Position numbers and translations under genes: made by a program
Notes under the pieces: model-generated
What the model saw: only the letters and a program-made list of their open reading frames with translations
Told to the model about the DNA's origin: nothing
Database searches by the model: none
IMG/VR virus record: IMGVR_UViG_3300017963_000197
Coordinates: 109,052-173,051 of that record
DNA: 64,000 nt
Reading direction: 5' to 3' (one strand)
Origin: a virus
In this document: one piece after another, positions 1 to 64,000 of the stretch
Layout of the letters: the number at the start of each line of letters is the position of its first letter
Numbering within the stretch: position 1 is the stretch's first letter

Positions 1-1242
1 CGTCTTCTTCTTGGCTTTCTTGGACAGGTAGTTAAGAAACGTTATGGCTTTCGTAGCGCTTTCGGGTGTGATCGGGGGTAGAGTCAGAATAACATAACCA
101 GAAGTCGGACTATCGAGTCTGGGCGACCGCCCCGCCACCATGTCATAGAAGTCAACATCAACACGAACCGGCCCCCAACTCGCGTAGTCTTGCGTGTTAT
201 ACAGAAGCCAAGACTGAGGGTCAGTGCCCATCACGACGCTCTCGGACTTCGGGTGATTCAAGATCCACGTCGTTCCAAAATATGTGACACCACTACTCAC
301 AGCCACCGCTATGCCACCCGGTTGGACCGCCCCCTCTTCAAAGGGCGATGGGCGTGTCCAAGCCCCCGTCGCCACGGTCCAGACCCCATTTTCTATGGGG
401 TCCGTCTGAGCCGAGAGAAGAACAACATCGTCCGCAGCAAGCACCTGACCGTCTATAGTGCTCCCCTCCCCGGAAAGAGATGCAACGTTGGCCACGGCAA
501 CAACGTCGGCGGAGTCAACCGCTGGCGGTGCCGACTCGATAACAATAACCCAATTCTGTGGATCATCGCCAACAGTTATAGGGACACCAGACGGGTTCCA
601 GAAAGCCCAGCGTTGAGTTACCTCCGGTGGCCCCGGATCTGTCTCCATCTCGACTATGGCATCCTGAATCGCAGCGCCGGTATCAGCATCGGGAGCGCGG
701 GTCCAGGCCCCCGACGCAACGATATAGATACCATTTGCTATTTGATCCTCCGTTTGGCTTAACGCACAAGCGCGAAGAACGCGATCACCAGCCGAAACCA
801 CGACGCCTTCTTTGTCCCCCTCACCGGAAAGGTCCGTTGTAGAATCGATAAGAACCTGGACAACGTCAACGAGCGTTGGAACGGTGCTCGTGGCATCATA
901 CAACTCGCCCGGCGTATCGTCCTTCCACTTCATAGTCGCTGTGACGGCCGCTAAACTGCCACCGCTCGTGATTTGGACCTCTTGCCCGAAGTCGTTTATC
1001 GCGAAAAGCTCGGACACACCTCCAACGTTCTTCGAGTAGACCTTCGCAGAACCAGCGGTAGGGTCAGGAGCGTCCGGGAGAACGTTGTATTGACTGGGAC
1101 CTCCCGCTGACGTGGCGGGAGTTATCACACCATCGGAGTCTTTGAGGGAAGGATTACCGTTCTCATCCACGAAGAATGTAAGGTGTGAGGGAGGTGGGGT
1201 TGGAACTCCATCACCGGGTCTCTTTTTCAATGCTATCGACAT
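1..1242 (-). CDS. Tail fibre/appendage protein, C-terminus beyond window
   Basis: The frame is open from an ATG at 1242 down to base 1 without a stop, giving 414 codons with the C-terminus outside the window. Residues 1-45 carry a module (K-x-P-x-x-x-V-P-T-P, then FFVD, then K-D-x-D-G) shared with the next three tail genes and with 17674-17910. Two later stretches repeat a pattern common in phage tail appendages: a variant of L-S-G-E-G followed by D-x-V-L, then NGIY or NGVW, then G-A-W-T-R. The protein is probably a virion appendage anchored by its N-terminus. The visible C-terminal end is lysine-rich. Tail role is inferred from module architecture; the receptor is unknown. Confidence 0.8.
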   Translation of the reverse strand, partial: MSIALKKRPGDGVPTPPPSHLTFFVDENGNPSLKDSDGVITPATSAGGPSQYNVLPDAPDPTAGSAKVYSKNVGGVSELFAINDFGQEVQITSGGSLAAVTATMKWKDDTPGELYDATSTVPTLVDVVQVLIDSTTDLSGEGDKEGVVVSAGDRVLRACALSQTEDQIANGIYIVASGAWTRAPDADTGAAIQDAIVEMETDPGPPEVTQRWAFWNPSGVPITVGDDPQNWVIVIESAPPAVDSADVVAVANVASLSGEGSTIDGQVLAADDVVLLSAQTDPIENGVWTVATGAWTRPSPFEEGAVQPGGIAVAVSSGVTYFGTTWILNHPKSESVVMGTDPQSWLLYNTQDYASWGPVRVDVDFYDMVAGRSPRLDSPTSGYVILTLPPITPESATKAITFLNYLSKKAKKKT

Positions 1243-1254
1243 ACAAGACTCCCT

Positions 1255-1938
1255 CTAGATCTGTTCCGGCTCAATGTAGTGGTAATGTAGAACGGCCACC
1301 CAGGTGTCAGGAGTCTCCCCAAACGGAGTGCATACGACCCTGAATTTGACGCCGAAAAACCGGCCACCCAACGGGCCAGCGTTAACTGTTGGCATGATCC
1401 ATGACGGTGCTTGGTCTATCGAGCCTTGGCCAGCCGGTGCCACCACTATAGGAAACACTGTGCCACCAGATCCTACATTCTTGACCTCGACGAACCGGCC
1501 GTCGTCAGGCGGTAAGGCTGTCGGTAGTTGCACGATCAGCCCCGGCCCTGCGGTGCTATCACATATAACAGTCTCGCCCAGCGTGGCCGGGTATCCAGCG
1601 GGGTGTGTGGCCACCGTAACGGGAACCGGAGTAAGAACAAGACTCTGTTCACTCCCTGGTACACCGCCACCTGCGGGACCTGTCGGCCCAGTCGCTCCCG
1701 GACTACCGGGAGATCCCGCTGGCCCTTGCGCCCCCGTCGGACCCGTAGGTCCCGGAGGGCCGCCCGTCGCGCCTGTTGGTCCTTGAGGTCCTGTCGGCCC
1801 AGTCGCCCCCACCGGCACAACACCGCCACCAGGGGTCTTGAACGCGGGGTTCCCACTTGGGTCAACAAAAAAAGCCACGTGTGCCGGATCAGGCGTCGGC
1901 ACTCCAGCGGCAGGTCTCTTTCTTAGTAGTATGGCCAT
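1255..1938 (-). CDS. Collagen-like tail appendage protein
   Basis: 227 residues. The N-terminal 45 residues repeat the shared tail module (VPTPDPAHVAFFVD). Residues about 45-95 are Gly-X-Y repeats such as GPTGPQGPTGATG, which form collagen-like triple helices in phage fibres. A beta-rich C-terminal domain ends HYHYIEPEQI. The gene sits 12 nt before the preceding fibre gene on the same strand and starts 3 nt after the stop of the gene at 1942. It is probably a trimeric fibre or head/tail decoration. No chaperone domain is recognisable. Confidence 0.8.
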   Translation of the reverse strand: MAILLRKRPAAGVPTPDPAHVAFFVDPSGNPAFKTPGGGVVPVGATGPTGPQGPTGATGGPPGPTGPTGAQGPAGSPGSPGATGPTGPAGGGVPGSEQSLVLTPVPVTVATHPAGYPATLGETVICDSTAGPGLIVQLPTALPPDDGRFVEVKNVGSGGTVFPIVVAPAGQGSIDQAPSWIMPTVNAGPLGGRFFGVKFRVVCTPFGETPDTWVAVLHYHYIEPEQI

Positions 1939-1941
1939 ACT

Positions 1942-2514
1942 TTACCCGAGTTGCATCCAGTTTGCGCCGTCCGAACGAAGGATGATCCATTCGTAGTCCG
2001 TGTTGAGAACCGCACTCGCGGCACCGTCTATGGTCTCAATACCGGCCGTATTCACCGTACACGCGAAAGTAGCCGCCGAAACCAGCTTGACCCATATCTC
2101 CCGGTCGGTGTTCCCGACCGCCGTGGGCAAGTTGACGGCGATAGCCGCTCCCGCCACATTCACCCTGACGAGTTCGCCTATCGACGCCGCGTAGGTAGGG
2201 CCGACTTGAACGGCTGTTTGGGCGACTGGAGAGCCGACGAGCAGCACAGCGCCCGGTGCCTTCCAAGTGGCCGCCGCTGGGGAGTCGGCTGTTAGAATAC
2301 TTCCAAGCACGGGAGGCGCTGAAGCCGAAACATCAACGGGCGCTCCCGTTGTGGCCAACTCATCTGCCGTCCCGACACCGGACGGACGGACCGTGCCAGC
2401 GTCGTCCTTTGTCTTTAAAATATCGTCAGCACTGTCAACAAACAGGCGTAGTTGATCTGTTTGCGGAAGCGGAACGCTGGCAGCGCTCTGTTTCTTGATA
2501 GTGATCATACCCAT
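1942..2514 (-). CDS. Tail appendage protein with shared N-terminal module
   Basis: 190 residues. The N-terminus has the same module as its neighbours (KKQSAASVPLP, LRLFVDSADDILKTKDDAGTVRP). The remainder is a beta-rich domain with no recognised family. A GGAGG lies 10 nt before the ATG at 2514; a second in-frame ATG at 2508 is possible. Its opening is nearly identical to that of the 78-residue protein at 17674-17910. Confidence 0.72.
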   Translation of the reverse strand: MGMITIKKQSAASVPLPQTDQLRLFVDSADDILKTKDDAGTVRPSGVGTADELATTGAPVDVSASAPPVLGSILTADSPAAATWKAPGAVLLVGSPVAQTAVQVGPTYAASIGELVRVNVAGAAIAVNLPTAVGNTDREIWVKLVSAATFACTVNTAGIETIDGAASAVLNTDYEWIILRSDGANWMQLG

Positions 2515-2558
2515 AATTCAATAGCCTCCAAAGACTCCGCTCGATGAATAACTTATCG

Positions 2559-3794
2559 CTATCCGTGTTCCACGACCTTCCCGGTCACACGCCAGTCGAT
2601 GCTTTCGCCAGCGTCTCCGGTAACTTGAATAAGAATAGTGGGGCCACCGCCAGGAGCGGTAAGCGTTACATCCCAAGCAGCGGCTCCCGCGTCTTGGAAA
2701 GGCCCGTTGAAGAAATTAATGTCCTTGATTGTTACGGTTGCCGCCCCGGCTGCCCTGTGGGCAACAGCCGCGATCATGAAGAGAGCCGTGTCAGTGTTGG
2801 CGTTAGATTGGGCCTCTACCAGTATATCGAGGGCGATGATCCGGTTGTCAGACGCCGTTGTGTAAGAATAGATCGTGGTCGGAGCCGCAGTCGTCGTTAT
2901 AACGGTATCGTCCACGAACGTTTGACCAGGGAGCGAGCTTTCCAGAGCCGCTATGATGTCAAAACCGTCATAAGGAGTGATGTCGATGATATCGCCATCA
3001 ACCACCAAAGTTCCGTCAACAACCATCGATGACGTGTAGCCCATCTGGTCGTTCTCTTGGACAACACGCCGAGAACGAGTAGGAACGTACAGGATCGAGA
3101 AATTGTCCTCCGTGCGGCCCGGTGTGGCGTTCCCCTCCGATACCAAGTCGCCGCCGTCCCCAATGATTACGTCATCGACGTAAACCATGTCCTGCTTCTC
3201 AGGAATAAGCTGTTCGTCGGTTACTTCGGCCAGCGTATAACCACCGCCTCCGCCCTCTCCTGAAATAACCGTAAAGAGCAAAGGCGTAGTGTTAAGAGTG
3301 ATCGGCGCGGCGGACGCCAGAATGTACAGTTTCGAGTTTGTGGTGGCACCTTCCGGACCAGTCCCAACGACCATTCCAGGGCTTATCTGCGCGGAGTTCG
3401 CCATGTCCCCACGACGCTCCAGAATGAAGGGTAAGGACCCGCTGCCGAGTTGGGTGATAGTCCAAACCCCGTTATCCGCGTCAGCCGCCCCGTTGAGGAA
3501 CAGAAACGAATCATTGAGATCCGGCGTCACACCATCTATGGCCGGGATAAGCCCAAAGGCATCAGCCGTGATGATATTACCTACACGAGTGTAAGCCGGA
3601 AGCGCCGCAGCCGACCCCATTCTAACAGCGTCTTTCCAGTCCTGGACGCCAGCCACCGGATAGACCGCGCCGAGATGATCCTTGAGCTTGAGAAGCCCGT
3701 CAGCTTGGTCTTTGAATAAACGGGCTTTTCCAGCGGCGGACGCTACCGGAATCGAGGTGGCAACTTCTTCTGTGAATTGGATGTTGGAAGCCAT
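2559..3794 (-). CDS. Tail fibre-like structural protein
   Basis: 411 residues. An N-terminal module variant (VATSIPVASAAGKARLFKD, KLKDHLGAVYPVAG) is followed by a tail repeat domain (LNGAADADNGVWTI, FILERRGDM) and a beta-rich C-terminus ending in an ITGDAGESIDWRV-like strand. It belongs to the minus-strand tail cluster and starts just after the stop of the 3799 gene. The role as a virion appendage is inferred from its architecture and neighbours. Confidence 0.72.
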   Translation of the reverse strand: MASNIQFTEEVATSIPVASAAGKARLFKDQADGLLKLKDHLGAVYPVAGVQDWKDAVRMGSAAALPAYTRVGNIITADAFGLIPAIDGVTPDLNDSFLFLNGAADADNGVWTITQLGSGSLPFILERRGDMANSAQISPGMVVGTGPEGATTNSKLYILASAAPITLNTTPLLFTVISGEGGGGGYTLAEVTDEQLIPEKQDMVYVDDVIIGDGGDLVSEGNATPGRTEDNFSILYVPTRSRRVVQENDQMGYTSSMVVDGTLVVDGDIIDITPYDGFDIIAALESSLPGQTFVDDTVITTTAAPTTIYSYTTASDNRIIALDILVEAQSNANTDTALFMIAAVAHRAAGAATVTIKDINFFNGPFQDAGAAAWDVTLTAPGGGPTILIQVTGDAGESIDWRVTGKVVEHG

Positions 3795-3798
3795 CTAT

Positions 3799-4386
3799 TC
3801 AAATCTCCAAAAGTATTAGTTCACCGACTGCGTCCAATTCCCCTTCGAGGTTGACACCACCAACAACGATCATCTGTTGGTACTGGGGGATGGTTACAAT
3901 GTCCCCAGCGGGAACCGTTTCGTAACTGAAGTTATCGACCCCGCCCCCTCCGCCTCCCGCACGGATAAGAGGGTTCAACTTCGTGGACCAACCGTAATCT
4001 GTGTCCCCCTCGCGAGTCTCCGTAACAAATCCGACACGGGTGCTAAAAGCCGTGAGGGAGAAAAGGCCGAACGTGATCTCTATGGGTCCGCCCGTGCCCG
4101 TGACCCAACTCTTGAAACCTAACGCCCGCCCAGTTGCTGCGGGAAACACACACGTGACGACGGTCGTCGGAGTCGTAACTAAGTGTGTGCCAGGGTTGAC
4201 ATCGGTGAGAGGCGGAGCGGTGGATAGCTCATCGGTTCCGAAGATTTGAAGATACCATTCAACAACGCTTGTTGCGTCCTGTAGCTTGATACTAATCGTA
4301 TTGCCCGGAGTTACATCCACTCCGTCCGTGGTCGGAACGAAAGGACCAACTCCATCTTGAACTAGGCATACAGGGGAAAGAGGCAT
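3799..4386 (-). CDS. Putative structural protein, first gene of tail-appendage cluster
   Basis: 195 residues from the ATG at 4386, which has GGAG 6 nt upstream. An in-frame TTG at 4440, 6 nt after a TGTAAC promoter-like element, is the alternative start. The protein is beta-rich with a central 'GFKSWVTGTGGPIEITFGLFS' type strand series (split here by length) and a hexaglycine linker near residue 150. No family is recognised; a structural role is inferred from operon position. Confidence 0.6.
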   Translation of the reverse strand: MPLSPVCLVQDGVGPFVPTTDGVDVTPGNTISIKLQDATSVVEWYLQIFGTDELSTAPPLTDVNPGTHLVTTPTTVVTCVFPAATGRALGFKSWVTGTGGPIEITFGLFSLTAFSTRVGFVTETREGDTDYGWSTKLNPLIRAGGGGGGVDNFSYETVPAGDIVTIPQYQQMIVVGGVNLEGELDAVGELILLEI

Positions 4387-4478
4387 TTCACTCCAAGCGG
4401 ACCGATAGATAAAAAACGGGTTATGCGAGCCTTTCCACAAGTTGCCGTTACATAAGGAAAAATTTACGGGCCTCTCAT

Positions 4479-4493
4479 GGTGTAAGAAGGAAA
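4479..4493 (+). promoter_or_regulatory. Leaderless-type promoter for dcd
   Basis: GGTGTAAG is followed by 7 nt (AAGGAAA) and then the ATG at 4494. The same GGTGTAN element with 7-8 nt spacing precedes about twenty other genes in the window. Confidence 0.6.
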
Positions 4494-5069
4494 ATGGTCT
4501 ACCCCGACTCCGAATTCATCAAACACGGTGAGTCCCTCATCACACCGTTTGACCCGAAACGAGTTCAGCCAGCCAGCTATGATCTGAGCCTGTATGAAGA
4601 ACTGCTCGTCCCGAAGCCCGTAGGCCCGACCGGGACCCGACCCGTCAACCGCGTGGTAGATCTACGCGAGGACAACCCTAAGAAACTCATAGAGTCTGTT
4701 AAAATAAAGGATCGGTACGAACTTATCCCAGGAGCCTGTGTCCTGGGTTCGACCGTGGAGACAGTCCATTGTCCTACAAACGCCGCCGCGAGAGTCGAAG
4801 GCAAGTCCAGTTTGGGACGGCTTTTCTTAGCGGTACACGTTACGGCCGGATTCATCGATCCCGGCTTCAACGGCCAAGTGACCTTAGAGATCGTCAATCA
4901 CGGACCCTGGACAGTGGTCCTTTGGACTGGGATGCCGATCGCCCAAATCAACTTTTCAACGCTTCTTTACACTTGCGACAGACCTTACGGGTCCCCGGTG
5001 TTGGACAGCCACTACCAGGGACAACGAGGGCCAACTGCCGCTGCGGGAGAACGGAGTAAGAAACGGTGA
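4494..5069 (+). CDS. dcd: dCTP deaminase
   Basis: 191 residues of the dUTPase/dCTP deaminase fold. Dcd converts dCTP to dUTP, feeding dTMP synthesis or altering pyrimidine pools for phage DNA. Visible signatures are VEGKSSLGR (101-109), HVTAGFIDPGFNGQVTLE (115-132) with the expected catalytic glutamate at 132, and the C-terminal nucleotide-closing segment YQGQRGPT (174-181). Length matches the bacterial family. The histidine/glutamate pattern fits deaminase better than a pure dUTPase, although a bifunctional enzyme cannot be excluded. It starts from a leaderless-type promoter and overlaps the next gene by GTGA. Confidence 0.93.
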   Translation: MVYPDSEFIKHGESLITPFDPKRVQPASYDLSLYEELLVPKPVGPTGTRPVNRVVDLREDNPKKLIESVKIKDRYELIPGACVLGSTVETVHCPTNAAARVEGKSSLGRLFLAVHVTAGFIDPGFNGQVTLEIVNHGPWTVVLWTGMPIAQINFSTLLYTCDRPYGSPVLDSHYQGQRGPTAAAGERSKKR

Positions 5070-5344
5070 GCGCAGTCTTAGAATTACCTTGCAAGAAATG
5101 TGGAAAGTCAACATCACACCAATATCAGGAATCTCCGGGTAGAGACCCCTCCTGGAATTGTGTGACCTGCGACCACAATGTGGAACCAAGGTTCGTACAA
5201 CAGTTGATCGACTCCTCCGAAGATTGGAAGACGAGAGCTTTGCGAGCCGAAGGGCACCTCGAAACGAATCAAAAGGCGAAAGCCCGTGGCCGGGCGTGGG
5301 GCGGCAAAGCGCCAGACCGCTTCATGCGTTACAGATTTCGTTAA
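5066..5344 (+). CDS. Zinc-ribbon protein of unknown function
   Basis: 92 residues from a GTG that overlaps the dcd stop. Two CxxC pairs (CKKC at 9-12 and CVTC near 32-35) suggest a zinc ribbon, followed by a basic C-terminal helix ending FMRYRFR. It is probably co-translated with dcd; no function is recognised. Confidence 0.7.
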   Translation: MSAVLELPCKKCGKSTSHQYQESPGRDPSWNCVTCDHNVEPRFVQQLIDSSEDWKTRALRAEGHLETNQKAKARGRAWGGKAPDRFMRYRFR

Positions 5345-5733
5345 CGCCGGTCGTAAGTGGGGGCCGTCGTGTGGGCCGACATCGTACGTCGCGCCCTCAG
5401 GTAGGTGCCAAGCTGATTCAAGGACGGTAACGGCATCTCTGGGGTCAGTTCCCCCGGCTCGATGAACACGAGCTTCTCAAAATCGCTTTTCAGCTTGGAA
5501 ACAGGTACCTTGGCCACAGCCGCCTCCAAAACCGGTACCACGTTTTCGTCCAAGACAATCGGGTTGTTCCTGACCCACTCCAACGGGTACCAATCAAGGT
5601 TGTCTTTATCGAAGCGTCCGACCCAGTACCCGTCTGTCACGAGCCAATCACCACGACGGACCCTGGCCCGTTGACCCCCTTTTGGGCCAGTCAGGTTTTT
5701 GTCCCTCACCACAATATAAAAGCCTGAACGCAT
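5341..5733 (-). CDS. Hypothetical protein with C-terminal YDRR
   Basis: 130 residues from the ATG at 5733; a TTG at 5751 would add six residues. It is convergent with 5066-5344, with overlapping stops. It ends TYDRR, resembling the YSYDRR tag found at the C-terminus of 19375-19641 and the N-terminus of several proteins. An internal SH3-like stretch (RVRRGDWLVTDGYWVGRF) is visible. Function unknown. Confidence 0.6.
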   Translation of the reverse strand: MRSGFYIVVRDKNLTGPKGGQRARVRRGDWLVTDGYWVGRFDKDNLDWYPLEWVRNNPIVLDENVVPVLEAAVAKVPVSKLKSDFEKLVFIEPGELTPEMPLPSLNQLGTYLRARRTMSAHTTAPTYDRR

Positions 5734-5778
5734 GTTTTTGGTTTTTGACAAAAGGAATGTTTAGGTAGCTGGGGGTGT

Positions 5779-6165
5779 ATGTGTAAGCCCTATATGGAAG
5801 ACTTTTTCGAACTGGAAAGACGCGCCCGAGAGGCGGCCGACCAAAAAGTACAACCGCGACAAGCCGCCCTGAAAGTAGGCGACTTCTTCGTCCGTCAAGC
5901 CCACGGGTTGACGGTTTACAGCGAAGTTCTGGACGCAGCCGCCCTTATTCTTGACGGGCGTGCGGTCGAGGACCTCACCGAAGAAGAACGAGAAGAGTAC
6001 GAGGGTGTGCGTGACTCGTACAAGGAGATGGAAAATTATCGCTTCACTCGCTCGTACAGCCGCGTCTGTCCCAAAGGTGAGCTAGGTGACGTTCACGTGT
6101 CCACGGTATCTCGTGTGATCTCGCGTGAAGAATTCCGTGCCGCTCAGAAAAACGAGTGGGCATAG
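5779..6165 (+). CDS. Hypothetical protein
   Basis: 128 residues, charged and mainly helical, with an acidic middle (EDLTEEEREEYEG). The start ATG follows GGGGGTGT without a clear ribosome binding site. No family recognised. Confidence 0.6.
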   Translation: MCKPYMEDFFELERRAREAADQKVQPRQAALKVGDFFVRQAHGLTVYSEVLDAAALILDGRAVEDLTEEEREEYEGVRDSYKEMENYRFTRSYSRVCPKGELGDVHVSTVSRVISREEFRAAQKNEWA

Positions 6166-6196
6166 ATCAAATAAGTTCTTTTGCGAACACTAAGGC

Positions 6197-6532
6197 ATGT
6201 TAGTGGATCTCTCTAATTATCCATCGACGAAAAAAGGGGTTGAGGCTCTTGTACAAGACCTAACCCCTACCATCGCTGATCTATGGAAAATAGAACGGGA
6301 AGATCACACGGATGATCTGGTAGCGATCATCGACGCCCACACCAATCGAGTTTCTCTGAAAGCGCGGACCGAAGTCCATAAGCAACTTAAGAAGTTTAAT
6401 CCGAATGTAGACATCCTTAAGCGCATCGAGAAGCCCGCGTCGAAGCCGAACGGCACCGTGCGAATCTGGACCATCATTGGGTTCTCCAATGGTAAGGTTT
6501 GCGCCCTTCCGATGGTGTTAGCTCGAAGCTAG
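6197..6532 (+). CDS. Hypothetical protein
   Basis: 111 residues. A predicted helical N-terminal half leads to a short beta region (TVRIWTIIGFSNGKVCALPM). Its last 15 nt overlap the 3' end of the convergent Fic-like gene. No family recognised. Confidence 0.6.
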   Translation: MLVDLSNYPSTKKGVEALVQDLTPTIADLWKIEREDHTDDLVAIIDAHTNRVSLKARTEVHKQLKKFNPNVDILKRIEKPASKPNGTVRIWTIIGFSNGKVCALPMVLARS

Positions 6533-7123
6533 GACCGGTGGGCGTAGGCCCCATTCAGCACTAGGATGGTTTCGAATCACGTCCAAGTAAAACTCGCGCC
6601 CCTCCTCGCACGGGATGATCCACGGACTGACATCAACCAACAGTGCGTGGTTGACGAGTAGCACCCGTCCGACCTTCCCGTTGTACAACTCGTAAGGATG
6701 TATGTTCTCGAACTCGCTGTGTAACGACCAGAGTTCGTTCACTTTCCAATTCAGGGTGACAGACTTCTTGGTTCGCAGAGCGTTGATCGTCCTTTGGACG
6801 GAACGATTCCAGGCCCACATACAATACGGAACATGCTGGGCCTCCAATATAGGGTTGAGTCCAATTTTGACATTACGCTTACGGAGCTTCTCAGCTAAAG
6901 GGTGGTCCCGCAATAACAGCCTGTGCGTGGCGTGCGGTAATGCGAACCGGCTCTCGGCCGCCATCCGGATAGCATAGATAACAGCCTCCCGGTGCCCGTC
7001 GTAAACGAGAGTCCCAGGCTCGCTTGGACCCGGTTGCGGATCAATCATATTCGACTCCACAATGAAGTCGTGGACCCAATCCTTGGTCAACTCGGCCTGA
7101 TAGAGTAGTTCTGACTCTTCCAC
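6518..7123 (-). CDS. Fic/Doc-family protein with degenerate motif
   Basis: 201 residues from a GTG. The sequence HPYELYNGKVGR at 142-153 matches the Fic catalytic motif HPFx(D/E)GNGRxxR at the histidine, proline, NG and terminal arginine, but the acidic residue and first glycine are replaced by L and Y and the first arginine by K. Helices around it fit a Fic core. Fic enzymes transfer AMP or phosphate to target proteins; with these substitutions activity may be altered or lost. A ribbon-helix-helix gene lies directly upstream on the same strand, an order typical of antitoxin-toxin pairs such as phd-doc. Confidence 0.7.
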   Translation of the reverse strand: MEESELLYQAELTKDWVHDFIVESNMIDPQPGPSEPGTLVYDGHREAVIYAIRMAAESRFALPHATHRLLLRDHPLAEKLRKRNVKIGLNPILEAQHVPYCMWAWNRSVQRTINALRTKKSVTLNWKVNELWSLHSEFENIHPYELYNGKVGRVLLVNHALLVDVSPWIIPCEEGREFYLDVIRNHPSAEWGLRPPVLASS

Positions 7124-7124
7124 A

Positions 7125-7418
7125 CTACCTCGGTTTTATAATCTTCCGTGGCGTTGTATCCCGTTTAGCCACTTGCATGAGGTGGCGAATCTCTCGTTCC
7201 TGGGTTTTTGTAGGCCCCCGGACAGTCAGTTGCGTAAGAGGTGTAGACCAGCCGTAATAACGTGCCTCTGACTTCAAACCCTCTTCCAGTATCCATTGTA
7301 GATAGGTCTGGTACCCTATCTCGTGGTAGGCCGCGCCTTGTCGTAACGCTTTGAGCACGTCAGGCTTGAGCCTTATTTTAACGTGTACCCTGGAAGCCGG
7401 TTTACGTTTTGACGCCAT
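7125..7418 (-). CDS. Ribbon-helix-helix DNA-binding protein, possible antitoxin
   Basis: 97 residues from the ATG at 7418. Residues about 11-48 (HVKIRLKPDVLKALRQ, then GYQTYLQWILEEGL) fit a ribbon-helix-helix or CopG-like fold, with a basic C-terminal tail. It precedes the Fic-like gene by one base. Its start codon overlaps that of the divergent gene at 7417 within CCATGG. Likely roles are autorepressor or antitoxin, inferred from context. Confidence 0.65.
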   Translation of the reverse strand: MASKRKPASRVHVKIRLKPDVLKALRQGAAYHEIGYQTYLQWILEEGLKSEARYYGWSTPLTQLTVRGPTKTQEREIRHLMQVAKRDTTPRKIIKPR

Positions 7419-8043
7419 GGACGACTCTACACCGCTGTTAGAAACAATGGAATACGGACAGCTTACTGTTGAAACCTTGGACGACGTGACCCCTCGATTG
7501 AGAGAGTTCACCGTCGATCTTATCAAGCGGCTCCGCGCCTGTGAAATCGATGTGGAGACAACGACAGTTTACCTATTAAACTCCACGGACCATCCAATCG
7601 AAGTACCGTCCTCAGGGGACGGCGTTCCTATTGAGATGAATTTTGACGCGACGCTGCCGGTCTGGGCACCAGAACCCAGAGCGAGACTTCAAGCCAGTTT
7701 TAATCACGGGAGACGTTACTACTTCGTAGAACGGGGCAAGAAGGCCAGTAACGCCAAGTTCGCCATGGCCAGGGTGTTAAAACGCTTTCTCACAGAGATC
7801 AAGATAGAGGAACGTAAGCGGCGACTGGCAGTAGAAAAAGAAGAGAAAGCCGTCCAAGCAGCGCAGCGTTTCAAGGTCATGGCGGAAGAGCTTGGAATCC
7901 CCATGGCCGGGGACCCACCCCAGATTAAGAAGGGGAACGTCCAGGTATCGTGCCAGCCTCAAAAATCGACCGAAGTGCGCCTCTCCATAAGTATTCCCCA
8001 CGCCCAAGCCGTTGAAATCATTACTAAATACATGAAAGAATAG
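7417..8043 (+). CDS. Hypothetical coiled-coil protein
   Basis: 208 residues from the ATG at 7417, divergent from the ribbon-helix-helix gene with overlapping start codons. The middle contains a long charged helix (EIKIEERKRRLAVEKEEKA) and the C-terminus a short beta-alpha unit. No family recognised. Confidence 0.65.
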   Translation: MDDSTPLLETMEYGQLTVETLDDVTPRLREFTVDLIKRLRACEIDVETTTVYLLNSTDHPIEVPSSGDGVPIEMNFDATLPVWAPEPRARLQASFNHGRRYYFVERGKKASNAKFAMARVLKRFLTEIKIEERKRRLAVEKEEKAVQAAQRFKVMAEELGIPMAGDPPQIKKGNVQVSCQPQKSTEVRLSISIPHAQAVEIITKYMKE

Positions 8044-8112
8044 ATTCCGCCTTAGGTTAATTACCGCCGCTGTGTAATTCCGGGTAGGAGAGAAGTTTTA
8101 TGTTGGAGGCTT

Positions 8113-8661
8113 ATGGCGGAAAAGAAAGCTGAACAGGTGGCCTTGTTGGACCTGGATGGTTCGCTGGCCGACTTCGACGCCCGCATGAAGGAGAAGCTGT
8201 TGGAGTTGCAATCGCCGGGTGAACCCACGGGTTCATCTGACTGGATAAGCGCCCGCAGAGATCTCATCAAACGACAACCTGGGTTCTGGATGTCCCTGGC
8301 TCCCATTCCCTTCGGTATCAGCCTCTACCATCTGTTGGGAGAACTGGGCTACACCCGGATGATCCTGACAAAAGGTCCGAGAACCAACACGGGTGCGTGG
8401 GCCGAAAAAGTGGCGTGGTGTCTTGAGCATGTCCCCGAAGCCGACATCACGATCACTCAAGACAAGGGCCTTGTCTACGGCAAGGTGCTCTACGATGACT
8501 GGGTGCCGTACATTACCCGGTGGTTAGAATGGCGTCCGAGAGGCAAGGTGCTCATGCTCGACGCGGCCCACAACAGCGAATTTGAACACCCAAACGTGCT
8601 GCGTTGCTATCGAGACCCCCTCGAAACACAACGAAGCGAGATCCTGGAGTTTCTGAGGTGA
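8113..8661 (+). CDS. HAD-superfamily 5'(3')-deoxyribonucleotidase-like phosphatase
   Basis: 182 residues with GGAGG before the ATG. HAD motif I is LLDLDGSLADFD, with the nucleophile and general-acid aspartates at 13 and 15. A motif II-like threonine lies in MILTKGP, and YGKVLYDDW supplies the late acidic motif. Length and motif spacing resemble the cytosolic deoxyribonucleotidase (NT5C) group, which dephosphorylates dNMPs. Together with dcd it suggests nucleotide-pool control. A TGTAAT promoter-like element lies at 8073. Confidence 0.8.
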   Translation: MAEKKAEQVALLDLDGSLADFDARMKEKLLELQSPGEPTGSSDWISARRDLIKRQPGFWMSLAPIPFGISLYHLLGELGYTRMILTKGPRTNTGAWAEKVAWCLEHVPEADITITQDKGLVYGKVLYDDWVPYITRWLEWRPRGKVLMLDAAHNSEFEHPNVLRCYRDPLETQRSEILEFLR

Positions 8662-8664
8662 GTT

Positions 8665-9027
8665 ATGAACGCAAACAAGGACCCCGCCGAAAGGCGCGAA
8701 CACCAATTCCCGTTGGGATCGTTGGTCAAAGTCAAGGTGGATTTGACGCAACGGAATACGGACGACAACATCAAAATCAATCTCGTCGGGGACTGCCAGC
8801 TATACATCGTCGGCCACCTCTTCGACAGTTCTGGTGAACCCTTCTACATGGTCTCCGACCTGCCTGTGGCCTACCCGGTGGACGAAGACTCTCAAAGCTG
8901 GTCCCGGCTAACATTCAGTTCCATGGCCACAGTCCTGGAGTATTTCTTCGAGGACGAGGTGGAACTTCTCGACAAGAAACCTCGTACCCTCTGTCCGACC
9001 TTGCACAACTGGCTCGAAAAGGAGTAA
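8665..9027 (+). CDS. Hypothetical protein
   Basis: 120 residues, 3 nt after the HAD gene. The centre looks like a small beta barrel (LGSLVKVKVDLTQ, CQLYIVGHLFDSSGEPFYMV), as in other phage SH3-like proteins. Function unknown. Confidence 0.65.
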   Translation: MNANKDPAERREHQFPLGSLVKVKVDLTQRNTDDNIKINLVGDCQLYIVGHLFDSSGEPFYMVSDLPVAYPVDEDSQSWSRLTFSSMATVLEYFFEDEVELLDKKPRTLCPTLHNWLEKE

Positions 9028-9030
9028 CAC

Positions 9031-9570
9031 ATGGGACTATCCGTTTACGTAAGAACCTATATCGCCGTGGAAGCGTCTCTGTCATCGTTTTTCACGGACA
9101 CAGGGGAACGAACCGCCATCTGCACCCGGTACGAGTGTCACGAGGTCAGCGAGACCGCGAAGTTCTGCGAGCATTGCGGAGCAGCGGTAGGGCAAAAGGC
9201 CACAATGAAACCCACAGAAGCTTTCGCGGCTTTCTGTGAAAAGGCCGGGGCCACCCCAGAGAGCGCCTTCGAGCAACTGAAAGATGGTGATTGGGAGTGG
9301 TCTAACGACGAGGGAGAGAGCCACCCGGTCGGCTGGTACGCCGTCAATCCGGTGGAAGATTCCGAGAGCCGGGGAGAACGGCTCATGGCTCTGGGTGTCC
9401 GACTGGTGAACCACAACTTGGACGGGTGGGTCCGCGAAGCCAGGGTAGACGAACTATCCTACACAGCCAGCGACCTCACGAAGCTCTCCAGGATCGTCCT
9501 CGAACTGATGTCCGAGTTAAGGATCGACGGCACACCCAAGCTATATGTCCAGGGCTATATGTCCTACTAA
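9031..9570 (+). CDS. Zinc-ribbon protein
   Basis: 179 residues. A cysteine cluster (CTRYEC at 31-36, CEHC at 46-49) indicates a zinc ribbon, followed by an acidic helical region and a C-terminal helix pair. It is the last gene of the 8.1-9.6 kb plus-strand run and is convergent with the 715-residue protein. Confidence 0.65.
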   Translation: MGLSVYVRTYIAVEASLSSFFTDTGERTAICTRYECHEVSETAKFCEHCGAAVGQKATMKPTEAFAAFCEKAGATPESAFEQLKDGDWEWSNDEGESHPVGWYAVNPVEDSESRGERLMALGVRLVNHNLDGWVREARVDELSYTASDLTKLSRIVLELMSELRIDGTPKLYVQGYMSY

Positions 9571-11714
9571 CCTTCTGGCACTACCTCTAGGTCGTCGGGC
9601 TGGACTCTACTGACCCGCCTCCGGTCGCCCTCCTCCTCTTGTATCGTCAGACCCTTACTGGAGTGGTGGACGACCTTCCACAAAGTACCGGCAGCGTACC
9701 CTTCTTCTCCGGTGGTGGCGATTGCTCGAACGAGTCTCACCCGCTTGCCGAGAAATTTCTCATGCTGCTTCCGGCGTTCATAAGCTAAACGACCCGCCCA
9801 TGTGCTGGTCTTTGGGGCTGGTTCCGGTGGCTCCGGTACCTTGCGGTTCCCAGCATGATACTCTTCGGCTTCCAGCAACCACGGTGCCCATTGTAGATAC
9901 TCAGCGCGGGTACGTGGGTCTTCAAAGAACCGCCGAAAATCTCCCGGTGTGTAGGCGTCTACGTTGAACACTTGATCCTGGTCGATGGTCGCCGTTGTCC
10001 GGAACTTCTTGCCGTAGTTGTCGTAGGTCGTACCATCCCGGTGCCACGCATACACACACCGTTTTTTACGAGGCTCGTACTTCGCGACTCGTTCAAGCAT
10101 GGCGGGGCCTGGATTGCCGTACTGGTTCCGACGCTTCTCGCCATGCTCTTCGTCAGCGAGCCAAGCCCTATGCTGGCCCACAGTCACAGACCCCGTTTTG
10201 AGGCTCGCGTTCACCCGCTTGTGATACGCCGCGAAGTCTGGCTTCTCGCCTCCAACCAGGGCGCGGCTCGCGTCATAGACAAACTCCAAGGCTTGGCTGG
10301 AACCACCACGGGACCAGATCTTCCACGGAGGGTGGGGGTGCAAGACGGGCGACCGATCCAACAAGCCCTGAATGATGATACCGATCCGGTTATATTGCCG
10401 CATCTCGTCAGCGATTTTCTTTTGGATGTCGTCGTAGTAGATGTTGTCCGTCTCAAACGGCTCGTAGTTACGGCTGGGGTCGTCGGACCAGAAATGCGGA
10501 AGCCAAGGCTCCCTTTCGTCGAAGTCCTCGCCCGCTGCTTTGGCGGCTTTCTTGCGGTCCCTCCAAGCCTTGTGCTTAGCCTTATGTTCTCTCTTGGCTG
10601 TCTTGTGCTCGGCTTCTTTACGTTTGTGTTCCTCGATAAGCCCCTGATACTGGTCATCGGTAATAATCTGATCGACTCTGCCCGCAAAGGTCTTCGCCCA
10701 AAGTTTGGTTCCCGCAGTCAACCAGTGGTGGTTGGTGTCTGGGAACAGTTGCTCACCAAACTCCAACTGAGTGTTCATGCGGTAAATCTTCTCGCCGTTC
10801 CGAATGTAGAGAAAGGTTAGCCTGTCAGCTTCCATTTCCGCGACGGCTCTAAAGAAATCGATGTACGAGTGGATTTCCCGGTACTTATCGTGCCGTCGGA
10901 CTCGGAACGCCACGATGCAACGAGGGAAGGGTAGGATACGGTCGCGGTGTTCGGGTTGGGCGAGCCAGGAATCGAAAGCACGAAGATCTTTAAACTCCAT
11001 ACCCCCGGCTTGGTACTCAACAAGACACTCCTCGTCCATGTAGCACCGACGCTGCATGAGCCTGATCTTCTCAGTCATCTTGGCAGGTTCGCCGTCAACG
11101 ATCAGTTCTACCTCCTCGGTCAAACCCGCGTATAGTTCCACATTGAAGATGCGATTCTCGATGAGGTCGAGCGCCCCTTTCATTTGCTTGACCTGGGCAC
11201 GCATCGGAAGGGTCTCGGCTTTCATCCATTTTGCGAGACTCCTGTTGGCGTCTTCGATCTCCTTGAACAGTTCCGGGAGTTCCTGGTCCTTAGCCTTAAT
11301 AAGAGCGGTCTTATAGGCACCCACGTCCACGTTGGTGTCGAGCTTGGCCAGGGCGTGTCCCTCAGACTCGCCCGAAGGCAAAGCGGCGGAGGAGCCAACC
11401 CCAAGGCGAGCAGTCAACGCTTCGACCTCTGCCATGAGACGGCGGACTTCTTCTTTCTGTCCGTGGATGTTTTGTTGAATCACCCGCGAAGCATCTGGTT
11501 CCAGGCGGCACTCGGAATGGAATTGATCCACATGGACACGCACGGTCGAGCCGTCGATGCTGGTGATCTCTGTGTAGTTAGATCCCAGATGTGTGACGCA
11601 CCCTAACCACTCTTCATCGTCGTCTGTAACCCAATACCACTGGGCCAGTTTTGCGTCGTCGTCAACAACGGTCTCAGCCGTCGAAGAGTTATCTATCTTC
11701 TTGAGTTTGGTCAC
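9567..11714 (-). CDS. Large coiled-coil protein of unknown function
   Basis: 715 residues from a GTG at 11714. An N-terminal SH3-like segment (CVTHLGSNYTEITSIDGSTVRVHVDQF) is followed by a coiled coil at about 80-200. The central alpha/beta region contains FPRCIVAFRVRRHDKYREI. A second highly charged helix (KREHKAKHKAWRDRKKAAK) follows, and a C-terminal beta barrel (GKRVRLVRAIATTGEEGYAAGT, split strands) ends the protein. It is divergent from the GHKL-metallopeptidase gene across about 300 bp, so the two may act together. No family is recognised with confidence; it is the largest gene in the window. Confidence 0.75.
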   Translation of the reverse strand: MTKLKKIDNSSTAETVVDDDAKLAQWYWVTDDDEEWLGCVTHLGSNYTEITSIDGSTVRVHVDQFHSECRLEPDASRVIQQNIHGQKEEVRRLMAEVEALTARLGVGSSAALPSGESEGHALAKLDTNVDVGAYKTALIKAKDQELPELFKEIEDANRSLAKWMKAETLPMRAQVKQMKGALDLIENRIFNVELYAGLTEEVELIVDGEPAKMTEKIRLMQRRCYMDEECLVEYQAGGMEFKDLRAFDSWLAQPEHRDRILPFPRCIVAFRVRRHDKYREIHSYIDFFRAVAEMEADRLTFLYIRNGEKIYRMNTQLEFGEQLFPDTNHHWLTAGTKLWAKTFAGRVDQIITDDQYQGLIEEHKRKEAEHKTAKREHKAKHKAWRDRKKAAKAAGEDFDEREPWLPHFWSDDPSRNYEPFETDNIYYDDIQKKIADEMRQYNRIGIIIQGLLDRSPVLHPHPPWKIWSRGGSSQALEFVYDASRALVGGEKPDFAAYHKRVNASLKTGSVTVGQHRAWLADEEHGEKRRNQYGNPGPAMLERVAKYEPRKKRCVYAWHRDGTTYDNYGKKFRTTATIDQDQVFNVDAYTPGDFRRFFEDPRTRAEYLQWAPWLLEAEEYHAGNRKVPEPPEPAPKTSTWAGRLAYERRKQHEKFLGKRVRLVRAIATTGEEGYAAGTLWKVVHHSSKGLTIQEEEGDRRRVSRVQPDDLEVVPEG

Positions 11715-12020
11715 GGGGGCTTACCTATACTACGCCAGAAGCCCCAGGAATCTAAGAAAAATATTTTCCCTTTAGATTACCAGGACTTCCGGTGTACTAC
11801 CTGGGATTAACACACCTGACGACCGCAAACAATCCTGGAATCAGGTTGACTTCGCAGGAACAGACCGGGACTAATAGAACTCTCAAACCACGGCTACTAG
11901 AACGCTCAAATTTATATAATCTATTCCCTGCGCCATTTTCGTCAATTTGACTTTTTATATTATCTATGCTACACTTAAAAATAATGGAAGATCAGATCAC
12001 ACTCAAATCGGAGGAGAAAG
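11715..12020 (+). promoter_or_regulatory. Divergent AT-rich promoter region with sigma70-like promoter
   Basis: TTGACT (11947-11952), a 17-nt spacer and TACACT (11970-11975) preceded by TG form a sigma70-type promoter for the gene at 12021. Upstream, TTTATATAATCTATTCC (11911-11927) is nearly repeated at 43132 and 50880. The minus-strand gene has TAGTATAGG just before its GTG. This contrasts with the leaderless-type promoters elsewhere and may mark early transcription. Confidence 0.65.
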
Positions 12021-13508
12021 ATGACGAGACCTACGTTTGATGTTTCTAAGAAGGGGCTGGCGAAGACACTGACCAGACGCCCTATCGAGTTCGTCGTTCT
12101 GGAGTTAATTCAGAACGCCCTCGATGAAGACTCGACCCGTGTAGAGGTCGGAGTACACCCGGTCCCCGACAAGCGTGGCCTTTATACATTACACGTCGAG
12201 GACGACAACCCGGAAGGGTTCAAAGACTTGAGCCACGCATACACACTCTTCGCGGAGTCGCTCAAAGGTTCCAATCCGGACCAGCGCGGGCGCTACAATC
12301 TCGGAGAGAAACTGGTCATCGCCGTGTGCCAGTATTCTTACATCCGGACCACGACCGGGACCGTAGAGTTCAAGGACGACCAACGGTTCCATCGCCGCGA
12401 GCGTACCGAGAAAGGTTCCATCTTCCACGGCGAGATTCGGTTAAAGAAGGATGACTTGGCTCGCATCGAAGAAGCCGTGCGCCAGACCATCATGCCGCCC
12501 GGTATCGAAATCTGGTTCAACGGTCGGATGAACGACGAGTGGCGACCCGAGAAAACGTTCGAAGCCACGCTGGCCACCGAGAAGACCGACGAAGAAGGCT
12601 ACCTACGCCGGACCCGTCGGAAGACCAAGATCGAGGTCTACGAAGCCGACGGCGAAGCCCAACTTTACGAGATGGGTATCCCGGTCGTGGCCATTGACTG
12701 TGCGTGGCACATCAACGTCTGCCAAAAGGTCCCCCTCAACGTGGACCGGGACAACGTGACGCCCGCCTACATGAGGGAACTCCTCGCTCTCGTGCTCAAC
12801 GAGATGCACGAGGAACTGGACGAGGACAACGCCAGGAGCGCCTGGGTTGACGAAGCCCTGGAGACCGGAGACATCAACAACGACGCCGTGGACGCCGTCC
12901 TCACCGCCCGCTACGGAGAGAAACGAGTCGTTGCCGACCCCAGCGACCCGGAAGGCACGAAGCTCGCGGTGTCCAAAGGCTACAGTGTCATCCAAGCCGG
13001 GTCCTTCAACAAAGCCCAGTGGGAAAACATCCGACAGAGCGGGGCCGTGCTCCCGGCCGGGAAAGTGACCCCCAGCCCCAAAGCTTGGTCCGACGACCCG
13101 GACGCGAAGATGGCCGACTACATCCCCGAAGACAAATGGTCGCCGGGCATGAAGCGGGTGGCCGTCTACGCCCGGAGACTCGCCTACCTCCTCATGGACG
13201 AGTCGAGCCTGACGGTTTCCTACGTCAGGGTGCCCAACAACTGGTCCGCCTGTTACGGACCGGGCGAGCTTACCTTCAACCTCCGGTGGCGGAGTAAGCA
13301 GTGGTTCGAGGACGCCCACTTCCATATCGAGGATCTGGACAGCCTACTCATCCACGAGTTCGGACACCACTACAGTTCGGACCATCTGAGCAAGGCGTAC
13401 CACCGGGCGCTGTGCGACCTGGGAGCCAAGCTCAAGTCGCTGGCCATGTCCGGCAAGCTCCGAGAGCCGGTAAAGAAGCTGAAGCCCAAGAAAGAGAAGG
13501 CTGCCTAA
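12021..13508 (+). CDS. GHKL ATPase fused to HEXXH metallopeptidase-like domain
   Basis: 495 residues with a strong ribosome binding site (GGAGG). The N-terminal third has the GHKL/HATPase Bergerat fold: ELIQNALDE (28-36, the N box), DDNPEGF (61-67, the G1-box equivalent) and RGRYNLGEKL (89-98, an ATP-lid-like glycine region). This layout resembles the MutL/MORC/gyrase-B group. Near the C-terminus LLIHEFGHH supplies a zinc-binding HEXXH (445-449), with further histidines and acidic residues downstream. The fusion suggests ATP-driven conformational control of a protease, in the cytoplasm or packaged in the virion. It is paired with the divergent 715-residue gene. Domain calls are from motifs; the substrate is unknown. 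Confidence 0.82.
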   Translation: MTRPTFDVSKKGLAKTLTRRPIEFVVLELIQNALDEDSTRVEVGVHPVPDKRGLYTLHVEDDNPEGFKDLSHAYTLFAESLKGSNPDQRGRYNLGEKLVIAVCQYSYIRTTTGTVEFKDDQRFHRRERTEKGSIFHGEIRLKKDDLARIEEAVRQTIMPPGIEIWFNGRMNDEWRPEKTFEATLATEKTDEEGYLRRTRRKTKIEVYEADGEAQLYEMGIPVVAIDCAWHINVCQKVPLNVDRDNVTPAYMRELLALVLNEMHEELDEDNARSAWVDEALETGDINNDAVDAVLTARYGEKRVVADPSDPEGTKLAVSKGYSVIQAGSFNKAQWENIRQSGAVLPAGKVTPSPKAWSDDPDAKMADYIPEDKWSPGMKRVAVYARRLAYLLMDESSLTVSYVRVPNNWSACYGPGELTFNLRWRSKQWFEDAHFHIEDLDSLLIHEFGHHYSSDHLSKAYHRALCDLGAKLKSLAMSGKLREPVKKLKPKKEKAA

Positions 13509-13684
13509 GTACGATTGTAGATGCTCTCCAGCTTCTTGAGTTGCTTGGCGGTGAGGTTCTGCCCTCTTTGAAGACGCTCCTCGATATTAATCACGAAGTC
13601 CTCTTCCCACTCATCCAATTCGAAGTCCTCGTCTAACCGGAGGCAATCGTTGATGGCTCCTATCATATCCAGCGGCGTAGCCAT
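13505..13684 (-). CDS. Small conserved phage-type helical protein
   Basis: 59 residues. An acidic WEEDF segment and a C-terminal LTAKQLKKLESIYNR resemble a short domain frequent in phage proteins (LSEKQxxxLxxIYxK). Its ATG overlaps the stop of the upstream gene (ATGA), and its stop overlaps that of the convergent GHKL gene. Function unknown. Confidence 0.65.
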   Translation of the reverse strand: MATPLDMIGAINDCLRLDEDFELDEWEEDFVINIEERLQRGQNLTAKQLKKLESIYNRT

Positions 13685-13905
13685 CAGTTGCTCTCCCGGT
13701 CTGGGAGGTCGAACAACTTGGAGAGGTCCTTCGTTATGTCCGCTTCCGTGCGCCCGTAGGTGATGACAGCCTGACCGTCCATCCTGAACGGCTGTAGGTC
13801 GATAACGATCTGCTTGCCCTGCCTCAGGAGTTCGAGGTTGGTTTCGGACAGACCCAGGATAACGACCGGCTTGCCTTCGTTGTTAGTGACGCCCAGTTTG
13901 ATCAT
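13684..13905 (-). CDS. Small conserved phage protein
   Basis: 73 residues from the ATG at 13905 with GGAGGG 8 nt upstream. The pattern KPVVILGLSETNLELLRQGKQIVIDL is typical of a short conserved phage family of unknown function. It overlaps the upstream gene's 3' end by 23 nt. Confidence 0.7.
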   Translation of the reverse strand: MIKLGVTNNEGKPVVILGLSETNLELLRQGKQIVIDLQPFRMDGQAVITYGRTEADITKDLSKLFDLPDRESN

Positions 13906-14284
13906 GCGAGCCAACCCTCCTGAAACAATCCAGTGGGCCGAGCACAAGACTTTGCCCACACACCGGACACGGGTCCCCGACCACAAGCCCGTCGTGCTTG
14001 CCGTGCTCCGGGCAGAAGACCTGGAACACAGCTTCGACTCTACCCCAACCGGGGACGCCGTTGTGTTCCTGGGTACCAGCCAACCCGTTGAGGACGCCTA
14101 ACAAGCCGACGCCGAACTTACCCCCATCGGCTGCTACCTGGATTGTCGGGTGCTCAGCCAAGGCTTTGTTGCACGGGACTCTTGCCTCCGTCAGAGCGTA
14201 GACGGCTGCCGGGTCTGACTCCAACGCGCTGTTCATCACCTCGACGATGCGATCCGCTATCAGTTCATCAAGTTCTTTTTCCAT
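13883..14284 (-). CDS. Zinc-ribbon protein
   Basis: 133 residues. The N-terminal half is helical; the C-terminal half has CPEHGKHDGL and CPVC, fitting a zinc ribbon. The start is set by GGTGTAAG and a 7-nt spacer directly before the ATG (14285-14297), a leaderless-type promoter. It heads a three-gene minus operon with overlapping genes. Confidence 0.7.
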   Translation of the reverse strand: MEKELDELIADRIVEVMNSALESDPAAVYALTEARVPCNKALAEHPTIQVAADGGKFGVGLLGVLNGLAGTQEHNGVPGWGRVEAVFQVFCPEHGKHDGLVVGDPCPVCGQSLVLGPLDCFRRVGSHDQTGRH

Positions 14285-14303
14285 GGCCTACCTTACACCA
14301 CCG

Positions 14304-14948
14304 TCACCGCTTCTCGAACCGATACCCGAAATACGCAATATCTTTAGCGTATCTCTTTTCCACAATCTCTCTCCGCTTCTCATTGTAGTATTTACTGTAG
14401 TGTTCGTGGTCGGTCTTTAGTGTATGAGGAAGCGCTGTCTGAGGCAGTCCCAGATCCCGGCACACGCAATCAAAGTCTTCTTGGAGCCGCTCAAATTGAA
14501 TAAACCGAAAGGGTGCCTCCACGCCCGGCTGTGTCACGAAGTCCAACACAGGGTCCAGCAATAACCCTTTCCCGGTACCTTGCTTCGGGAACTGAGCTTC
14601 CGGTCTTCCATCTCTAGTTTCTATAATCCGGAACCAGTGGTCCAAGGACACACGCTCGTACACCTGACTATAATAAAAGTATCCGGAAACGACACGATCC
14701 CACGGGTTACGAGCGGTAGCAAAAAAATAGAACCGTTTTAACGCTTTCGGGTCAAAAAGACGGGCAAAGTAATCCAGCCTCGCGTGTTTAATATCGTCGC
14801 CAGAGATACGGACACACACATTATCGTTGTCGAAGTGTGGGTACGACGTTATAACCCCATCGGCGTAGGGAGTCAGAGCAACCTCTATGGAGTTCCCACC
14901 GGTTTTGGCCGGGTGTATAAATATAAAGTTGTGCTTGTAGGAAATCAC
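14304..14948 (-). CDS. Sulfotransferase family protein (PAPS-dependent)
   Basis: 214 residues from a GTG whose GTGA overlaps the upstream stop; a GTG at 14981 would add 11 residues. The P-loop-like 5' phosphosulfate site is FIHPAKTGGNS (11-20). The 3' phosphate-binding segment is ATARNPWDRVVSGY. The C-terminal HYSKYYNEKRREIVEKRY is typical of the carbohydrate sulfotransferase 2 group. These enzymes move sulfate from PAPS to hydroxyl or amino groups. In a phage a plausible target is a surface glycan or polysaccharide of the host, or a virion component. The family call is firm; the substrate is inference. Confidence 0.85.
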   Translation of the reverse strand: MISYKHNFIFIHPAKTGGNSIEVALTPYADGVITSYPHFDNDNVCVRISGDDIKHARLDYFARLFDPKALKRFYFFATARNPWDRVVSGYFYYSQVYERVSLDHWFRIIETRDGRPEAQFPKQGTGKGLLLDPVLDFVTQPGVEAPFRFIQFERLQEDFDCVCRDLGLPQTALPHTLKTDHEHYSKYYNEKRREIVEKRYAKDIAYFGYRFEKR

Positions 14949-15238
14949 CCCGCGTGCCTGAATATCTGGAACAGTCCACACCCTACTTGCGTGTAATACA
15001 CCTTAAGCTTCTCGCCCTTCCAGTCATAATACTTGTCGAACGGTTCGTAGCGGACTGTGTCAGCATATAACTCTCTTCCGATAACCTTGCCTTCTTCGTC
15101 TCTTTTGTCTTTCCATCTCGTGCGAACAAAGACCAGTTTGCCCGTAGTGTTGGTATAACCCTTCTTTCCAAAAGACCTGAACACATAGGTCTTTCCAGCC
15201 CGGAGATCCTTGTACTGTTTGACTGGTACCTTCTTCAC
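14945..15238 (-). CDS. Hypothetical basic protein
   Basis: 97 residues from a GTG, 7 nt after a GGTGTATT promoter-like element. It is lysine-rich and beta-rich (KTYVFRSFGKKGYTNTTGKL). It overlaps the sulfotransferase start and is probably co-transcribed with it. Function unknown. Confidence 0.65.
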   Translation of the reverse strand: MKKVPVKQYKDLRAGKTYVFRSFGKKGYTNTTGKLVFVRTRWKDKRDEEGKVIGRELYADTVRYEPFDKYYDWKGEKLKVYYTQVGCGLFQIFRHAG

Positions 15239-15274
15239 ACGGCGTAATACACCTTTTTTGGCGATCCTAGAACA

Positions 15275-15934
15275 ATGAACATCCTCACCTTACGAGTTGC
15301 CGCGAGGTTCGCAGCCCGGAGCAGTTACCGGGTAGACCGGATGAGAGTCCGCAGGGCACTGAGAATCAATCACCCGGATGCTATAGAAGACTCCAAGAAA
15401 TACCACGGCGGCTACTCCGTAGCCCGTTTCGAGCACGTCCCCATATCCAAAATCAAACTGCCGCCAATCTGGAAACCCTCAAGAGCCGTCAGAATCAGAA
15501 AGGCGATTAAAGAGGGAAAGGCGTTACCGCCTATACACCTGGGACCCAATTACGAGATCTCCGACGGCATCCATAGAACCAATGTGTCTAAAGAGTTTGG
15601 CTTTACCCACGTCCCCGCCATTATCACAGAGTGGGTAGAGACCCCCGATGAAATCGAATTACCCGAGCCTGAGAAACCTCGATTGGATGTTGGAGACTGG
15701 GTCAAAACCCGCGAGAAGTGGGACGGACGGGAATACGGTTGGATCGAAGAACAACTCCTCTATGCTTTCGACAGAAGGGTAAAAAGATGGAAGTACGCTG
15801 TGGCCTTGGTCAAGCGTGGGGACGACTGGCCCGACATTCTGGACCTGAGAGACTCAGAATTTGATCCGGCGCGAGTACCCTCCTGGGTCAAGAAACATAG
15901 GCAGGACTGGATCAAGAAATACAAAGAGAGTTAG
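15275..15934 (+). CDS. ParB/sulfiredoxin-fold protein
   Basis: 219 residues. VPISKIKLPPIW followed by PPIHLGPNYEISDGIHRTNV and GFTHVPAIIT matches the ParB N-terminal domain fold (conserved DGxHR and GxxxVPA). Such domains act as CTPases, nucleases or kinases. The C-terminal half is an unassigned tryptophan-rich region. The N-terminus RVAARFAARSS looks like an amphipathic targeting peptide rather than part of the fold. No ParA is nearby, so a plasmid-type partition role is not supported. Confidence 0.72.
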   Translation: MNILTLRVAARFAARSSYRVDRMRVRRALRINHPDAIEDSKKYHGGYSVARFEHVPISKIKLPPIWKPSRAVRIRKAIKEGKALPPIHLGPNYEISDGIHRTNVSKEFGFTHVPAIITEWVETPDEIELPEPEKPRLDVGDWVKTREKWDGREYGWIEEQLLYAFDRRVKRWKYAVALVKRGDDWPDILDLRDSEFDPARVPSWVKKHRQDWIKKYKES

Positions 15935-16158
15935 TCCGGGTACTTACAGCCGTTCTTCTCCTGCCACTCCTCCATATCGTGAGCGAGCTTCAAAGCCTCG
16001 TCAATTTTCCGACCGTCGATTCCAAGGTTGGACGCACGGTCGGCCCAGTACCTGATGACTCTGGGGGCCAGCCTGTCTTTGCCCCTGAGGACGAATACAG
16101 GTTCATCGTCGGCTACCCTGGAGAAACACCCGCGTTCGATTTCTTCTCGTTTGATCAT
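15931..16158 (-). CDS. Small conserved phage protein
   Basis: 75 residues with the pattern EPVFVLRGKDRLAPRVIRYWA and a terminal MEEWQEKNG, recognisable from small proteins in many unrelated phages and bacteria. Its ATG is 8 nt after GGTGTAGC. Function unknown. Confidence 0.72.
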   Translation of the reverse strand: MIKREEIERGCFSRVADDEPVFVLRGKDRLAPRVIRYWADRASNLGIDGRKIDEALKLAHDMEEWQEKNGCKYPD

Positions 16159-16167
16159 AACGCCTTG

Positions 16168-17001
16168 CTACACCATCCTGTCTTCGTGTTTGGCAGACAA
16201 TAGATTATACCCTCTGGGCACGCTGTGGTTAAGTTTTATGAGCACCTTGGCCCGCTGTTCCCAGGACTCGTCGCCCCTAGGGTCGTAGCCACGTACCCTG
16301 GACATCCAGAGTCTTACGGTCGTCCCGTCGATTATCCTGAAAACCCAACCCCAATATGTCCGGCCGTCCGGAGCATCGAGGTTGTGTTTCACAGGCTGGC
16401 TCCCCTCGTAGTACAGCCAGTCAGACCCTATGTGCGGCAACTTGGCCGAGCCAATAGCGGCGTTCACATTCGTCTTAATGTTTGTCTTGTTTGAGACCCC
16501 CACGCTAGTGACTACGAACAGGGTTGATTTGTTGACTGTGCTTCGCTTGAAAAAGAAGGGCTTGTGGTAATCCCAAACGCCCTGGACTCTCTCCACGTAA
16601 TCGATCAGTTCCTTTTCCAGATCCGTCAGGGTGTCCGGAGCCTCGTCAAACAAGCCTCCCATACTGACATCGTCGTCCATCCACGAAAGGTCTTCGTCCG
16701 ATTCCTCTGGCTCTGGTTTGGCGGAACCAGGGTTAACAAAATTCTTGGCCAGCATCCGGTACTCCGTGATCTGGTGTGCGGACGACATGTGTTGAAGATG
16801 GTCCAGAAGACCCTCTACCGTCTCTAGGTAGAAGGTGTCGGCCTTCTTCTCCGTGTCAAAACCCCCGGCTCGAATGTCTTCGTGCAGTGCCCTTAGCTGC
16901 CTCGACACACTGTCGGAACTGAGGTCCTTCCAACTGCACGCGAGCGCCTTTATTAATGTCTTGCCGTACCTCGACCTGGGTCCAGTGTTCTCCTTCGCCA
17001 T
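16168..17001 (-). CDS. Hypothetical protein
   Basis: 277 residues with GGAGGG before the ATG. The N-terminal half is helical, followed by an acidic linker (EPEESDEDLSWMDDD). The C-terminal half is beta-rich with many tryptophans (YWGWVFRIIDGTTVRLWMSRV). No family recognised. Confidence 0.65.
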   Translation of the reverse strand: MAKENTGPRSRYGKTLIKALACSWKDLSSDSVSRQLRALHEDIRAGGFDTEKKADTFYLETVEGLLDHLQHMSSAHQITEYRMLAKNFVNPGSAKPEPEESDEDLSWMDDDVSMGGLFDEAPDTLTDLEKELIDYVERVQGVWDYHKPFFFKRSTVNKSTLFVVTSVGVSNKTNIKTNVNAAIGSAKLPHIGSDWLYYEGSQPVKHNLDAPDGRTYWGWVFRIIDGTTVRLWMSRVRGYDPRGDESWEQRAKVLIKLNHSVPRGYNLLSAKHEDRMV

Positions 17002-17035
17002 TGCTTCCCTCCATTCACAGATTTCATCTTCGCTT

Positions 17036-17149
17036 TCATTTCGTTCTTCGCTTCTTCCACAACGTCCAAGCTACACCGCATAAGACGGCAAACAGAAGCG
17101 CCCCTTGGACAGCTAGGAGCACCATGGCGGACATAACAAGTAATTCCAT
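17036..17149 (-). CDS. Tiny single-pass membrane protein
   Basis: 37 residues starting at the ATG that immediately follows the TAG of the upstream gene. One hydrophobic helix (MVLLAVQGALLFAVLCGVAW) is followed by a basic tail (KKRRTK), which predicts an N-out or C-in inner-membrane peptide. Coupled translation supports it. Confidence 0.5.
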   Translation of the reverse strand: MELLVMSAMVLLAVQGALLFAVLCGVAWTLWKKRRTK

Positions 17150-17488
17150 CTATTCTTTTGCCGCGTCTTCCGCTTTCAGGATGTCTAGCCACCTCCGGAT
17201 CTTGGCAAAATGCTCTTCGTCGCCTCCGTGCAACATTAGCTGAAACCTAAAACACAACTCAGCGAACCCGGCCCTTATGACGAACAGATAGAACTCGTCC
17301 TCTGTCACGCCATCAGGCAATCTGACATTAAACCTGCCCACGTGGATTTCATCGGAGGCGTCCTCAAAGATAGCTTCGGGCCACTTTCCACGGATCTCCG
17401 CCTGTAGCTCCACTCTATGCTCGCCGCCATAGACGAGTTCTTCTATAGCTTTAGGTCCGGGTTCAGTAGTTTCGCATGAGGGGCACAT
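17150..17488 (-). CDS. Hypothetical protein
   Basis: 112 residues. The chosen ATG overlaps the upstream gene by 46 nt, so the true start could lie further in. The N-terminus CPSC may be incidental. The central part is alpha/beta (DEIHVGRFNVRLPDGVTEDE). Function unknown. Confidence 0.55.
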   Translation of the reverse strand: MCPSCETTEPGPKAIEELVYGGEHRVELQAEIRGKWPEAIFEDASDEIHVGRFNVRLPDGVTEDEFYLFVIRAGFAELCFRFQLMLHGGDEEHFAKIRRWLDILKAEDAAKE

Positions 17489-17673
17489 ACTCGTCCTTTG
17501 AAATCCGGGGCTTCAACCTCGTAACTATGTACCTCGCAGAGCGGTGCTCCGCACGTTTGTCCTGCCTTCTCACCCCTGAGGGGGTATTCACAACCGATGA
17601 CCGCCCTGCCGCCACACCGTTTACACGGCGTTGACGGCTTACGGTCACAAGCAAAAATTGTCACCTTGGTCAT
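17443..17673 (-). CDS. Zinc-binding protein with multiple cysteine pairs
   Basis: 76 residues with CKRCGG, CEYP, CGAPLCEVH and CAPH, enough for two zinc sites of ribbon or treble-clef type. A GAGGAG ribosome binding site precedes the ATG. It follows the tagged tail-module gene with no gap. Confidence 0.65.
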   Translation of the reverse strand: MTKVTIFACDRKPSTPCKRCGGRAVIGCEYPLRGEKAGQTCGAPLCEVHSYEVEAPDFKGRVCAPHAKLLNPDLKL

Positions 17674-17910
17674 CTACTCCTCTTTCCGTACGTGATCCCA
17701 CAAGTTCTTATCAGGGCCTGGAGTCTTTTTACGCGACCGTTTCTCTCTTTTTGGGGCGGCCTCTAGGCTTTCGCACTCCCCGGCTGGCCTGACGGTGCCG
17801 TAAGAGTCCTTGGCCATCAAAACGCCGTCCTCGTCAACGAAGATCACTATGTGCCCAACGTCGGGGGTGGTGACGGAAGCGGCAGACTGTTTTCGTAATT
17901 GTAACGGCAT
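17674..17910 (-). CDS. Tail N-terminal module joined to C-terminal LWDHV tag
   Basis: 78 residues. The first 45 (LRKQSAASVTTPDVGHIVIFVD, split by convention, then DSYGTVRPAG) are the tail-appendage module seen at 1-3.8 kb, closest to 1942-2514. A lysine/arginine-rich linker follows, and the protein ends NLWDHVRKEE, the tag found on many small proteins here. There is no fibre domain. If the module binds a virion structure, this protein could dock tag-recognising or tag-carrying factors there; that is inference. Confidence 0.75.
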   Translation of the reverse strand: MPLQLRKQSAASVTTPDVGHIVIFVDEDGVLMAKDSYGTVRPAGECESLEAAPKREKRSRKKTPGPDKNLWDHVRKEE

Positions 17911-18116
17911 CCGAACCTATTAAAACCCTACACGCCATGTTGCCCCGTGGTCCTCCCAGCTACCAGAACTTAACGACTGGGTAGGGCGACGTGTAGGGGT
18001 GGCTTTCGCCTTGCATATAAGGACATCCGAGCAACGGTCCCACGTGAGCGTTCTTAGGTAGGAATGTTCAGCCTTACATTAGGGAGGAACCGTCGGAAGG
18101 AGCCTTATCTCCACAC
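17911..18116 (-). other. Long leader upstream of the 17674 gene
   Basis: About 200 nt without a supported gene. GGTGTAGTG on the minus strand at about 18108-18116 could start a transcript reading through to the 17674 gene. Near the gene, CGTGTAGG and its inverted copy CCTACACG lie about 40 nt apart, so the leader may fold. Confidence 0.35.
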
Positions 18117-18232
18117 TACACCAAAAAAAATTAGAACCCCACGCCACCTAGGCTACCAAAGACAGGGGACGGCGTGGGGGACGAACGTTTGACTCTCTGT
18201 CCGGGGGAGCCACGCGCTTGTCGTTAAACGCT
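18117..18232 (-). ncRNA. Candidate small RNA with rho-independent terminator
   Basis: On the minus strand GGTGTAGCG (about 18225-18233) matches the promoter element. About 50-110 nt downstream CCCCACGCC and GGCGTGGGG form a 9-bp stem (about 18134-18178), followed by TTCTAATTTTTTTT, a typical terminator. No open frame longer than a few codons lies between. It may be a short RNA or only the terminator of the 18254 operon. Confidence 0.45.
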
Positions 18233-18253
18233 ACACCAAAAATGGAAAACCCG

Positions 18254-18628
18254 TTACCTCACGCTCTTGTTAGATTCCGTTATCGCCCTTGGCTTACCAT
18301 CCAACTCTTCCACCTGCTCCGGTGTCCCCCATTCTTTCAGCAACGAATAGCACGAGAACCTAGGCCCGTACGCGCTGTTGATCATCCAATGAGCAAGTTG
18401 ATAGTAAGGCACCTGGATATCAGCCGAACATATCTCGACGTGTTTTGGGTGGTGTTCTCGCATGTGGGTGTCCAGCCTGTTGGGGAACAACCAATTGACC
18501 TCGCCCGAACACTGGTAAGAAGTTGCGTGGTTTTTGAGAAACCACTTGATGAACAATGTTGCGGCCAACCGTATATACCACGGGGCTTTGATCCAATCAT
18601 TGCCGTCGATAACAAGCTCTTGGGCCAT
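18254..18628 (-). CDS. Hypothetical protein
   Basis: 124 residues from the ATG at 18628, 2 nt after the DUF4406-like gene. It contains paired histidines (THMREHHPKHVEIC) that could bind metal, but no known family is recognised. Confidence 0.6.
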   Translation of the reverse strand: MAQELVIDGNDWIKAPWYIRLAATLFIKWFLKNHATSYQCSGEVNWLFPNRLDTHMREHHPKHVEICSADIQVPYYQLAHWMINSAYGPRFSCYSLLKEWGTPEQVEELDGKPRAITESNKSVR

Positions 18629-18630
18629 GC

Positions 18631-19086
18631 CTATCCTATTGAGAGATTCCCGCCTGGGTAATCTTCGATGAGTTGATCCATATCTGAGTAAGCTTTGAGG
18701 TCCCACTCTTCGGCGTGCTTTTCCTCGCCGTCGGCCCCGGAACTCTCCCCAGGAATCCGGAATATGACATTACAGGTTTCCAGCCATTCGAGGTCGAGCG
18801 CGGTCCAGAACTCCCGCTCCCTAGGCCGGATGAGGTCCCAGAAGAAGTAGAGGTGTGGGAGAAAGACCAGGAATCCGGCGTCCCGTAACTGTTCTGCCAC
18901 CTGAACGGCGTTCCGGATGTTATTGCCCATACTGCCGGACGAAAACATCGGCCCGGCTACGAAAACCTTACACTTATTGTTGAGATCCACCCGCTGGCGA
19001 AGCTTGTCCTTCGTCGTGGTCAAATCCTTTTTGAGCCGTTCGATTTCCTCGATCAGTTCGCTTCTACCTACCGACGCATAGTCCAT
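18631..19086 (-). CDS. DUF4406/nucleoside 2-deoxyribosyltransferase-like protein
   Basis: 151 residues. After an N-terminal coiled coil (residues 8-35), VFVAGPMFSSGSMGNNIRNA and FLPHLYFFWDL, then DLEWLETCNVIFRIPGESSGAD match the DUF4406 fold, a relative of nucleoside deoxyribosyltransferases, in an N-glycosidic base-exchange superfamily. Whether it acts on nucleotides is unknown. Its ATG lies 7 nt after a GGTGTATT element. Confidence 0.75.
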   Translation of the reverse strand: MDYASVGRSELIEEIERLKKDLTTTKDKLRQRVDLNNKCKVFVAGPMFSSGSMGNNIRNAVQVAEQLRDAGFLVFLPHLYFFWDLIRPREREFWTALDLEWLETCNVIFRIPGESSGADGEEKHAEEWDLKAYSDMDQLIEDYPGGNLSIG

Positions 19087-19123
19087 ACCCTTGAATACAC
19101 CGAAATTCCTTCGATTGGTTCCT

Positions 19124-19378
19124 ATGGGTATGAGCTATTCTTACGACCACAGAACCGCCCGCAAGGCCCCCAAGCTGCCCAGAGGGAAATGGGAGGTCGG
19201 GGGTAAAACCGTCGCTAACGAGAAAGCCGCGATCCAAGCGGCTGTCCAACAATCCATGAGCGGGGGTGGTAAGACCGTCAAGATCTACGAACAGAGAGAT
19301 GCGGTCGGCGGTGTGGAAGGCACCCGTGGCTACAGCGTCACAGTTAAAAGTATCTCCAGAAAAGCTCCGAGACGGTGA
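19124..19378 (+). CDS. Small basic protein with N-terminal YSYDHR motif
   Basis: 84 residues from the first ATG, or 82 from the ATG at 19130. It begins MSYSYDHRTARKAPK, a motif shared with 22239, 38356 and 40485. The rest is a basic beta-rich unit (KTVKIYEQRDAVGG). It is divergent from the DUF4406 gene. Confidence 0.65.
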   Translation: MGMSYSYDHRTARKAPKLPRGKWEVGGKTVANEKAAIQAAVQQSMSGGGKTVKIYEQRDAVGGVEGTRGYSVTVKSISRKAPRR

Positions 19379-19641
19379 GCACACGGAAATATCAACGGAA
19401 GTGGCCCAACCTGAGCCTGAAGGCCAACGCTATCAAAAGCGCCTTGTCGGACGGCCGTACCACCGTTTACGTGAAAGGGCGGACCGACCGTATCCGCCCC
19501 CAGCTAAGGGCCGTCGGAGCGAAATGGATTGGGGTCCAACGGGCTTGGGCCATGAGTACAGACGCCGCTGACGAACTATTCGAGAAGCTAGACACTTTGG
19601 AGACCGAGAGGACAGCGGCGTATTCATACGATCGTCGATAA
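19375..19641 (+). CDS. Small protein with C-terminal YSYDRR motif
   Basis: 88 residues from a GTG overlapping the previous stop. RIRPQLRAVGAKWIGVQRAWAM resembles a short phage motif of the type LKxxGGRWdpxxKaW. It ends AAYSYDRR, the same motif that its neighbour carries at the N-terminus, so the motif can sit at either end. Confidence 0.65.
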   Translation: MSTRKYQRKWPNLSLKANAIKSALSDGRTTVYVKGRTDRIRPQLRAVGAKWIGVQRAWAMSTDAADELFEKLDTLETERTAAYSYDRR

Positions 19642-19696
19642 CACTCCCAGGTGTAGAGTTTCTATCGGACACCGGTAATGAATGAGGAGGAATGTT

Positions 19697-20527
19697 ATGG
19701 GCGAGTACCGCTGGAAACAAAAAGGCTCCGAGGTCGTAAAGCTTCAAGACGCTCTCATAGCCAAAGGGTATTCTTTACCCAAGTACGGGGCCGACGGAGA
19801 CCTGGGTAAAGAGACGTGGAGTAAGGTTGAAGCCTACGCCAAAGTAGACCAGTTCCCGACGAACAAACCGTTACCGTTAGAGGTGACGGACGAGATACTG
19901 GGCATCAAGAGTGAGCCGCCCGGAGATTTCGACTACCCCGAAGGCTATGTCAGAGTGGACGGGGACCCCAACGATAACCACGGGACACGCTCGTGGACTC
20001 AAATCAACACCATCATGATCCACCAGACGGGCGTCTGGATGACCGACACCCCAGAGCGTTTCAAGACATTGAATGCTCACGTTGGCATCCTGAAGAACCA
20101 CGAAACACCTATCGTTCAGACGCAGCCCCTGACAGCCTACTGCTACCACGGGAATGAAGCCAACAAGTTCACCATCGGCATCGAGATCAATGGAGCCTTC
20201 CCCGGACTCATAAAGCGCTACGACTCAGAAAAACATTCAGCCGAAGGTCCGTCAGCCGGTCAGATCGAATCGACCCGTAGGTGCCTCCAATGGCTCATGG
20301 ACGAAATCGAGGCCCATGGCGGTAAGATTCAACACATCATACCGCACCGGGTTTCCAACGACACTCGAAGAGGAGATCCCGGAGAGGTTGCCTGGAAGGC
20401 TATCGGTGTTTGGGCGCAACAGGAGTTGGGTCTAACTGATATGGGGCCGGGATGGACGATTGGAGATGGGACTCCGATCCCGTACGAATGGGACGGCCGA
20501 CCCGTCTACAAGAAGTACAAGTACTAG
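19697..20527 (+). CDS. Endolysin: N-acetylmuramoyl-L-alanine amidase with peptidoglycan-binding domain
   Basis: 276 residues from the ATG at 19697, 6 nt after AGGAGG. Residues 8-50 form a peptidoglycan-binding repeat (GSEVVKLQDALIAKGY, YGADGDLGKETW). Residues about 100-240 match amidase_2: a zinc-binding histidine in IMIHQTGVW (H109), the conserved GIEINGAF (161-168), a second histidine in IIPHRVSN (H217) and DPGEVAWK (D227). The enzyme cleaves the amide between muramic acid and the stem peptide. There is no signal peptide, so export would need a holin; several tiny membrane proteins in the window are candidates but none adjoins it. Confidence 0.92.
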   Translation: MGEYRWKQKGSEVVKLQDALIAKGYSLPKYGADGDLGKETWSKVEAYAKVDQFPTNKPLPLEVTDEILGIKSEPPGDFDYPEGYVRVDGDPNDNHGTRSWTQINTIMIHQTGVWMTDTPERFKTLNAHVGILKNHETPIVQTQPLTAYCYHGNEANKFTIGIEINGAFPGLIKRYDSEKHSAEGPSAGQIESTRRCLQWLMDEIEAHGGKIQHIIPHRVSNDTRRGDPGEVAWKAIGVWAQQELGLTDMGPGWTIGDGTPIPYEWDGRPVYKKYKY

Positions 20528-20718
20528 ACTTCTTCCCACCCCTTCTTGAGACACGTTCTCTTATGCAGAACATGAAGCTCCTCACGCGGGATCTTCATGT
20601 CAAGGAGGGCTAACATCAACGCTGTGCTCAGTTCTTCTTTCGACTGACAGGCGTTGAATAAGCGTTCGAGGCCGTCGTACCGGTCCCGGTCAGATGGTTG
20701 ATAGTCGTCTCCATACAT
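20524..20718 (-). CDS. Hypothetical acidic protein
   Basis: 64 residues, convergent with the endolysin (overlapping stops). GGTGTAGT lies 8 nt before the ATG. Helical; C-terminal cysteine in a KRTCLKKGWEEV tail. Function unknown. Confidence 0.55.
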   Translation of the reverse strand: MYGDDYQPSDRDRYDGLERLFNACQSKEELSTALMLALLDMKIPREELHVLHKRTCLKKGWEEV

Positions 20719-20746
20719 ACAGGAGCACTACACCACCTGTTAGTAG

Positions 20747-20874
20747 AGCCGGTGTCCGCCAAAAACCTCCTGGCAAACCGGCGACCCAGGAGCGAAAGGA
20801 CAGCATGTGAGGTAAAAGAGGTAGCACACGATACCCGAGGCCCCCTCACACGCTAACGCCTTGACGGAAACGCC
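20747..20874 (-). ncRNA. Conserved leader element, copy A
   Basis: On the minus strand this 128-nt stretch aligns with 22896-23017: both open with CGTTTCCG, share GGGCCTC, then a hairpin, then GGCGGACACCGG. The hairpin stem is CTCCTGG/CCAGGAG (20767-20792) here. Its loop contains GCCGGT, complementary to ACCGGC downstream, allowing a pseudoknot. It lies between the collagen-like gene and 20524-20718. Confidence 0.5.
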
Positions 20875-20914
20875 TTTTACTTAGCCGGGCCTCTTCGCAC
20901 GAAGCACAAAGATA

Positions 20915-21667
20915 CTAACCGTTCGCCTTCACGTCAACAGCGACCTTGCTCAACTTTATGGTCGCCGTACAGAACGGCTCTTTTGCGTCAAGTTTCAACT
21001 CGACGACCTCCACACCCGACATCTTTTCGCCATCCGGTCCATACACTTCCGCGTCTACTGCCCGCCCAGTGGGACAAACAACTCGATATGATTGGGTCTT
21101 TTCTGACACACCCATAACCTCCTTGAAAAGCAAATTGGGGTCTCCCGGCTCGATCTCCTCCTCAGGCTCGTTGGGGTCAGGCCATACCTGTTCCCCGTGA
21201 AGAGTCAGAACGCACCGCAGTTGTTTCAGAACCTTATCGACTCTCTCGTCTTCCAAGGATAGGAGGGCAACCATCGTGCAGAACCCGTAGTCCACGTACC
21301 CCTGGCTCTGCTCGTATTCATACTCTTTGCCTCTGAGAGCGAATCGTACCGGAGGTAACGTGGAGACCCCTACCGGACCGGACCAACTGGTTGGCCCGGT
21401 AGGCCCTACCGGTCCCGTGGGTCCCGTCGAGCCAGTTGCTCCGTCGAAGCCTCGTTCAAAGGAGACCGAGACTCCCGTATCTCCCCCCTCTTCTTCCACG
21501 GTCTGGATCGTCTCTAGAATATCGTTAACTCTCTCCCTAAGCTCTTCTTCGAGGGTCGGCTCGCTAAAGACGGTGTCATCGGGAACTTCTTCTAGCGGCT
21601 CCATCCGCACAAGATCCCGCAAACGATCCAGGGGAGTGTCTTCGTTATTGTCTTCGGGCGGGGGCAT
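20915..21667 (-). CDS. Acidic protein with short collagen-like repeat
   Basis: 250 residues. An acidic helical N-terminus (residues 1-60) leads to Gly-X-Y repeats (GSTGPTGPVGPTGPT, about 77-92). A C-terminal alpha/beta domain follows (EYEYEQSQGYVDYGFCTMV onward). It may be a virion or decoration protein. Its ATG is 8 nt after GGTGTAGG in a divergent promoter region. Confidence 0.68.
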   Translation of the reverse strand: MPPPEDNNEDTPLDRLRDLVRMEPLEEVPDDTVFSEPTLEEELRERVNDILETIQTVEEEGGDTGVSVSFERGFDGATGSTGPTGPVGPTGPTSWSGPVGVSTLPPVRFALRGKEYEYEQSQGYVDYGFCTMVALLSLEDERVDKVLKQLRCVLTLHGEQVWPDPNEPEEEIEPGDPNLLFKEVMGVSEKTQSYRVVCPTGRAVDAEVYGPDGEKMSGVEVVELKLDAKEPFCTATIKLSKVAVDVKANG

Positions 21668-21710
21668 TTGAGTAACCTACACCAAAAGTAGTTTCGGTGT
21701 ACTTTAGAGC
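21668..21710. promoter_or_regulatory. Divergent leaderless-type promoters
   Basis: The minus strand has GGTGTAGG with 8 nt to the ATG of 20915-21667. The plus strand has GGTGTACT (21696-21703) with 7 nt to the ATG at 21711. Neither has room for a ribosome binding site. Confidence 0.55.
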
Positions 21711-21941
21711 ATGGGCCGTCCAAGAGCTAACGAAATGGTTGAACTCCGAAAACCGTCATCGCTCTTCCCTGCCGACACCAGATGGAAAGTAACGGCCCGG
21801 TATACCGTACAAGTCAGCCCGAGAAAGAATCTCGATTGCGTCCGCGTCCACGGTTACTTCGGCAACGGGTACACACTGCACCTGAGCGAGGCAGAGTTCA
21901 AGCGCCTATTCAAGAAAGAACATGCACGTTCTAAAAGGTAA
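21711..21941 (+). CDS. Hypothetical basic protein
   Basis: 76 residues, leaderless-type start. Beta-rich centre (RWKVTARYTVQVSPRKN) and a basic C-terminus. Overlaps the DUF1653 gene by 20 nt. Confidence 0.6.
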   Translation: MGRPRANEMVELRKPSSLFPADTRWKVTARYTVQVSPRKNLDCVRVHGYFGNGYTLHLSEAEFKRLFKKEHARSKR

Positions 21942-22212
21942 ATACCGGCACTTCAAAGGTGGAGAGTACCTTGTTATCGGGGAAGCCCGACACTCTGAGA
22001 CGGGCGAAGACCTCGTAATCTACTGCGAGACCCACGGCCAGGAACGGACATGGGCCAGACCCAAACACATGTTCTTTGAGAAAGTCGAATTTGACACTCC
22101 CAACGGCCGAGCACGGCAACAACGATTCGTCTACGTTGGGGACGATATGAGAAAAGAGTACGACTTCGAGAACATGGAAGGCGAGGCGAACCCATTCGCA
22201 AGGAAGCGTTAG
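21922..22212 (+). CDS. DUF1653-family protein
   Basis: 96 residues. GKYRHFKGGEYLVIGEARHSETGED and VIYCETHG, then WARPKHMFFEKVEF follow the DUF1653 pattern (GxYxHFKGxxYxVxxxAxHSET). This is a small beta-barrel protein of unknown role found in bacteria and phages. Confidence 0.85.
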   Translation: MHVLKGKYRHFKGGEYLVIGEARHSETGEDLVIYCETHGQERTWARPKHMFFEKVEFDTPNGRARQQRFVYVGDDMRKEYDFENMEGEANPFARKR

Positions 22213-22238
22213 GAACCTTTTAATGGCCCCCCAAGGGT

Positions 22239-22454
22239 ATGGTGTATTCCTACGACCGGCGCGTAGGCTTCTTCCCTCCCCCACGAGACGTACGGGAGTG
22301 GTGGAGAAAACTCCCTCGACGCCTTCAAAGAACCGTGGTCCGGGAACTACGGCTTAGCTCCCACGACATGGATGACTGGGACGAGGTGGACTGGGAGACC
22401 CTCACGGATTATTACACCCGCACGGAAGTAGGAACTCGCGGCCGACAACGCTAA
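22239..22454 (+). CDS. Small protein with N-terminal YSYDRR motif
   Basis: 71 residues beginning MVYSYDRR. The remainder is helical, then acidic (DMDDWDEVDWETL). It starts after TTTTAATGG and a 13-nt spacer ending GGGT, a context shared with 38075 and 39235. Function unknown. Confidence 0.62.
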   Translation: MVYSYDRRVGFFPPPRDVREWWRKLPRRLQRTVVRELRLSSHDMDDWDEVDWETLTDYYTRTEVGTRGRQR

Positions 22455-22888
22455 CTGTCCTTGAGACAGTCGTACAGAGTTATCTGCACCGCTGGGACTT
22501 CAATCCCACGGATGAAATTCAGACAGTTGCCGAAGTTGTTAGCGTCGGTCGTATTTGTATAAGGGTAGTGGTTCTTAAACCACTCCCGCACCATGCTATG
22601 GTCCACGATCAAACTCGTGGCTTCGAAAAAAGCAACGAGAAGCCCGTTGAGCCTCACGAACTCGAACTCGACCATAATGGCAGTCTTGGACTTCCGAAGG
22701 CTTAGCTGCCCGACCTGGATGAAGAAACCAGGAAGTTTCGCCTCTTCCCACTCGACGTACCCCTGTCTCTTATTCTCTTGCCACAGAAGATGCCGCTCGC
22801 ACCTCGTGGCCTCCACGAAATAGACAACGTCGTCGAGCACAGAAGTGTCAACATCGACCAGCGATACTGTAACGTTGTCTACAGGCAT
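22451..22888 (-). CDS. Hypothetical protein
   Basis: 145 residues from the ATG at 22888. A start at 22951 would translate the conserved leader element, so it is less likely. Alpha/beta protein with a beta-rich first half (VTVSLVDVDTSVLDDVVYFV). Convergent with 22239-22454. Confidence 0.6.
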   Translation of the reverse strand: MPVDNVTVSLVDVDTSVLDDVVYFVEATRCERHLLWQENKRQGYVEWEEAKLPGFFIQVGQLSLRKSKTAIMVEFEFVRLNGLLVAFFEATSLIVDHSMVREWFKNHYPYTNTTDANNFGNCLNFIRGIEVPAVQITLYDCLKDS

Positions 22889-22895
22889 TGATTTA

Positions 22896-23017
22896 CCGGT
22901 GTCCGCCAATTGCCCTGGCAGACCGGCGATCCAGGGTTGAGGTTTGTACACGGTGTCACAAACAGGGGGTGACTAACCCTTGAGGCCCACCGGTACGAAC
23001 GCATCAGCGGAAACGTC
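22896..23017 (-). ncRNA. Conserved leader element, copy B
   Basis: Related to 20747-20874. The hairpin here is CCCTGG/CCAGGG (22913-22936), so the outermost pair changes from U-A to C-G while pairing is kept. The loop again contains GCCGGT with ACCGG downstream. It ends 8 nt before the ATG of 22451-22888 and starts below a divergent promoter, so it is the 5' leader of that mRNA. Confidence 0.5.
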
Positions 23018-23040
23018 AAATCGCACGGCCTCGTCAATAT

Positions 23041-23095
23041 ATTACACCGCTTGGCGGAATAGGCAATTAGGAGTATCCTCGCTGAGCGGTGTAAT
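23041..23095. promoter_or_regulatory. Perfectly symmetric divergent promoter pair
   Basis: ATTACACCGC (23041-23050) and GCGGTGTAAT (23086-23095) are perfect inverted copies, each containing the TGTAAT promoter element. The right one is 8 nt from the ATG at 23104. The left one reads into the conserved leader and the 22451 gene. Confidence 0.6.
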
Positions 23096-23103
23096 AATAC
23101 AGG

Positions 23104-23388
23104 ATGCTAACAATCTCTGACGCTTTCAAAGCTGGACACATGCGGCTCCGCAGGGAACCCTGGAACCCCTTTGCCCATATCGAACTAATCCGTGCCGGGG
23201 ACGGTCACGCCATTTGGGTCAAGCTCCACGATGTTACCCAGATGGTGGAAAGCACGGAACCCCAACAGGTGCCGCTCATGCCTCCCTACGACGACGGGAC
23301 CGCTGTCTGGGAGCCGTGGACGCCCACAGACGAGATCAAGAAACTCCAACCGGGCGTTGACTGGGCTTATTACGAAAAAGACATCTAA
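23104..23388 (+). CDS. DUF2829/Tad2-like protein
   Basis: 94 residues. The N-terminus TISDAFKAGHMRLRREPWNP, then HIELI, and the C-terminal VWEPWTPTDEIKKLQPGVDWAYYE follow the DUF2829 layout (helix, R-R-x-W, beta strands, W-x-P-S/T-x-x-D/E, then DW). Characterised DUF2829 proteins include Tad2, which sequesters gcADPR signalling molecules and blocks Thoeris defence. Here the acidic residue before the final DW and the glycine-rich spacing differ somewhat, so the call is moderate. It has a leaderless-type promoter. Confidence 0.6.
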   Translation: MLTISDAFKAGHMRLRREPWNPFAHIELIRAGDGHAIWVKLHDVTQMVESTEPQQVPLMPPYDDGTAVWEPWTPTDEIKKLQPGVDWAYYEKDI

Positions 23389-23389
23389 C

Positions 23390-23671
23390 ATGACTCTCGA
23401 CCACATACAGTCCGTAGCAGAGTATTACTGCACCTTGTTCCGCAAGAACAACATCAAGGCCGTCAACCGCAACGAAGAACTAGGCACATACTTCGACGGT
23501 GATGTTAGATTCGACCCGGCTTTCGAGCACGCACACTGGATGTGCCAACAACTGTCCCGGATGACGGACTTCGAGAAAGCCAACCGCTGGCTAGGATTCG
23601 TCCAAGGTGTTCTGTGGACCGGCTCGTTCCGGTCCATAACACAAATGAGAGAGGACAACCGTACCGTATGA
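23390..23671 (+). CDS. Conserved small phage protein (RWLGFVQG type)
   Basis: 93 residues. AHWMCQQLSRM and KANRWLGFVQGVLW with a final REDNR match a small helical protein found in many phages, of unknown function. It starts 1 nt after the Tad2-like gene and overlaps the next by ATGA. Confidence 0.75.
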   Translation: MTLDHIQSVAEYYCTLFRKNNIKAVNRNEELGTYFDGDVRFDPAFEHAHWMCQQLSRMTDFEKANRWLGFVQGVLWTGSFRSITQMREDNRTV

Positions 23672-24033
23672 CTCAAGACTTACAGCAACAATTCAGCGAA
23701 GCGGCCATGGAGTTGAACCTTCAACTCGACAAGGCGTTCACCGTCATAAGAGAACACAAGCTGGGAGTACCGGCGCTGATCAACGCGGACGGTTATGAGG
23801 TCGGCCTCGATAAAGTCCGGGGCCAGTGGCAGTTCTACTACGCGGAAGATGGGATGAAAAAAGCCATGCACTCAGCCCCCATCCTGGCTCGAATTGCTCT
23901 CGCCAATAATCTAGAAGCACTGTGGGGGCAGATTTTACTCAACTACGGGGCAAAACGAGAGGCTATTATAGAGGCGGCCCGCAAAGCCGCAGATTTCTGC
24001 TCCGCCATGGAGGCACAAGATGACAGTGTATGA
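23668..24033 (+). CDS. Hypothetical helical protein
   Basis: 121 residues, helix-rich, with ATGA coupling to the previous gene. No family recognised. Confidence 0.62.
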   Translation: MTQDLQQQFSEAAMELNLQLDKAFTVIREHKLGVPALINADGYEVGLDKVRGQWQFYYAEDGMKKAMHSAPILARIALANNLEALWGQILLNYGAKREAIIEAARKAADFCSAMEAQDDSV

Positions 24034-24292
24034 GTTAGAAAGGCATATGATCCCATGGGACGGGAACAACCCTCCTGAGGTCCCGCAGATTGTAATAGAC
24101 GCTCTGGGAGAACCTTTAGAACAGGCCGTGAAGTCAGGCCCTATCGGTGTCGGACACACGGAAGAGACTGGTTGGTTTATCCTGATGTCTGGCCAAGGCC
24201 CCTTCATATTCTGGATGGAAAAAGAGGACGAAGGCCAGTACAGTCAGGCCAACGACGGCCGACGCGATGCCTGGGTTCGCGCACGCCCGTGA
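24020..24292 (+). CDS. Hypothetical protein
   Basis: 90 residues, alpha then beta (GWFILMSGQGPFIFWMEKED). It overlaps both neighbours within the same operon. Function unknown. Confidence 0.6.
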   Translation: MTVYELERHMIPWDGNNPPEVPQIVIDALGEPLEQAVKSGPIGVGHTEETGWFILMSGQGPFIFWMEKEDEGQYSQANDGRRDAWVRARP

Positions 24293-24654
24293 AGAAGAAG
24301 CAAACACTAGCTAAACTCCACAACGAGTTCGTGGTCCATGTGAACCGCGACCGTGGAATGAACACCATCTCAGTCCCGCTCTGCGGTCTATGTGGTAACA
24401 ACGGTATTATTAAGACCAAATGGCACCCACCGTGGACGGAGATGGAAACCGACTACGACTCTTACGAGTTAGAAGGCTACTGCATCTGTAAGAACGGTCG
24501 CGAGATGCGAAAAAAGGCGGTAGGGTCAAGATGGGGAGGCACCTCGATCACGAGAGTTCCTCTGGGGTGTAGCCCGCAAGAAGAAGTAGAAGAGCCAGAG
24601 AAAGAAGACGAAAACCCCAAAGATTTCTGGGACCACGTGAAGACGGAAGACTGA
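24289..24654 (+). CDS. Zinc-ribbon protein with C-terminal FWDHV tag
   Basis: 121 residues from a GTG (GTGA overlap). CGLCGNNG and CICKNG pairs suggest a zinc ribbon. An acidic glutamate/proline linker leads to the C-terminus DFWDHVKTED, a variant of the shared tag. Confidence 0.7.
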   Translation: MKKKQTLAKLHNEFVVHVNRDRGMNTISVPLCGLCGNNGIIKTKWHPPWTEMETDYDSYELEGYCICKNGREMRKKAVGSRWGGTSITRVPLGCSPQEEVEEPEKEDENPKDFWDHVKTED

Positions 24655-24824
24655 TGGTAACAAAAGACCAATTGGAAGACTTGAAAAAGAAGCTCTCGAA
24701 GAAACTACCGTGGTGGCAGCCATTCGTGTCCCGCGAGAGGTTCGAGGCGACCCGACACATAGCCCGGCTTCTAGTCATGGAACTGGAAGACGAGAGGAGC
24801 GGCGTCTGGAAGGACGTTGAGTAG
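24654..24824 (+). CDS. Small helical protein
   Basis: 56 residues, TGATG overlap with the previous gene and TAGTG with the next. Lysine-rich first half, then a helix (RFEATRHIARLLVMELEDE). No tag. Confidence 0.5.
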   Translation: MVTKDQLEDLKKKLSKKLPWWQPFVSRERFEATRHIARLLVMELEDERSGVWKDVE

Positions 24825-25048
24825 TGCCGAAGGTGTGCAAACCTGACTGCCGGTTTCTATCACCAACGGAGGCAGAGCAAGAAATGATGATAAAGCCGTG
24901 GCCGCCCCACATGTGCCGAAAATACAACCAACGGGTGCGGCACGTGGGGTACTTATACCCTGGAGAGGGAACCCATCCGGATTTGCTCGCTCTCCCTGAG
25001 TGCGACGGTATCGAGAACACGCTATGGGATCATCTGATGGAAAACTAA
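24824..25048 (+). CDS. Cysteine-rich protein with C-terminal LWDHL tag
   Basis: 74 residues from a GTG in TAGTG. C-x3-C, a later MCRKYN and a CDG give a possible metal site. It ends ENTLWDHLMEN. Confidence 0.65.
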   Translation: MPKVCKPDCRFLSPTEAEQEMMIKPWPPHMCRKYNQRVRHVGYLYPGEGTHPDLLALPECDGIENTLWDHLMEN

Positions 25049-25383
25049 GGCTCTGGTGGTGCGGTTGGAACGTCCCCTTCAACATCCCACCTGAGGACAT
25101 GCTCGAAGACTGGCCTTACGACATGCAAGGCTGGCACACGGGAGAAGGAAACGACTACTCGACATGGACCGGTGCCGTCTGGGCAGAAACCGACTCCGCA
25201 GCCACTGAGACCGTCTTGTCTTGTTATGGGGCGTCCAGTGATCAAATAACCTTACGCTGGCCACCCCGGCTCCAAGATGACGACTTCACACCCGGCGACC
25301 GCTTCCCTGACTTCACCCTTAAGAAGCCCACTGGGCCGCCGCCTGAACCAATCAATCTATGGGACCACCTACAAAATGAGTGA
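25024..25383 (+). CDS. Tryptophan-rich protein with C-terminal LWDHL tag
   Basis: 119 residues if translation starts at the ATG at 25024, which lies inside the tag codons of the previous gene. The N-terminus is rich in W (LRLWWCGWNVPF). A proline-rich linker leads to INLWDHLQNE. Function unknown. Confidence 0.6.
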   Translation: MGSSDGKLRLWWCGWNVPFNIPPEDMLEDWPYDMQGWHTGEGNDYSTWTGAVWAETDSAATETVLSCYGASSDQITLRWPPRLQDDDFTPGDRFPDFTLKKPTGPPPEPINLWDHLQNE

Positions 25384-25576
25384 CAAACCAAAAGCTGGCC
25401 ACATGACGCTGCCCAACCGGTTCGTCGGTCATTTGCTTCGAGATTTCGTGGACATCCGACGAGGCGTCGGCATGGACGACGCCGATATACAAGGGCAATT
25501 AGAGGCCCTGACCAACCACACGAAGGTGCCGACCACACTGTTACCCGCGATTCTCAAGATGGCGTTCAAAGAGTAA
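25376..25576 (+). CDS. Small helical protein
   Basis: 66 residues; start overlaps the previous stop by 8 nt. Helical (NRFVGHLLRDFVDIRRGVGM). No tag, no family recognised. Confidence 0.6.
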   Translation: MSDKPKAGHMTLPNRFVGHLLRDFVDIRRGVGMDDADIQGQLEALTNHTKVPTTLLPAILKMAFKE

Positions 25577-25612
25577 AGATTTAGTATGGCTCTCTTGATT
25601 ATAGGAGACGCC

Positions 25613-25909
25613 ATGAGCAACCCCAGGAAAGCTTACGAAGAGGCTATCAAAACCGGCCGTGAGTTGAACTTCAAAATCGTAGAGCACGCGGCCCGAGCAA
25701 TAAAAGACTACGCCAAGGACCTGGACACCGCCGCGACCTTCGAGGATCACGCCAAGGTCTATATGACCATGGCTCGCATCTGCGACAACTTGGAATCAGC
25801 GGCCAAGGCGTCATCCGTGAGCGAGAAACCAGCCCGCCTTTTGGCCAACGCCAGCGCTACCCTTGATGCGTTGGCCAAGCTGCGTAAAAGGGAAGAAGGC
25901 ATCCTATGA
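25613..25909 (+). CDS. Helical protein with N-terminal NPRKAYE tag
   Basis: 98 residues with GGAG before the ATG. It begins MSNPRKAYEEAIKTG, one of five proteins with this N-terminus. The rest is entirely helical. The next gene repeats the same opening, so the two may be diverged duplicates. Confidence 0.68.
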   Translation: MSNPRKAYEEAIKTGRELNFKIVEHAARAIKDYAKDLDTAATFEDHAKVYMTMARICDNLESAAKASSVSEKPARLLANASATLDALAKLRKREEGIL

Positions 25910-26193
25910 GTAACCCCAGGAAAGCGTTCGAAGAGGCTGTCACCCGTGAAGCGTTCATGGCCGGGGTTGACTGGAACCGGGTACAGAAGACTTTTAACGC
26001 CATGATGCACGAGGCGATCAACGGTAAGAAACATGCGAAAGAAGGGGTCGAACAGGATGTGCTCTACGACCTCTCGTACATTGCCTGGGGTTTGAAAGAA
26101 GCAGCGAAGCAATTGGATATGGGTTCGTCAGAGCGCCACGCGGACGCTTTGTACAAACAACTCACGCGGGACGCTCAGTCGGCAGGAGAGTGA
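25906..26193 (+). CDS. Helical protein with N-terminal NPRKAFE tag
   Basis: 95 residues, ATGA overlap with its neighbour. It begins MSNPRKAFEEAVTREAF. Beyond the tag it does not closely match its neighbour, which suggests the tag is the conserved unit. Confidence 0.68.
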   Translation: MSNPRKAFEEAVTREAFMAGVDWNRVQKTFNAMMHEAINGKKHAKEGVEQDVLYDLSYIAWGLKEAAKQLDMGSSERHADALYKQLTRDAQSAGE

Positions 26194-26204
26194 ACGTCTG
26201 AGAC

Positions 26205-26223
26205 GGTGTAATTATATAGACCC
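26205..26223 (+). promoter_or_regulatory. Leaderless-type promoter
   Basis: GGTGTAAT is followed by TATATAGACCC and the ATG at 26224. Confidence 0.55.
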
Positions 26224-27030
26224 ATGAGGTCCCACCGTCTCAAAGGCGCATCCTTCCAACCTTCGAGTTGCAACGACAAGCTGAGCAAGGTATCGCGCAA
26301 GCTCCAATACAACGGCCGCTACGCGAGTCACCCAAAGCCTCCTTACGTCTGCTCCACCTACGTATCCATCGAGGCCACGTGTCCCAAGACGTGCCGGTTC
26401 AAGGACACCGGGTGTTATCCTCAGGTCGGGAACGCGGCTTCGTCGGTCCGGTCCCTGGACGAAGACGCCATGTACGAAGGGCTGACTGGCCCCGACGTGG
26501 CCAAGGCAGAGGCCGAGTTAATCAATCAGGCGTGGCCCAAGGGAGTCCCACAGGACGGCGCTCAAGGAGGCCGGGACCTACGGCTCCACGTGTCAGGAGA
26601 GACGGCGGACACCGCGTCGGCCTGGGCGTTGGGTATAGCCGCCAGCCGTTGGAAAGGTCGCGGGGGAGGTGATGTTTGGACCTACACACACAACTGGCGG
26701 ACCATAGAACCATACGACTTCGGCCCCATATCGGCGTTGGCGTCGGTCGAGACCCAAGAAGAGGCGGAAGAAGCCATCGAGCGTGGGTATACCCCAGCCA
26801 TGGTTGTAACAAAGTTCCCGGCAGACAAGGCTTTTCTGATCCCCGGCACGGGTATGAAGGTCGTCCCGTGTCCAGCCCAGATCCGGACATCCAAATGTAT
26901 AACGTGCCGTCTGTGCTTCAAGCCGATGCCGAAGGGTAAGCTTATCGGCTTCCAGTTGCACGGGTTCGGGGCAAACAGGATGGTGAAGAAGCTTCCCACA
27001 CTGGGCCAGATGACGATGCCTTGGGCTTGA
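26224..27030 (+). CDS. DUF7227-like cysteine-rich protein
   Basis: 268 residues. ATCPKTCRFKDTGCY (about 51-65), LRLHVSGE, WTYTHNW and PCPAQIR followed by CITCRLC match a conserved phage protein family (DUF7227 type) of unknown biochemical role. The clustered cysteines suggest bound zinc or an iron-sulfur cluster. It stands alone behind its own promoter. Confidence 0.75.
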   Translation: MRSHRLKGASFQPSSCNDKLSKVSRKLQYNGRYASHPKPPYVCSTYVSIEATCPKTCRFKDTGCYPQVGNAASSVRSLDEDAMYEGLTGPDVAKAEAELINQAWPKGVPQDGAQGGRDLRLHVSGETADTASAWALGIAASRWKGRGGGDVWTYTHNWRTIEPYDFGPISALASVETQEEAEEAIERGYTPAMVVTKFPADKAFLIPGTGMKVVPCPAQIRTSKCITCRLCFKPMPKGKLIGFQLHGFGANRMVKKLPTLGQMTMPWA

Positions 27031-27048
27031 TCCGGTGTAAGCTAGGGT

Positions 27049-27303
27049 ATGGCGTCCAAACGCTATTCTAGGTGTACCCGGTGCGGCTCCAAATTTGATA
27101 GGTGGTTGGCGTGCTCCCATATCTACTGCCTCGACTGCCAACCACAGAATAGAAACAAGAACCTCTGGGACCACCTCAAAGACGACTGGCAGAATTACCT
27201 GACGTATACCGAAGAGGAACGAGCCAGAGATGTCCTACTAGATGAAGTCCCTACCCCGGACCTAGGTCCGGGGAGCCGTGTCCAGATTTCCGGTGTAATT
27301 TAG
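27049..27303 (+). CDS. Zinc-finger protein with internal LWDHL motif
   Basis: 84 residues. CTRCGSKF, then CSHIYCLDC, form a RING- or ribbon-like zinc site in the first 30 residues. NLWDHL occupies 38-43 and a 41-residue acidic tail follows, so the tag is internal here. GGTGTAAG with a 7-nt spacer precedes the ATG. Confidence 0.7.
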   Translation: MASKRYSRCTRCGSKFDRWLACSHIYCLDCQPQNRNKNLWDHLKDDWQNYLTYTEEERARDVLLDEVPTPDLGPGSRVQISGVI

Positions 27304-27306
27304 ACC
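27292..27306 (+). promoter_or_regulatory. Leaderless-type promoter inside upstream gene end
   Basis: GGTGTAAT plus TTAGACC directly abut the ATG at 27307. The element overlaps the last codons of 27049-27303. Confidence 0.55.
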
Positions 27307-27705
27307 ATGCTGCCGCAAATACATGAACGTATGCACATGAGCAACGCCTACGCTTTCCTGGCGGAACTCTCAAAAGAGGCCACGCGAGAGATGGTGGGGT
27401 CGAGTAAGTACCCGATCGAGATGACCGGACAGGGGCCAAGTGCCGGGATGCGTCTGGTCGTTTGCTCCGTCAAAGAACTCGACGACTACTGTTCCTTTTT
27501 GAAAGCGTATGTTGACTCCGAGGTAAACGGAGCGGTTCCGTTGGTCAGGTATTACCAGGGGAAACTAGCGTCCCTGCAAACCGAGATTGACGAGGCGTTG
27601 GAAAAAGAGGACTGGAACAAAGCTTCACACAGGTTGTGGGACCTGCAAACGACCGGCCAACGGCTACAAGAAAACCTCGACAAGCTCTACAGCGCTCCAG
27701 GATAA
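27307..27705 (+). CDS. Hypothetical helical protein
   Basis: 132 residues from the promoter-proximal ATG, or 122 from the ATG at 27337, which gives MSNAYAFLAELSKEA, loosely like the NPRKAF class. The C-terminal half is a predicted coiled coil. Confidence 0.6.
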   Translation: MLPQIHERMHMSNAYAFLAELSKEATREMVGSSKYPIEMTGQGPSAGMRLVVCSVKELDDYCSFLKAYVDSEVNGAVPLVRYYQGKLASLQTEIDEALEKEDWNKASHRLWDLQTTGQRLQENLDKLYSAPG

Positions 27706-27706
27706 C

Positions 27707-28279
27707 GTGGTCAAAAAGAAGGACATACCGTTTTACCTAACATGCTTCATTGTCGGGGTTAGTGCCCCTCACACATTCAATTACGGTGTGGAGCACCCAT
27801 GGAGAGCGATTCTCATCCTGTCCGGAGTCTTATTGATTTATGCCTTGATCGTCTACAGCCGGACGCTGTCAAAACAAGGGTTGGACGAAGAACAAAAGTC
27901 GGAGGAGGAAACGGAGTCTGAAAACTATGCGACAGGGGAGGGAACCAGACGGGCAATCGATGAAGAATTTATGAGGGTTGCCGACAACACCTTGGGTCAA
28001 CTCGCCGCCCTCGCGGAAGCCTCCGGGCGTTCAGAACCACACAGCGCCATCGGACCCACAGGGCCGGTAGGGCACCCAAACTACTCAGGTCTGGTGCCAC
28101 TACAAGGTAGCGTTAGTGCCAGGGAATTGGGTTGCATCTGCCCGCACCCGAACGCCGCTGGTATCGGTCAAACCTTACCCAACCCTAGCTGCCCGATACA
28201 CGGATCGAAAGAGCCGGAACCAAAACCAGAACCAGAGCCGGAACCAGAGAAAGATCTCTGGGACCATTTAAGAGGCTAA
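27707..28279 (+). CDS. Membrane protein with long linker and C-terminal LWDHL tag
   Basis: 190 residues from a GTG. Two hydrophobic segments lie at about 9-26 and 36-53, followed by an acidic helix, a GPTGPVG stretch, a CICPHP/CPIHG cysteine pair and an alternating E/P linker. It ends EKDLWDHLRG. The layout places the tag on a long flexible arm on the cytoplasmic side of a membrane protein. Confidence 0.68.
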   Translation: MVKKKDIPFYLTCFIVGVSAPHTFNYGVEHPWRAILILSGVLLIYALIVYSRTLSKQGLDEEQKSEEETESENYATGEGTRRAIDEEFMRVADNTLGQLAALAEASGRSEPHSAIGPTGPVGHPNYSGLVPLQGSVSARELGCICPHPNAAGIGQTLPNPSCPIHGSKEPEPKPEPEPEPEKDLWDHLRG

Positions 28280-28349
28280 GGCCGCCACCTTCCGGAGACG
28301 ACCTCGTAACTCCTTCTACGCAGATGAGCTACCCAAGGATAACACAGAT

Positions 28350-28802
28350 ATGAAGACAAGCGAGCTATACCTAAAAACCAAAGGGTTTTTCGTCCACTTG
28401 TGTAACATTACAGGTATGCCCGTTCCACGTATCAGGGAACCCGAAGCCCCGGATACCTGTGATTTCACGAGCCATGAAGAAGTGCGGCTCAACGTCGTGG
28501 GAGCCTACAACGTCACACCGGAACGTCACGCTGCCCACGTCTTTGGCCACTACCTGTGCGACCTTCACGAGTGGGGCAATAAAGAAGATCACCCGATCTG
28601 CGATGAAATAGCTGACGCCATTGCCGACTTGTTAGACGGCCCGGAGGGGAAAGGCAGTTGTCCTTGTGAATGGACAGAACCATGTGACCCACGGTGTACG
28701 TGTGTCCATCCGGTCTCAAGCGTCGGTTGTAAGCGATGCTGTCGCTACGGGAGTGACGAGCAACGGAAAGCCCAGGCCGAGCACCTAGTTAAACATGAAT
28801 AA
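28350..28802 (+). CDS. Conserved phage protein with HVFGHY motif and cysteine-rich tail
   Basis: 150 residues. HAAHVFGHYLCDLHE (about 61-75) resembles an HEXXH zinc-peptidase helix in which the catalytic glutamate is valine, so protease activity is unlikely though metal binding is possible. The tail has many cysteines (CPCEW, CDPRCTC, CKRCC). Function unknown. Confidence 0.62.
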   Translation: MKTSELYLKTKGFFVHLCNITGMPVPRIREPEAPDTCDFTSHEEVRLNVVGAYNVTPERHAAHVFGHYLCDLHEWGNKEDHPICDEIADAIADLLDGPEGKGSCPCEWTEPCDPRCTCVHPVSSVGCKRCCRYGSDEQRKAQAEHLVKHE

Positions 28803-28956
28803 AGACGAAGGACCCAAACTATCTGATGACCCTACCCCCGAAGAACTCAGGGCGTGGGTAGAATACTGGACCCGATGCCCGGCGTGTAAGAGTAAGCTAT
28901 CGATGGCCGACGCGGCACTGGGGTATTGCTTCTGGTGCGGGGAGAGTCTGGAATGA
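28795..28956 (+). CDS. Tiny zinc-ribbon protein
   Basis: 53 residues. CPACKSK and CFWCGE form a four-cysteine zinc ribbon after an acidic N-terminus. It overlaps both neighbours in start/stop overlaps. Confidence 0.6.
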   Translation: MNKDEGPKLSDDPTPEELRAWVEYWTRCPACKSKLSMADAALGYCFWCGESLE

Positions 28957-29075
28957 GCAAAGTAACGCGGGAAGAACAGGAACGCCAGCGACGGATGGAG
29001 CATATAGAGAAGCTGGCCAACCGGCGTGAAGAGTCCTATAGCTGGTCCAGATACCAGGAACTGACATGGACGTGA
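28953..29075 (+). CDS. Tiny basic helical protein ending in first repeat
   Basis: 40 residues, mostly arginine/glutamate helix. Its stop codon lies within the first ATGGACGTGAAG repeat, so the repeat array begins exactly at this gene's end. Confidence 0.45.
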   Translation: MSKVTREEQERQRRMEHIEKLANRREESYSWSRYQELTWT

Positions 29076-29538
29076 AGAGGTGTATACTTCGGGCGTGAAA
29101 AGATCATGGACGTGAAGGTGTTTCAGGACGGCCGACTGCTTAGGGGTCAAGAAGAGGAAGTTGATTATTTACACAGAGATTCATGGACGTGAAGATAGAG
29201 CTTCATTTCGCCTTACAGATCATGGACGTGAAGGGAGTCCAGGTCCATCGAGATTACTGCCTTAAACAGAGTCGTCCGGGGATAAACGGGTTGACTTCAC
29301 ATCCCGAAAGCGAGCAAGACTACGGTCACTCGCTAAACTCCCCACGTGGGGAGAGTCCATGATCGAACCGGACGACTCTGTTTAGGGTAGTAAGAGCAGA
29401 TCATGGATGTGAAGATCGGGATGACAACCGTAAGAGGGCCAACAGATCATGGGCGTGAAGAAAGACATAGGAATAGGGCCACACGAGATCATGGGCGTGA
29501 AGGGTAACTTGATAAACTAACAAATCATGGGCGTGAAG
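29061..29538 (+). repeat. Iteron-like direct repeats flanking a 17-bp inverted repeat
   Basis: Eight copies of (A)GATCATGGRCGTGAAG occur at 29061, 29101, 29178, 29217, 29398, 29444, 29486 and 29522, mostly 36-46 nt apart. Between copies four and five TAAACAGAGTCGTCCGG (29263-29279) is repeated inverted at 29368-29384. Inside that arm pair are inverted half-repeats (29294-29303, 29355-29364) and the palindrome CCCCACGTGGGG (29340-29351). The copies right of the centre favour GGGCGTG, those left GGACGTG. The layout resembles an iteron origin or a partition/centromere site. Each repeat also encodes MDVK and, in another frame, a W-T-stop. Confidence 0.75.
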
Positions 29539-29554
29539 GGGTTACGAGGTTGGT

Positions 29555-29568
29555 AACTGTTAACAGTT
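29555..29568. promoter_or_regulatory. Perfect 14-bp palindrome, operator candidate
   Basis: AACTGTTAACAGTT is a perfect palindrome 4 nt before the GTG of the next gene and 16 nt after the last iteron-like repeat. Confidence 0.4.
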
Positions 29569-29572
29569 TCGA

Positions 29573-29806
29573 GTGAGGGACCCGGCGATCGACTGGACCA
29601 AGATCAAGGAACGACAGGACAATAGTCCTGAATGCCGCGACCACGAGGGCGTCTACCGACTGCTCAGCGGGCATCTGTATTACGACAGAGCGGGCAACCG
29701 GTCCCGTATCCTTAGCTTCTGTCTGGATGACCCGGAGCAAGGACCGGTTGTTATCGTGCCGATATTCCCGATCGGGGTAACGCTCTGGGACTGTCTGACG
29801 ACCTAA
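29573..29806 (+). CDS. Small protein with C-terminal LWDCL tag variant
   Basis: 77 residues from a GTG. Beta-rich with charged loops; ends VTLWDCLTT. It follows directly on the repeat region. Function unknown. Confidence 0.55.
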   Translation: MRDPAIDWTKIKERQDNSPECRDHEGVYRLLSGHLYYDRAGNRSRILSFCLDDPEQGPVVIVPIFPIGVTLWDCLTT

Positions 29807-30244
29807 CCCTTCTTGTCGTTCCGAGACAGTAGGATTCAGACCCACACGCCTACGAACGTTGGCGATGGGAATCCTTCCCTATAAAACCCGGTTTGTGCGG
29901 CAAACACGGCCACCATGGCCGTAAAGGCCGTTGTGGAACAACGAACAAACCGATCTCACTAAACACGCTCCGCTATCCCCGTCAACGTGGATACGCAATA
30001 ACCCTTCTGAAGCTTCTAGAGTAGCGTTTTCGCAGAAGAATACGCAGAAGAAAGATATAACCGAGCGATTCGATCGAACCCAAAGCAATGCAATCCGCCA
30101 ATATGGTATTTATAGAACGCTTAAACACTTGCAACGACTCAAAGGAGCGTCCTATAGAGTTTAAATGCTGAGAGGTCGAACCAAAGCCGTGCAAAGCAAT
30201 CGGTCCAACCTCTCGATTAACCACCCAACAGAAAGGTGATAACC
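29807..30244 (+). other. Intergenic regulatory region, no supported gene
   Basis: About 440 nt. It has GC-rich hairpins (CGGCCACCATGGCCG at about 29917) followed by AT-richer DNA. An open frame of 77 codons from a TTG exists but has atypical composition and no start signal. A clear ribosome binding site for the next gene lies at its end. Confidence 0.4.
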
Positions 30245-31033
30245 ATGAAGGAAGATACCACCCAACCCGCTGTAGATCAAGACGAAGACGCTACAGAGAG
30301 CCAAGACGCCGCTGAAGAACAAAGCACCCCCGGCACCAAGAAGGTGCGCCATCAAGTGCTCAGTCTCCCGGAAGCTGTCGCGGCCATAAAGCTGCTAGTC
30401 AACTCGGGAGGGCCAGACTACAGCCTACAGGACGCTGCCGGTACTCTCGGGGGCAGTATCAATTCCGGCACCAACAAACAGAGGATGGCCACCCTCGTGA
30501 GGTTCGGTTTTCTCGAAAGGTTGAAGGGGGGTGGTTGGAGGCTCACGAATAAGGGGCGCGTCGTCGCTGAGCGGCCTAACACCCCGGAGTTTTTCCACAT
30601 TTGCCAAGAGGCTTTCGAAAAGGCCCCCCACTTCTCTGATATCGGCGCTCGTTTTAGCTGCCGTAAATACGGAGAGGACAACATGCTGCTTAGGAACTTT
30701 GTCCGTATTGACCTCAAGGTTCCTACTAAGAAGACCGTCTCCAAGATCGTCAATACGTACCTGGACTCCCGCAGGTTCTTGGACGGGCTTGGGGCCGAGC
30801 CTGAACACGCCGAAGAGCCAGAACAGCCACGCGAAACTCAAAGCGTGCCGGACGAAACCCCCCTTGTCCCATCCAACGGGAGCCACGCCGTGTTCCAAGC
30901 GGTGGTGGACGGCGCTGTCATAAAGAAGACAGCCGAGACCAAGGACGACCTCCCTCGCTCCGTTCACACCTTCATAGAAATGCTGCGTCTGGAATTCGCT
31001 GACGAACTGAGGGCGTACGCCGAGAGGGCGTAG
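30245..31033 (+). CDS. Winged-helix-like protein, possible regulator
   Basis: 262 residues with AAAGGTGATA upstream of the ATG. After an acidic N-terminus, residues 33-105 look like a winged helix (SLPEAVAAIKLLV, NKQRMATLVRFGFLERLKGGGWRLTNKGR). The recognition-helix and wing order is plausible for DNA binding. A disordered acidic linker and a C-terminal helix follow. It stands alone between the repeat region and a strong hairpin, fitting a replication or transcription regulator; that is inference. Confidence 0.62.
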   Translation: MKEDTTQPAVDQDEDATESQDAAEEQSTPGTKKVRHQVLSLPEAVAAIKLLVNSGGPDYSLQDAAGTLGGSINSGTNKQRMATLVRFGFLERLKGGGWRLTNKGRVVAERPNTPEFFHICQEAFEKAPHFSDIGARFSCRKYGEDNMLLRNFVRIDLKVPTKKTVSKIVNTYLDSRRFLDGLGAEPEHAEEPEQPRETQSVPDETPLVPSNGSHAVFQAVVDGAVIKKTAETKDDLPRSVHTFIEMLRLEFADELRAYAERA

Positions 31034-31050
31034 CCATTCTAACACGGTTC

Positions 31051-31077
31051 GACCCACCCGGTTGTTTCGGGTGGGTC
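31051..31077 (+). terminator. Strong hairpin, terminator-like
   Basis: GACCCACCCG and CGGGTGGGTC form a perfect 10-bp stem around GTTGTTT, 18 nt after the stop of 30245-31033. There is no T-run, so factor-independent termination is uncertain. Confidence 0.5.
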
Positions 31078-31131
31078 GTCGCGTACGCGATCGGTGTACG
31101 AAATCCAGAAGCCTTGCGCACCGGAGGGAGA

Positions 31132-31647
31132 ATGCCTATTCCAAAGCCAAAGGACACGATCCTCACAGAAGAACAATGGGAGTCGGTTCGTCGTTTGTCT
31201 ACTTTAGAACAGGAGATTGCCAGGGACTACTACCGTAACGATTTAACTCAAGCCCAGATAGGGCTACGGCATGGCATGACGCAAGCGGCAGTATCGACCC
31301 GACTGTCAAAAATTAACGAACGTTTGGAGTGGGTACAGCACCTGCCGCCCATACCCACAAGCGACCTCACAGAATTGCTAACGCCCGAATTCAATTCTTC
31401 CACACCGATACTGACAACCTTGTACGAAACGACGTGCCAAAGTGAAACGGCTGTCAGGATGGGTTGCTCGCAGGGGAAAGTCCGGCACCAACTCCACAAG
31501 GCGGTGGACAAACTCGAAACCCTCGTTGAATCAGGCCGCACTGACCTCGAAGAGGTGCTACGAGGGTTGAGAACGATCCGAGATAGGGACGGAACACTCC
31601 ACACCTTCGACCACCCGTCGAGGCGAGTTGATGAAATAAACCCTTAG
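31132..31647 (+). CDS. Protein with two sigma-region-4-like helix-turn-helix units
   Basis: 171 residues from the ATG at 31132 with GGAGGG 6 nt upstream. Residues about 28-62 (LTQAQIGLRHGMTQAAVSTRL) and about 100-130 (SETAVRMGCSQGKVRHQLHKA) both resemble the helix-turn-helix of sigma factor region 4. No regions 2 or 3 are present. It may be an activator or a phage sigma-like factor. Confidence 0.62.
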   Translation: MPIPKPKDTILTEEQWESVRRLSTLEQEIARDYYRNDLTQAQIGLRHGMTQAAVSTRLSKINERLEWVQHLPPIPTSDLTELLTPEFNSSTPILTTLYETTCQSETAVRMGCSQGKVRHQLHKAVDKLETLVESGRTDLEEVLRGLRTIRDRDGTLHTFDHPSRRVDEINP

Positions 31648-31695
31648 GTTTTACCCCGTAGCCGGTGTAGTATCTGGGTAAGAGGAGGTAAAGCC

Positions 31696-33024
31696 TTGGG
31701 TTCATTTAACGCTACCTGTGCCATATCCGGACTGCCTATCGGGCCAGGAGACCCCGTCCGGTACCTGCTACTGTCCGGAAATTACAGCGAAAGAGGGCCG
31801 GTCTGTATGCCCTTCGATAAGTGGGAACCAAGGACCTTCCCGATCCGGGCCGAGTATAACGACTACGGTTCGATCGAGAACCCCGAAGAGGGTATCGGCC
31901 CTCAGTTATGGCTCGACGGCCTGAAACGGGACCTCGTCCCACAGGGGTGGGGTGATAACAGTTGCCATGACGTGCCGACCGACCCCGACATGACGTGGGG
32001 CCAATTGTTAGAAGCCCTGTGGGAGGGCCGGGTATTAATCGACCCCAAGAAAGCCAGGGGCATGTCACTCTTGGACCGGGTCCTGGAAGCAAGCGACAAG
32101 ATTCTGCTCGAAAAGGCCCGCAAGAAACGGTTGGACCCGGAGGTGCCGGAAGGCGTGCCGACACTGGAACGGATTAAGAACGTCCTGTCAGGGCACCCGG
32201 CGTTCAACGGCTGGGGTAATGACGGCTTCATGGTGGACGAGACCGAACGAGCCGTGGTCCGGGTACGCTGGCACGGCCAGGATCGTATCGACCACCTGGA
32301 GACGGCCAGAGACCTACTGAACGAAGGCTACGCGGCCCTGTTAGTCTCAGGGAGCGGCAACTATTCCGACGAGGCAGAGGTGTTGGTCTTTGCCAAACCG
32401 GGCGTACGTTGTGGCCGTGGGATGCACCACGAGGCTTATTACGCACCCCGGCCGGTCGCGCCCATGATGATCCGCGAGGACGTGTGGCAAGCCCTCCTCA
32501 AGCTGGACACCGTGGAACGAAGTCTTTGGGGCAGCGAGGAGATGGGTTCCAAAACAGACCGGAGTCTGGGCGCTTACAAGAAAGCGGTCCGTGATCTGTA
32601 CGGTCGAAGGCTGAAACAACAAGAGGTCCTCGAAGCTACCGCAAAGAGCGACCTTGAGGTCGCCATCGAGGCCGTGAAAACCAGCGGTGTGTACCCGAAA
32701 CCTAATAGCCTGACCCACGCCCTGGAAGATCCGCTGACCCTGAGTTTCGGGTGGGGAGGCCACTGGGAACTGTTAGTTGACAAGGCGCTCCCCGCCGAAG
32801 AGATAAGCGACACCCTCGACGCCGTAGCCGAGTCACTCTACGTGTGTACGGCTCTGATGTGGGTCCGATACCTGTGGCAGCCGTCGCATACGGTAGGGCC
32901 TCAGTTTGGTTCCTTCAACATGCACGAGGCTTACCACAAGGCCATGGCCCAGATAGCCTACGAACGGCACGAAGAAGACCGAAAGCAGTACGAGGACGAG
33001 ATAGACGAGGAGGACGCGGAGTAA
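31696..33024 (+). CDS. Conserved hypothetical phage protein
   Basis: 442 residues from a TTG with AGGAGG 7 nt upstream. The N-terminus GSFNATCAISGLPIGPGDPVRYLLL resembles the opening of a protein family seen in several phages and bacteria. The middle is alpha/beta with tryptophan-rich strands; the C-terminus is acidic (EDEIDEEDAE). Function unknown. Its stop overlaps the next start (TAATG). Confidence 0.7.
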   Translation: MGSFNATCAISGLPIGPGDPVRYLLLSGNYSERGPVCMPFDKWEPRTFPIRAEYNDYGSIENPEEGIGPQLWLDGLKRDLVPQGWGDNSCHDVPTDPDMTWGQLLEALWEGRVLIDPKKARGMSLLDRVLEASDKILLEKARKKRLDPEVPEGVPTLERIKNVLSGHPAFNGWGNDGFMVDETERAVVRVRWHGQDRIDHLETARDLLNEGYAALLVSGSGNYSDEAEVLVFAKPGVRCGRGMHHEAYYAPRPVAPMMIREDVWQALLKLDTVERSLWGSEEMGSKTDRSLGAYKKAVRDLYGRRLKQQEVLEATAKSDLEVAIEAVKTSGVYPKPNSLTHALEDPLTLSFGWGGHWELLVDKALPAEEISDTLDAVAESLYVCTALMWVRYLWQPSHTVGPQFGSFNMHEAYHKAMAQIAYERHEEDRKQYEDEIDEEDAE

Positions 33025-33749
33025 TGCTCGACGCAAAACTGAGACACGTCTACGACAACGGGCTTGACTTGGCTTCCTGGGGTGAGGCTAACGCTCCTGA
33101 CGAACGGCTGATTTACCGTAATGGTGTTGACTCCCAGCTTCGTAAAATCGCGGCCGTTGCGACCCTCCTGCACGACTTCGGCGCTTACGACTTACCCCCG
33201 CTGGTCGTGGGGAGCCACACGAGCAAATCAGTCAAGCTCCCGGTGACGTGCTTCCGGTTCGCGCCCTACGAACAAGTCGAAGCCTACGTCTTCGTCCGCG
33301 ACAACTTCCACAACATCAAGGCCGTGGTGGTTTCTGACTCCCCGATCCACATGCCGTATCACGTGGTCCACATGGAGTGGAGTCCGGAACGGTACGAAGA
33401 AGAACTCAAACGCTACAGCAAATACCACGAGAACGACACGCCAGAAGAAGCTCAGAAACGGCGAGTGTTGATGGCCACAGACGACTGGTTCAAGGATTGG
33501 TCCAGTGGAGTCCTTCTGAGAAAGGACGGGCGCATCTACCGGACCGGCAGTTACCAATCCGTGTACTGCGAAGGCATTGATACGCCGCTAATGGCCGAAA
33601 ACGCCGTGTTCAAGCCATACGAGGACGGTGACAAGAGCTTCGTGTGTGAGGTTGATTCTTACACTATCGTTGCGCGGATCTTGGAGCATGTTATCGACTC
33701 CCTCGAACGAGAACGCTACAAGAGGAACCAGGAAAGCTCCGACGCCTAG
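33024..33749 (+). CDS. Hypothetical protein
   Basis: 241 residues, coupled to the previous gene by TAATG. Beta-rich first half with PPLVVGSHTSKSVKLPVTCFR; a charged helix ends it. No family recognised. Confidence 0.68.
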   Translation: MLDAKLRHVYDNGLDLASWGEANAPDERLIYRNGVDSQLRKIAAVATLLHDFGAYDLPPLVVGSHTSKSVKLPVTCFRFAPYEQVEAYVFVRDNFHNIKAVVVSDSPIHMPYHVVHMEWSPERYEEELKRYSKYHENDTPEEAQKRRVLMATDDWFKDWSSGVLLRKDGRIYRTGSYQSVYCEGIDTPLMAENAVFKPYEDGDKSFVCEVDSYTIVARILEHVIDSLERERYKRNQESSDA

Positions 33750-33772
33750 ACTTTTGATAAGCCAGTAGGGGT

Positions 33773-34249
33773 ATGAACCCCCGAAAAGCATTTGTGAACA
33801 GTCTGCTAAAAGAAGCCGCCCGGCGAAAGACCGCCAGCACCCCGGCAGAGGACATCGGAGAGGCGATCAGCCTACTCGATTACTTACCGAACGCGGCGGC
33901 GGCTTGGCACGAGGCCCACGCGAAAAACCGAGAACTCGCCAAGGCGAACGCCAAGAAGGTTCGACAAGCCGTTGACCTTCTCAGCAATGTTCTCTCTTCC
34001 ATGCCAAAGTCCATGCAATATATGGTCGTCGGCCTCGACAACAAGACCTATACCTTCAAGGACGTGGATGACCTCATCGAGGAACTGAAATCCCGTGGCA
34101 TCCGTCATACAGGGTTTCAGGAGGGGAGGCACCTCAGGCCGGAACTGCAAGGGCAGCCGAAGTTCGACAAGCTTCTAGGTCCCATGCATGGCGGTGGTGG
34201 TAAGGTTCGATACGAGACCCAGAAAGTCTACGACGTGCTGAGTCGCTGA
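33773..34249 (+). CDS. Helical protein with N-terminal NPRKAF tag
   Basis: 158 residues beginning MNPRKAFVNSLLKEAARRKTAS. This is an amphipathic N-terminus of the shared class and looks like a capsid-targeting peptide. A helical body and a basic C-terminal region follow. Confidence 0.68.
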   Translation: MNPRKAFVNSLLKEAARRKTASTPAEDIGEAISLLDYLPNAAAAWHEAHAKNRELAKANAKKVRQAVDLLSNVLSSMPKSMQYMVVGLDNKTYTFKDVDDLIEELKSRGIRHTGFQEGRHLRPELQGQPKFDKLLGPMHGGGGKVRYETQKVYDVLSR

Positions 34250-34267
34250 TCTGGTGTAACCCAAGGC

Positions 34268-34708
34268 ATGACGACAGAAGAAGAAACACCCACGATAGCC
34301 TGTGATTTCGACGGGGTCCTCAATTCTTACACTTCGGGATGGACCGGGGACACGCTACCCGACCCACCTGTGCCGGGGGCCATCGAGTGGCTCGAAGACG
34401 TCACCAACGAGTGTGACGTTATCATCCACACAGCGCGGATCAAGGAAAGCCAGCCGGGGCAGACAGAACTAATCAAGGCGTGGTTGTTAGAACACGGGTT
34501 GTCTCCGGAAGCCCTGGCCCGGCTCTCGTTCGAGGGTAAGGTTACGGCTACCATCTACCTGGACGACCGGGGTGTTAGATTCACCGGGGAAAACTTCCCG
34601 ACGGCCGAAGAAGTCAAGAACCACAAGGCGTGGAATAAACAAGGGAAGCGGGCCAAGGAAATCAAGAAGGCGTGGGACGACCTGGACGACCGCTGGAAGT
34701 GCAGATGA
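34268..34708 (+). CDS. HAD-superfamily phosphatase-like protein
   Basis: 146 residues. ACDFDGVLNSY gives HAD motif I with aspartates at 13 and 15. VIIHTARI supplies motif II, and the IYLDDRGVRFTG segment the late acidic motif with a substrate loop. It belongs to the compact HAD family common in phages; the substrate is unknown. GGTGTAAC with 7 nt spacing precedes the ATG. Confidence 0.8.
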   Translation: MTTEEETPTIACDFDGVLNSYTSGWTGDTLPDPPVPGAIEWLEDVTNECDVIIHTARIKESQPGQTELIKAWLLEHGLSPEALARLSFEGKVTATIYLDDRGVRFTGENFPTAEEVKNHKAWNKQGKRAKEIKKAWDDLDDRWKCR

Positions 34709-34881
34709 CAATACCTAACAACTTACGTCAGATGACCGAAGACCAGTTGTGGCAAAGGCTCAAGGACATCGAAGCCGAACAAGGGTATATCCGGGAGGAA
34801 ATCCGGAGACGGCTCGACGAACAGCACCCAATTCTATCCCCGGCCATACGGGAAGCGACCCGCAAAGCTCTCTCTACTTAA
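34705..34881 (+). CDS. Tiny helical protein
   Basis: 58 residues, coupled by ATGA. MTEDQLWQRLKDIEAEQGYI is a charged helix. Function unknown. Confidence 0.58.
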   Translation: MTIPNNLRQMTEDQLWQRLKDIEAEQGYIREEIRRRLDEQHPILSPAIREATRKALST

Positions 34882-34934
34882 AGCCATAAACGGTGTAGCC
34901 TGTACCCGGACCCAAAATATTTCCGGGTAAGCCG

Positions 34935-35453
34935 ATGGCAGAAAAGTTCCTAGATGTGGTAGGCGCGGTAGGAGACGACTGGTCCGACCGGGAGCCGGAC
35001 GCCCTGTGTCGTTGCGACCACGAGCTACAAGAGCACGGGCCTTACGGAGGCGCGTGTACGCGATGCCCGTGCGAGGCGTTTGGAACCATTGGGCCGATTC
35101 CGAAGTATATAAGGGAGATGACCATAGAGACGCTGGGAGACCCCCTCACGATAAAGGAGGCGGACGAGACCGGCGACAAACTGGGCTACTTCGACGAACG
35201 GAACGGTGAGATACGGGTAAACAAGAACCAGCCTTGGGTCGGCAAAAACATCGTCCTGCTACATGAATTGTTACACGTGGTAGATATCATGCTCGTGCAG
35301 AGCGGAGCCAAAAAGAGACGAATGAACCACGGGGAATTACACAACCTCGCGCCAAACCTGTTGGCCGTCCTGGTCGCCGCTGGCCTGTGGAAGCTCGATG
35401 TCACCATGGAAGAGGTCACGGAGTTCTGGGAAGCCCAGGAGCCAGAGGAATGA
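34935..35453 (+). CDS. HEXXH zinc metallopeptidase-like protein
   Basis: 172 residues. The N-terminal cysteine cluster (CRCDHE, CTRCPCE; 25-46) is a probable zinc finger. VLLHELLHVVD (107-117) contains the HEXXH catalytic motif, and the downstream NHGELHN could provide a third ligand. It is small for a peptidase but typical of phage HEXXH proteins. The substrate is unknown. Confidence 0.72.
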   Translation: MAEKFLDVVGAVGDDWSDREPDALCRCDHELQEHGPYGGACTRCPCEAFGTIGPIPKYIREMTIETLGDPLTIKEADETGDKLGYFDERNGEIRVNKNQPWVGKNIVLLHELLHVVDIMLVQSGAKKRRMNHGELHNLAPNLLAVLVAAGLWKLDVTMEEVTEFWEAQEPEE

Positions 35454-35791
35454 GCCTACCGCGTGGACGAGTCATCGTAGTTGATAAAAAGCCCTACGAG
35501 TGGTTGGTGAAGCCACTGTCGAAGGACCGGTACGGCCTCAAGTGGACAGCGCCCTCGCTGTCACTGACCATAAAGCCGGAAGGCGAGAAGGTGGTCCAGT
35601 ACCTGTGTCGCTCGAAACACTGGACCGACGCGCACGAGGAGTGTTACTTCGACGACCCGTCGCTCCACGCGGTGGAGCCACACAAGGTAGCCTTTGGCCC
35701 AACGGAGGTTAAAGAGGTTATCCAGGGGAACATGGAGTTAGAAGATTGGACCGTGGCTCTTTCCGCAAAACAACGGAAGTCAAAAAGTTGA
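35450..35791 (+). CDS. Hypothetical protein
   Basis: 113 residues, ATGA coupling to the peptidase gene. Beta-rich; ends in a lysine-rich tail. No tag. Confidence 0.6.
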   Translation: MSLPRGRVIVVDKKPYEWLVKPLSKDRYGLKWTAPSLSLTIKPEGEKVVQYLCRSKHWTDAHEECYFDDPSLHAVEPHKVAFGPTEVKEVIQGNMELEDWTVALSAKQRKSKS

Positions 35792-35952
35792 CACCCCTTG
35801 AGAAATATCTGCAACTGTGCCGACAACTGAGCAAGGTCAAAACGTCGGACGAGGAACGCCGTGTTGTAGAGTATATGGACTATTGGTGGGAACGGATGTC
35901 AGAAGTTGATAAGATAGAGGCGTCCATCCGAGAAGAAGCTCTGTGCTACTAA
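35788..35952 (+). CDS. Small helical protein
   Basis: 54 residues from a TTG in a TTGA overlap. Helical with YMDYWWERMSEVD. Start uncertain; an upstream in-frame codon would extend it into the previous gene. Confidence 0.5.
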   Translation: MTPLEKYLQLCRQLSKVKTSDEERRVVEYMDYWWERMSEVDKIEASIREEALCY

Positions 35953-36258
35953 ATGGCCTACCAGTACACATACACGGTTTATGACAGTTTCCCGAACCGT
36001 AAGGTCGATGTCACTTTATTGACGTTCGAGATCGACGCTTCGTCGATTGTCCCGACGGTCGAGCAAGTCACGCTCATCAAGCACATCAACCGTCCTGACG
36101 CTTGTCGTATCCAGTTTAACAACCCTCTCCTTAGTCAGGAGGAGGCCGTGCTCGAAGGTGTTATAGCGTCGCACGAGGGGGAGGCGAAACGCGAACCCCA
36201 AGAGAGCACACCACCGACGCCAAAGACTTTGTGGGATCATCTGACTGACAACGGCTGA
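35953..36258 (+). CDS. Beta-rich protein with C-terminal LWDHL tag
   Basis: 101 residues. The first 60 are beta-rich (YQYTYTVYDSF, VDVTLLTFEID). A proline-rich linker leads to KTLWDHLTDNG. Confidence 0.68.
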   Translation: MAYQYTYTVYDSFPNRKVDVTLLTFEIDASSIVPTVEQVTLIKHINRPDACRIQFNNPLLSQEEAVLEGVIASHEGEAKREPQESTPPTPKTLWDHLTDNG

Positions 36259-36262
36259 CTTC

Positions 36263-36277
36263 GGTGTAAGATAGGGT
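36263..36277 (+). promoter_or_regulatory. Leaderless-type promoter
   Basis: GGTGTAAG plus ATAGGGT directly precede the GTG at 36278. Confidence 0.5.
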
Positions 36278-36475
36278 GTGTACATACGCGACGACTACGA
36301 TCGTGAAGAACCCATGACCGTGGAGGAATATTATGACTCCATGTCTGTCGAGGAATATTACGCGAACGAGACGCTCCTCAACGATGTCCTTTTCAAACGT
36401 AACCTGTGGGAGCACCTGAGAGACAGGTCCTTTCTACGACATGAAGGTGTTCAGAGCAAAATTCACCACCGATGA
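36278..36475 (+). CDS. Acidic protein with LWEHL tag and duplicated TVEEYY unit
   Basis: 65 residues from a GTG. MTVEEYYDS and MSVEEYYAN are tandem copies. RNLWEHLRDRSF follows, then 11 further residues that overlap the next gene, so the tag sits 15-20 residues from the end. Confidence 0.58.
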   Translation: MYIRDDYDREEPMTVEEYYDSMSVEEYYANETLLNDVLFKRNLWEHLRDRSFLRHEGVQSKIHHR

Positions 36476-36677
36476 CGGGAAGTGGCATATACCGGGGAAC
36501 AAGAGACGAAGGACCTCCTGGAGATACTCGCTATGCGGCATACACCTCTACGACCCCACAGAGTGTCAGGAGACCGACGACGACAAATTATCAAGTTCGG
36601 AAGTCTGCGTTCTCTGTAAGGAACGCCATGGCGGGGTCGAAGAGGACAGGAACCTCTGGGATTATCTGACCACCTAG
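36441..36677 (+). CDS. Zinc mini-protein with C-terminal LWDYL tag
   Basis: 78 residues. MKVFR, KWHI, SLCG and CVLCKERHGGV align with 39745-39999, marking a paralogous pair. The cysteines likely bind zinc. Ends RNLWDYLTT. Confidence 0.68.
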   Translation: MKVFRAKFTTDDGKWHIPGNKRRRTSWRYSLCGIHLYDPTECQETDDDKLSSSEVCVLCKERHGGVEEDRNLWDYLTT

Positions 36678-36687
36678 GAAACGCCCG

Positions 36688-37119
36688 ATGTGGAGACAGT
36701 TCTTACAAAAGAAGTGCCCAGCCGATAACTACCATTGGAAGTGGGACCGGCTGTGCTTCTGTCACGGAGGCAGGATATTGGATCTCAAGACCGGCGTGGA
36801 ATATCGTCGGCACGTGAACCGGACCGACGCCAAGGCAGCCATGTTCGGGCTGTTGTATGGGGCCAGCCCGAACGCGAATGGCGATAGCTTCTCCAACCTC
36901 GAACAACGGTTGCTGGCCCAACGGAGCCGGGTTCCGCCGATCCACCGGGACATCTTCCCACGGAGGGTTAGCTTTCTGGACAACGATACGCGGTTCATCG
37001 GGCCGGACGACGAGGCCGAAGAAGCCGTCCTCGAAGTGGTTGAAAAGCAAGAGGCCGAGAAACGAGCCAAGGAACCGGGTAAGGACCTCTGGGACCACTT
37101 GAAGGGAAGTAAAGAATGA
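36688..37119 (+). CDS. Hypothetical protein with C-terminal LWDHL tag
   Basis: 143 residues. The N-terminal CPADNYHW and LCFCHGG may bind metal. A long charged helix leads to KDLWDHLKGSKE. Confidence 0.65.
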   Translation: MWRQFLQKKCPADNYHWKWDRLCFCHGGRILDLKTGVEYRRHVNRTDAKAAMFGLLYGASPNANGDSFSNLEQRLLAQRSRVPPIHRDIFPRRVSFLDNDTRFIGPDDEAEEAVLEVVEKQEAEKRAKEPGKDLWDHLKGSKE

Positions 37120-37346
37120 CGGTCTGTCCTGACATAGAAACAATCGACAGGCGTATAGTGGAGAAGATCCAGAGCCTGAAGGACGACTCGAAGCTTCACG
37201 GTTGGTCCTTACATAGGGCCTGTGTGGCCCACGGGCTAATCGAAGCGCTATGGGTTGTACGCGGTTACGAGGATGTGCCGGAAGAGGTCGGTGTGCCATC
37301 GCCCCTGGACTTCGAAGGAGACGCTTCAAGACGGCTACAGGTCTAA
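37116..37346 (+). CDS. Small helical protein
   Basis: 76 residues, ATGA coupling. No tag; function unknown. Confidence 0.6.
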   Translation: MTVCPDIETIDRRIVEKIQSLKDDSKLHGWSLHRACVAHGLIEALWVVRGYEDVPEEVGVPSPLDFEGDASRRLQV

Positions 37347-37699
37347 TGTCCCCGCTGCCGCTGACATGCCGGATCTGCGGGAAAACTTGCCCCACTGAGT
37401 TGGAGAGCTTTTCGTACCCCATTATCAACGTGTGTTCAGAATCTTGTGCCGATGTGTTCGAGGAAAGTGAGGGCTGGCGGCCTGGATCAAAACCCGCCCG
37501 TTTTAGAATGACCCTCTGGAGCTATCTGAGAAGCGAAGACTGTGGGCACGGGAACACCTACGTGGTCCGGGACTCGTCAGATTTTATGAAACGGGCGGTC
37601 AAACACGAGGTTTGCCGGGACTGCGAACACCTGATTATTACAGTCGATGGGGAGGTCCGCCACGTGTTGTCGAAGCGCAACGAGCGTGACGTGGCTTAA
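37346..37699 (+). CDS. Zinc-finger protein with internal LWSYL tag relic
   Basis: 117 residues. CRICGKTC followed by CSESC fits the treble-clef/FCS-like class of the 55-63 kb island. TLWSYLRSED at about 56-65 corresponds to the tag, but a second cysteine-containing unit (CGHGNTY, CRDCEH) follows, as if two genes had fused. TAATG overlap at the start. Confidence 0.65.
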   Translation: MSPLPLTCRICGKTCPTELESFSYPIINVCSESCADVFEESEGWRPGSKPARFRMTLWSYLRSEDCGHGNTYVVRDSSDFMKRAVKHEVCRDCEHLIITVDGEVRHVLSKRNERDVA

Positions 37700-38017
37700 T
37701 TATCTGTTAGCAAATTCGTTATAATCTTGCAGCATCTCTAGCGCTTGGGCGGAAAGCTTCTCGGCCTCCTGCACCTTTTCTATGATGTCTTTTCGCCGCT
37801 GTTTCATCTCACGGTTATGTTGTCGAGTTTCAGCGGTGTCGTCGAGTGCGGGAGGGTTGTCCAGGAACGTCACGAAAGCGTGCGGCTTCGACATCGACCT
37901 GCCCAATTCGTAAAGATTCTCGGAAGCTGCAACCAGAAGGTTCGACCACTTGAGCGCATCCCGGCCCCATCCGGCTTGGCGTAAAGATCGCTCGAAAGCT
38001 TTTCTCGGATTGCCCAT
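37700..38017 (-). CDS. Helical protein with N-terminal NPRKAFE tag
   Basis: 105 residues beginning MGNPRKAFERSLRQAG. Entirely helical. It is a lone minus-strand gene divergent from 38075, each start preceded by CTGGGAT. Confidence 0.66.
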   Translation of the reverse strand: MGNPRKAFERSLRQAGWGRDALKWSNLLVAASENLYELGRSMSKPHAFVTFLDNPPALDDTAETRQHNREMKQRRKDIIEKVQEAEKLSAQALEMLQDYNEFANR

Positions 38018-38074
38018 ATCCCAGAGAGTGTATAAATATAAACGACCAATTTTTCCTTATGACCACGCTGGGAT

Positions 38075-38350
38075 ATGGACGACGCTACCCGTTGGAAGAC
38101 ATCCGCGCTCCCGCCTGGAGCCAGCCCCAGCGCTTCGGCTGAAAAAGCCGCGAGAGCGCTGCAAGAAGGATTGAACCATCTCGACGAGACCATCGAGAAT
38201 TTCGAGGTGGTTCGTAGTAACCTGGGTTGGAGAGATCTCGACCCGCTCCTCAAGAAGGCCCACGGGATTGTCGAATTATTACACAAGGCGGGGCGGGAAG
38301 GCATTGAGCTATCAAACGAACTCAAAAGAGCCGTCCGCAAGTTACGGTGA
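38075..38350 (+). CDS. Helical protein
   Basis: 91 residues, helix-rich. It starts after TTTTTCCTTATG plus 13 nt, the same spacing as at 39235. Overlaps the next gene by GTGA. Confidence 0.6.
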   Translation: MDDATRWKTSALPPGASPSASAEKAARALQEGLNHLDETIENFEVVRSNLGWRDLDPLLKKAHGIVELLHKAGREGIELSNELKRAVRKLR

Positions 38351-38355
38351 ACCAT

Positions 38356-38982
38356 ATGCCTTATAGTTATGACAACCGGAAGCGGAACGCGGCGGGAAAA
38401 TCTTGGGGTGAGGCGATCGGCAAGTTCGAGAAGACCTTCCGCAACCTTCTGACAGACGATGTCCCACGCGCCCTCGCGCCCAAGGTCGAAAAGGCTCTCA
38501 AGGAGTTACAAAAGGACCTGGGGCCGAACTGGGAGTATGTCAGGAGCACCCCAAAGGAAATCGCCGGAAAGCTTCTGAGGAACGTCCTCGATGCCGTGGT
38601 CAACAGTGACTCCGACTTCTCCTGGGCGTTGGACAACACCATTGCGAACTACCTGCCCCTGGAGCAGATGGACCTTGGGGACCTGACCGAGGAACTGGAA
38701 CCGGTCATGGAGAAGGAACTCAAGGACTTTCTCCGCAAACACGTACGTGGCGCGACCGTGACCAAAGAAGACACCTGGGCCGGGAGAATCACCTTCCGCG
38801 TCAAGTTCCCCGAAGACGCCAAACCCTCAAGGGATGTCGATGAGGACGTGGAACAAGCCCTACGCCCTGCAATAGCCGCGTGGTGTAAGAAGAAGGACAT
38901 CCCTGCGGGCATGGCCAGGGCGAGCCTGACCTTCTCTGATCCGAATACCGCGAACGGCATGGTTATCGACATAGAACTGTAG
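38356..38982 (+). CDS. Protein with N-terminal YSYDNRKR motif
   Basis: 208 residues from the ATG at 38356, or 211 from a GTG at 38347. It begins MPYSYDNRKRNAAGKSW, followed by helices and an alpha/beta C-terminal half. Similar N-terminus to 40485. Function unknown. Confidence 0.66.
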   Translation: MPYSYDNRKRNAAGKSWGEAIGKFEKTFRNLLTDDVPRALAPKVEKALKELQKDLGPNWEYVRSTPKEIAGKLLRNVLDAVVNSDSDFSWALDNTIANYLPLEQMDLGDLTEELEPVMEKELKDFLRKHVRGATVTKEDTWAGRITFRVKFPEDAKPSRDVDEDVEQALRPAIAAWCKKKDIPAGMARASLTFSDPNTANGMVIDIEL

Positions 38983-38994
38983 AAAAGACGACCT

Positions 38995-39204
38995 ATGAGC
39001 AACAAAGTCACATTGGTGGGCGACGCCGTCGAGGTAGTCGAGAGGCTGAAAGAGTCAACGGGCCAGAGCACAAGCGGTGTTATCAGGGACGCCCTTGGAT
39101 TCTACGACTTCGCACGGGTCCAGGCAGAGGAGGGGAAGCAAATATGTACCCTCCGGGACGGGGAGCCAGTGGCAGAGGTCGTCACCCGTTTCAGGCGGAA
39201 ATAG
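38995..39204 (+). CDS. Ribbon-helix-helix protein
   Basis: 69 residues. VTLVGDAVEVVERLKESTG and TSGVIRDALGFYDFA fit the CopG/Arc ribbon-helix-helix fold. A probable DNA-binding regulator; no adjacent toxin is evident. Confidence 0.65.
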   Translation: MSNKVTLVGDAVEVVERLKESTGQSTSGVIRDALGFYDFARVQAEEGKQICTLRDGEPVAEVVTRFRRK

Positions 39205-39234
39205 GGCCGTTTTTTCTTATGGCGTCGCTGGGGT

Positions 39235-39303
39235 ATGATTACAGGGCTGGCCAAGGCTTTTGACCGGTTCTGCAACGATCACACGCTCTCGACGGGCGTT
39301 TGA
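39235..39303 (+). CDS. Possible 22-residue micro-protein
   Basis: ATG at 39235 follows TTTTTTCTTATG plus 13 nt, the context of other starts, and the stop overlaps an ATG leading into 39315. It encodes MITGLAKAFDRFCND and seven more residues. It may be a leader peptide. An alternative frame from 39219 reads MASLGYDYRAGQGF, reminiscent of the YSYD motif. Confidence 0.3.
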   Translation: MITGLAKAFDRFCNDHTLSTGV

Positions 39304-39314
39304 TGGAGAACAAC

Positions 39315-39623
39315 ATGTCTAATCCGAGAAAAGCCTTTGAGCAAAGCCTACGCACAGCGACCAACGTTGATATCACCGATGTGGACGCTGTGTTAGAAAG
39401 GTTGAGTCAACTCATAAACGTTGGTTACGAAAACGTCAACGAGGGTTGGCTGCTTGCCAAACAGTTCAAAGACGAACACAAGGGACTTCGCCGCGAACAA
39501 ATGTGGCAAGAACGGTCTGAGATTCGAGAAGTGGCCGACGATATCGAGGATATTCAGGCGATACTCTTCAAAGCCGACCAGCTATTACATAAAGCCCACG
39601 TGAAAATCTCAAGAGCAGGGTAA
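39315..39623 (+). CDS. Helical protein with N-terminal NPRKAFE tag
   Basis: 102 residues from the ATG at 39315, 7 nt after GGAG. It begins MSNPRKAFEQSLRTAT. All-helical. An ATG at 39303 would add four residues. Confidence 0.66.
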   Translation: MSNPRKAFEQSLRTATNVDITDVDAVLERLSQLINVGYENVNEGWLLAKQFKDEHKGLRREQMWQERSEIREVADDIEDIQAILFKADQLLHKAHVKISRAG

Positions 39624-39634
39624 ACGACTAGATG

Positions 39635-39667
39635 TATTAAAAAACCCGGCCTCGTTAGAAGCCGGGT
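39635..39667 (-). terminator. Hairpin with T-run on minus strand
   Basis: ACCCGGC (39644-39650) and GCCGGGT (39661-39667) form a 7-bp stem; read on the minus strand it is followed by TTTTTT. It could also end plus-strand transcription of 39315, less well. Confidence 0.4.
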
Positions 39668-39728
39668 CACGTCGTACTGCTAGGGTAGGCAAGCAGCATG
39701 GCAGAAAGCCCGCCCGGTTGCAAGTGGC

Positions 39729-39744
39729 GGTGTATAATATTGCC
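39729..39744 (+). promoter_or_regulatory. Promoter with consensus TATAAT
   Basis: GGTGTATAAT has an exact -10 hexamer (39733-39738) only 6 nt before the ATG at 39745. It is the clearest evidence that the GGTGTA elements are promoters of leaderless mRNAs. Confidence 0.65.
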
Positions 39745-39999
39745 ATGAAGGTGTTCAGACAAGAAGGTATGCCCCGTGCTGCCAAATGGCATATCAAGGG
39801 GAGGAAAAAACGGGACCAGCACTATACGTGGTCGCTCTGTGGCTTGGCTATGTTTAACAGCAACACTGAGAAGGTAGATTCAAGCAAACTAGAGGAGAAG
39901 GAAATCTGCGGCCTCTGTAGCCGACGTGCCGGTGGTGTGGCGAAAAAGCCAAAGGATACCGGCAAGAACAAGAACCTCTGGGACCACCTGATGGGATGA
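39745..39999 (+). CDS. Zinc mini-protein with C-terminal LWDHL tag
   Basis: 84 residues, paralogue of 36441-36677. MKVFR, KWHI, WSLCG, DSSKL and CGLCSRRAGGV are shared. The lysine-rich linker ends KNLWDHLMG. Confidence 0.72.
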   Translation: MKVFRQEGMPRAAKWHIKGRKKRDQHYTWSLCGLAMFNSNTEKVDSSKLEEKEICGLCSRRAGGVAKKPKDTGKNKNLWDHLMG

Positions 40000-40232
40000 G
40001 AAAGCTCTTACAATTCCTGTGCTCCCTGACGACACACCGGCTGCCTTTGTACTACGAGGAACCGTGGGCCTATGCGATCGATAACCCTGACGCCCCGGAC
40101 GCCTTCCAAAGGGTTATCACGTGTACCCGGTGCGGATGGTACGACGAGTCCTTCGTGGGTCAGGTGGCCAGGGCCAAATACAAGGTCCGGTGGGAAGCCG
40201 ACGAGGCACGTATGAAAAGGAGCTTGAGATGA
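39996..40232 (+). CDS. Small cysteine-containing protein
   Basis: 78 residues. CTRCGWYDESF gives one CxxC pair; other ligands are unclear. ATGA coupling to the tagged gene before it. Confidence 0.6.
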   Translation: MRKLLQFLCSLTTHRLPLYYEEPWAYAIDNPDAPDAFQRVITCTRCGWYDESFVGQVARAKYKVRWEADEARMKRSLR

Positions 40233-40453
40233 GCGAAACTTCGTTACAAACATGGCCACCGGAACCGGGCGACATGGTATCGCTTGGCGTGGGGTTCGGC
40301 ATAGTCGATACCGTGGACCCCAGAGGGGCCATGGTCCGAATCGCATCAACAACACGGCCGGACGAATGGCCGAATACCTATCAACTCGAACGCTGGCCCA
40401 GAACCCGCTGGGACGACCGGAAGGTCTATAAGACCGGCGAGTATTTCATCTGA
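40229..40453 (+). CDS. Small SH3-like protein
   Basis: 74 residues. EPGDMVSLGVGFGIVDTVDPRG looks like a small beta barrel. Start overlaps the previous stop. Confidence 0.6.
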   Translation: MSETSLQTWPPEPGDMVSLGVGFGIVDTVDPRGAMVRIASTTRPDEWPNTYQLERWPRTRWDDRKVYKTGEYFI

Positions 40454-40484
40454 CTGCCAAAACCCTTTTGTATTTTCGTAGGGT

Positions 40485-40973
40485 GTGGGCTACTCATACG
40501 ACCATCGCAAGAGGACAGCCGGACACTTCCACGAGACCGTCCGTGGCCAGGGGTACACAGAACAAGAGGCCCTACGGGACGCCCTGAGCGAAAACGTGAC
40601 CGGGTTTGCCGACGAAGAGTACCGAGAGGTCCTCAAGTCGAAGCGATTGCGTGCCCCAAAGCCTCCACGCCGGGTCAAGATCGAGAAACAGAAGCTCCAA
40701 AGAGGTAAGGTCGAAAGGGCCTTCGTCCTGGAAACACGTTGGATGTCCCAGTTGGAGAGGAATCCGGGTCTCGCCGGGGACCGTCAATACCAGGAGCGCT
40801 ACAAGACCCAAGGTGCGGCCCTGAAAGCCGCCAAGGAGGTCGCGCTCAAATACGACGTGGAGCTAAATATCTACTTGGCTGCCTTCTGCCAGGGCGACAC
40901 ACATCTGGCGACCGTGACACCCGAAGCCGGAAAACCGGGCGTGTGGGAGTTCGTGATAGATTTCCACGCCTAA
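40485..40973 (+). CDS. Basic protein with N-terminal YSYDHRKRTAG motif
   Basis: 162 residues from a GTG preceded by TAGGGT. It begins VGYSYDHRKRTAG, then an ALRDAL-type helix and a beta-rich C-terminus. The body differs from 38356 and 19124, so only the N-terminal motif is shared. Confidence 0.66.
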   Translation: MGYSYDHRKRTAGHFHETVRGQGYTEQEALRDALSENVTGFADEEYREVLKSKRLRAPKPPRRVKIEKQKLQRGKVERAFVLETRWMSQLERNPGLAGDRQYQERYKTQGAALKAAKEVALKYDVELNIYLAAFCQGDTHLATVTPEAGKPGVWEFVIDFHA

Positions 40974-41055
40974 TCTAAATAGGCTGGCCTCGTCACTGAG
41001 TGCTCGCCTAGAATTACCCCTAGCTAAAATTTCTAACTCACGCCCTCCCCTGAAC

Positions 41056-41071
41056 GGTGTAAATAAAAAGG
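41056..41071 (+). promoter_or_regulatory. Leaderless-type promoter with conserved upstream block
   Basis: GGTGTAAAT precedes the GTG at 41072 by 8 nt. The upstream GCTAAAATTT and CCTCCC blocks recur before GGTGTAAAT at about 42877. Confidence 0.55.
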
Positions 41072-41266
41072 GTGAAGCAATACCGTTGCCGACAAGTGGA
41101 CGAGAAGGCGTGGAACTGGGTTGAAGCCAATGACGCCCAGGAGGCCGCCGAGACCTTCGTGGAAGAGTATGGCATCGAGGACGGGGCAGTCGTCCAGGTG
41201 TGTAGACATGGCACCTACCGGGTATCCGTCGTGGTCGAGCACATATGCACGGCCAGGAAGGTCTGA
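41072..41266 (+). CDS. Small hypothetical protein
   Basis: 64 residues from a GTG. The pattern QYRCRQVDEKAWNWVEANDAQEAAETFVE resembles short phage proteins of a beta-alpha-beta type. Function unknown. Confidence 0.62.
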   Translation: MKQYRCRQVDEKAWNWVEANDAQEAAETFVEEYGIEDGAVVQVCRHGTYRVSVVVEHICTARKV

Positions 41267-41268
41267 AT

Positions 41269-41625
41269 ATGGCCATGGAAGATGGCATAAATCTGGACCT
41301 GACCGGCATGTCCGAAGACGACCTGTTGGTCCTCAAGGACGAGTTGGACGGTGAGATAACCGCCATCCGGATTCAGATTGAGGGAGCCAAGGTCAAAGCC
41401 GCAGACGGAGAATACTCAGACCGGACATGGTGGTTCAAGGCCAATGCCGCCTTGAAGATAAAGGGTCGCCAGAGCCAGCAAATCCAAAACACACTGGGCC
41501 GCCTGAGACGTGAGAAAAACAGGGAGTTAGAAAAATGCTTCGTCGATGTGGCCAGGACACAACTTTCCCAGGCACAGTTCGAGGAGATAATGGATGAGGC
41601 CAAGGCAACCCAGGAGGCCAAATGA
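41269..41625 (+). CDS. Helical coiled-coil protein
   Basis: 118 residues from the ATG at 41269. Mainly helical with heptad-like spacing (SEDDLLVLKDELDGEI). ATGA coupling to the ubiquitin-like gene. Confidence 0.62.
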   Translation: MAMEDGINLDLTGMSEDDLLVLKDELDGEITAIRIQIEGAKVKAADGEYSDRTWWFKANAALKIKGRQSQQIQNTLGRLRREKNRELEKCFVDVARTQLSQAQFEEIMDEAKATQEAK

Positions 41626-41858
41626 GAGTTAGTATTATTGTATCTGGCCAGAAGGTGGAACTTCCCGTCAGTAAGGACCAAAAGATAGGACGCCTTTGCA
41701 AAGAGGCCCTCGCCAAGGTCGGGTTCCCAACAGATGAGGATTGGGAGATGCGAGACTCCGACGGAAAGCTCCTGGAGCATGATGTACGGATCTACGCCTA
41801 CCAAATAAAGGGTGGGCAAACACTGTACCTGAGTCCCAAGGCAGGAGTGGGAGCCTGA
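41622..41858 (+). CDS. Ubiquitin-like beta-grasp protein
   Basis: 78 residues. MRVSIIVSGQKVELPV (beta hairpin), IGRLCKEALAKVG (helix), DWEMRDSDGKLLEHD (strands) and GGQTLYLSPKAGVGA (last strand) match the order of a YukD/DUF2604-type ubiquitin-like fold. The C-terminus is GA rather than GG. No E1, E2 or JAMM gene is adjacent, so conjugation is not supported; it may simply be a beta-grasp adaptor. Confidence 0.6.
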   Translation: MRVSIIVSGQKVELPVSKDQKIGRLCKEALAKVGFPTDEDWEMRDSDGKLLEHDVRIYAYQIKGGQTLYLSPKAGVGA

Positions 41859-42319
41859 TGACGGCCATCCATAAGGTCAGGTGCAACCCCATAGCGGATT
41901 GGAGACTCCCAGCCGGGAAGAACCCCCTACTGGAAGGCGTCTTTGCGCCCGTCAAGACCTACTGCGGCATCATGAAAGAACCCGTGCCAGGACACGGAGG
42001 GCCACCCAAACCAAAGGATAGCGGAATGTCGTCTCACGACAGGGATGTCACCTGTAAGAGGTGCAAACAGAGGATGAAAAGGATAAGGGCCGCTGAGCGT
42101 ATCCTTCAACCCCAGGACGAGGCCGTGAAGGCATGGCAAGAGGTGGCCAAAAGGAACCCACAGCGGGTCAACCGGATACTCACCAAATGGTCGGAGTACG
42201 CCCATTGGGGCCTTGGCCGGGATATTCATATTGCACAGGCTGATGGGGAAATAATGCTGGCCGCCGTCAAGCTCCTGGGGAGCATGACGGAAAACCAACC
42301 ACACGAAAGGCAATCATGA
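41858..42319 (+). CDS. Zinc-binding protein
   Basis: 153 residues. HKVRCN, TYCGIM and VTCKRCKQRM resemble the H...CG...CxxC arrangement of the 36441/39745 family but without a tag. The C-terminal half is helical. Confidence 0.62.
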   Translation: MTAIHKVRCNPIADWRLPAGKNPLLEGVFAPVKTYCGIMKEPVPGHGGPPKPKDSGMSSHDRDVTCKRCKQRMKRIRAAERILQPQDEAVKAWQEVAKRNPQRVNRILTKWSEYAHWGLGRDIHIAQADGEIMLAAVKLLGSMTENQPHERQS

Positions 42320-42747
42320 AAACCAGAGCACTGTCAGTCAACATTTCCAACGAACTACTGGCTAAACTCGACGCCTTAGTTAGTAGGTACCCATTTGCCA
42401 AAAGACACGCTGTCCACCTGATAGCTCTGCGTATTGGGCTTGATGAGTTGACGAGAAACCCAGAGCGGGTCAGAGAAGAAGAGCCGGAAGCAGCGGAGGC
42501 TGAAGCTACTGGCAGGGGGTGGCTTGATATGGCTTTGGAGGCTTGCGAGTATCTAGAGGATTTGCGGGCACTCGATCATTTCGTTTTTCACCAGAGGTAT
42601 AACGGGGCCTCTAACACGTGCCTTCTCTGCCAATACGGTGTTGACTGGGAGCACAAGGAGTCAGGGCACCATCCGGATTGTGTTTACCCAAAGGTTTGGG
42701 GTGAGGTAAAAGACCGCAAACTAGAGGACTGGGCCAGAAAGCAGTAG
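42316..42747 (+). CDS. Ribbon-helix-helix-like protein with C-terminal cysteine/histidine unit
   Basis: 143 residues. ALSVNISNELLAKLDALVSRYP and a following helix fit ribbon-helix-helix. The C-terminus has NTCLLCQYG and HHPDC, a possible zinc site. Confidence 0.62.
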   Translation: MKTRALSVNISNELLAKLDALVSRYPFAKRHAVHLIALRIGLDELTRNPERVREEEPEAAEAEATGRGWLDMALEACEYLEDLRALDHFVFHQRYNGASNTCLLCQYGVDWEHKESGHHPDCVYPKVWGEVKDRKLEDWARKQ

Positions 42748-43545
42748 GGAACCGTGAGGCAGAAGAGCAAATGAAGCGCCTGAAACAAGAATGTGCTCTG
42801 CTCTGGTGTTGATGGGGTTTTCGCCCAAAAATTGACCGGGGCTAAAATTTTGAGGGTACACCCCCTCTTCCCGGTGTAAATAAAAGGGTACCCCATGGCA
42901 AGGCTAGGCTGACATACCCGGCCCATGGCTGTGCCCAGGATGGGTGGTGTAGGTGTAGCACTACCTTGTTCCAGGCATGGCCCGCCATGGGGTCTTTTAG
43001 TTGATAAAATCAACTTTTTCTTATAGATTTCCATACCTAACCGATCGCTGACCGTGCGCAAGATGGACGAGCCAATTCCGCGAATTAGCGAGTCGAAAAA
43101 AGATAAGCAAGCGGTTTTAACTTTTCCCCAGTTTATATAATCTATCCCCACCCCCTCCCCCTAGGGGGGTCGGCAACCGCCATGCCTTCAAGGGTTGCCC
43201 CTCCGAGTTACATGACATCGGACATTGGTGTCGTTGTTAGTTTGATCAACTTATCTCACCTATAAGATCAACTATCGCGCCATGCCTTCAAGGGCGTTGA
43301 CCTCGTCCTCTGGCTCAGTGGTGTAGTTTATTTTATCAACAACTACACGAGTTGATTATTTGATGTTGCTATCTCACACCTGGGTAGAGTGGGCCGCCAT
43401 GCTTGTGAGGGGTACCCCCTCCCCTCCCCCTCCCACCCGGTGTTTATTTTATCAACTGTGAAATGGGTGCAGCGTAAGGCTGTGGCCACAGGAAAATAAT
43501 CAACTCTGCGACTACTGGTGTAGGGGTACCCCACAGGGAGGCGTT
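42748..43545 (+). promoter_or_regulatory. 800-bp non-coding region dense in promoter and operator motifs
   Basis: It holds GGTGTAAAT (about 42877), GGTGTAG (about 43320, 43515), GGTGTTTAT (43439) and TTTATATAATCTATCCC (43132). AGTTGATAAAATCAACT lies at 42999-43015 with half-sites at about 43250, 43270, 43331, 43350 and 43449. CGCCATGCCTTCAAGGG occurs near 43176 and 43277, with a diverged copy at 43399. GTGTAGTT/AACTACAC is inverted around a half-site at 43321. No frame longer than about 30 codons with a start signal is convincing. Confidence 0.6.
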
Positions 43546-44313
43546 ATGACCACAGCTAATGAGAAGATAGCCGAGAGGCTTGCGCAGTACACACAACTGA
43601 CTGAGAACATCACCAAGCTCGAAGGTGCTATAGAGCAGGTCAAGGCCATGCGTAGCGATGTGGCCAAGGCGCTACGTGAGGAGAATGGAAAAGATCAACT
43701 CTACGACCTGGGTGACGGCATACCCCTATTCGTCTCTGCCACCAAGATAGGGACCTTCTTCTTGGCCCCGAAGAGGCGGTCCGGTACCCGTAAGAAGAAG
43801 AAAAAGGTCAAGAAGGAGATCAAGGACGGTAAGGTTGTCGAGGTAGGGGAGGAGGGTCCGGCCCCTACCAAGAAGCCTATCGAGATCGAGGCCACCCTGA
43901 CCGGCCGGGGTGCTGTAGCGGCCCCTGAACCGGAGGCGTCCCATACGGCCGATACCGTCGTACCCGCCCCCTCCGAACCGCCCCCTGAACCAGAGCCGGT
44001 CGTTACCCCGCCTCCTGAGCCTGAGGGAACCCCTATCGAGATCGATCGCTACGAAGAGGAGGAGCCTCTCCCCAACGTTGACGATTTGCCTCCGCCCGTG
44101 AACGCCGAAGAGTTGGCCGCGATGGAGCCTGACGTGGTCGAGCCGTCTCCCATGGACAAACTGATTGCCGAAGCTGGCGCTGATTTGCCCCCGGATGACC
44201 CGGAGCCTGTCGAAGACGTTGCGGAGCCGTCAGCGGCCTCTGAGGACGAGGAATTGGAGGAATTCGACCCTGTCATGGCCGCCCTGGCTGAGATCGAAGA
44301 AGAGGGTAAATAA
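43546..44313 (+). CDS. Acidic proline-rich protein with N-terminal coiled coil
   Basis: 255 residues with GGGAGG upstream. Residues 1-50 form a coiled coil, about 75-100 a lysine patch (KKKKKVKKEIKDGK), and the remainder is proline/glutamate-rich and probably disordered. It resembles phage scaffold-like or adaptor proteins, without homology evidence. It sits alone behind the dense regulatory region, followed by a terminator, so is probably highly or tightly controlled. Confidence 0.66.
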   Translation: MTTANEKIAERLAQYTQLTENITKLEGAIEQVKAMRSDVAKALREENGKDQLYDLGDGIPLFVSATKIGTFFLAPKRRSGTRKKKKKVKKEIKDGKVVEVGEEGPAPTKKPIEIEATLTGRGAVAAPEPEASHTADTVVPAPSEPPPEPEPVVTPPPEPEGTPIEIDRYEEEEPLPNVDDLPPPVNAEELAAMEPDVVEPSPMDKLIAEAGADLPPDDPEPVEDVAEPSAASEDEELEEFDPVMAALAEIEEEGK

Positions 44314-44329
44314 TTTTGTGATCGTACAA

Positions 44330-44375
44330 ATTTCTTTATGATCGGCTCCGCCCGTGCGTAGACCGGGTAACAAAG
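44330..44375 (+). promoter_or_regulatory. Repeated GCGTAGAC/GGGTAA promoter-like element, copy 1
   Basis: TTTCTTTATG, GCGTAGAC and GGGTAA occur in this order here and again at 44883-44927 (TTCTTTATG, GCGTAGAC, GGGGTAAGC). A weaker copy lies at 44518-44545, before 44550. Confidence 0.4.
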
Positions 44376-44488
44376 GAGAGTTGCTCAATCTAACTGTTAT
44401 CGCGTGAACATAGGCCAGGGAGTTTTTAGAGTTTTCTCCCTCATTGACCGCAACCCAGGTGCGTGGAAGAAGCCGAAAGGAACCTGAA

Positions 44489-44511
44489 AAAGCCTCCGTA
44501 AGGGGGCTTTT
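44489..44511 (+). terminator. Rho-independent terminator
   Basis: AAAGCCTCC and GGGGGCTTT pair over 9 bp around GTAA, followed by T. Confidence 0.75.
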
Positions 44512-44549
44512 AAACTTTAGATCCGCCCGGCGTCAGGGGTAAGCCGGAT

Positions 44550-44882
44550 ATGGACGACGATAACAGCTACCTTCAAGAGAGCGACACCCTGAAAGACGAG
44601 TACGTGCCCTTCGACCTCGTGGACGAGAAAGGCCGAACCATCGGCGCTCGGGTCCATATCGACAGGGACGTGTACATACCGCACACGGACGAGACCCGGA
44701 AGTCTGCCACCTGGAGCGTCAAGCCCGGCACCTACTACGTAGCCTGGGTGTGGCCGACTCGGAACACGAAGCGTTTCCGCAACCGGAGCGAGAAGTGGTT
44801 CCCGACCTACGAAGAGGCCGACGAGTACATCAACAAGACCCTGGCCCGAAGCCGGAAGCGCTCCGAAGAGAAATATGCATAA
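44550..44882 (+). CDS. Hypothetical protein
   Basis: 110 residues. Acidic start, beta-rich centre (PGTYYVAWVWPTRN), basic helical end. A GGGGTAAGC element lies 8 nt upstream. Function unknown. Confidence 0.62.
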   Translation: MDDDNSYLQESDTLKDEYVPFDLVDEKGRTIGARVHIDRDVYIPHTDETRKSATWSVKPGTYYVAWVWPTRNTKRFRNRSEKWFPTYEEADEYINKTLARSRKRSEEKYA

Positions 44883-44924
44883 AATTCTTTATGTCCGGCC
44901 CGGCGTAGACGTAGGAGGGGTAAG

Positions 44925-45130
44925 CTAACGGTCCTGGTGGTCCGGTCTTATCACAGCCCTGACTCGGAGTCGGCTCTAGCTGTGGGGCCAAAACGAAGAA
45001 GGAAGGCCGGTAGGGCGGGTTCGATTCCCGCCCGCCTTTGCTCCTCAAGGTTTCGGGCTGGCTCACGAGTCCCCTCCCTCGAAGTAGCGCCATTCGTGAC
45101 GTGAACGGGGGCGGGGGCCAGCCCGATGTG
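44925..45130 (+). ncRNA. Candidate structured RNA with tRNA T-arm-like hairpin
   Basis: No gene fits here. CACAGC/GCTGTG (about 44952-44983) enclose GACTC/AGTC. AAGGC plus GGGCGGG pair with CCCGCCC plus GCCTT around TTCGATT (45003-45038), exactly a tRNA T-loop. TCGGGCTGGC (45053-45062) pairs perfectly with GCCAGCCCGA (45117-45126). A promoter-like element precedes it. A full cloverleaf cannot be drawn. Confidence 0.5.
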
Positions 45131-45131
45131 A

Positions 45132-45404
45132 TCAGACCTCGATGCGAAACTTCGGCTCTTTGTCCCTGACCACCAACTCGTCGGGATCGTACGCGGCGAT
45201 GAAGCTCGCGCCCTCCTCTGCCCCGCTGCGAAAGTGGGCGACCTCGTAGCACAGGCCGTGCGAATCGTGATGACCGATCACGATCCCCGGAATACCGAAC
45301 GTTCGCTTTGCCTGTGCGTCGGCCGTCCAGTCGGTTGAGGGATTGTCGGACTTGACGGTAACGACCTCAGTTCCTGGCCGTAAAAGCGCTTTTTTGTATA
45401 CCAC
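45132..45404 (-). CDS. Hypothetical protein, last gene of minus operon
   Basis: 90 residues. SH3-like start (PGTEVVTVKSD) and GHHDSHGLCYEV. Function unknown. Confidence 0.6.
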   Translation of the reverse strand: MVYKKALLRPGTEVVTVKSDNPSTDWTADAQAKRTFGIPGIVIGHHDSHGLCYEVAHFRSGAEEGASFIAAYDPDELVVRDKEPKFRIEV

Positions 45405-45414
45405 GGCTCTCCTT

Positions 45415-45660
45415 TCAAGCTGGAATCAGAAGCTCCCGGTCGAGCATGAACCAGATCGATGACCAGATGGATCGGTCGTCCGGTGGCTCAAAGAACTTGC
45501 ACTTGACGCGCCAGTTTCCAAGGGGCGAGAGGTAGCCGAACGGGTTGTCGTCTGTCAGTTCGATAAGCGTGAACTCGTCACCCGGATGGTATTCCTTCCC
45601 GGCGTCCGTGACGACCCGCTTCGTCAGGACGAACACGTCTCCTGGTTTGGGGGTAATCAT
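45415..45660 (-). CDS. Small beta-barrel protein
   Basis: 81 residues. KPGDVFVLTKRVVTDAGKEY and GDEFTLIELTDD suggest an SH3-like barrel. ATGA overlap with its neighbour. Confidence 0.6.
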   Translation of the reverse strand: MITPKPGDVFVLTKRVVTDAGKEYHPGDEFTLIELTDDNPFGYLSPLGNWRVKCKFFEPPDDRSIWSSIWFMLDRELLIPA

Positions 45661-45962
45661 AGCTTGTTCCCGTCGGCGTCATACCGGGCGTCCCTTCCGT
45701 CCGGCACGTAGCGGTAGTAGTTGTTCTGCCACCAAAAGGCGGCTGCCGACCGCTTCTTGATCCGGATGAGCCTCGCCTTGCCGAAAGCCTTGGTGAGTTC
45801 GTCTCCGGTAGCCTGGGTGTCAGGCATACCCATCCGCTTGGCGATCGTCCCAAGCTTCATGGTCTTGAAGCCGCCCTTCGGCGTACGCGCTTTGGAGAGA
45901 ATCAACTCGGCCTTCGTGATGAGTTCGTCCTCTCGTTGAGTCGTGTCGTCCCAGCGTGCCAT
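45657..45962 (-). CDS. Small helical protein, possible DNA-binding
   Basis: 101 residues from the ATG at 45962 with GGAG 6 nt upstream. MKLGTIAKRMGMPDTQATGDELTKA could form a helix-turn-helix-like unit, followed by a basic aromatic end. Confidence 0.58.
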   Translation of the reverse strand: MARWDDTTQREDELITKAELILSKARTPKGGFKTMKLGTIAKRMGMPDTQATGDELTKAFGKARLIRIKKRSAAAFWWQNNYYRYVPDGRDARYDADGNKL

Positions 45963-45963
45963 C

Positions 45964-46182
45964 TCACTCCTGGCAGGGCGTTGTGTTCGTGACCGGGAAA
46001 CTGTCGCCCTGGATCTGCCCGCAGTCCAGGCAGTAATCAAACTCGACGAAGTCACCGCCGCCGATTCCGATTTCGCGGGGGACGTAGCCGTTGTAAGACG
46101 CGCCCAACAGTGTGGCGCTGAAAAGGTCAGAGCACTTGGCGCTGACGCTCATGATTCTCTCGCTACCGCATTTACACTTCAT
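45964..46182 (-). CDS. Zinc-ribbon protein, conserved in phages
   Basis: 72 residues. CKCGSERI near the start and YCLDCGQIQG near the end form a four-cysteine ribbon. GIGGGDFVEFDYC resembles small proteins from other phages. Confidence 0.68.
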   Translation of the reverse strand: MKCKCGSERIMSVSAKCSDLFSATLLGASYNGYVPREIGIGGGDFVEFDYCLDCGQIQGDSFPVTNTTPCQE

Positions 46183-46323
46183 GTTACCTCGATGCCGTCC
46201 TTTCGGTGTTGGGTGTTACGCCGGTCTCTCCCGGCTGTCACCCTTTGCGTTTACCGCCGCTTGAAGGGTGCGACGGCTTTCCCCGTGTCTGGATGGGGCC
46301 AGAACCCCGCACGGGGTATCACC
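46183..46323 (-). other. Short intergenic region with hairpins
   Basis: Contains CCCCGTGCGGGG and GCCGG/CCGGC stems on the minus strand, possibly a processing or termination site between 46324 and 46182. No gene. Confidence 0.35.
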
Positions 46324-46914
46324 TTATTTGCGGATCTTGACGGACGCCTTGTACTGGGCCGGGCGAACGTCATCGGGCAGATCAAACTGCTTTCGATCCA
46401 TGTCGGCCTTGGCCACGATCGAGACCTTGATCTCGAAGATGCGACGGAACTCGTCCTGACCCAGCTTCTCCAACAGTAGCTGGATGGTCTCGTCCGACGT
46501 GTCCACGAGCGACAGGTCCCGCTTCTCTTCGAAGTACGTATCGAAGCGGTCTCCCAGCTTCTCCTGGAGTTCGTCCTTCTCCTCGATGGGAATCGCGGAG
46601 AAAGCGTCCTTGTAGCTGACCTGGACGCCGGGGGTCGCCACGCCCTGGACGTTGAAGGTCTTGGAGAAGTCGCCGCTCTGGGCCATGGCCTCGTACTCTT
46701 CGGCCGTGATGTCCAGAATCTGGGCTTCGAGCGCCTTGTAAGACGCCGTGGCGTCCTTCATTTCCGTATTCGCCTTGTAGGCTCGGTCCGCAAGTTCCTC
46801 CTGGCCTTCGACCACGGGAATCGCGCCCTTCTTACCCTTTTTCGGGGCCGCCCCGGCGTTTCCGGCCAGAAAATCGCTGACGTTACCTACGTTCTTTGAT
46901 GCCTTTTTTGCCAT
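46324..46914 (-). CDS. Hypothetical protein with disordered N-terminus
   Basis: 196 residues with GAGAGGG before the ATG at 46914. A lysine/glycine-rich N-terminus (APKKGKKGAIP) leads to helices and a C-terminal beta region (FEIKVSIVAKADM). May be a scaffold or binding protein; no family recognised. Confidence 0.64.
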   Translation of the reverse strand: MAKKASKNVGNVSDFLAGNAGAAPKKGKKGAIPVVEGQEELADRAYKANTEMKDATASYKALEAQILDITAEEYEAMAQSGDFSKTFNVQGVATPGVQVSYKDAFSAIPIEEKDELQEKLGDRFDTYFEEKRDLSLVDTSDETIQLLLEKLGQDEFRRIFEIKVSIVAKADMDRKQFDLPDDVRPAQYKASVKIRK

Positions 46915-46954
46915 AATACCCTCTCTACCCCTGTGGTTTGTGGTGTGTAAGGTT

Positions 46955-47242
46955 TTAGTTGAGAAAAAATCTCCGTTTGGCCCACCTGATGCCATGTTCC
47001 TGTGCGCGTGTAAGGTTCGAGAACCATGCATAGCGCCTTGAACCGGGGTGTCGGCCGCCCTGGAACTCGACAGTGTAAGAATCGGGGCCTTCTTCCGTGA
47101 TGGTGTAATAAGGCTGCCACGTCACGGGCTGGCCGCTCTGTTCGTCGATGGTGTTATGAACGGCCAGAAGACGGCCCTCCCAGCGCGGGCGATCGAACGT
47201 GCCTTCTTCTTTGAACACCAACTCGGCTCTGTGCTTTCTCAT
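46955..47242 (-). CDS. Hypothetical protein
   Basis: 95 residues from the ATG at 47242. Beta-rich and aromatic (QPYYTITEEGPDSYTVEF). Coupled to 47239 by ATGA. Confidence 0.6.
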   Translation of the reverse strand: MRKHRAELVFKEEGTFDRPRWEGRLLAVHNTIDEQSGQPVTWQPYYTITEEGPDSYTVEFQGGRHPGSRRYAWFSNLTRAQEHGIRWAKRRFFLN

Positions 47243-47598
47243 TTGACTCTCCCGGCGCACTTGCCGACCGTCACGGGCGGCTTGTTGTAGATGTAAGGTT
47301 TGTATGGGTGCTCGTGTTTGCTCTGTGCGGGGAACACGATGACGCATCCATCCTTGTCCTCGCAGACGCATTTGTTCGGGCCATGTGCCGTGTGCCGTCC
47401 CTTGACGGTCTTGCAACTCAGCTTGCAATGGCGCTTGCCTTTTTCGCTGGCCGCCCTGGCTGCGAGGACCTTCTCGCTTGCCCTGGCGCGTTTGTATTCC
47501 TTGTCAGCCGCGTCACAGGCACGCCAAGCAAAGGGAGCGCCGACACCCAAAGCGGTGATGACGATAGCCAGTGCGATGCGTTTGTGTTGTTCGGTCAT
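47239..47598 (-). CDS. Membrane-anchored cysteine-rich protein
   Basis: 119 residues. A hydrophobic segment at 8-27 (IALAIVITALGVGAPFAW) serves as membrane anchor or signal. A charged helix and a cysteine-rich module (CKLSCKTVKG, CVCEDKDGC) follow. Likely exported or periplasmic-facing in the infected cell. Confidence 0.6.
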   Translation of the reverse strand: MTEQHKRIALAIVITALGVGAPFAWRACDAADKEYKRARASEKVLAARAASEKGKRHCKLSCKTVKGRHTAHGPNKCVCEDKDGCVIVFPAQSKHEHPYKPYIYNKPPVTVGKCAGRVK

Positions 47599-47768
47599 TA
47601 CCCGGCTCCCATGAGGTACCCAACCGTGGCAGAAATCGCCATGAGCGCGATGATATGCCGCCACCTGACGGTTTCGAGCAAACCGTCCCGCACTTCTTCG
47701 AATCCCCACCAGAAGGACCAGAGCGGCAGAACGATGTAGTGCCACCACCTAAGTCGAGGTTGGTTCAT
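47598..47768 (-). CDS. Tiny membrane protein
   Basis: 56 residues. Two hydrophobic stretches (YIVLPLWSFWWGF and IIALMAISATVGYLMGA). TAATG coupling to 47239. A holin or membrane-effector role is possible but unsupported. Confidence 0.52.
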   Translation of the reverse strand: MNQPRLRWWHYIVLPLWSFWWGFEEVRDGLLETVRWRHIIALMAISATVGYLMGAG

Positions 47769-48355
47769 TGTAGTAGACTCAACTGGTCGCCTTCGACTGA
47801 CGACCGGCGACGGTTGCGGGTGGCCTTGAACTGCTCGATGTGCTTACAGGTACGATCCTTGGGATGCTTGCGCTGGTATTTCCACGCTTTGCATGTGCAG
47901 TAGAGCGACCCGTCATCCTGGGCCTCGTAGATCCCGTAGACCTCGTCCGAAGAGTAAGATTGGAACTCGGCAACCGGCCGTCGCTGGGTCGCGGTTGACG
48001 GGCGCTTCCGGATACTCGTGGTCGCCTCACCGTGTAGGTCCGACCGCGATTGTGACTTGCGCCGACGGATGCCACGGACCTTTTCGAGACGCGCCCTGGC
48101 ACGCTTGCCCATGGTTTCGAGAAGCTGTAGCTCGGCCTTGAGGTGATAGGCACGCTTGCCGGAAGCCGTCTCCAGCGCTGTCTTTCGGGCCTTGTACTCC
48201 TTGCGAGCCTTTACAAGCCATGCCTCAATCTCGTCGGGGGTGTAAGGCTCTATCCCGGCACCCCAACACCTAAAACAAATACCGCCCATGACATGGCGGT
48301 ACTGGGTCAATTCGCCGGTTCCCTCACAGCGTCGGCATGTTTGTCCTTGTCCCAT
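47765..48355 (-). CDS. Protein with DnaJ-type and SWIM zinc fingers
   Basis: 196 residues. CRRCEGTGE and CFRCWGAG (7-34) match the CxxCxGxG repeats of DnaJ zinc domains. CTCKAWKYQ...CKH (153-172) is a SWIM finger (CxC...CxH) associated with DNA or protein binding. A basic coiled region lies between. The ATG follows GGTGTAGT by 6-8 nt. Confidence 0.7.
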   Translation of the reverse strand: MGQGQTCRRCEGTGELTQYRHVMGGICFRCWGAGIEPYTPDEIEAWLVKARKEYKARKTALETASGKRAYHLKAELQLLETMGKRARARLEKVRGIRRRKSQSRSDLHGEATTSIRKRPSTATQRRPVAEFQSYSSDEVYGIYEAQDDGSLYCTCKAWKYQRKHPKDRTCKHIEQFKATRNRRRSSVEGDQLSLLQ

Positions 48356-48431
48356 ATTACTACTACACCGGGGAAGGCCCAATTCAAAGATTATTTGTCC
48401 TAAAATTGGGCAAATTTGGAGATTTTTGCGC
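48356..48431 (-). other. Short AT-rich intergenic region
   Basis: GCCCAATT and AATTGGGC are inverted around CAATTCAAAGATTATTT (48379-48395), a 17-mer repeated exactly at 50370-50386. Confidence 0.4.
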
Positions 48432-48656
48432 CTAAAGCTCCAAAATTCGCAGTAATTCGGGCAAACAGATGAGAATTCGGCCGGATTTGTCCATTTGGAC
48501 CTCGACTCGGCCGTCCTCGTAGGTCGATGCGACCACTCCGTAGCGGTCGCCTTGCATCCAGGCGTCGGTTCCGGGGTGTAGCTCGACACGGTCCCCGCCA
48601 CGGAACGTGGTGTCAGGATCGAACGCGGGGATGGTCAGTTCTTCTTTTGGTTGCAC
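48432..48656 (-). CDS. Small beta-barrel protein
   Basis: 74 residues from a GTG with AGGAGG 5 nt upstream. GGDRVELHPGTDAWMQGDRYG is a KOW/SH3-like pattern common in phage proteins. Confidence 0.6.
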   Translation of the reverse strand: MQPKEELTIPAFDPDTTFRGGDRVELHPGTDAWMQGDRYGVVASTYEDGRVEVQMDKSGRILICLPELLRILEL

Positions 48657-48667
48657 TCGGCCTCCTG

Positions 48668-48880
48668 TTAGAATGTGTCCCTGGCTGCCACGTCGGCCGG
48701 ACAGGTGCATAGCTGTTCGAGAAACACCCAACGGCCGTGCTCCCAGACGTACCCGGCCGTGGAGCCGCCCGGCCACTTGAGTAAAACAGCGTCGGGGTTG
48801 TCGGAATGGGGGACGATTATGGCGTCGCCCTCAGGCTCCGACGTGGCGATCTTCCACAGTTGTGCCCACCTATCTTCCAT
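48668..48880 (-). CDS. Hypothetical protein
   Basis: 70 residues. Beta-rich with tryptophans; ends CTCPADVAARDTF. Function unknown. Confidence 0.56.
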   Translation of the reverse strand: MEDRWAQLWKIATSEPEGDAIIVPHSDNPDAVLLKWPGGSTAGYVWEHGRWVFLEQLCTCPADVAARDTF

Positions 48881-49136
48881 CGTCTACCCTCGTGAGCTTC
48901 GCCTTGTAGTAGAGCGTGCCGCGCTTGAGGGGGCTGTCCCACTCGGCCGCGAAGCCCTGTTCCTTGATGATTTCGTTGGCACGCTCCATGACGGCCTTCT
49001 TGCCCCCGGACTTCACACTCACATCGTGGGTGTGATAATCGTCGATGGAGATACTGATCAGGAGAGCGCCCTGGTTGTCCAGGACGTTGAGTAACGCCGA
49101 CATCTCGTTCGACACCCTCTCGACTCCGCTTTTCAT
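48870..49136 (-). CDS. Hypothetical protein
   Basis: 88 residues, alpha/beta (LLISISIDDYHTHDV). Overlaps both neighbours in the operon. Confidence 0.58.
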   Translation of the reverse strand: MKSGVERVSNEMSALLNVLDNQGALLISISIDDYHTHDVSVKSGGKKAVMERANEIIKEQGFAAEWDSPLKRGTLYYKAKLTRVDDGR

Positions 49137-49282
49137 CTGGTCTCCGTTTCCTTTCCCCGTCGGTAGCCGCCCGGCTCGCCTTCACACTGGACTGACAGAT
49201 AGGCCAGTGACCCGGCCGTGGTGATGACCAGCAACTGGGTCGCCAAAACCGTCCACCACCGTTTGTGCTCTTCCCAGTTCAT
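49133..49282 (-). CDS. Tiny membrane protein
   Basis: 49 residues from the ATG at 49282 (ATGA overlap). One hydrophobic helix (WWTVLATQLLVITTAGSLAY) and a charged tail. Confidence 0.52.
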   Translation of the reverse strand: MNWEEHKRWWTVLATQLLVITTAGSLAYLSVQCEGEPGGYRRGKETETR

Positions 49283-49548
49283 CAGCCGGTGGCTCCGCGC
49301 TTCGACTGGTACGCCTCGCACATGTTCTTGGCTTCGTCGAGGAGACAGCCGGTGCGTTTCCAGTAGGACCGGACGGCTGCCAGGAAATCGCTGGCCACGA
49401 GTTGCTTTTCCTCGTCGGTCAGATCGGGTTCGTCGTACTGATTGACGCTGGTGACGATGTCGCCATGCTGGTCACAGCGGACCTGGAGCGACTGCCCGCT
49501 GGGCGACGTGATGGTGAACTGCTCGTTGTGGGCCAACTTGATCTTCAT
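49282..49548 (-). CDS. Small protein, tandem paralogue 1
   Basis: 88 residues with GGAGGG upstream. QFTITSPSGQSLQVRCDQHGDI, then LTDEEK and a CEAYQS helix align along the whole length with 49590-49874, showing a tandem duplication. Confidence 0.64.
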   Translation of the reverse strand: MKIKLAHNEQFTITSPSGQSLQVRCDQHGDIVTSVNQYDEPDLTDEEKQLVASDFLAAVRSYWKRTGCLLDEAKNMCEAYQSKRGATG

Positions 49549-49589
49549 TTCGTACCCTCCGTTGAAGGTTTCCTCGTTTACTGAAATCC

Positions 49590-49874
49590 TTAGCCCTGGA
49601 CACCCCGGAGAGCCGACCGGTAAGCCTCGCACACGTCCTTGGACTGAACCAGGGACTGGCCGCTGCGGTTCCGGTAGCTCTTGATGGCGGAGATCATCTC
49701 GTTCCGCTCGACCATGCCCTTCTCCGCGTCGGTGAGGTTCGGGGTTGTATTGAAGGCGTGAAGGTCGCCCTCACCGTCACAGTAGAGGCGGTAGGACTCG
49801 CCGTTGGGACCGGTGACGGTCAGTTTTTCGTTGGCCGAGAGATCGACCTTTGAGACGGTAGCGTGGATCTTCAT
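49590..49874 (-). CDS. Small protein, tandem paralogue 2
   Basis: 94 residues. KLTVTGPNGESYRLYCDGEGDL, LTDAEK and VCEAYRS match 49282-49548. The beta-sandwich start and helical end suggest a small globular fold of unknown role. Confidence 0.64.
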   Translation of the reverse strand: MKIHATVSKVDLSANEKLTVTGPNGESYRLYCDGEGDLHAFNTTPNLTDAEKGMVERNEMISAIKSYRNRSGQSLVQSKDVCEAYRSALRGVQG

Positions 49875-50068
49875 ACGGCTGCCTCCGCGAGTCGAAGGGT
49901 CTCCTTGTAGGCCGCGTGCTGATAGCGGTCCAGAATGGCGTCCGCAAAGTACACGGTCCTGGGAAGGCCCTGAACTGAAACAAGGCGATCGAAAACCTCA
50001 CCGTTGAAGTTGATACCGAAGCCGGTCGCCTTCTTGGTGAGTCTCTGTTTTTCGCCGTTGTGCGTCAT
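49871..50068 (-). CDS. Small protein, possibly ribbon-helix-helix
   Basis: 65 residues from the ATG at 50068; an ATG at 50086 is an alternative. FGINFNGEVFDRLVSVQGLPRTVY followed by a helix loosely fits a DNA-binding ribbon-helix-helix. Confidence 0.55.
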   Translation of the reverse strand: MTHNGEKQRLTKKATGFGINFNGEVFDRLVSVQGLPRTVYFADAILDRYQHAAYKETLRLAEAAV

Positions 50069-50111
50069 AATAGGTGTACCCGCCATGGCGGGCGAATCTA
50101 AAGATTGTTTT

Positions 50112-50291
50112 CTAGTGAACCCAGCCGGTCGTAGCTTCCCATCCGTTGCCATTCCAGAGGCATGGCGAGTGGCCATCCTTGGGGACCCGGCGACGGCGCT
50201 CGAACTGAGGCTTGCCGTTGTTCGCCCGGCCGTAGAAGGTGAAGGTGCGATTCTCGAAAAGCAGCGTCCAGAAATGGTAGTTGTTGAGCAT
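50112..50291 (-). CDS. Small basic protein
   Basis: 59 residues. NYHFWTLLFENRTFTFYG then a basic QFERRRRVPK stretch. First gene of the minus operon; start signal weak. Confidence 0.5.
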   Translation of the reverse strand: MLNNYHFWTLLFENRTFTFYGRANNGKPQFERRRRVPKDGHSPCLWNGNGWEATTGWVH

Positions 50292-50369
50292 CGTCACGCC
50301 GTCTCCCGGTGTAGATTGGTCCACTTTTTTGACGCCATGGTTCTATTCGGCCTACACTTGGGCACATAC

Positions 50370-50386
50370 CAATTCAAAGATTATTT
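50370..50386 (+). repeat. 17-nt repeat shared with 48379-48395
   Basis: CAATTCAAAGATTATTT, 18 nt before the start of 50404. Both copies lie between genes. Confidence 0.4.
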
Positions 50387-50403
50387 TCTGGAGCATATCC
50401 CAC

Positions 50404-50763
50404 ATGGCACGACACCGAATCGCAACCAAGCTCGCTCTGTTAGCAGAGCGGATCAGGCACACCCCGGAGCTACAAGAGGACATCGAGCGGATACTCGACG
50501 GCTCCGTCATCCCCGCCCTGGAGCACCTACTAAACGATCGCATCGACTACTTCGGGGTCATGGCCTTGGGCGAAGACGTGACCATCCAGGACTGGTCCGC
50601 CACTCGGAACGCTCCCTTCTATGAGGTCGGTGGACGCCTACGCCGTTGGGGTGATCGCATGGGTCAACTCGGTGAGCGTCAAGACCATGGCGACATCGAC
50701 TGCGACTCATGCCCTGACTGTGATGACGCGAACGTCAAGTCGAGACCACCCTGGCTCAACTGA
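50404..50763 (+). CDS. Helical protein with acidic cysteine-containing end
   Basis: 119 residues. The first 60 are helical. The end has DCDSCPDCDD, a metal-binding candidate. GGTGTAGATT lies about 90 nt upstream, leaving a leader that contains the 17-nt repeat. Confidence 0.6.
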   Translation: MARHRIATKLALLAERIRHTPELQEDIERILDGSVIPALEHLLNDRIDYFGVMALGEDVTIQDWSATRNAPFYEVGGRLRRWGDRMGQLGERQDHGDIDCDSCPDCDDANVKSRPPWLN

Positions 50764-51135
50764 TCGCGGAAACACTACTATATAAGGCTCTCCGCGCCTT
50801 ATCGTATCTAAGAGCCTACGTTTTCGGAAATTATTTTTTCGTGAGTTGATAAAATCAACTGGCGGATAGATAGGATAAATTTATATTATCTATCCGTTCG
50901 AGCGAAAGCCGCAAAGGCATGGCAAATATACAATATAAATACACCTCCGTGTCCCCACAAAAATGCCGTTATATGTGTAATCCAAGTCCGTGGAATCATG
51001 GCGGATTTCTCTCAAAAACCGTGCCATTCCTGTCCGTCCGATTTCCCAGATATTTCCAATTGAACGCTTGATTTCTGACGAGAACTCCTACACCGGTTTT
51101 TCTTACAGTTTCCTGGTTTGAGGAGTAGACTAGAT
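50764..51135 (+). promoter_or_regulatory. Intergenic promoter region with palindromes
   Basis: About 370 nt, AT-rich, no gene. AGTTGATAAAATCAACT (50844-50860) is followed by CGGATAGAT/ATCTATCCG inverted arms (50863-50871, 50888-50896) that enclose TTTATATTATCTATCC, the motif also at 11911 and 43132. A minus-strand GGTGTAGGA lies near 51095. Confidence 0.55.
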
Positions 51136-51480
51136 ATGGGCAAGGCGAAACTCACGAAGGTTCAGCAAGAGCTTCTTGAGAGACTCAAGGCGTTCGGCCG
51201 TCCTTACACCCGGACTGTAACAAGGGAGAAAGACCGCAAGCCTACCCGGAAGAACCCCGCTGAGAGACGGCTGGCCGGTTACTGGAAAGAGGAGGAAATC
51301 TGGCGCAACGGGCTAGAGCGGTACAGAGAAGAGCACAGCCACCCCAGCGTCCACGAACAGGTTTTGAGGGCGCTCGTGGAGAAGGGGTACCTGGAGTACG
51401 AGCACACGGGCGGCGGCACCTGGATTCTGTCGGTTGGCGAGTCATTCATCCAGACCTGGAAGGTAAAGGAGTCGATATGA
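51136..51480 (+). CDS. Winged-helix-like small protein
   Basis: 114 residues from the ATG at 51136. A basic N-terminus is followed by EQVLRALVEKGYLEYEHTGGGTWILS, the turn-and-wing end of a winged helix. Possible regulator at the head of the 51-63 kb transcription unit. Confidence 0.58.
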   Translation: MGKAKLTKVQQELLERLKAFGRPYTRTVTREKDRKPTRKNPAERRLAGYWKEEEIWRNGLERYREEHSHPSVHEQVLRALVEKGYLEYEHTGGGTWILSVGESFIQTWKVKESI

Positions 51481-51728
51481 AGAACACCCGAATGATGCTG
51501 GGTTCCAAAAAGGATTCAGCCGAACGAAGACTCCGGAGTAACATCGAGGAGTGGCAGGTTCGACTTCCCAGGCTTCTGAAAGCTCTGAACAACGGTTCAG
51601 AGGCCGACGTGTCGTTCCTACAGCACGCAGCCTCCATGGCCGAAGACGCTGCGACCTACAACGCCATCCGTGATGCCATGGCCATGATGGACGCCGAAAC
51701 CCGGCTCGAAGAGAAGGCCGACCGATGA
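51477..51728 (+). CDS. Helical protein
   Basis: 83 residues, helix-rich, ATGA coupling on both sides. Function unknown. Confidence 0.6.
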   Translation: MKNTRMMLGSKKDSAERRLRSNIEEWQVRLPRLLKALNNGSEADVSFLQHAASMAEDAATYNAIRDAMAMMDAETRLEEKADR

Positions 51729-52018
51729 GACAACCGCCATACAAACGTCAGCCGAAGATTCGCTGGCGCAAGAAAAAGCTGAAAGTTGGGGAGCGGGTCT
51801 GCGGCTGTACCCGGCCGGATGCGTGGGGCGTTGTCACTGCCATCAACCAAGAACTCCCGGACCCGGCCTTCTGTACGGTCGTGTGGGATGCCGACCCCAA
51901 ACAGAAGCCGCGAGAGGAGCATTGTCAGAGCCTCAGAACCCACGGCGAGCCGTTCAACGAGTTCCAAGAAGCGACGTTCGGCAAGGGCGGTAAATACCTG
52001 GACCCGAAAGCGGTGTAG
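51725..52018 (+). CDS. Small KOW/SH3-like protein
   Basis: 97 residues. Basic start, then VGERVCGCTRPDAWGVVTAI and CTVVWDAD, the strand pattern of a small beta barrel. Confidence 0.6.
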   Translation: MRQPPYKRQPKIRWRKKKLKVGERVCGCTRPDAWGVVTAINQELPDPAFCTVVWDADPKQKPREEHCQSLRTHGEPFNEFQEATFGKGGKYLDPKAV

Positions 52019-52026
52019 CCTAACCC
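52012..52026 (+). promoter_or_regulatory. Leaderless-type promoter
   Basis: GGTGTAGC plus CTAACCC directly abut the ATG at 52027; the element overlaps the stop of the previous gene. Confidence 0.5.
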
Positions 52027-52350
52027 ATGTCCAAACTTTCCTTCGAAGTGACCGAGCAAGGGCGTCAACTCGTCCTCAAGCAAGACATCGAGCCATTCAT
52101 GGAGTGGGTTCGTACCAACCTCCCGTACCTGGACCACGAAGAAGTCGAGAAATCCTTTCGGATGGTCTTCACCGTCGGGGACGTGGGCCGTGCCCTCAAG
52201 CTCTACAAGGCCATGGTCGATGGCTATGACCCGGCCGCTCCGGTCAAGGCGTTAGCCGGGTGTACATTTACGTTACTATGGAAGACGGCCATCCTTGTCG
52301 GGGCCATAGGCGGATGCGTCTATCTCTACCACGTCCTGACCGGGCAATGA
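52027..52350 (+). CDS. Protein with C-terminal membrane anchor
   Basis: 107 residues. Soluble helical part, then a hydrophobic helix at 82-103 (LLWKTAILVGAIGGCVYLYHV). Tail-anchored topology predicted. Confidence 0.6.
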   Translation: MSKLSFEVTEQGRQLVLKQDIEPFMEWVRTNLPYLDHEEVEKSFRMVFTVGDVGRALKLYKAMVDGYDPAAPVKALAGCTFTLLWKTAILVGAIGGCVYLYHVLTGQ

Positions 52351-52353
52351 CGC

Positions 52354-52578
52354 ATGGCGCTGGACCAACGGATACCTGCCCCTGGCTACATCGTTTGCGT
52401 CAAATGCGACCACCTCTGGGTCACGTACTATACGAGTCCGACTCTCCTTTGCGAGCGTTGCAAGACCAATCCCCTGTGTTGGGCCTGTCCCTCTGATACC
52501 CTCATATGCCCTGGCTCGTGTGAGCATCAACGGGAGCCGGGGACCTCTCCTCTAACCCTCTGGGACCACGTGAGGTAG
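52354..52578 (+). CDS. CWDCP-family zinc protein with LWDHV tag
   Basis: 74 residues. CVKCDHLWV, CERCKTNPLCWACP and CPGSCEH form the six-to-eight-cysteine pattern of a family with paralogues at 52931, 53550, 53980 and 55141. Ends LTLWDHVR. Confidence 0.7.
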   Translation: MALDQRIPAPGYIVCVKCDHLWVTYYTSPTLLCERCKTNPLCWACPSDTLICPGSCEHQREPGTSPLTLWDHVR

Positions 52579-52582
52579 CCAT

Positions 52583-52873
52583 TTGGACCATCTAGAAGCC
52601 ATCCTCCGTAGGCTCCACTCCCTGGAACGTGCCAACAAGCGTCTGACACGGCGCGTCTCGACGCTGGAGAATCAAGTAGCCGTGGCCCCTCCCTGTCCAG
52701 GCCCTACCGCTTTTGACTCCTCCATCGAGGTTGTCTGCCCTACCTGCAAGGCCAAGCCCTTCGAGCCATGTGTCACTGCCTCTGGTTCCAAGCCGGGCAC
52801 TGTCCTTCATTACATTCATTCTCCCCGTGGCGATTTGTTCCGGCGTGCCAAGCGGGCTAAACGTAAGAAGTGA
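52583..52873 (+). CDS. Coiled-coil zinc-finger protein
   Basis: 96 residues from a TTG. An N-terminal coiled coil is followed by CPTCKAKPFEPC and H-x3-H, a zinc-finger type seen in phage small proteins. Basic end, no tag. Confidence 0.6.
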   Translation: MDHLEAILRRLHSLERANKRLTRRVSTLENQVAVAPPCPGPTAFDSSIEVVCPTCKAKPFEPCVTASGSKPGTVLHYIHSPRGDLFRRAKRAKRKK

Positions 52874-52930
52874 TACTAAATCCGGCGCGTGCTCGACGCT
52901 TCCCGGCCGTTCGGTGTAACATTTGATAAT

Positions 52931-53173
52931 ATGCTCCCTCCCGTTTGTTTCGAATGCGGTCGTGTCCATGTCGCTGTGAGAAAAGCTCCCCGTGACAGCA
53001 TGGGTCTTTGCCAGCGTTGTCTTGGTAATCCTCATTGCTGGGACTGCCCTGACGATGCTCTGGCCACGGGTATTATTTGCCCCGGTCCCGGCCCTGGTGT
53101 GTGCGACCACGTACGGAGTAGCTTCACTCTATGGCGGGCCTTAAAATCAACTTCCGACGCGGGGCGGCCATGA
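52931..53173 (+). CDS. CWDCP-family zinc protein with degenerate LWRAL tag
   Basis: 80 residues from the ATG 8 nt after GGTGTAACAT. CFECGRVHV, CQRCLGNPHCWDCP and CPG...CDH define the family. The tag region reads FTLWRALKSTSDAGRP and runs into the junction repeat that carries the next start. Confidence 0.68.
   Translation: MLPPVCFECGRVHVAVRKAPRDSMGLCQRCLGNPHCWDCPDDALATGIICPGPGPGVCDHVRSSFTLWRALKSTSDAGRP
53152..53173 (+). repeat. Stop-start junction repeat, first of six
   Basis: CCGACGCGGGGCGGCCATGA encodes SDAGRP-stop of one gene and the ATG of the next. Copies end at 53173, 53807, 53983, 54636 and 54869; a degenerate one ends near 53553. Several are preceded by TATCAACT or AATCAACT. Confidence 0.7.
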
Positions 53174-53550
53174 GTAACCGTTCTCCCATCCCCTATTGCC
53201 TTCACTGCAAGGAATGGCTCCGTCCGGAACAACTCGTGGAGCATTACCCAGACACTCCGGGGACCGAATATCTTTGCGCCCTTTGTTTCAAGCGGCTCCC
53301 TTTGGCCAGTAAGCGTCCCAGTGTCCTGGGGCACGTCAGGTGCCCTCGATGTGGGTCCATGGCGTCCGAACAGTGGAGGAATGCTACCGTCGATATCGGC
53401 GGTAGCAATACCCTGACCTTTTTCGAGTGCGGCACGAGGGTTCTCGACTTCCCTCTGGGCCTGAACCATCCACATGCGGTTCATCATGGCAGCGGTTGTA
53501 TCAGCACCACTCTCTGGGACCATATTACTAACTCCGACGGGGGTCCCTGA
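53170..53550 (+). CDS. Zinc protein with LWDHI tag
   Basis: 126 residues. CLHCKEWL, CALC, CPRCG and a further cysteine indicate two zinc sites. Ends TTLWDHITNSDGGP, tag plus junction-repeat codons. Confidence 0.66.
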   Translation: MSNRSPIPYCLHCKEWLRPEQLVEHYPDTPGTEYLCALCFKRLPLASKRPSVLGHVRCPRCGSMASEQWRNATVDIGGSNTLTFFECGTRVLDFPLGLNHPHAVHHGSGCISTTLWDHITNSDGGP

Positions 53551-53807
53551 TGTCTCTTTGCGCACAATGCGGCCAAGTCTGGACCACCCCCGCTCATTGG
53601 AGAGGTCTCCATGTCTGGGCAGACGCTCCGGTGAAAGGCGAGCGTCGATGCTGGCGATGTCAGGGCGACCCCTTGTGTCTGGACTGCCCCGCCGCAATCC
53701 TGATATCCACAATCTCCCACACCTGTCCGTCCGAACCTGAGGAGTGTTTCCACCGGGCCAAGCCATTGACATTATGGGGTGCCATTTCCGACGCGGGGCG
53801 GCTATGA
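53550..53807 (+). CDS. CWDCP-family zinc protein with degenerate LWGAI tag
   Basis: 85 residues. CAQCGQVWT, CWRCQGDPLCLDCP and CPSEPEECFH belong to the family; the loop before CWRC is longer. Ends LTLWGAISDAGRL. Confidence 0.66.
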   Translation: MSLCAQCGQVWTTPAHWRGLHVWADAPVKGERRCWRCQGDPLCLDCPAAILISTISHTCPSEPEECFHRAKPLTLWGAISDAGRL

Positions 53808-53983
53808 AACTATACGTACGTGAAGGTTGGTTGACTGGCTTCGTAACCGGGGCCTTCATAGTTGCTGCCACCACACTCATGAGTGAAAAGCATTGGGTCC
53901 CGGCGACCGTCTTCATGGTCCTCTCCCTTGGGATAATGGCCCTCGAACTCTATGTAGCTAACTCCGACGCGGGGCGGCCATGA
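53804..53983 (+). CDS. Tiny membrane protein between junction repeats
   Basis: 59 residues with two hydrophobic helices (GFVTGAFIVAATTLM and VFMVLSLGIMALELYV). It is bounded on both sides by the junction repeat and ends SDAGRP without an LWDHL tag. Confidence 0.6.
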   Translation: MKLYVREGWLTGFVTGAFIVAATTLMSEKHWVPATVFMVLSLGIMALELYVANSDAGRP

Positions 53984-54399
53984 AGTCTCCTCACTCATAT
54001 TGGTCATGCCTCAGTGAGGACGAGAAGAAGTTCATCCTCTCTTTGGCCGCTAATCTCTCCAAGACGCTTGGCATCGAGCACCCTCCCGGAGTTAATATTA
54101 TCAAGTACGCCATGACCTCACTTATCCAGGACGTTCACTCCCACCGGGACATCAAGACTCAAAAGCCTCCCGCTCCGGATGGTGTTCTCGCCTGTCTCAA
54201 GTGCTCCCAGGTTTGGGTCCCGGCCGGGACTCTCTACTGCCAGCGGTGTGAGGGTAATCCCCTGTGTTGGGACTGCCCTGCCCAAAACCCTGACTGGCGG
54301 ACCGGGCATTCCCTCGTGTGCCGTGGCTCATGCGACGACCAGAAGAAAACTATTTGGGAGCACTTGATAAAATCAACTACCGACTTGGAATCGGTTTAA
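53980..54399 (+). CDS. Two-domain protein: helical part plus CWDCP zinc part with IWEHL tag
   Basis: 139 residues. The helical first 60 residues resemble no relative. Residues about 68-125 are the CWDCP zinc unit (CLKCSQVWV, CQRCEGNPLCWDCP, CRGSC). The tag KTIWEHLIK is encoded over a TTGATAAAATCAACT sequence (54364-54378). Confidence 0.66.
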   Translation: MKSPHSYWSCLSEDEKKFILSLAANLSKTLGIEHPPGVNIIKYAMTSLIQDVHSHRDIKTQKPPAPDGVLACLKCSQVWVPAGTLYCQRCEGNPLCWDCPAQNPDWRTGHSLVCRGSCDDQKKTIWEHLIKSTTDLESV

Positions 54400-54414
54400 C
54401 CCAGAGAGTGATTA

Positions 54415-54636
54415 ATGGCTTGTTCCCTCTGTAACGGCACCAAGCGTATCAAGATGCAGTTCTCCTTACCTACCGAGAGTGAGGCGGCCCGGCTTGCCGA
54501 ACTCGACCCCGACACTCCCATATACCGTGACCCCGTGGCCATGGGCCTTACCCTTCCCAAGCCGTTACGCGAGGACTTGGAGCAAGGTTGGGACAGGGAG
54601 TGCCCCCGTTGCTCTTCCGACGCGGGGCGGCCATGA
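54415..54636 (+). CDS. Zinc protein ending in junction repeat
   Basis: 73 residues. CSLCNGTK and CPRCSSD are the outer cysteine pairs of a small zinc ribbon of CxxC..CxxC type. Ends SDAGRP; no LWDHL tag. Confidence 0.62.
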   Translation: MACSLCNGTKRIKMQFSLPTESEAARLAELDPDTPIYRDPVAMGLTLPKPLREDLEQGWDRECPRCSSDAGRP

Positions 54637-54869
54637 CCATCTATTGCTACAACCGGTTCAAGGAGGATGGCGTTGGTCCTAATATTTACCACGCTCTGAA
54701 AGCGACCTTCATGAGCACGGGCGACAGTAATCGAACCCACTGTGGCGTGGATCTCCCGTCTTCCGTTATCCGTGTTACCGAGTGGCCGCCCAAGGGGATG
54801 CGTAAGTGCAAGCGATGTTTCCGTGACCTTTGGGACCATATTATCAACTCCGAAGCGGGGCGATCATGA
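54633..54869 (+). CDS. CKRCFRDLW-family zinc protein with LWDHI tag
   Basis: 78 residues. NIYHALKA, THCGVDL and KCKRCFRDLWDH align with 61295-61501: a histidine and three cysteines likely bind zinc directly before the tag. Ends DLWDHIINSEAGRS. Confidence 0.7.
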   Translation: MTIYCYNRFKEDGVGPNIYHALKATFMSTGDSNRTHCGVDLPSSVIRVTEWPPKGMRKCKRCFRDLWDHIINSEAGRS

Positions 54870-55132
54870 CCGGTATCGTTTGGCAAGACATGGTAGTCGC
54901 GGGCGCTAACCTGCTATTCGCCTACTCCATTCTCACTCAAGTCGTCCATGGCTTCCGGGAGAAGAAGGGCTTCATCCTCCTACGTACCTCAGGGCCGACC
55001 ACTCTGGGTTTGTACGCCATGGCTGTCGCTTTCTTCACCATCCCCCTCTTCTACTCCGCCTCAGTGGCCGCGTTCAATGCGACCCTCTGGCTTCTCCTCT
55101 TCATCCAACGGCTCATTTACGAGAAGGCGTAG
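54866..55132 (+). CDS. Small multi-pass membrane protein
   Basis: 88 residues with three hydrophobic segments (about 7-27, 44-63, 65-83). The pattern resembles a small membrane protein found in many phages. No tag. Confidence 0.65.
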   Translation: MTGIVWQDMVVAGANLLFAYSILTQVVHGFREKKGFILLRTSGPTTLGLYAMAVAFFTIPLFYSASVAAFNATLWLLLFIQRLIYEKA

Positions 55133-55140
55133 TTGATAAA

Positions 55141-55359
55141 ATGCCTCTGTGTTCTCGTTGCGAACGTATCTGGGTCCCCAAGAGGGCCGTGACCGAACAC
55201 GGCGATTACGTTTGCCTCCGTTGCAAGAGCGACCCCTGGTGTTGGGACTGCCCTGCCAAGTCGGTCCCGCCTTTCCAAACCGGGCACATCTGTAAGGACG
55301 GCTGTGTTCACCGCCGCCCGCCCCTGACCCTCTGGGCCGCCCTTTCGGGGGGCGACTGA
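55141..55359 (+). CDS. CWDCP-family zinc protein with degenerate LWAAL tag
   Basis: 72 residues. CSRCERIWVP, CLRCKSDPWCWDCP, CKDGCVH. Ends LTLWAALSGGD. TTGATAAA lies between it and the previous stop. Confidence 0.68.
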   Translation: MPLCSRCERIWVPKRAVTEHGDYVCLRCKSDPWCWDCPAKSVPPFQTGHICKDGCVHRRPPLTLWAALSGGD

Positions 55360-55583
55360 TGGCTTGGGTCGAAGTCGATGGTCCCACCAGCACCTTTCCA
55401 AAGGAGGACATCCTTGGTTTCTGCGACATTTGCAGACGTAAGATTACCCGCACCTCCGGTCAACTCCGAGGTGTCGCCTTTATGGGCCGCACGGGTGTCG
55501 TTTGCTCCGACGAGTGTCACAACAAGTGGCAGAAGAGCTTTGGCCCCAAGGACCTCTGGGACCATCTTTTGGAGGACGATTAG
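55359..55583 (+). CDS. Treble-clef zinc protein with LWDHL tag
   Basis: 74 residues. CDICRRKI and VCSDEC follow the CxxC...CSxxC pattern (FCS/MYM-like) recurring in this island. Ends KDLWDHLLEDD. Confidence 0.7.
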   Translation: MAWVEVDGPTSTFPKEDILGFCDICRRKITRTSGQLRGVAFMGRTGVVCSDECHNKWQKSFGPKDLWDHLLEDD

Positions 55584-55879
55584 TGGACTGGTGGACATCA
55601 GAATCCCAGAGGCTCCGTAAGTCGTGGAACCGAGCCAGATACAAGCCTCGTTGCCGTGTCTGCGGTGCCGTCTGGACCACCGTGGAGAAGGCCAAGGGTT
55701 GCGAACGTAGCCACGGATACGGACACTATTCCGTGGTGAGCGGGGTGACTGCCCTTTGCCCTCTATGTAAACAGTCGTTCACCCCTGAGTTCGCCGGTCA
55801 ACAATACTGTGCTCACGATTGTGGTCACTACCCACCCCTGACATTATGGAGAGCGTTGAGAGTTGATTTTATCAACTAA
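55583..55879 (+). CDS. Cysteine/histidine-rich protein with LWRAL tag variant
   Basis: 98 residues from a GTG (TAGTG). CRVCGAVWT, CPLCKQSF and CAHDCGH give two probable zinc sites. The end LTLWRALRVDFIN is encoded over the palindrome AGTTGATTTTATCAACT (55861-55877). Confidence 0.64.
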   Translation: MDWWTSESQRLRKSWNRARYKPRCRVCGAVWTTVEKAKGCERSHGYGHYSVVSGVTALCPLCKQSFTPEFAGQQYCAHDCGHYPPLTLWRALRVDFIN

Positions 55880-55886
55880 GGGTCCC

Positions 55887-55924
55887 GGTGTAAGAATACC
55901 TAGAAGCGATAGCTTTTTCGGATA
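55887..55924 (+). promoter_or_regulatory. Promoter between tag-gene blocks
   Basis: GGTGTAAGAAT lies 27 nt before the ATG at 55925, directly after the palindrome AGTTGATTTTATCAACT. Confidence 0.45.
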
Positions 55925-56176
55925 ATGAAGCTAGACGATCACAAGTTCAGACGGACTTCGAGTCCCATCCTCCGGAAGCGGTACTCGTGGCATATTATGG
56001 AACGAGACGACAACATTCCCGTGTGCAAGCGGTACTTCGTGCCCGTTGGCGACCAAAAGTACGAAGAGGAGGTGAACACTCTCGAAGGGATCAAGGGCAA
56101 AGTTTGCAAGAAGTGTTCTCAGATAGTCTCCCAGCGTATGTCTCTCTGGGACCATTTGGCGCGAGGCGAGACATGA
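55925..56176 (+). CDS. Small zinc protein with LWDHL tag
   Basis: 83 residues. YSWHIME with a single cysteine and KVCKKCSQIV resemble the MKVFR/KWHI family. Ends MSLWDHLARGET. Confidence 0.66.
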   Translation: MKLDDHKFRRTSSPILRKRYSWHIMERDDNIPVCKRYFVPVGDQKYEEEVNTLEGIKGKVCKKCSQIVSQRMSLWDHLARGET

Positions 56177-56445
56177 AAGGCTATGCGTTCAAAGACGGCC
56201 CGGTCGTCAGAGTCGTTATCACAGCCGACATGGACAAGGCCCTCCGGAGGCTCGAAGAGATCACGGGCGAGCGGATTAACCGTCACGAGATAGTCATCCT
56301 CGATGAAGACTCCGTCCTGACGATTGAGTACCACGTAGACTTCGACGGGCTTCTGGCCCCGCTTTGCCCCGACAACGTCACCATCACCGATGACAAGACC
56401 CGAGTCCTTTGGGACCACGTCTCCGAGACGGGAGGCGACGAATGA
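56173..56445 (+). CDS. Alpha/beta protein with LWDHV tag
   Basis: 90 residues. VVRVVITADMDKALRRLEEITGE is a beta-alpha unit, followed by beta strands. Ends RVLWDHVSETGGDE. ATGA coupling both sides. Confidence 0.66.
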   Translation: MKGYAFKDGPVVRVVITADMDKALRRLEEITGERINRHEIVILDEDSVLTIEYHVDFDGLLAPLCPDNVTITDDKTRVLWDHVSETGGDE

Positions 56446-56687
56446 GGGCCTACATCTGGCAAGACGCCATGGAGACCGTGGTTGTTATGGCCTCAAGTGG
56501 GATAGAGGCCGCCGTTCACGTTTGCGAGGTCATCAAAGCACCTGTCAAGCCCTCCGATCTCGTCTCCGTGTGTGTGGACCAGACCGTGACAATTCCTTAC
56601 AACAAGAAACGAGACCCCGTATACACAAGGCATAGAAGACGTTCGAGTAAGCCACTCCTCTGGGATCACTTGACGGACGGCAAATGA
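56442..56687 (+). CDS. Small protein with LWDHL tag
   Basis: 81 residues, alpha/beta start, basic linker (RHRRRSSKP), end LLWDHLTDGK. Confidence 0.66.
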   Translation: MRAYIWQDAMETVVVMASSGIEAAVHVCEVIKAPVKPSDLVSVCVDQTVTIPYNKKRDPVYTRHRRRSSKPLLWDHLTDGK

Positions 56688-56929
56688 GTAAACGGTATTA
56701 CAAGATTCAGATCTTCCAGAGGGACGTTAATCACCCGGACCAGGGTACGTGGGCAGACTTCCCGTTAGCCGGGACAATGGGCTACGACGTGATCCCGTCC
56801 TCTTTTACCACCCACAACGCGGCTAAAGACATCGTGCGACGATGGGCGCTGAAGCCAGAGGACGGCTACCGGATAATCGAGTGTGAGGGGGCGGACCTCT
56901 TCGATCACCTGAGGTGCGACAATGCCTAA
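56684..56929 (+). CDS. Beta-rich protein with LFDHL tag
   Basis: 81 residues. YYKIQIFQRDVN and a helix-containing middle. Ends ADLFDHLRCDNA, with F replacing W. Confidence 0.65.
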   Translation: MSKRYYKIQIFQRDVNHPDQGTWADFPLAGTMGYDVIPSSFTTHNAAKDIVRRWALKPEDGYRIIECEGADLFDHLRCDNA

Positions 56930-57266
56930 GTTAGACATAAAAGTCATCCACATGCCCTCCCCTGGCATGACCCGTTGCATCACCTGTGGCGAGGAGGTTC
57001 CCGTCTCCGAGGCCGCCATGAATATCCCGGTGCCCAACGGGGGCGGCTACGGCCTTTGCTCACAAGCCTGTGAAGAGGTCGATTTCCGGACGGCCATGCA
57101 TGAAGACGTTCCCCGTAAGCTCAACCTTTATGACTCTCTCCGCGAACCCGTCTTTGCTATTTGCGGCCACTGCCGACAACCCATCGAGGGCGACCCACCC
57201 GTCTGCCAGTGTTATGATGGTAAGAAGACATTCCACGACAAGAACCTCTGGGATCACCTGAAATGA
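56922..57266 (+). CDS. Double zinc-finger protein with LWDHL tag
   Basis: 114 residues. CITCGEEVP and LCSQAC form a treble-clef; CGHCRQPI and CQCYDG a second site. Ends KNLWDHLK. Confidence 0.7.
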   Translation: MPKLDIKVIHMPSPGMTRCITCGEEVPVSEAAMNIPVPNGGGYGLCSQACEEVDFRTAMHEDVPRKLNLYDSLREPVFAICGHCRQPIEGDPPVCQCYDGKKTFHDKNLWDHLK

Positions 57267-57451
57267 ACTGTCAGGTTTGCAACACCCCTTTGCCGGAAAG
57301 GATACTCCCCGGCTTCGTTAACGGCTTTCGGGTCTATGTGTGCTCTAGGGAATGCCTCTTTGAGCGGCAACGTAGGGCGAACTTTATGAGAGTGCGTCTC
57401 CGGATGGTGACGGTCAAAACCCTCTGGGATCACTTGAGAGATGAGAGATGA
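57263..57451 (+). CDS. Treble-clef zinc protein with LWDHL tag
   Basis: 62 residues. CQVCNTPLP and VCSRECLFERQ match 57976 and 59012 closely. Ends KTLWDHLRDER. Confidence 0.7.
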   Translation: MNCQVCNTPLPERILPGFVNGFRVYVCSRECLFERQRRANFMRVRLRMVTVKTLWDHLRDER

Positions 57452-57738
57452 ATATCCTTAGTCAAATCGCGGTGGTACTTCTCCTGGCCCTGGCTATCAC
57501 TGGCCTCTGGGGTCTCGTTCTATTCCTGGGGTATCGGCGGGAACTGAAACGCTGGCTCAAGATCGGTAAGCCAAAACCCAAGAGCGAACTGACCCTCTCT
57601 CAAAGCTGGAAGGACGAAGGCTGGGAGATTCGAGAGGAGAACGGCGTCTCGTACAAGGTCCTTCCCGAAGAGAAGTTTCTGGGCCGACCGGGTATCCTAC
57701 GATTTGACACCCCAAAGAAGCTACAGCGCCGTGAGTGA
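57448..57738 (+). CDS. Single-pass membrane protein
   Basis: 96 residues. A hydrophobic N-terminal helix (7-28) precedes a basic soluble tail. No tag. Confidence 0.62.
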   Translation: MNILSQIAVVLLLALAITGLWGLVLFLGYRRELKRWLKIGKPKPKSELTLSQSWKDEGWEIREENGVSYKVLPEEKFLGRPGILRFDTPKKLQRRE

Positions 57739-57979
57739 GCCGAAACGTTACAGAGTGCGTATCTGGAACACGGACCAGCAAAACTGGGTATACAACGTGC
57801 TCTCTTTTGCCTCTCTGGGCGACGCCCTGACTGAAAGCCGTCGGTGGTATGGGTCCAAGTGGGACCGTTACTGGAACAAAGAGTATTTTCAGATCGTCCG
57901 AACCGACACTCGAATCCCTGTGCGCCCCGCCATGTTGGCCGGACCATGCACCCTCTGGGACCACCTGAAAGAAATATGA
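57731..57979 (+). CDS. Small protein with LWDHL tag
   Basis: 82 residues from a GTG overlapping the previous stop. Beta-alpha start (RYRVRIWNTDQQ). Ends CTLWDHLKEI. Confidence 0.65.
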   Translation: MSEPKRYRVRIWNTDQQNWVYNVLSFASLGDALTESRRWYGSKWDRYWNKEYFQIVRTDTRIPVRPAMLAGPCTLWDHLKEI

Positions 57980-58170
57980 GTCAAATCCCCCAACCATGGG
58001 CACACAATCAGTGTTCTGTCTGCGATAAGCCCCTTAAAGCCGCCGTGTGGCACCAGGATGTGAAGACGGCCTTGGTCATCTGCTCCAAGCGGTGTTATGA
58101 ATATTACCTCCGAGAGTCCAGGTGCGGGAACTTCCCGCTGACTCTGTGGAGGTGTTTGGAGAACACGTGA
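57976..58170 (+). CDS. Treble-clef zinc protein with LWRCL tag variant
   Basis: 64 residues. CSVCDKPL and ICSKRCYEYY are the family ligands. Ends LTLWRCLENT. Confidence 0.66.
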   Translation: MSQIPQPWAHNQCSVCDKPLKAAVWHQDVKTALVICSKRCYEYYLRESRCGNFPLTLWRCLENT

Positions 58171-59012
58171 CATTATCCGAGATTGTGCCTTTATACGAGA
58201 CTCAGGAAGAGCGGACGCCGCCGCCTCCGTGGGACAACTGCGAGAGCGCCGTTATTCCCGATCTGGTTAACGTCTACTTCCCGACCGGCGATGCTTTCCG
58301 TTGGTATGCCTTGGAGCGCGAGGGTGATGGACTCTGTATCGAAGAAGTCTACGTCGATGAAATAGGCACTGTGAGCCAGCGGCTAGGATACGAGATTGAA
58401 CAAGCCGACTGGACCGACATGATGGATCTTCCATGGACCACTGATGAGAAAATCCAATGGGCTGTGGAAGAGGGTATTGCTCCAGGGCAACCCTTTCTGA
58501 TTCGTTTCGGGGAGCCAGACCATTATCAGACCGGTGGTTGGGACGGCCCTGTTGAGTACGACGTTAACTACGACACTGAACTTGTCCGGGTCATCCCGTG
58601 GCCAGCCGAACGTGCCGCCTCTGTTTGGGAGGAATTTTTCGCCGCACGTAAACGGATGCTTGACTACAGGGCCGAGTGCCAAGCGCGTTTTGACGGGCAG
58701 ATCGGGCACCATCCGGAGGTAATGAACCTTCGCAGAACCCGGTATTACGGCGCGAGTTGTTATGACGAGATGTGCCCACCTAACGGTGTTCGTTACACTC
58801 TGTACTCCGAGTATGAAATTGAGGCCACCCTCTTTGACCACCTCAGGGGCCTCGTTCCCTATTATATGAAGGGCAAGGCCATCTGTTCTGGCGAGAGCGA
58901 CCAGGGGGACGAAAAGGCTGCCAAAGAAGCGCTCGTTAAAAAGGTCTTGGGGATGTATCCTCATATGACCAGGGAACAGGTTCTGGGTTTCCCGGTGAAG
59001 GATCATCTCTAA
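58167..59012 (+). CDS. Larger protein with internal LFDHL motif
   Basis: 281 residues from a GTG (GTGA overlap), the largest gene of the island. N-terminal alpha/beta region with acidic and tryptophan-rich stretches. ATLFDHLRGLVPYY lies about 50 residues before the end, and the protein ends VKDHL. The tag may have become internal by extension. Confidence 0.65.
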   Translation: MTLSEIVPLYETQEERTPPPPWDNCESAVIPDLVNVYFPTGDAFRWYALEREGDGLCIEEVYVDEIGTVSQRLGYEIEQADWTDMMDLPWTTDEKIQWAVEEGIAPGQPFLIRFGEPDHYQTGGWDGPVEYDVNYDTELVRVIPWPAERAASVWEEFFAARKRMLDYRAECQARFDGQIGHHPEVMNLRRTRYYGASCYDEMCPPNGVRYTLYSEYEIEATLFDHLRGLVPYYMKGKAICSGESDQGDEKAAKEALVKKVLGMYPHMTREQVLGFPVKDHL

Positions 59013-59305
59013 TGAAGTGTAGGATTTGTTACACTCCTCTGAGAATGGGTATGGTCCCTGTCGAGGTAGGCCATGTCGCGATCCACGTATGCTCCGAGGG
59101 GTGCCTTGACGAAGCTCAGAAGCGGAAAGCCGCTTTGGGAGAACAATTCGAGGAACTTGTCCGAAACGCCAACTGCCTCTATTGCAAGACGCCCTTCGTT
59201 CCCTGGAAGCCGGAACAGATCTGGTGCTCCATGGTGTGTAAGGATCTTCTCCGGACGGAGGGCGTTCCCCGGTCTCTCTGGGACCACCTGACGGCCGACT
59301 TCTGA
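59012..59305 (+). CDS. Double treble-clef zinc protein with LWDHL tag
   Basis: 97 residues, TAATG overlap. CRICYTPL with VCSEGC, then CLYCKTPF with WCSMVC: two consecutive copies of the island's zinc unit. Ends RSLWDHLTADF. Confidence 0.7.
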   Translation: MKCRICYTPLRMGMVPVEVGHVAIHVCSEGCLDEAQKRKAALGEQFEELVRNANCLYCKTPFVPWKPEQIWCSMVCKDLLRTEGVPRSLWDHLTADF

Positions 59306-59412
59306 CACTTTTCTCGACTTTCGGCCCAACTACTATTGACAAAAATGCCTAAAAAGCGCACACGATCATAGGAGGCGGGGAACTCGCCTCCCAGATGTAA
59401 ATGGAGGTGGGT
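59306..59412 (+). promoter_or_regulatory. Intergenic region with hairpin
   Basis: TTGACA at 59337 could be a -35 box, but no good -10 is placed. GGAGGCG and CGCCTCC form a 7-bp hairpin (about 59371-59391) just before a GATGTAA/ATG start region. Confidence 0.4.
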
Positions 59413-59622
59413 ATGAAATACAAGTTGTATTGGATCATGGCGTTGTTGGCCATGCAGGGCTGCCACATCTACAGTAACGGTCGGAAGGCCGACGATGGGA
59501 AAGCCATTCTCTGTATGATTCTGGGCGCTCTCTGTCTGGCTGGCGCGGGCAACGAGCATATGGGTGGCGCTATCATCGTCATCTTCGGTTGCGCTCTCAT
59601 CCTCTACGGGTGTCTGCCATGA
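59413..59622 (+). CDS. Small membrane protein
   Basis: 69 residues from the ATG at 59413 with GGAGG upstream. Hydrophobic helices at about 4-16 and 31-66 with LAMQGC resembling a weak lipobox. Holin-like size, but no supporting context. Confidence 0.6.
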   Translation: MKYKLYWIMALLAMQGCHIYSNGRKADDGKAILCMILGALCLAGAGNEHMGGAIIVIFGCALILYGCLP

Positions 59623-60128
59623 TCTTTGGAGATGACCCCAAGAGCAAGGCCGACTTCTTCGAGGCCAGTGAGGGTGAGGTAGACCGGCGCAAGCTGTATC
59701 TCTGGAAAGACGGTAAAGGGACCCACGCCTGTTTGGCGAATACCTTGAGCGAAGTGATAAAGAAGGCCAAGGCGATGGACCGCTCTTTCCCGATGTCAAA
59801 CTACATGGTCGTCTCGCACGAGACGTTGTTGAAGATCTGCGGTTCCCTCAAACACCACATCGTGGCCATGGGCGAACACGACCTCTGGGACCACCTGATG
59901 GAAGAGCAAACTTCGGAGAAGAGCATCAAGGATCAGATAACGGCCGCCTTTGTCGAATATAACGACTGCCGGTTCGACGGTTACGAGATCCGGCTAGGCG
60001 CTGATTATTACCGGGGTCAAACGGTGGGCCGTATCGGTTTGGTGGACTGTACAGCACCGAACGGTGCCAAGTGGTTCATCATAAGAACCGACGACGGCCA
60101 CATAAGATTCGAGCCGACCCTGGTTTGA
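59619..60128 (+). CDS. Two-part protein with internal LWDHL motif
   Basis: 169 residues, ATGA coupling. Residues 1-93 form a complete tagged unit ending HDLWDHLMEE; a further 76-residue domain (GRIGLVDCTAPNGAKWFIIRTDDG, SH3-like) follows. This looks like two adjacent genes fused across the tag. Confidence 0.66.
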   Translation: MIFGDDPKSKADFFEASEGEVDRRKLYLWKDGKGTHACLANTLSEVIKKAKAMDRSFPMSNYMVVSHETLLKICGSLKHHIVAMGEHDLWDHLMEEQTSEKSIKDQITAAFVEYNDCRFDGYEIRLGADYYRGQTVGRIGLVDCTAPNGAKWFIIRTDDGHIRFEPTLV

Positions 60129-60238
60129 AAAGGTCCCGACGCCCGCCCTCCGTACCGTCCAAAGCAGGAGGCTCCCACGGAGCGCCGGGACCAACCGTAT
60201 TATTACACCAAATTTCCTCTTCACACCAGAGCTTCTCC

Positions 60239-60255
60239 GGTGTAATATCTGACCC
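60239..60255 (+). promoter_or_regulatory. Leaderless-type promoter
   Basis: GGTGTAAT plus ATCTGACCC precede the ATG at 60256. A minus-strand copy of the motif (ATTACACC) lies at about 60203. Confidence 0.55.
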
Positions 60256-60405
60256 ATGGGCAATAAAGTAGAAGTTTACGACTTGGAGTGCGAGCTTGAG
60301 TACATGAAAGAGACCATGTACAAGGCGCTGGCACTGCCTCCCGAGATGCTCGAAGCCCCTCCTCCTAAAAACAAGACCCTCTGGGACCATCTCCGGGAGA
60401 CCTAG
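60256..60405 (+). CDS. Tiny helical protein with LWDHL tag
   Basis: 49 residues: a short charged helix, a proline-rich linker and KTLWDHLRET. It is the smallest tagged protein, close to a tag on a helix. Confidence 0.62.
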   Translation: MGNKVEVYDLECELEYMKETMYKALALPPEMLEAPPPKNKTLWDHLRET

Positions 60406-60714
60406 ATGGAATACTACTGGACAGCGGCGGCCGTCTTTATTGTCATGTTCTCATCGGCCTACGCGATCATCTCCAATATGGCCCGTGGCCATAGGATGGA
60501 GATGGCTAAAAAAGAGGAGCGTTTGAGAGAACTCAACAGAGAGCTTCTCAAACAACAAGACGTTCTCTCGTCAGTCCGACACAAACTAGCGGCAACGGAA
60601 CGAGACAACAAGTATTGGAGGTCGCGTTTCTTCGAGATCGTCAGACCGAACAACTCGAAAAAGGGCGACACGGAGCAACCTGAGGTGAGTCTCTGGGACC
60701 ATCTAACGGGGTGA
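60406..60714 (+). CDS. Membrane-anchored coiled coil with LWDHL tag
   Basis: 102 residues. A hydrophobic helix at 5-24 is followed by a long coiled coil (about 28-80), then VSLWDHLTG. The tag would be displayed in the cytoplasm on a stalk. Confidence 0.7.
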   Translation: MEYYWTAAAVFIVMFSSAYAIISNMARGHRMEMAKKEERLRELNRELLKQQDVLSSVRHKLAATERDNKYWRSRFFEIVRPNNSKKGDTEQPEVSLWDHLTG

Positions 60715-61067
60715 ACATGGGCGATCTCAAAAAGGTGTTAGATTCGTGCCCGACCAACGTGGCGTTGGGTTACGCACGCTCACGGCCGAACGAAACTGAC
60801 GAACTCGCGCCGCCCGAAGAGGTGGTCGTCGTCCTAGCGTTCACGGAGAAGGGCTTTGGTTTCGGGGAGGTGTCTATCCACCAGACCCAAGAGGGCGTCT
60901 TTCTCGACACGGAGTGCATGTCCCTTGATCGGGTGAAGCGTTACTTCAACTCTCTCTTGGACAAAGCGATCCTGGACACCGACGAAGATCCTGAGCGCCA
61001 CAAACTATACAATCGAGTAATGGGTCGTCATTGCGGCGACGGCTGCCCTGTATGTAACAATGGATAA
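60711..61067 (+). CDS. Hypothetical protein with C-terminal cysteines
   Basis: 118 residues from a GTG, or from the ATG at 60717. Alpha/beta; ends CGDGCPVCNNG. No tag. Confidence 0.62.
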   Translation: MNMGDLKKVLDSCPTNVALGYARSRPNETDELAPPEEVVVVLAFTEKGFGFGEVSIHQTQEGVFLDTECMSLDRVKRYFNSLLDKAILDTDEDPERHKLYNRVMGRHCGDGCPVCNNG

Positions 61068-61302
61068 GACTCAAACGGCACAGATAGACCTGGATTTCGA
61101 GAAAGCCGACGGGTGCTGCCGTTGCGGGCGTACACAGAACGATGACGATGGCTCTCAAGTCGAGTGGGAGTGTCAGATTTGCGATCGGCTCGTTTGCCGA
61201 CATTGCACAATGACGATTCCCCACAGCGTTCCTAGGGAGTACTACGAGATGACCCTGTGCTCGCCTGAGTGTTGGGAGAAGGCCGGGCGTCCTGATGAGT
61301 GA
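61060..61302 (+). CDS. Multi-cysteine zinc protein
   Basis: 80 residues. CCRCGRT, CQICDRLVCRHC and LCSPECWEKAG contain RING/treble-clef-like ligands; the final CSxxC matches the island family. No tag. Confidence 0.65.
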   Translation: MDKTQTAQIDLDFEKADGCCRCGRTQNDDDGSQVEWECQICDRLVCRHCTMTIPHSVPREYYEMTLCSPECWEKAGRPDE

Positions 61303-61501
61303 CGAGTTTTACTATTATTGTTGTGCCAGGGGGACCCGCTACCCCGGCACCAACGTTTACCACGCCCTGAACGAAGCCGGGGATGGTCCTGTTTGCGGTA
61401 CCCCTATCGAGGAGTCCAACTTCGCCATAATGGATTTACCTCCCAAATATGGCCGGAAGTGCAAACGCTGTTTCAGAGACCTATGGGAGCATTTGAAGTA
61501 A
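61295..61501 (+). CDS. CKRCFRDLW-family zinc protein with LWEHL tag
   Basis: 68 residues, paralogue of 54633-54869: NVYHALNE, VCGTPI, KCKRCFRDLWEHLK. The zinc site and the tag are contiguous. Confidence 0.7.
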   Translation: MSDEFYYYCCARGTRYPGTNVYHALNEAGDGPVCGTPIEESNFAIMDLPPKYGRKCKRCFRDLWEHLK

Positions 61502-61503
61502 CC

Positions 61504-61863
61504 ATGGCATTCTGTACCAACTGCGGCGCACCATTCGGCTCCGACAACCAGCGGCTCGAAGACGGCTGTCGTAAGTGTTCCTGTATGCATTCCCATGTCG
61601 CCAAGTGGTTGGACCGATACAAACACGAGATGATCAACCCCTACAAGGCCGGGTTGTCAGCCGCCCCACTGTTGAGGCAGCTACGCTCCGAGGGTCAAGT
61701 CATCTACTGCCCTCGTTGCGCCAAGGAGATTGATACGATAGACCCCTTGGCCCAACCGACAACCGACAACGAGGGGCGGCGTCCTTACGCTGTCTACTGC
61801 GACTGTGGCTCACCTGTGATCGCCACCAAACCTCAAACCCTCTGGGACCATCTTAACGAATGA
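61504..61863 (+). CDS. Double zinc-ribbon protein with LWDHL tag
   Basis: 119 residues. CTNCGAPF with CRKCSC, and CPRCAKE with CDCG. Ends QTLWDHLNE. Confidence 0.7.
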   Translation: MAFCTNCGAPFGSDNQRLEDGCRKCSCMHSHVAKWLDRYKHEMINPYKAGLSAAPLLRQLRSEGQVIYCPRCAKEIDTIDPLAQPTTDNEGRRPYAVYCDCGSPVIATKPQTLWDHLNE

Positions 61864-62144
61864 CCGACCCGAGAATACTATCCCCCGAGACAATCGAGGC
61901 CGGTCGTATGTTAATGCTGCGCGGCAGCCGAAAGGCTTTCCTTTACTGGGCCGCACAGAACTTGCGGCATATAAGCTACAAAGACATCCGCCGTATACTC
62001 GATCGGGACCCCATTTGGGAAAAGGCAGCACTAGCGTCAGAGCGCGATGTAATCTTCACTACCCTGATCGACCACTACCACAAACTACTGACCGAGAACC
62101 CGGTAGGCAAAAACAGAAACCTCTGGGACCACCTGAAAGACTGA
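61860..62144 (+). CDS. Helical protein with LWDHL tag
   Basis: 94 residues, all-helical body without cysteines, ending RNLWDHLKD. Shows that the tag is not tied to zinc fingers. Confidence 0.68.
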   Translation: MTDPRILSPETIEAGRMLMLRGSRKAFLYWAAQNLRHISYKDIRRILDRDPIWEKAALASERDVIFTTLIDHYHKLLTENPVGKNRNLWDHLKD

Positions 62145-62145
62145 T

Positions 62146-62307
62146 ATGCCCCGGTGTATCGCATGTGAAAAGGATTTCGAGAGCGACACCCGTGACGGGT
62201 GGGCATGGTGTTATGATTGTCTCCCCGAGAGCGCCATGACTGAACAGGAATGCTCGTGGCCACAGCCAGATCGACTTCATCGGGTTCGTTCGCTGCTTTC
62301 ACGATAA
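62146..62307 (+). CDS. Tiny zinc-binding protein
   Basis: 53 residues. CIACEKDF and WCYDCLPE form a four-cysteine zinc site. No tag. Confidence 0.55.
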   Translation: MPRCIACEKDFESDTRDGWAWCYDCLPESAMTEQECSWPQPDRLHRVRSLLSR

Positions 62308-62323
62308 CGAGGTCGGAGAAACC

Positions 62324-62440
62324 ATGATCGTTGTCCTCAAGGTAGCCACTGCCCTGTTGGCCCTGTTCGGCCTGATATGCCTGTTGGACGCTGCCCGTAT
62401 AATCGTCCGACACTTTTGGAGACGGATGCGTAATGGCTGA
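62324..62440 (+). CDS. Tiny membrane peptide
   Basis: 38 residues. One hydrophobic helix (VVLKVATALLALFGLICLL) and a basic tail. Overlaps the next start by 8 nt. Confidence 0.52.
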   Translation: MIVVLKVATALLALFGLICLLDAARIIVRHFWRRMRNG

Positions 62441-62660
62441 GTTACATTCACACCTGGACCTGGAGTACCACGAGGAGCGGCTGAACCTCGACAAAGAATA
62501 CACCAAGGCACGTCACTGGAAAGAAGAGTACATCACGAAGTTAGAGAAGGAGCCTCTCCACGTTGACTTGGCCCGTCGTGTTAAAAAGAAGATGGCCGAG
62601 ATAAGGCGGCCACTGACCCTCTGGGATCATCTGAAAGATGAGTCCTTTCTGGCGGTGTAA
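62433..62660 (+). CDS. Coiled-coil protein with LWDHL tag
   Basis: 75 residues. Charged helix throughout, then LTLWDHLKDESFLAV; the extra residues overlap the promoter of the next gene. Confidence 0.66.
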   Translation: MAELHSHLDLEYHEERLNLDKEYTKARHWKEEYITKLEKEPLHVDLARRVKKKMAEIRRPLTLWDHLKDESFLAV

Positions 62661-62679
62661 TATATCTGAAAGGCAAATC

Positions 62680-63111
62680 ATGGCGAAGAAAGACGAGAAT
62701 TCACGAGAGTTAAAACCGGGCGAGATCGACGAAGCGCTCAACTTTGTCCAGGGCTTGTTACAAGGCGGCTCCCCCGATGCGAATATGGACAACCCCATGG
62801 TTGCCGGTGTTGTCCGCACAATCGCCCCCAAGCCCAACCCCGGCTTCACAAAAGGTGAGCCGATGAACCGAGCCGAGTTCCGGAGCCTCAAGCCGGGCGA
62901 CTGGTTCTGGGTCTACTGGGCCAAGGACGATAACCCGGAAGATGTTCGGTTTAATAACCCGGAACAAGTCCTGGAGTTCGTGCCGGGTGTTGGTAGAAAA
63001 AAGGGCTACGTCCGTACAGAGGACGCCGACTGGGAAGAACCAATCGACGAAACCGGCAACGACGCCGACACGAGCCGGGGTTACGCCTACTATTACCACG
63101 TGGAGAAATAG
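62680..63111 (+). CDS. Hypothetical protein
   Basis: 143 residues. Helical acidic start, then LKPGDWFWVYWAKDD, a beta-barrel-like strand. GGTGTAAT lies at 62654, 26 nt upstream. No tag. Confidence 0.62.
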   Translation: MAKKDENSRELKPGEIDEALNFVQGLLQGGSPDANMDNPMVAGVVRTIAPKPNPGFTKGEPMNRAEFRSLKPGDWFWVYWAKDDNPEDVRFNNPEQVLEFVPGVGRKKGYVRTEDADWEEPIDETGNDADTSRGYAYYYHVEK

Positions 63112-63120
63112 GAGTTAGAA

Positions 63121-63483
63121 ATGGTCTACTACTTTCTGAGTGTGCTGGAGAGCCTAGACTCAGCCTTGGACATCGTGGTCGGTGTCGGCTTTCTGGGTAT
63201 TATTGCCTACGTCGTCGGGGGTGTCATCAAAGCCAGCGAGGAGAGCGCTTTCCTCCAACGTATCGGCCGGATCGCCGCCATAACCGGGATGGTTGCTCTT
63301 GGGGTTGACGCCTTGGTCCCCACCCAGGAACGGCTTCTCCGAGCCTATCTCATGGTCCATGGGGCAGAAGCGCTCGAATCCAACAACTCGAAACGGGCTG
63401 TCGAAGACTTCACCGAACGGGTGGATGCGATCGTTACCGCCGTGCAAGCGTCCAACCGGGCACTCGAAGGAAAGACATACTGA
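63121..63483 (+). CDS. Membrane protein
   Basis: 120 residues. Hydrophobic segments at about 16-36 and 48-64, then a helical soluble end. Coupled to the next gene by TGATG. Confidence 0.62.
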   Translation: MVYYFLSVLESLDSALDIVVGVGFLGIIAYVVGGVIKASEESAFLQRIGRIAAITGMVALGVDALVPTQERLLRAYLMVHGAEALESNNSKRAVEDFTERVDAIVTAVQASNRALEGKTY

Positions 63484-63689
63484 TGGCTCTGAAGGATGAG
63501 TACTACAACTTCGTCCTGGACGAAGAGCCTCCGGACCCACCCGTCGAGAAGCGGATTCTCTTTGCCATTGTTCAAGACTTCACTGACCGTCGGGGTCTCC
63601 GTCAGGAGTGGGAGCAAACCGACGAAGATATCCAAGACGAGATGTTGGAGACGTGGCTTCAACTCATAAAAGATAACCTGGGGAGTTAG
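63483..63689 (+). CDS. Conserved small phage protein
   Basis: 68 residues. DFTDRRGLRQEWEQTDEDIQ and ETWLQLI match a small conserved protein in many tailed phages, of unknown function. Confidence 0.72.
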   Translation: MALKDEYYNFVLDEEPPDPPVEKRILFAIVQDFTDRRGLRQEWEQTDEDIQDEMLETWLQLIKDNLGS

Positions 63690-63693
63690 AATT

Positions 63694-63834
63694 ATGCTTC
63701 CCTGTGACCACGGCCGGTGTGAGGTATGCGAGAAGGTCTACTGGATTCCAGCCGGGGTCGGGCCAAGGTTTTGCTCCTCTGGGTGTTGGGAGTACATCGG
63801 TACTCCGGAAAGGCAGACTCTAACGCGGTTTTGA
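63694..63834 (+). CDS. Tiny treble-clef zinc protein
   Basis: 46 residues. CEVCEKVYWIP and FCSSGCWEY are the island's zinc-unit ligands. Its stop overlaps a TTG start (TTGA). Confidence 0.58.
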   Translation: MLPCDHGRCEVCEKVYWIPAGVGPRFCSSGCWEYIGTPERQTLTRF

Positions 63835-64000
63835 AGGTTTCGATTGTCGTCCCACTACCTCTCGAACATGAAACTATCTGGGTGAGAATATTCGTCCAGC
63901 ACGAGGGTGTCCAGCTTGGCCGGATCAGCATGGAGCCGACTGCGGGCGGCCACGCCGTCAACAGCGTCAAGTTCTACAAGAAGTCGGACTACGAGTTCGA
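63831..64000 (+). CDS. Hypothetical protein, C-terminus beyond window
   Basis: The frame from a TTG overlapping the previous stop stays open for 56 codons to the window edge. Beta-rich start (KVSIVVPLPLEHETIWVRIFV). Confidence 0.5.
   Translation, partial: MKVSIVVPLPLEHETIWVRIFVQHEGVQLGRISMEPTAGGHAVNSVKFYKKSDYEF

Follow-up and report, generated by a model that had tools for sequence, protein, structure and literature searches.

We identified three homologous copies (A, B and C) of a compact RNA element, about 129-146 nt long, in the genomes of two huge tailed phages, and a predicted common fold of five covarying helices is well supported by their comparison. Our favored reading, held with slightly better than even confidence, is that they are copies of one small non-coding RNA gene whose product would most likely be stable, act in trans and be bound by a protein. 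The element appears to be a genuine and apparently undescribed structured RNA family of huge phages; apart from tRNAs, tmRNA and the large ornate RNAs, few structured RNAs of these phages are known to us from a narrow search of the literature. Many genes of huge phages are still unexplained, and a compact five-helix RNA with locked ends offers a well-defined target for experiments: it lends itself to in vitro synthesis, probing and crystallisation, and could serve as bait for a partner.

Three homologous copies in two huge phages

Copies A and B lie on the minus strand of the window, that is, the whole stretch of 64,000 nucleotides analysed here. The window comes from a viral record of 173,051 bases, and 63,797 of the window's bases are identical to a 416,539-base IMG/VR record (G001), a huge tailed phage with a terminase, many tRNAs, a tmRNA, and GroEL-like and ribonucleotide-reductase-like genes recognised by sequence only. 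In IMG/VR, 19 loci have a close terminase and at least 80 a more distant one. Copy C lies in a relative, G005 (IMGVR_UViG_3300033489_000001), a phage of 411,618 bases whose terminase is 79% identical to that of G001.

Several features of these genomes were observed along the way. The exact match between the window and the 416-kb record stops at 63,797, leaving 63798-64000, and positions 63,878-64,000 match the same record 14 kb further on in reversed orientation (G001 186524-186402); an assembly join or an inversion may account for this at the end of the 173-kb record. A 250-aa protein with collagen-like GPT repeats is encoded immediately upstream of copy A (20915-21667, minus strand); such repeats are also found at the ends of the 416-kb record and may have broken its assembly. 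ARAGORN finds 54 tRNA/tmRNA genes in G001, 37 in G005 and 42 in a further relative, G004 (378 kb covered). Those of G001 occupy 64058-94000, with the tmRNA at 88026-88405 (tag ANDNAAPLAIAA) and a GGTGTAATATAG motif 24 nt upstream of it. G001 also encodes (33771-35555, minus strand) a 594-aa protein with an N-terminal match to the PHROG 6386 phage transcription-antiterminator family (E = 9e-6) and, in an unusual combination, an exonuclease match at its C terminus.

The initial annotation, made from the letters of the window, had placed two copies of a conserved leader at 20747-20874 and 22896-23017. The location was right, and both elements prove slightly longer than that (Table 1). The shared blocks it had listed on the minus strand (CGTTTCCG, GGGCCTC, a CCTGG/CCAGG hairpin and (TT)GGCGGACACCGG) do occur in the order given, and the full series in A and B reads GAGGCC, GRCGTTTCC, GGCCTC, CCTGG..TCGCCGGTYTGCCAGG and TTGGCGGACACCGG. 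Taken singly, these blocks are about as frequent in the window as expected by chance, but the ordered set is not.

We searched with three covariance models, built from A and B (R1), from the 3' domain (R2) and from the full fold (R3). In the 416,539-base record, R1 recovers only A and B above noise (165.9 and 149.9 bits, the next best match scoring 11.2). Across 20 related records it gives a new full-length match, copy C (E = 8e-14), so that a search of this kind, which the initial annotation had proposed as a check, does bring out a further homologue. Identities on the registered alignment are 78/134 between A and B, 64/126 between A and C, and 68/119 between B and C, and on this sequence evidence we regard the three as homologous. 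No other convincing copy was found with R2 and R3 in about 83 related records, and pattern scans of IMG/VR and of a genome set of 84,980 species gave chance matches only, including the match of IMGVR_UViG_2838101865 to the first pattern. Weak R1 and R2 matches in other phages (L206-L235) were rejected because the core is absent from the aligned pieces, and a descriptor search for the topology of the P1/P2 pseudoknot alone proved too permissive, with dozens of chance matches per genome. A marginal case is Tunturiibacter phage Tunturi_5 (PP885688.1, 230122-230264, minus strand), which R3 aligns over its full length with E = 0.1. This locus has P2-, P3- and P5-like pairs, TTTGCCAGGAGG and ACCGGC; P1 was not found in it, and an annotated gene runs across it on the opposite strand. 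The match may be due to chance or may represent a distant relative.

The predicted fold and its support

Five helices can be drawn in all three copies. P2 and P3 lie within P5 and form a three-way junction with it; P1 ties the 5' tail into the P2 loop, and P4 ties the 3' tail into the P3 loop. P1 joins the 5' end to the strand just after the 5' arm of P2, and the two helices cross. The 5' strand of P5 is preceded by GRCGUU and followed by GC, and these, with the flanks of the P3 loop, are the conserved unpaired bases. Two parts of this fold had already been noticed in the initial annotation, and both are real: the stem exchange from U-A to C-G affects the outer pair of P3, and the complementarity of the loop GCCGGT to the 3' ACCGG(C/T) is P4. 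Three helices had been missed, namely P1 (GAGGCC/GGCCTC), P2 and the long-range P5.

Table 1. Copies A, B and C, their helices and their surroundings (window positions; paired strands are separated by a slash).
Feature	Position	Strand	Sequence	Remark
Copy A, RNA element, 146 nt	20748..20893	minus		cmsearch R1/R3; alignment with B and C
A, P1	20893-20887 / 20843-20837	minus	GAGGCCC / GGGCCTC	pairing test; covariation against C
A, P2	20854-20844 / 20812-20802	minus	AGCGTGTGAGG / CCTCACATGCT	5' arm abuts P1 3' arm, hence pseudoknot
A, P5, long-range	20868-20860 / 20763-20755	minus	TCCGTCAAG / TTTGGCGGA	
A, P3 hairpin	20792-20786 / 20773-20767	minus	CTCCTGG / CCAGGAG	
A, P4 pseudoknot	20782-20777 / 20753-20748	minus	GCCGGT / ACCGGC	P3 loop / 3' end
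Candidate sigma-70-like promoter upstream of A	20909..20937	minus	TTGACG-17-TATCTT	weak
64-aa ORF, 30 nt downstream of A	20524..20718	minus		GGTGTAGTG motif directly upstream of ATG
Copy B, RNA element, 138 nt	22895..23032	minus		cmsearch R1/R3
B, P1	23032-23027 / 22987-22982	minus	GAGGCC / GGCCTC	
B, P2	22996-22988 / 22955-22946	minus	GTACCGGTG / CACCGTGTAC	one bulged T; crosses P1
B, P5, long-range	23011-23003 / 22910-22902	minus	TCCGCTGAT / ATTGGCGGA	
B, P3 hairpin	22936-22931 / 22918-22913	minus	CCCTGG / CCAGGG	
B, P4 pseudoknot	22927-22922 / 22900-22895	minus	GCCGGT / ACCGGT	P3 loop / 3' end
Phage promoter core adjoining B	23033..23048	minus	GGTGTAATATAT	first G 16 nt upstream of P1
145-aa ORF, PHROG 18096	22451..22888	minus		start 7 nt after B; relatives in many unrelated phages
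C, P1			GTAGGATT / AATCCTAC	
C, P2			CACGAGGTGTG / CGCACTTCGTG	
C, P5			CCACCAAT / ATTGGTGG	

On the registered alignment (A6), standard pairs fill 114 of 115 pair cells (99.1%) and both sides have changed in 18 of 40 pairs, figures that lean toward structure since the alignment was registered by hand, padded with N to hold the structural register, and omits one bulged T of B. None of 500 shuffles reached the observed value on any measure, and sliding the partners by 1-3 columns lowers pairing to 37-49%. The covariation comes from three copies in two phages and thus from few independent events. The arms of P2 have been mostly replaced between copies, with pairing kept in each: a copy's own arms pair with energies of -20.0, -14.6 and -17.9 kcal/mol, whereas arms taken from different copies reach only -7.3 to -10.5. 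This test is independent of the hand alignment, though its windows were chosen knowing the fold. In P5, the best pairing is with the copy's own partner in all three cases, and C shows a matched double change, G to A on one strand and C to U on the other, that turns a G-C pair into A-U. Helices kept by compensatory changes in independent copies are what characterises structured non-coding RNAs in general. The earlier proposal of an RNA-level element with a pseudoknot is strongly supported. Of the two outcomes that it had named as refuting it, a lack of further homologues is countered by copy C, and a shared protein frame by what follows.

An alternative origin of the conservation would be a short shared protein frame, PQPW[IV]AGLPG[QK]L[AV]DTG, which does stay open across the 3' domain of B and C. 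However, an insertion of 2 nt in A breaks the frame while the 14 bases TTGGCGGACACCGG stay identical to those of B, and the differences between B and C fall at codon positions 3, 1, 3, 1, 1, 2 and 3, an even spread (3, 1 and 3 at positions 1, 2 and 3). P1 and P2, moreover, covary outside the frame. We rejected a protein origin, which we regard as extremely improbable, on the broken frame and the codon-position pattern, and the signal is best read at the RNA level, as had been argued initially.

Genomic context and competing readings

The promoters of this phage clade share a GGTGTARTA core that is far commoner than its reversed control and usually stands just before start codons. In the forms GGTGTAATA and GGTGTAGTA, the core is shared genome-wide by G001, G004 and G005 (for example at window position 23044, minus strand); in G005 it comes with CTTGAATT about 20 nt upstream. 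An ATG often follows 3-10 nt after the core, and this short distance suggests leaderless transcripts or very short leaders. One such predicted core adjoins the 5' end of copy B, and it ranks 18 of 832,996 genome positions with a matrix trained without this site. Upstream of A and C we recognised no convincing promoter, the sigma-70-like site before A being at chance level (1 found, 1.4 expected), and no terminator was seen downstream of any of the three copies.

The surroundings of the copies differ. The genes after A and B are unrelated, as had been claimed, and relatives of the 64-aa ORF after A occur in two other phage contigs with no element in front. Copy C sits in an intergenic gap of ~250 nt on the strand opposite to both neighboring genes, with no same-strand gene after it; the corresponding junction of the sister phages G001 and G004 spans no more than tens of bases and retains the helicase promoter-like motif. 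The antisense position of C, with no gene to lead into, favors a stand-alone small RNA, and the absence of its gap from G001 and G004, together with the element-free relatives of the gene after A, favors a free-standing RNA gene that moved or was independently gained and lost. The initial annotation had left the choice between a cis-regulator and a small RNA open, and the context of C tips it toward the latter. Its term "leader" still fits B, which stops 7 nt short of the start codon of the PHROG 18096 gene so that the RNA there is also a 5' leader, but it does not apply literally to the other copies.

It is this position of B that makes a cis-acting leader the most natural competitor. Such a leader, riboswitch-like or protein-sensing, would control translation or read-through of the gene behind it by means of two exclusive 3' states. 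A second 3' fold does exist, a nested 12-bp hairpin of GCCGGUYUGCCA with UUGGYGGACACCGGY, and both it and the set of P3, P4 and P5 are fully paired in all three copies (36/36 cells each). The hairpin competes with P5, and a two-state switch is therefore possible. Yet none of its pairs has changed on both sides, and for these reasons we rejected it as the main 3' fold and kept it as an alternative. The contexts speak against control in cis as well: a riboswitch or cis-leader should always lie 5' of genes of related function, whereas here the genes downstream are unrelated, no same-strand gene follows C, and the gene after A has its own promoter-like motif and relatives without the element. On balance, we consider a cis-acting leader unlikely, if a serious contender.

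In sister phages the genes on either side of C are almost contiguous, and its apparent insertion there could also point to a remnant or non-autonomous part of a mobile element, such as an omega RNA of IS605/TnpB or IscB that has lost its nuclease gene and whose guide would be the sequence after ACCGG. G005 carries eight TnpB-like (PF07282) genes and one RRXRR (IscB-type) gene. But C is not beside a TnpB gene, and matches to TnpB and RRXRR (PF14239) are absent from G001, which holds two of the copies (G004, a relative of G005, likewise has neither kind of gene). As no Rfam match and no shared target-site or end sequence was noticed either, we judge a mobile remnant very unlikely. We think just as little of a self-cleaving or otherwise catalytic RNA. 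Small ribozymes are known in phages, and a compact fold with two nested pseudoknots round a three-way junction and an invariant unpaired core would suit one, but no Rfam 15 ribozyme model matches and the strand order of the helices is unlike that of HDV-like ribozymes.

We thus return to the small non-coding RNA gene. The element would form a three-way junction of P5, P2 and P3 closed at both ends by the pseudoknots P1 and P4. With the 5' and 3' tails paired into the loops of P2 and P3, both ends would be buried, and the RNA should therefore be compact and exonuclease-resistant. The conserved unpaired bases (GRCGUU, GC and the P3 loop flanks) are probably a binding face. From the buried ends and these bases we infer action in trans and a protein partner, as we infer transcription and stability: during infection, a host or phage protein might bind the RNA, which would serve as a decoy or as the RNA component of a small ribonucleoprotein. 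A bolder version, which we put forward as speculative and rather improbable, would place the element in a new class of phage RNAs, small, mobile and exonuclease-proof, that pass between huge phages as free-standing genes. Such an RNA would serve as decoy or scaffold against a factor of host defence or RNA processing, and its topology, with the two ends locked into the loops of the two arms of a three-way junction, would be an undescribed one. Should the RNA indeed counter a host factor, the phage counter-defence toolkit would gain an RNA.

Comparison with known RNAs

Rfam 15 gives no match above gathering threshold in the window, and E-value scans of A, B and C against Rfam gave only off-element, antisense or low-scoring noise. 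One structural analogy is the xrRNA of flaviviruses, in whose 3' UTR a three-way junction has a hairpin loop paired with the strand just 3' of the junction. P4 likewise pairs the loop of a junction hairpin with the strand that follows. This is an analogy and not membership, since xrRNAs belong to the 3' UTR of RNA viruses, have no helix between 5' tail and loop comparable to P1, and show no sequence match through Rfam. HDV-like ribozymes share with the element two crossing helices at the 5' end, but in them the P3 hairpin stands between the 5' strand of P2 and the 3' strand of P1, whereas here these two strands abut and a long loop precedes P2; with no Rfam match in addition, the strand order sets the two apart. 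The omega RNAs of TnpB and IscB are also compact and pseudoknotted, with pairing between the 3' end and a loop, and the mobile-looking position of C recalls them. They differ in having a nuclease gene beside them or encoded in the genome: none is adjacent here, and the families are absent from G001.

Among phage RNAs, the vrRNAs of VIPR are intergenic guide RNAs of ~100 nt, made of 9-16 YNNGG tandem repeats followed by a tail, which in one clade is pseudoknotted (PMC13142463). Our element resembles them in being a phage intergenic RNA of about that size and, for that clade, in its pseudoknotted 3' tail, but by eye the YNNGG repeat tract is absent from A, B and C, and we do not count it among them. 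GOLLD and ROOL are large ornate RNAs of phages and prophages, several hundred nucleotides long (PMC12286853). At 129-146 nt, and with no match to a family model, the element described here does not belong to either, but it shares with them that it is phage-encoded, structured, pseudoknotted and probably stand-alone.
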